This document shows positions 1 through 11,353 of a stretch of 11,353 bases of DNA, one piece after another (the stretch's first letter is position 1; each line of letters opens with the position of its first letter). This DNA is from Candidatus Latescibacterota bacterium (GTDB lineage Bacteria; JAAXHH01; JABIQT01). Position numbers and translations under genes: made by a program. The DNA lies in NCBI GenBank assembly GCA_018667995.1, contig JABIQT010000393.1, positions 1 through 11,353 of the forward strand, written 5' to 3'. The notes below the pieces were generated by a model. The model searched no databases, was not told where the DNA came from, and saw only the letters and a list, made by a program, of their open reading frames with translations.

Positions 1-1
1 A

Positions 2-535
2 GAGCAGTCCACGAGTACAGTTAATCCTTCTGCACCTCCACTCGAAAAACCACATACGATACGAGAGCTCATCTCAGACCTGGTACAGCCGGTCGAGGGA
101 AGAAAAGCGATTGGAGTCACATACACCACTGACCTACTACTGTGGACCGTATTGGCGTTAATGGCCGTGATTGCGATACCTGAAGTTATCGTGTTTGCAG
201 GCACCGAAGGGAGCATTTTACGCGCGGCAACGGTACTCATTCTGGCCGTTCAATTCCAAGCCATTGGCGCTGCGCTCATGAAACGGGCCTGTACGGCGTT
301 CTGTCTGAAATTCTGGGCCGTGTTTCTTGTGGTATACGTTGCTGCGAATGTCCGCGTGGTCGTAGGCGAACTTGTCTCTGCCGTGGGAGCGGGTGCGATA
401 GAGGATACCGCCTCAATATGGTCAGCTGAATTGATGGCTCCAATCGCTGTTTCAGTGATAATAGCCGTTGCCCTTTTCGCATTCGCGGAACGCTGTATCC
501 GCCCTGTCTTTACCGATCATGGACCTACAGTCTGA
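2..535 (+). CDS. Multi-pass membrane protein of unknown function, 5' end outside the window
   Basis: The frame is open from the first bases of the window to a TGA at 533-535, giving the last 177 residues of a protein whose start lies to the left. An internal TTG at 152 could serve as a start, but the frame continues upstream with plausible polar protein sequence, so a 5'-partial gene is more likely. The visible part begins with a polar stretch of about 44 residues rich in Pro, Ser and charged residues. It is followed by about four hydrophobic segments (roughly residues 45-67, 72-92, 102-123 and 145-163) and a short polar tail. This fits an inner-membrane protein with a cytoplasmic N-terminal region. 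I recognise no family motif and no catalytic residues, so no function is proposed. The next gene on this strand starts more than 400 bases away, so they are probably not one operon. Confidence 0.6.
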   Translation, partial: EQSTSTVNPSAPPLEKPHTIRELISDLVQPVEGRKAIGVTYTTDLLLWTVLALMAVIAIPEVIVFAGTEGSILRAATVLILAVQFQAIGAALMKRACTAFCLKFWAVFLVVYVAANVRVVVGELVSAVGAGAIEDTASIWSAELMAPIAVSVIIAVALFAFAERCIRPVFTDHGPTV

Positions 536-948
536 GATCTGGCCAAAGAATTGAATCAAGGCTGGCTAACTGGTTGGGCAATATCTGGCATGATACCATC
601 CAAATGTCATGTACGACGTCGACCGCATCAGGCGTTCAAGCTTGGATGGTCGTTGCCGTATTTTCAATTGAATTGTCCGGCATGCAAGACATAGGATTCG
701 GTCTTCTGTCGTTGCCATAAATGAGCAGTGTGATGTTCATCATGTCGACAGATACGGTTGTGTATAGATTGCTATAGTCCCAGTTCTATCATGGATATGG
801 GGCTTTCAGGTTTAACGAGCAGGTGCCCAATGGCCAGTCCCACGGCAGGCCACCCGCATGTCGTCTGCCACAATGTGGAACTGTCACTGCACATACACCA
901 GTTTTCGGTTCTGTAACAGCTATCACTTATTCACGGGATCTCACCTAC
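536..948. other. Intergenic region upstream of the NHL/T9SS surface protein gene
   Basis: This 413-base gap has no convincing gene. The reading frame of the next gene is open back to a GTG at 823, but residues 823-948 would place about 42 unremarkable residues before a clear signal peptide, so that part is read as untranslated leader. A perfect 12-base palindrome, TGATGTTCATCA, lies at 731-742 and could be an operator half-site pair, but it is short. AT-rich blocks around 758-778 may contain the promoter; no consensus -35/-10 pair with normal spacing is evident. No strong terminator hairpin is seen after the stop at 535. Confidence 0.4.
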
Positions 949-2577
949 ATGCGTAGCGCCTTATTCGCAATATCCTTGTCACTTGTACTGTTTATCACTG
1001 AAGTACGGGCACAATCGGTACCGATTATCGATACGATAGCGGGCGTGGGGGAAGATTACCCTGGTGACGGAGGCCCAGCGACTCAGGCGCAGCTGAGCGG
1101 CCCGGTAAACGTACATGTGGGCTCTGACGCGACAATATACATCGTCGATTGGAGCGACGATGTGATCCGTACCGTCAGCCCGGAAGGCACCATATCCCTC
1201 TTTGCCGGCGATTACAGCGCCGGGTTTCTCGGAGACGACGGTCCGGCAACACTGGCTCAGTTGAACTCTCCCACCGACATCGTGGATGACGGCGCCGGAA
1301 ACCTATACATAGCCGACGGCGGCAATAACCGCATACGAAAGGTGGACGCCTTCGGAACGATCACTACCGTCGCCGGAACCGGCATTGTCGGACATTCAGG
1401 TGATGGCGGCCCGGCAACACTGGCTATGATGGATAATCCGTCGGGGTTGGCGTTCGATTCATCCGGTAGTCTCTTTATTGCGGACTATGGCAATCACGTC
1501 ATTCGCAAAATCGATACTAACGGCGTCATCACAACTGTGGCCGGGACCCCAACCGTTTCCGGATTCAGCGGGGACGATGGTCCAGCCACCCAAGCTCTCA
1601 TGGAATATCCCACAGCACTCGCTACCGATACTGAGGGTGGCATCTACTTCACAGAGGAGTCCAATCATACCATTCGAAAGATAGCCACCAATGGCACACT
1701 CGTTCGCATCGCGGGAACGGGTAGTGCTGGCTTCTCCGGAGATAATGGTCCAGCCACTCAAGCCTACCTCTCTCTATGGTGGCCTACGGGGCTCGATGTG
1801 GATCACCTGGGCAACGTTTTCGTCACGGACACCTTCAATCATAGAGTTCGAAGAGTAAATACGGACGGTTTCATCTCCACGGTCGCTGGGACGGGAACAC
1901 CCGGCTATGACGGCGACGGAGGACCTGCTACTTTGGCATCGATAGATGACCCCATGGGATTAGATGTGGACAATGAAGGTAATATCTACTTTCCGGAATG
2001 GTCCAACTCGACGGTGCGTAAGGTGTCAGCGCTTCCATCCACCGATGTACAGCTCCATTTCAGCGAGTCATTCGGAGGGCCAGGTGATCTCGCCACCGTG
2101 AACTTGACGGTAACCTCGGGGATTCCTATCGGTGGGCTCGAGTTCACCATTCTACCTGAACTCCAGTTCTCAGAGAGCAATGCCCCTCTCACTCCCGGTC
2201 CACAGCCTGTTGTATTGGAAGGCATCATCAATGATCTGGAGAATGAAGGCGTGTCTGTGTTCCATAGCACAGACCCATCAACAGCAATTACCACCATAAT
2301 CGTTGTCAGCATAAATGGATCGGATATAGGCCCGGGGGACCCGCAGGTTTTGGAGCTGGTATACAGGATCGATGAACAGATTGCACCTGCAGCACGAGTT
2401 CACATACAGGTAAACGATGTCCTCGTCTCTTCCACGGAAGCTACCGTGCTGACACATAGCACCTTCCCCGGATTCATACACCCGGATTCATACAGGTGGG
2501 CAGAAGTGGCGATCTTGCCGGCGGCAACCATAGTGGTGGTGATGGCACGATCAACATCCTGGATATCGTCAGACTAA
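949..2577 (+). pseudogene. N-terminal part of a frameshifted secreted NHL-repeat/cohesin-like protein
   Basis: This is the first part of a gene that runs to 3440 but is broken by a frameshift near 2481; as read it makes 542 residues. The ATG at 949 is chosen because it opens directly on a Sec signal peptide (about residues 1-21, hydrophobic core, cleavage after VRA); the ribosome binding site is weak. Residues 24-360 contain six NHL repeats of about 56 residues. Each carries a GDxGPAT motif, a GN-Y/F-I/V-AD-like strand and an IRK(V/I) strand ending in TVAG, as expected for a six-bladed beta-propeller. Residues 365-500 look like a cohesin-type beta-sandwich (VQLHFSES, GLEFTI, VLELVYRID). Residues after 510 (FPGFI) are out of frame: they read as unrelated sequence and stop at 2575-2577, so the dockerin and sorting domains are lost. 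The truncated product would be exported by Sec but lack its T9SS signal. It could be a pseudogene, a phase-off state of a switchable gene, or an assembly error. Confidence 0.8.
2467..2494 (+). repeat. Perfect 14-base tandem duplication at the frameshift
   Basis: The unit CCCGGATTCATACA occurs at 2467-2480 and again, identical and directly adjacent, at 2481-2494. Fourteen is not a multiple of three, so the extra copy moves the reading frame. Up to the end of the first copy the reading frame encodes sensible protein (HSTFPGFI). With one copy deleted the frame continues as CAG-GTG-GGC (QVGRSGDLAGG) straight into the dockerin repeats. The duplication therefore explains the frame break fully. Such direct repeats typically arise and are lost by replication slippage. 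Confidence 0.92.
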
Positions 2578-3440
2578 TCAATTACATACTCGAAATCCTG
2601 CCTGAACCGGCGATTGAGAGTTTTTCATTCTGGACGACTGATGTCAATTCTGATGGCACCATTGACGTTCGCGATCTGGTCGGTGTGATTCAGCAGGCCC
2701 TGGCCGAAGCCCCCTCGGAAACACCGGCAAAAACACTGGCGTTGGCTTCGGCAACGACAGTTACCATGGGTCTTGGCGCGGTGGTGACGGATCGAACCGG
2801 GCAACGGTACATCCCTGTGGACCTCACATCTGATGGAGATGTAAGTGGGATGCAGTTCAGCATACATGCAGACCCGGCCACTATATTGCAGGGTATCCCC
2901 TCTTTGGCCGGGCGAGCGGATCAAATGCAGATACAGCACCACCATGAAAATGGTACGCTTCGCATGGTAGTCTATAGCGCAGACGGGAAGGTTCTTCCTC
3001 AGGGCGTCACTGCTGTGGTGATGGTACCCGTAAAGATTACTGCCAATGCACATCTGGCCTCGTCTGTGACGCTGGACGGCATCATTGTTTCCAACTATTT
3101 GCAGCAAGCTATTCCTGTGACCGTAGCCGAAACAGGACTGAAGCGCAGCTCGGATCCGCCAGTTTTCTCCCTGATGAACAATGCGCCGAACCCGTTTAAT
3201 CCCGCGACGGCAATCGTTTACGAGGTGCCCGAACCCGCGCGCATATCAATAATCGTCTACAACATGCTCGGACAGGAAGTAGCACGGCTGGTGGATCAGT
3301 ACCAGACACCTGGTAGGTACGAGGTACTGTGGGATTCAAGGAATGCGCAGGGATCTCGTGTAACCAGCGGGATCTATCTCTACCGTATGCAGAGCAGTAC
3401 AGGCTTTGTTCAGACTCGCAGAATGACCTTACTCAAATAA
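2496..3440 (+). pseudogene. C-terminal part of the frameshifted protein: dockerin-type repeats, second cohesin-like region, T9SS sorting domain
   Basis: This frame is open from 2460, after a stop at 2457-2459, to a TAA at 3438-3440. The only early start is a GTG at 2496, inside the preceding reading frame and without a good ribosome binding site, so independent translation is unlikely. It encodes two dockerin type I-like calcium-binding repeats: GGDGTINILDIVRLINYIL, then DVNSDGTIDVRDLVGVIQQAL about 30 residues later. A second cohesin-like beta region follows (about residues 595-725 of the restored 825-residue protein, with IPVDLTSDGDVSGMQFSI). The last 90 or so residues form a FlgD-like/T9SS type A sorting domain: APNPFNPATAI, ISIIVYNMLGQEV, GRYEVLWDSRN, V-SGIYLYRM. 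In T9SS bacteria this domain directs outer-membrane passage and surface attachment or release. The domains are intact and show no further stops, which suggests that the break is recent or reversible. Confidence 0.82.
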
Positions 3441-3487
3441 GATGATCGCCAATATGGTCGCTAACGTCTGACCCACGAGGGCACACG

Positions 3488-4129
3488 ATGCACCTCACGA
3501 TATGGAGTAATCCAAGAGTGGCACAGAACTGGGTCCCACGAACGGTAGTCGTGGCCCTGCTTTTTCTTACTACGGGATGCGCCGGATCTTATGGTCTAGA
3601 GGAAGCACGATTTGGCGGTACATTTTATATGCCGGAGGCCAGAAGCCATCCGATCAAGGTATTCGGTGCCGGATCTGAGGATGGCACACTCTGGACTCAG
3701 TTACTCAGCGGGTTGCCCGATACCATAGGCAGTGTCACGGAGATTCCGTTCACGGCTACGTCGGGGACGCAAGTAGTCGTAGCAGGAATAGAGTATCTCA
3801 GAATTGGCATGGTCGATCTGAAACACGTTTATCGTGCTGATTTACGATCGGACCGTCTCAGTCGCTATATCAATGACATCCAGTCTTCCGCGAGAGCTCT
3901 GGGCGGCGATGCCATCATCATTAGCGGCTACCAAGAGGGCGCAGTCGGCCGCATTTATTCCATATCCGATGTAAACACAGGCTCCATGGGCTTGGGCAAA
4001 ATGGAGAGATCCCCGGACGGCACACCCGTCCGTATAGATCTACCACAGGAGACACCGCGAGAGGTCGCTGTTCGTGGCATCAAGCAGGAGGCCAGAATGC
4101 GAGTCGTAGTCTTAAGGTTGAAGCGATAG
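3488..4129 (+). CDS. Predicted outer-membrane or periplasmic lipoprotein of unknown function
   Basis: A 213-residue protein with ATG at 3488 and a GAGG at 3477-3480, seven bases upstream. Residues 10-30 form a basic-then-hydrophobic export signal ending in LFLTTGC, so Cys31 is the likely lipidated residue. The -3 position is Thr rather than the usual Leu, a relaxed lipobox. The mature part shows alternating beta strands (IPFTATSGTQVVVAGIEYL), then a helix and strand around residues 125-155 with SSARALGGDAIIISGY. That helix-strand pattern is seen in small envelope lipoproteins that handle an amphipathic or metal ligand, but I cannot assign a family. It starts 47 bases after the broken NHL/T9SS gene on the same strand, and may be co-transcribed with it. 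It converges on the SDR gene with only 50 bases between the stops and no clear terminator hairpin. Confidence 0.7.
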   Translation: MHLTIWSNPRVAQNWVPRTVVVALLFLTTGCAGSYGLEEARFGGTFYMPEARSHPIKVFGAGSEDGTLWTQLLSGLPDTIGSVTEIPFTATSGTQVVVAGIEYLRIGMVDLKHVYRADLRSDRLSRYINDIQSSARALGGDAIIISGYQEGAVGRIYSISDVNTGSMGLGKMERSPDGTPVRIDLPQETPREVAVRGIKQEARMRVVVLRLKR

Positions 4130-4179
4130 GGTCAGGGTAATGAATGCACCCCAAGACATGCCAGCGTCACGAATGCCGC

Positions 4180-4959
4180 TTAGGCCGAGGTAGCTACCAG
4201 TCCGCCATCAACGGGCAATGCTACACCAGTAATACATCCGGCCGCCGGTGAACATAGAAATGCCACAGCCCGTCCAATATCCTCGGGCGTACCGCGGCGA
4301 GCCAACGGAACACCGTCCCCATGAGGCGCTTCCAGACTGCCCTGATCAGGCGGCGGGGTATTGAAGACGTGGTCTGTATCCATGTGCCCTGGCAAAATTG
4401 CATTACAACGAATTCCATGCTCCCCCAAATCGACGGCCATGGATTCCGTCAAACGAATCACCCCAGCCTTGGCCGCCCCATACGCCGCATCTCCCTTCCA
4501 GGCACGTCTGCCGTGGACAGACGACGTACTGACGATGACGCCACCGTGTCCTTGAGCTACCATGGACCGAGCTGCCTGCTGTGAGCAAAGGTAGAAACCT
4601 TTCAGCCCCACGTCGATGTTCTTATCCCAGTTGTCCTCCGTAAGGTCGAGAAATGGTTGTCCGGTGCCCCCATAGGGGTTATTGACCAGGATGTCAATGC
4701 TCCTAAATCGTTTCAAGAATGCTTCAAACATGCTTTTCACCTGAACAACATTCGAGATATCAGCGGCGAAGAATTCAGCATCTCGTCCCATATCCCGGAT
4801 TAGCCCCAAGGTGATCTCCGCATCCCCATCGTCAGAAAGGTCGTTGAAGCCCACATCTGCACCTGCTTCTGCCAGCGCCAGAGCAATTCCACGACCGATG
4901 CGGCGTTTTCCGCCTGTAATGAGGGCCTTTTTGCCAGTTAGATCGTACGGCATTAGCAT
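4180..4959 (-). CDS. SDR-family NAD(P)-dependent oxidoreductase (FabG/pteridine-reductase-like)
   Basis: A 259-residue classical short-chain dehydrogenase/reductase, normal length for the family. The start is the ATG at 4957-4959, because GGAGG (minus strand, 4967-4971) lies seven bases before it; the second ATG at 4951-4953 is too far. The Rossmann dinucleotide motif is TGGKRRIG (residues 15-22), with Arg20 where the consensus TGxxxGIG has Gly; this variant is known from pteridine reductase-like SDRs. ADIS follows (66-69), then NNPYG (93-97) in place of NNAG. Catalytic residues are Ser147 (SSVHG), Tyr160 and Lys164 (YGAAK). The usual Asn of the tetrad (VNLxG) is Gly118 here (VGLKG). The C-terminal part has RCNAILPG, the RRGTPEDIG segment and VDGG. 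It presumably oxidises or reduces an alcohol/ketone in the cytoplasm; the substrate is unknown. It is divergent from the PhyH-family gene, which may act in the same pathway. Confidence 0.88.
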   Translation of the reverse strand: MLMPYDLTGKKALITGGKRRIGRGIALALAEAGADVGFNDLSDDGDAEITLGLIRDMGRDAEFFAADISNVVQVKSMFEAFLKRFRSIDILVNNPYGGTGQPFLDLTEDNWDKNIDVGLKGFYLCSQQAARSMVAQGHGGVIVSTSSVHGRRAWKGDAAYGAAKAGVIRLTESMAVDLGEHGIRCNAILPGHMDTDHVFNTPPPDQGSLEAPHGDGVPLARRGTPEDIGRAVAFLCSPAAGCITGVALPVDGGLVATSA

Positions 4960-5371
4960 GGATCGTCCTCCCGCGACATGTGGTGTCGCCTGTAAATTAA
5001 CTGATGTACTATTTGCGATGATACCATCGTTCCACTACCGCGGACCCTCTTCGGACCTGTTTGTACGATGCAGAAAATTGGTCCCTGTGAAACATCTTGT
5101 CTTGGCCTTATTCGACCGATAGAATATGATACCAGCTGTCGCAGGGAATTACCAAGTAAAGATCTCCAGGCTATGGTTTCATTTGCAGACAAATGGCAGA
5201 CCATCAGAAAGACAGCATTCTTGAGATAGATCAGAGCCTGACGGCATACGCTACCAATTTTCCCGCCATCTCATGGAATCTCGGGCGTATATCTTTAGAT
5301 AGGACAGGCTTCGCGATCAGATACAGACTCCACACGACAATCCGCATGACGAAAATCACAGGAGAATCAGA
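4960..5371. promoter_or_regulatory. Divergent intergenic region between the SDR and PhyH-family genes
   Basis: This 412-base region separates two divergent genes and must hold the start signals for both unless the transcripts begin elsewhere. No convincing coding frame is present. Besides the inverted repeat at 4973-4989, there is a CGATG/CATCG pair around a four-base centre at 5016-5029. For the plus-strand gene, TTGAGA at 5221-5226 is one mismatch from a -35 consensus but the base block at the right distance (CATACG, 5245-5250) is a poor -10. The PhyH ribosome binding site AGGAG is at 5360-5364. Promoter positions are therefore not established. Confidence 0.4.
4973..4989 (-). promoter_or_regulatory. 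Inverted repeat directly upstream of the SDR ribosome binding site
   Basis: GCGACA at 4973-4978 and TGTCGC at 4984-4989 are perfect inverted copies separated by five bases. On the minus strand this could form a six-base-pair stem with a five-base loop (CCACA), ending one base before the GGGAGG-type ribosome binding site of the SDR gene. It could be a small operator or an RNA hairpin affecting translation. It is short, so a chance occurrence is possible. Confidence 0.35.
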
Positions 5372-6208
5372 ATGCCTAAACATCTGAAAGAAGATGCCAT
5401 CGCGCAATATAACCGTGACGGATACTATTATCCGGTCCGCATTCTCGATGAAGAGCAAGTCGCCTACAATCGTGGGCTACTGGAACGTTTTGAAACAGAT
5501 CAGGGGCAACCAATCGGTGGCGCCCAACGCAATAAGTCTCACCTGATTTTCAGATGGGTCGATGACCTTATGAGGAATGACCGGATTCTCGACTCCGTTG
5601 AAGATCTCATCGGTCCAGATCTGCTCTGCTGGAACACGCTCTTCTGGATTAAAGAAGCAGGTAGCCAGAGTTTCGTGTCCTGGCATCAGGATCTTCGGTA
5701 TTGGGGACTGGACGCCAATGACCTGGTCACCGTATGGTTGGCATTATCGCCTGCATCTCTCAAGAGTGGGTGTATGCGTGTGCTTCCGGGCAGCCACAAA
5801 GAGGAGTTGATGCCCCACCAGGATGAGTACAAAACGGACAATCTGTTGACCCGGGGTCAGGAAATCTCTGTGGATGTAGACGAATCAATTGCAGTCGACA
5901 TGCCACTTCTGGCTGGTGAAGCTTCTCTCCATAACGGGCGTCTGGCCCATGCGTCCCAGGCAAATCTCTCAAATGACCGGAGAATCGGTCTCTCGCTACA
6001 CTATATTCCTACACACGCAAAACAAGTGGTCGGCGAATGGGATAGCGCGGCACTGGTCAGAGGCGAAGACCGGTACGGACACTTTTCGCTCGCGCCACGT
6101 CCGTCAAAAGATCTTGATCCTGCCACAGCGTCCTTCCATGAGAAAGCTACTGGTGCGGTGAGAGATGTTTTGTTCAAAGACGCCGAGAAAACCCGACCTA
6201 CCCTCTGA
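5372..6208 (+). CDS. Phytanoyl-CoA dioxygenase (PhyH) family protein
   Basis: A 278-residue protein of the non-haem Fe(II)/2-oxoglutarate-dependent PhyH family, at normal family length. The ATG at 5372 has AGGAG (5360-5364) seven bases upstream. It begins with the family's N-terminal helix (DAIAQYNRDGYYYPVRIL). Iron ligands are His105 and Asp107 in SWHQD, and distal His193 in LAHASQAN. Arg204 in NDRRIGL, eleven residues further, fits the 2-oxoglutarate-binding Arg by analogy with human PhyH spacing (His264, Arg275). Conserved strands include LVTVWLALSPASLKSGCMRVLPGSHK (around 118-143) and GLSLHYIP (206-213). All expected catalytic residues are present, so the enzyme is probably active; it would hydroxylate a small cytoplasmic substrate. 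PhyH-family members of bacteria act on many substrates, so phytanoyl-CoA itself should not be assumed. It is divergent from the SDR gene and convergent with the sulfatase gene. Confidence 0.9.
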   Translation: MPKHLKEDAIAQYNRDGYYYPVRILDEEQVAYNRGLLERFETDQGQPIGGAQRNKSHLIFRWVDDLMRNDRILDSVEDLIGPDLLCWNTLFWIKEAGSQSFVSWHQDLRYWGLDANDLVTVWLALSPASLKSGCMRVLPGSHKEELMPHQDEYKTDNLLTRGQEISVDVDESIAVDMPLLAGEASLHNGRLAHASQANLSNDRRIGLSLHYIPTHAKQVVGEWDSAALVRGEDRYGHFSLAPRPSKDLDPATASFHEKATGAVRDVLFKDAEKTRPTL

Positions 6209-6411
6209 TGTGAATTGTCTATCGCGACATTGCAAGTCCCCTGGTCACTCGCTTGCTCTGCCTGCAATCATGATTCTATATCCTCCATGACAATACTTGA
6301 TCTCTGTAATTGACGTGCGATCTGTGTGTCTTATTGAGCCATTGAATAGCTGACATACAAGTATTCAGGCCTGGTCGGATTGGATTCACGAACATAACCC
6401 GACAGGCACTG
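6209..6411. other. Intergenic region between convergent PhyH-family and sulfatase genes
   Basis: About 200 bases between two converging stop codons. The only pairing noticed is ATTGCA and TGCAAT with a loop of about 27 bases near 6229-6268. That is too open for a classical intrinsic terminator, and no T-run follows. No gene is supported here. Confidence 0.3.
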
Positions 6412-7836
6412 TTACCGGGCGGATTCCGATTCCCCTATAAATCGCAGTCGTCTCTGCAGAATGCGCACATGCTCCAAGGTAAGGTGCTCGTCCCACCCGT
6501 CACCTCGGGCCAGCAGTTCGAGATCCCGGATCAGTGATTGTTTACCGGGATCAGAGGCCTGATCATGCCATTCGTGAGGATCCTCCGTCAAATCAAAGAG
6601 CGTGGGCGGATGTCCTGCCGCGAAGCTAGCCTTGCAGCCATCTCGCAGAACCATTCTCATGGGCACGCGGGTACCCACACAGGCATAGTCTGCGATCACC
6701 ACTCTTCCCGGCCAAGATTCACTCGGAGTCTCCACGAGAGGCACAAGTGAGCGCCCAGGCATTTCTTCTATCCAAGATTCATAGCCAGCCAGTTCAGCCA
6801 CCGTCGGAAACCAATCGATGTGGGACACATGCGCGCCACATCTGCTACCACCCTTGCGGTAGTTTGGGGGCACGATGACGAGTGGCGTTCGCACACTATC
6901 CTCATAGAAATTGAGCTTAGACCAAAGGCCATGTTCCCCCAGGTTTTCGCCGTGATCGGACATATATACGATCCAGGTATTGTCAGACATGCCCAGCTCT
7001 TCCAGATGATGCACTAATCGTCCAATCATATCATCAACCTGTGTGATCATAGCATAATAGCAACGGCGGGCCATTCGTACGAGATCGTCGGTGAGCCCGT
7101 CATCCGTCAAGCCCAGAAACTTACGGCTATCGTGGAGTTGCTGCGGAATAAGCGACGCATAGCTCTCTCCGCCTGGCGGCGTTCGGGGCAGCGGGATCTC
7201 CAATCCTTCGTACCTATCGAACCATGGTTGTGAGATCCGAAAGGGAAAATGTGGCTGAAAGAAGCCCACCGTCATGGCCCAGGGATCACTGTCCTGTGCG
7301 CGAGAATCAAGCTCGGCCATGGCAGCGTCAAATACACCACGGTCATAGATTTCTGCTCGTGTGGGCTCGTCTTGGGAGCCCGAGGCATTGACCGCCTCCA
7401 GCATCACATGGCTGTCGACCTGCGGCTCGCCCCAATCGGCATAGGCATGCGGAGAAACAGGATCCGCGCCCGCATACTGTGGAAATATCCGATGCTCGAA
7501 ACCATGCATGGTATCAGGACCGACAAAATGCATGCGTCCACAGATAGTAGTCCGGTAGCCGGCGCGACGAAGCACATGAGACCAGGTTGGCAAATCGCTT
7601 CTCAAGGGCGATCCCAGCTCCCATACGCCGTGCTCGGGCGCGAGCTGCCCGGTCATAAAACTGGCTCGCGAAGGGGTACACATGGGGTAAGCTGAATAGG
7701 CAGAGGTAAATGTCAACCCGCGGTCCATAAGCGCGTTCAGGGCGGGAGTTTGAGCCACTGGATGCCCGAGCTGACCGATGGCATCGGGAGCGTGCTGATC
7801 GCTCATGATAACCAGGATATTGGGCTTTGAAGACAT
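6412..7836 (-). CDS. Type I formylglycine-dependent sulfatase, choline-sulfatase-like
   Basis: A 474-residue sulfatase. The start is the ATG at 7834-7836, with GAAGGG about ten bases upstream. The N-terminus NILVIMSDQHAPDAIGQLG supplies metal ligands Asp13 and Gln14. The signature CTPSRASFMTGQ starts at Cys53, the residue that is converted to formylglycine in active enzymes. TTICGRMHFVGPDTMHGFEHR (96-116) resembles the corresponding block of choline sulfatase (BetC); the usual active-site Lys is Arg101 here. YMSDHGENLGEHGLWSK (291-307) supplies Asp294, His295 and Lys307. There is no signal peptide, so the enzyme is probably cytoplasmic, as BetC is. It would hydrolyse a sulfate ester, releasing sulfate and an alcohol; the identity of the substrate cannot be read from the sequence. 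A formylglycine-generating (anaerobic or aerobic) partner is not in the window. It is transcribed divergently from the NHL operon. Confidence 0.9.
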   Translation of the reverse strand: MSSKPNILVIMSDQHAPDAIGQLGHPVAQTPALNALMDRGLTFTSAYSAYPMCTPSRASFMTGQLAPEHGVWELGSPLRSDLPTWSHVLRRAGYRTTICGRMHFVGPDTMHGFEHRIFPQYAGADPVSPHAYADWGEPQVDSHVMLEAVNASGSQDEPTRAEIYDRGVFDAAMAELDSRAQDSDPWAMTVGFFQPHFPFRISQPWFDRYEGLEIPLPRTPPGGESYASLIPQQLHDSRKFLGLTDDGLTDDLVRMARRCYYAMITQVDDMIGRLVHHLEELGMSDNTWIVYMSDHGENLGEHGLWSKLNFYEDSVRTPLVIVPPNYRKGGSRCGAHVSHIDWFPTVAELAGYESWIEEMPGRSLVPLVETPSESWPGRVVIADYACVGTRVPMRMVLRDGCKASFAAGHPPTLFDLTEDPHEWHDQASDPGKQSLIRDLELLARGDGWDEHLTLEHVRILQRRLRFIGESESAR

Positions 7837-8057
7837 GGTTTCGTTACCCTTCGATAGAGAGATGGTTGGTCAGCATATTATAGACATTTAAGAGAGGTAC
7901 GCAATCGCAATGGAGATTCTGGTTGCCATCAATCGTAGTGACGGATACAATCGTATCATTAAATCGCACCGCCATCATGCTATCTTCTATTATATCGGGC
8001 AAACTGATACTGCCCATCCAAACTGTGTGCCGACAGCATTACGGACTGACATCCAAT
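7837..8057. promoter_or_regulatory. Divergent region between the sulfatase and the NHL operon
   Basis: About 220 bases from the sulfatase ATG to the chosen start of the NHL protein. An AT-rich block, CATATTATAGACATTTAAG (near 7874-7892), is a plausible promoter core for the plus-strand operon, but no clear -35 is paired with it. AGAGAGG (7891-7897) lies 12 bases before an ATG at 7910 that opens a 72-codon frame ending at 8128, overlapping the NHL start. I see no coding character in that frame. Confidence 0.3.
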
Positions 8058-10175
8058 ATGAACATCTCCGAGTATCTTCATTCCCTGGAAAGAGGCAGAA
8101 TATCGACCATCGCCGGCGCCGGATATAGCGATGGCGTCCCTGCCAAAGAAGCCGACGCAGGCTGGCCGCTTGGCGTTGTACGGCGTCCCGACGGCGACCT
8201 GATCGTCAATGACTACTGGGGCCACAGGATCTGGCGAATCGACAAGGAAGGCATCCTGCACAGATTTGCAGGTGATGGGATACCAGGCTGCTCGCCCAGT
8301 GGCTTGCCGGCTCTTGACGCACATCTTCATGAACCGCATGACCTTGCCCAGGATGAACATGGCAACCTCTTCTTTTCCGAATTGGGCGCGAGAAGCAACC
8401 TGATCCGACGAATCGACTATAAAACAGGCGTACTGACCACTGTAGCGGGATCAGGCAGAATAGGACGTGGCGGCGACGGTGGACTGGCCTTGGACGCGGA
8501 ACTCGACTGCGCATGTGGTGTGGCTGTAGATGATCACGGTGACATCTACATTTCCAGTGAATGGATGAATAACATTCGCCGGGTGGACTATAGAACCGGT
8601 CTCATTGATACCGCATATGGACATAGCGCTCGGCACTACCCCAGTGAAGCAGGCGACAGTCGACCGGCGGCCGGACCGAAATTGAGCCTGGGCGGCTACC
8701 ATGGGGATGGCGGTCCTGCGAAAGAGGCAGGTTTCAACCATCCCGAGCATCTTGCCTTCGACTCCCATTACAATCTATACGTTTGCGACAACTCCAACGA
8801 CCGAATACGAAGAATCGATCGTAAGACAGGGATCATAAACACGGTTCTGGGAAACGGTCAACGGTCTTCGAACGGGGATGGCGGCCCAGCAACTGAGGCG
8901 AGCACACTCATGCCCGATGCCATCTGTCTCGACCGTGATGACAATCTCTACGTGGGTGAAAAATACGGCTTTCGCATACGTAAAGTGGAAGCCACTACGG
9001 GACTGGTTACCACCCTGGCAGGAAATGGTGTGCCGGGCTTCGGAGAGGAGGGGCTCCACGGTTCGGAGACCCACTGCAACTCCGTCGAAGCAGGAATTTT
9101 CGCGGATCCCGACGGCACCGTCTTCTGGGGCGACTGTTCGGGCCGTCTCCGGCAGTACGACGGCGAAACTGGTGTCGTAACGACCGTGTTTGGGGGTACC
9201 AGTGTTCATGACGGTGAAATCGCGTCCAACGCCTTTTTCTGTGGTCCGAGCGGCATAGATGTGGATACACAGGGCCATATCTATATCGCCGACACTTGGG
9301 GTCAGCGCATTCGCCGTATCGACCCGCGAACTGGTGTCATAACCACTATTGCTGGCCAAGGCACCCGGGCATACGGCGGTGATAACGGACCAGCGGATGG
9401 CGCCCATCTGGGCAACCCCTATGACGTGTCAGTTGACAGTAGGGGGCGGGTCGTCATTGCCGACAATAGACACGGACATGTGCGCCGGGTAGACGAGGAT
9501 GGCGTGATCAGAAATGTAGCCGGTGCGGCCTATCTATGGGACAAAGGAGATGGTGGTCCAGCTGTCAACGCCAATTTCATCAGCGTCACGTCTGTCGCCC
9601 ATGATCTCCACGGCAATATCTATGTAGGCGATTCTGGTGCAGGACGTATTCGACGTATAGATGCACCTACCGGCGTAATCACCAGTGTGGCCGGAACAGG
9701 AATACCGGGCTACACTGGTGATGATGGCGCCGCCACTTCGGCACGTATCGGCGCCCCGAGAGCTATGAGATTTGATCGTGCAGGAAATCTATTTTTTGCC
9801 GATCGCGCCCACCACACTATTCGAAGATTGGACGCAGTTAGTGGTATTATATCAACGGTGGCAGGCACTGGGACTGCCGGATATTCTCCGGATGGTACTT
9901 ACGCGTTGGGAGCCAATCTCCATGAACCATGCGGCCTGGCCATCTCGGCAGCGGGGGAGATCTACTTCTCGGATACCAGAAACAATCTCGTGCGTCGCAT
10001 CACCCAAAACGGCAGAATAGAAACGGTGGCGGGCTGCTCCGAAGCGGGGGACTATGGAAACCGTTCCTTGGAAGCCGGTCTTAACGAGCCGTATGGCCTC
10101 TGCTTCTTCAGTGAGAATGTCCTTCTAATCTGCGACCATTGGAACAACAAGATAAAGGCCATAAGAACCGAATGA
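8058..10175 (+). CDS. Cytoplasmic NHL-repeat protein with about 12 repeats (double beta-propeller)
   Basis: From the ATG at 8058 this is a 705-residue protein; the frame is open further upstream to 7923, and ATG 7977 is an alternative start. None of these has a strong ribosome binding site. I prefer 8058 because MNISEYLHSLERGRISTIAG leads straight into the first repeat. The rest is twelve NHL-type repeats of about 55-60 residues. The core of each reads GDGGPAxxA, then D-GN-Y/F-ADxxNxRIRR(I/V)D, then TG(V/I)ITTVAG. The motif degenerates in repeats 1, 2, 6, 7, 11 and 12. Repeats 4 and 6 carry small insertions. Twelve repeats fit two six-bladed propellers. No signal peptide or membrane segment is evident, unlike the secreted NHL gene at 949. 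NHL propellers usually bind protein, RNA or small-molecule partners; a peptidyl-alpha-hydroxyglycine lyase role is possible for the family but nothing here singles it out. The stop at 10173-10175 overlaps the ATG of the ACT gene. Confidence 0.85.
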   Translation: MNISEYLHSLERGRISTIAGAGYSDGVPAKEADAGWPLGVVRRPDGDLIVNDYWGHRIWRIDKEGILHRFAGDGIPGCSPSGLPALDAHLHEPHDLAQDEHGNLFFSELGARSNLIRRIDYKTGVLTTVAGSGRIGRGGDGGLALDAELDCACGVAVDDHGDIYISSEWMNNIRRVDYRTGLIDTAYGHSARHYPSEAGDSRPAAGPKLSLGGYHGDGGPAKEAGFNHPEHLAFDSHYNLYVCDNSNDRIRRIDRKTGIINTVLGNGQRSSNGDGGPATEASTLMPDAICLDRDDNLYVGEKYGFRIRKVEATTGLVTTLAGNGVPGFGEEGLHGSETHCNSVEAGIFADPDGTVFWGDCSGRLRQYDGETGVVTTVFGGTSVHDGEIASNAFFCGPSGIDVDTQGHIYIADTWGQRIRRIDPRTGVITTIAGQGTRAYGGDNGPADGAHLGNPYDVSVDSRGRVVIADNRHGHVRRVDEDGVIRNVAGAAYLWDKGDGGPAVNANFISVTSVAHDLHGNIYVGDSGAGRIRRIDAPTGVITSVAGTGIPGYTGDDGAATSARIGAPRAMRFDRAGNLFFADRAHHTIRRLDAVSGIISTVAGTGTAGYSPDGTYALGANLHEPCGLAISAAGEIYFSDTRNNLVRRITQNGRIETVAGCSEAGDYGNRSLEAGLNEPYGLCFFSENVLLICDHWNNKIKAIRTE

Positions 10176-10549
10176 GGCAACTTGAGCTGACAGTCCTTCC
10201 CGAGAAATTTCATATCTGTCGATTCGCCCCAGACGCTCCAATACCATCGAAAATTGGAGACCTGCCCTTCTGGTCAATCACAAAGACCCGGGACGAGTTA
10301 TCCGTAGTTTTACCCGACTACGCAGCACCCAAGGACCAACTGACCGAAGCAGGTTGGCGTGCTCTGATGGTGGTCGGACCACTTGATTTCAGCCTGACCG
10401 GCATACTGGCGTCGTTGGCGCAGCCACTCGCAGATGCAGACATCAGCATATTTGCCATCTCTACATTTGACACGGATTATATCCTCGTCAAAGACGATCA
10501 TCTGAATACCGCCGCTGGAATTCTCAGGAAAAACGGACATCGTATTTAA
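10172..10549 (+). CDS. Small ACT-domain protein (ACT_7/CASTOR-like)
   Basis: A 125-residue protein. The ATG at 10172 overlaps the NHL stop as ATGA (10172-10175), the classical sign of translational coupling; an in-frame TTG at 10139 is less likely. The sequence shows a family pattern I recognise: LPEKFHICRFAPDAPIP, FWSITKTRDELSVVLP (about 33-48), GWRALMVVGPLDFSLTGILASL (61-82) and ISIFAISTFDTDYILVK (91-107). This corresponds to the ACT domain of the ACT_7 type, found alone in bacteria and related to the amino-acid-sensing domains of CASTOR proteins. Such domains usually bind amino acids at a subunit interface. It is presumably a cytoplasmic sensor or effector protein without catalytic residues. 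It is followed by the DoxX gene 17 bases downstream. Its partner could be the NHL protein encoded just upstream. Confidence 0.88.
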   Translation: MRQLELTVLPEKFHICRFAPDAPIPSKIGDLPFWSITKTRDELSVVLPDYAAPKDQLTEAGWRALMVVGPLDFSLTGILASLAQPLADADISIFAISTFDTDYILVKDDHLNTAAGILRKNGHRI

Positions 10550-10555
10550 GCCCAA

Positions 10556-10561
10556 AGGAGG
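10556..10561 (+). promoter_or_regulatory. Strong ribosome binding site of the DoxX-family gene
   Basis: AGGAGG at 10556-10561. Two adjacent ATGs follow, at 10564 and 10567. The first is only two bases away, too close; the second is five bases away, which is in the normal range, so 10567 is the preferred start. Confidence 0.75.
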
Positions 10562-10566
10562 ATATG

Positions 10567-11022
10567 ATGAATGCAATAAAAAGATTCATAGCGCGGCCAA
10601 ACCACAATTACGATCTTGGCCTTGTAGTACTGCGATTTGGATTTGGCCTGTGCATGGCATTGTTTCACGGCTGGGGTAAAATCTCCGGCGGCCCGGAACG
10701 CTGGGAGGGCGTCGGTGGCAGCATGCAGAATCTGGGCATAGATTTCTTCCCTACCTTTTTCGGTTTCATGGCCGGATTCTCCGAATTCTTTTGTGCGATC
10801 TTTATCATTCTCGGTGTGTTTTTCCGACCCGCGACGGCACTGCTCGGATTTACCATGATGGTGGCCGCAATCAGACACCTGAGCCTGCCTGAGGATGCCC
10901 CGAACTCCGGATTCTCGGGCGCCGCACACGCCATTGAGTACATGGTGCTCTGTATCGGACTGTATTTCTCGGGGCCAGGCAAATACAGTTTCATCAGACC
11001 AGATGATGAGCGAGGTCGATGA
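10567..11022 (+). CDS. DoxX-family integral membrane protein
   Basis: A 151-residue protein with four hydrophobic segments (about residues 16-36, 61-84, 88-106 and 120-137). The start is discussed under the ribosome binding site; ATG 10564 would add one Met. The first segment has LVVLRFGFGLCMALFHGWGKI, matching the DoxX pattern of a helix with an Arg near its start and an HGxxK end. The third segment is followed by FRPATALLGFTMMVAA, and the last part has HAIEYMVLCIGLYFSGPGKYS, again typical of DoxX. DoxX proteins lie in the inner membrane; some are linked to redox or quinone-related systems, but most members have no defined role. The stop at 11020-11022 overlaps the start of the next gene, so both are probably co-translated. 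Confidence 0.88.
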   Translation: MNAIKRFIARPNHNYDLGLVVLRFGFGLCMALFHGWGKISGGPERWEGVGGSMQNLGIDFFPTFFGFMAGFSEFFCAIFIILGVFFRPATALLGFTMMVAAIRHLSLPEDAPNSGFSGAAHAIEYMVLCIGLYFSGPGKYSFIRPDDERGR

Positions 11023-11353
11023 TGTCGAGCCCCAACATTGAGGAGCAGACGCTCCGCGTCGGTGTAATCTCAGATACCCACGGCTTGCTCCGACCAGAGG
11101 CACTGGCCGCCATGCAAGGCTCAAACGTGATTATCCACGCAGGTGACGTGGGAAAACCAGAGATTCTCGAGGCACTGGAATCGATCGCCCCCACCCACAC
11201 TGTTCGCGGTAACGTCGACTACGATCCATGGACGGAACGACTGCCTACTACCGCAGCCGTTGAAGTGGGCGGCGCGTCGATCTTCGTGGTCCATAACATT
11301 GAGGATCTGAACATCGAACCTTCGACAGCCGGGTTCGGCATGGTCGTATATGG
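11022..11353 (+). CDS. Metallophosphoesterase of the YfcE-like family, cut off at the right edge
   Basis: The first 110 residues of a calcineurin-like metallophosphoesterase; the gene continues past the window. Starts at 11019 and 11022 are in the same frame and overlap the DoxX stop; GAGG at 11012-11015 lies six bases from 11022 and three from 11019, favouring 11022. The metal-binding motifs are in order: VISDTHG (Asp18, His20), IIHAGDVG (Asp42), VRGNVD (Asn64, Asp66) and FVVH (His91). The last visible bases give VVYG, which fits the start of the expected GHSH metal site just outside the window. This pattern fits the small YfcE/MJ0936 phosphodiesterase group, normally 150-180 residues and cytoplasmic. 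It probably hydrolyses phosphodiesters; the natural substrate in this organism is unknown. It is the last visible gene of the NHL-ACT-DoxX operon. Confidence 0.9.
   Translation, partial: MSSPNIEEQTLRVGVISDTHGLLRPEALAAMQGSNVIIHAGDVGKPEILEALESIAPTHTVRGNVDYDPWTERLPTTAAVEVGGASIFVVHNIEDLNIEPSTAGFGMVVY

Follow-up and report, generated by a model that had tools for sequence, protein, structure and literature searches.

Does the second of two adjoining 14-base copies, placed exactly where the reading frame of a predicted surface-protein gene breaks, represent a mutation, a reversible on/off device, or a fault of the assembly? This question is raised by a locus in an uncultured Candidatus Latescibacterota bacterium (genome G000), whose 6.06-Mb draft assembly is 85% complete and lies in 1165 contigs. 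The window, that is, the whole stretch of DNA analysed (11,353 nucleotides), is contig C1037 of this assembly. An initial annotation had proposed that the repeat switches the gene off, possibly reversibly. We consider that the locus is best explained by a single, probably recent 14-bp tandem duplication, which has left one member of a large paralogous family with an ordinary loss-of-function allele, and we assign to this explanation a probability of about 0.52.

Gene architecture on both sides of the join

As assembled, the two-copy frame starts with the ATG at 949, ends with the stop codon at 2575–2577, and encodes 542 residues (Table 1). When the 14-mer is counted once, a single frame (949–3440) of 825 residues without internal stops is obtained, just as had been stated in the initial annotation, and its modules follow one another in the order NHL propeller, cohesin-like module, dockerin pair, second cohesin-like module, and T9SS tail. 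The NHL part upstream of the join is recognized by TEN_NHL (E 1e-36) and NHL (E 1e-19). Pfam and NCBIfam place both the dockerin pair (Dockerin_1, PF00404; E 2e-10, 41.1 bits versus a cut-off of 22.9, in two stretches) and the T9SS type A sorting tail (TIGR04183; E 3e-9, 36.5 bits versus a cut-off of 23) downstream of the join, in agreement with the earlier statement that the broken form is deprived of them. The tail is joined to the exported part in the one-copy frame only, which combines type I dockerins with a type A sorting signal.

The list of domains first given for this gene thus stands for the NHL, dockerin, and T9SS parts, all of which are found by Pfam or NCBIfam, but has to be amended for the term 'cohesin'. 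A profile of the first module, built from 11 family members, matches solved cohesins weakly (best matches, E 0.0015–0.06), and that of the second module matches PDB entries weakly as well, the best being a scaffoldin (E 0.14); a single-sequence fold of the first module was too poor for use (pLDDT 41). Because both modules fall below the Pfam cut-offs and the profile of the first is weakly matched to solved cohesins, 'cohesin-like' is, on these comparisons, the right word. T9SS type A cargo proteins bearing dockerins resemble the one-copy frame in its NHL repeats, dockerin pair, and type A tail; the difference is that here dockerin and cohesin-like modules occur in one chain.

Table 1 Features of the interrupted gene (positions in the window)
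Feature	Positions	Strand	Description
Two-copy frame as assembled	949–2577	+	Signal-like N-terminus, NHL propeller, cohesin-like module, out-of-frame tail past the join
First cohesin-like module	2050–2481	+	Upstream of the join; profile from family members
First copy of the 14-bp unit, CCCGGATTCATACA	2467–2480	+	No other copy elsewhere in the genome, one mismatch allowed
Second, identical copy of the 14-bp unit	2481–2494	+	Frame shifted (14 = 12 + 2)
Downstream remainder	2496–3440	+	Stop-free open frame: dockerin pair, second cohesin-like module, T9SS type A sorting tail
Second cohesin-like module	2721–3158	+	Downstream of the join; PF00963 E 0.11, below cut-off

The 14-base repeat at the frame break

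The exact back-to-back repeat that had been noticed at the frame break was found again (2467–2480 and 2481–2494), the lag-14 matching run being exactly 14 bases long, so that the homology does not extend beyond the unit in either direction and the breakpoints are free of microhomology; nothing lies between the two copies. Apart from it, the window contains no perfect tandem repeat that reaches 8 bp, and a few 6- and 7-mers are all that occur besides. As 14 is not a multiple of three, a change in copy number shifts the frame, the product having 825 residues with one copy and 542 with two. A chance origin is ruled out by the expectation of about 3e-5 such lag-14 runs in the window. Likewise, a recurrent mobile motif is ruled out, the 14-mer CCCGGATTCATACA being unique to this site within the 6.06-Mb draft genome even when one mismatch is allowed, and so is a hairpin-driven duplication, the fold energy of the site being the same as that of shuffled sequences (z −0.26).

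Absence of microhomology, with nothing between the copies, would also suit a transposon footprint, namely, insertion of an element with a 14-bp target-site duplication, followed by an excision that left both copies in place. However, no remnant of an element is present, 14 bp exceeds most insertion-sequence target duplications, and loss of a whole element between the copies is rare, so that we regard such a footprint as very improbable.

One copy as the family form

Comparison of the locus with related genomes, which the initial annotation had recommended, places the one-copy form in the family; homologues and paralogues alike fit it in a single frame. The family members in the same genome (contigs C725, C667, C159, C944, C409, C237, and others), each followed to its own stop or to the contig end, and those in related genomes (G001 and others) are single open frames. 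Aligned to the one-copy protein, they pass through the join without a gap and show no length change at a conserved motif, G-x-I-x-V/I-G-x-x-GD, which directly precedes the dockerin pair and where they match the one-copy length. In addition, the 14-bp repeat is absent from the paralogues on 20 scanned G000 contigs containing family members. Because the homologues cross the join in one frame and with the same motif length, the one-copy form is, by sequence comparison, ancestral and the second copy derived; this assignment of the one-copy frame as the family form is the strongest result of the present analysis. The lesion thus has the mark of a spontaneous intragenic duplication, since the unit is exactly repeated in tandem within a frame where relatives show a single copy. 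A search among GTDB species genomes (one genome per species) found no close orthologue, and viral relatives that were looked for were likewise not found.

The single frame of the homologues also bears on the idea that both parts of the gene are expressed as assembled, through −1 ribosomal frameshifting in the overlap or a restart at GTG 2496. The upstream and downstream frames do overlap until 2577, and an AGGTGG sequence overlaps GTG 2496; however, a canonical slippery heptamer (X-XXY-YYZ) is missing from a codon listing of the overlap, the purine-rich stretch runs into the GTG and is therefore wrongly spaced, and a restarted product would be without a signal peptide. Together with the single-frame homologues, these points make expression of both parts the least credible of the explanations considered.

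The half of the protein comprising the dockerin pair, cohesin-like module, and T9SS tail has at least about 29 protein matches each in G000, G001, G011, and G013, and only 2–4 in genomes from genus g3, which belongs to the same order. Such uneven counts across the order point to lineage-specific expansion or loss. Two homologues in G011 (C3:3066-3878 and C53:1554-1772) contain one in-frame stop each (TAA and TAG, respectively) and may be pseudogenes of the same family.

Duplication in the cell or error in the assembly

In the predicted course of events, the 14-bp duplication would have arisen once in a gene, otherwise intact, for an NHL/cohesin-like/dockerin surface protein exported by the T9SS, shifting the frame so that the product would end before the dockerins and the sorting tail. 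The truncated product would presumably stay in the periplasm or be degraded, and the second copy would be real cellular DNA. Slippage could remove one copy and so restore the gene at some low rate, with no need for an evolved switch. A real duplication is supported by a repeat far above chance, the stop-free downstream frame, the preserved GC pattern, and the single-frame homologues, whereas against it stands the fact that the allele is known from one fragmented draft assembly (1165 contigs, 85% complete) only. Short intragenic tandem duplications are a known class of spontaneous mutation (PMC8758062), to which those of Waite et al. (2001 and 2003), as cited in PMC4022640 and PMC4243769, also belong.

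The main competing explanation is an assembly or consensus error, in which the true gene has one copy and is intact, and the second copy stems from a 14-base overlap of contig ends left unmerged or from chimeric or mixed-strain reads. The division of the draft into 1165 contigs, the full preservation of the downstream frame, and the single frames of the other G000 family members (to the stop or the contig end) all speak for such an error; moreover, an unmerged overlap would leave breakpoints without microhomology, as seen here, and would be indistinguishable from this site. On the other hand, assemblers with k-mers longer than 14 normally require reads spanning such a joint. In a sample of the same genome (106 contigs of about 3 kb and longer; 0.66 Mb), perfect tandem repeats of at least 10 bp were not found to break a frame anywhere else, so that an error of this kind would not be systematic. 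We hold an assembly error to be a real possibility, though a less likely one than a true duplication.

Two further perfect tandem repeats of at least 10 bp occur in this sample, one of 10 bp inside an open frame and one of 14 bp, GACAGGATCTTCGT, located near the start of contig C1039 (L095, 33–60). Because a G011 homologue matches the two-copy form of the latter without a gap and in an open frame, this repeat is, by sequence comparison, a natural part of the normal frame and not a lesion. On this sample of 106 contigs, a genome-wide systematic assembly artefact was rejected, no other repeat breaking a frame and that of C1039 lying in a conserved one; exact tandem repeats are thus no systematic fault of this assembly, a further point in favour of a real duplication at the locus studied here. 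As the scan of 0.66 Mb is otherwise clean, there is no sign of a genome-wide contingency strategy either.

If the duplication is real, the locus adds one more natural case of a surface gene silenced by a short tandem duplication and revertible in principle. If it is an assembly error, it is a warning that, in draft genomes, a frame break should be backed by reads before a pseudogene or a switch is called. In both cases, the genome contains intact members of the family with NHL, dockerin, and cohesin-like modules and a T9SS tail at other places.

Possibility of a reversible switch

The reversible switch originally suggested, in which slippage gain or loss of one 14-bp copy would turn surface display off and on and would be kept by selection, is not borne out. 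The geometry of the site allows it: the copies are direct and in tandem, their length is not a multiple of three, and the downstream frame is intact. A precedent is also available in the reverting spontaneous duplications of pneumococcal capsule genes (Waite et al. 2001, 2003, as described in PMC4022640 and PMC4243769). A copy-number change that shifts the frame is likewise shared with contingency loci. However, a tract of three or more units is absent, there being exactly two copies, the family form is single-copy, and no such repeat occurs in the paralogues. Because the one-copy form offers no repeat for slippage, copy gain would be much rarer than loss. There is no hairpin, as indicated by the fold energy given above, and such repeats are enriched neither in the 0.66-Mb genome sample, which contains no comparable frame-breaking repeat, nor in the gene family. 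Switches based on repeats usually depend on several units in a tract. Altogether, a selected switch appears improbable, and the more specific proposal that T9SS display of dockerin and cohesin-like modules is switched by gain and loss of a 14-bp copy, through intragenic duplication rather than a simple-sequence tract, appears more improbable still. Reversion by slippage is physically possible, and this possibility is as far as the claim of switching reaches; evidence of a switch was not found.

The pneumococcal capsule genes (serotypes 3, 8, and 37; Waite et al. 2001, 2003 via PMC4022640 and PMC4243769) resemble the present gene in that a surface structure is lost through a short tandem duplication within an open reading frame and that one copy restores the frame, but according to these citing sources phase variation was observed there in culture, whereas the present case is one assembled draft sequence. 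In the simple-sequence-repeat contingency loci of Neisseria, Haemophilus, and Campylobacter, slippage in a coding repeat likewise changes the frame of a surface protein; those loci, however, are tracts of many short units, whereas here one 14-bp unit is duplicated once and the homologues are without it. Short tandem duplications also arose as spontaneous mutations in the rpmH and rpsC region of Neisseria elongata during laboratory evolution (PMC8758062), but there a drug imposed the selection and the effect of the duplications was tested. The lesion, under the preferred reading of a one-off duplication, is ordinary in kind.

Age of the lesion

No stop and no further frame break occurs in the 314 codons downstream, confirming what had been noted before, and the codon-position GC pattern of this part is that of the upstream part. 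A fixed, long-decayed pseudogene was rejected, the absence of a second downstream lesion and the unchanged codon-position GC giving no sign of long decay. The accompanying claim that the decay is recent is nevertheless loosely bounded, since zero stops in 314 codons would, with no selection acting, still allow up to about 0.1 substitutions per site at the 95% level, tightening to about 0.025 substitutions per site if indels occur at a tenth of the substitution rate, which is an assumed figure.

Neighbouring genes

Positions 7923–10175 of the window encode another NHL-repeat protein (about 700 residues), for which Pfam did not find a T9SS tail. This gene adjoins those of a sulfatase (6412–7836, − strand), a PhyH dioxygenase (5372–6208), and a short-chain dehydrogenase (4180–4959, − strand).
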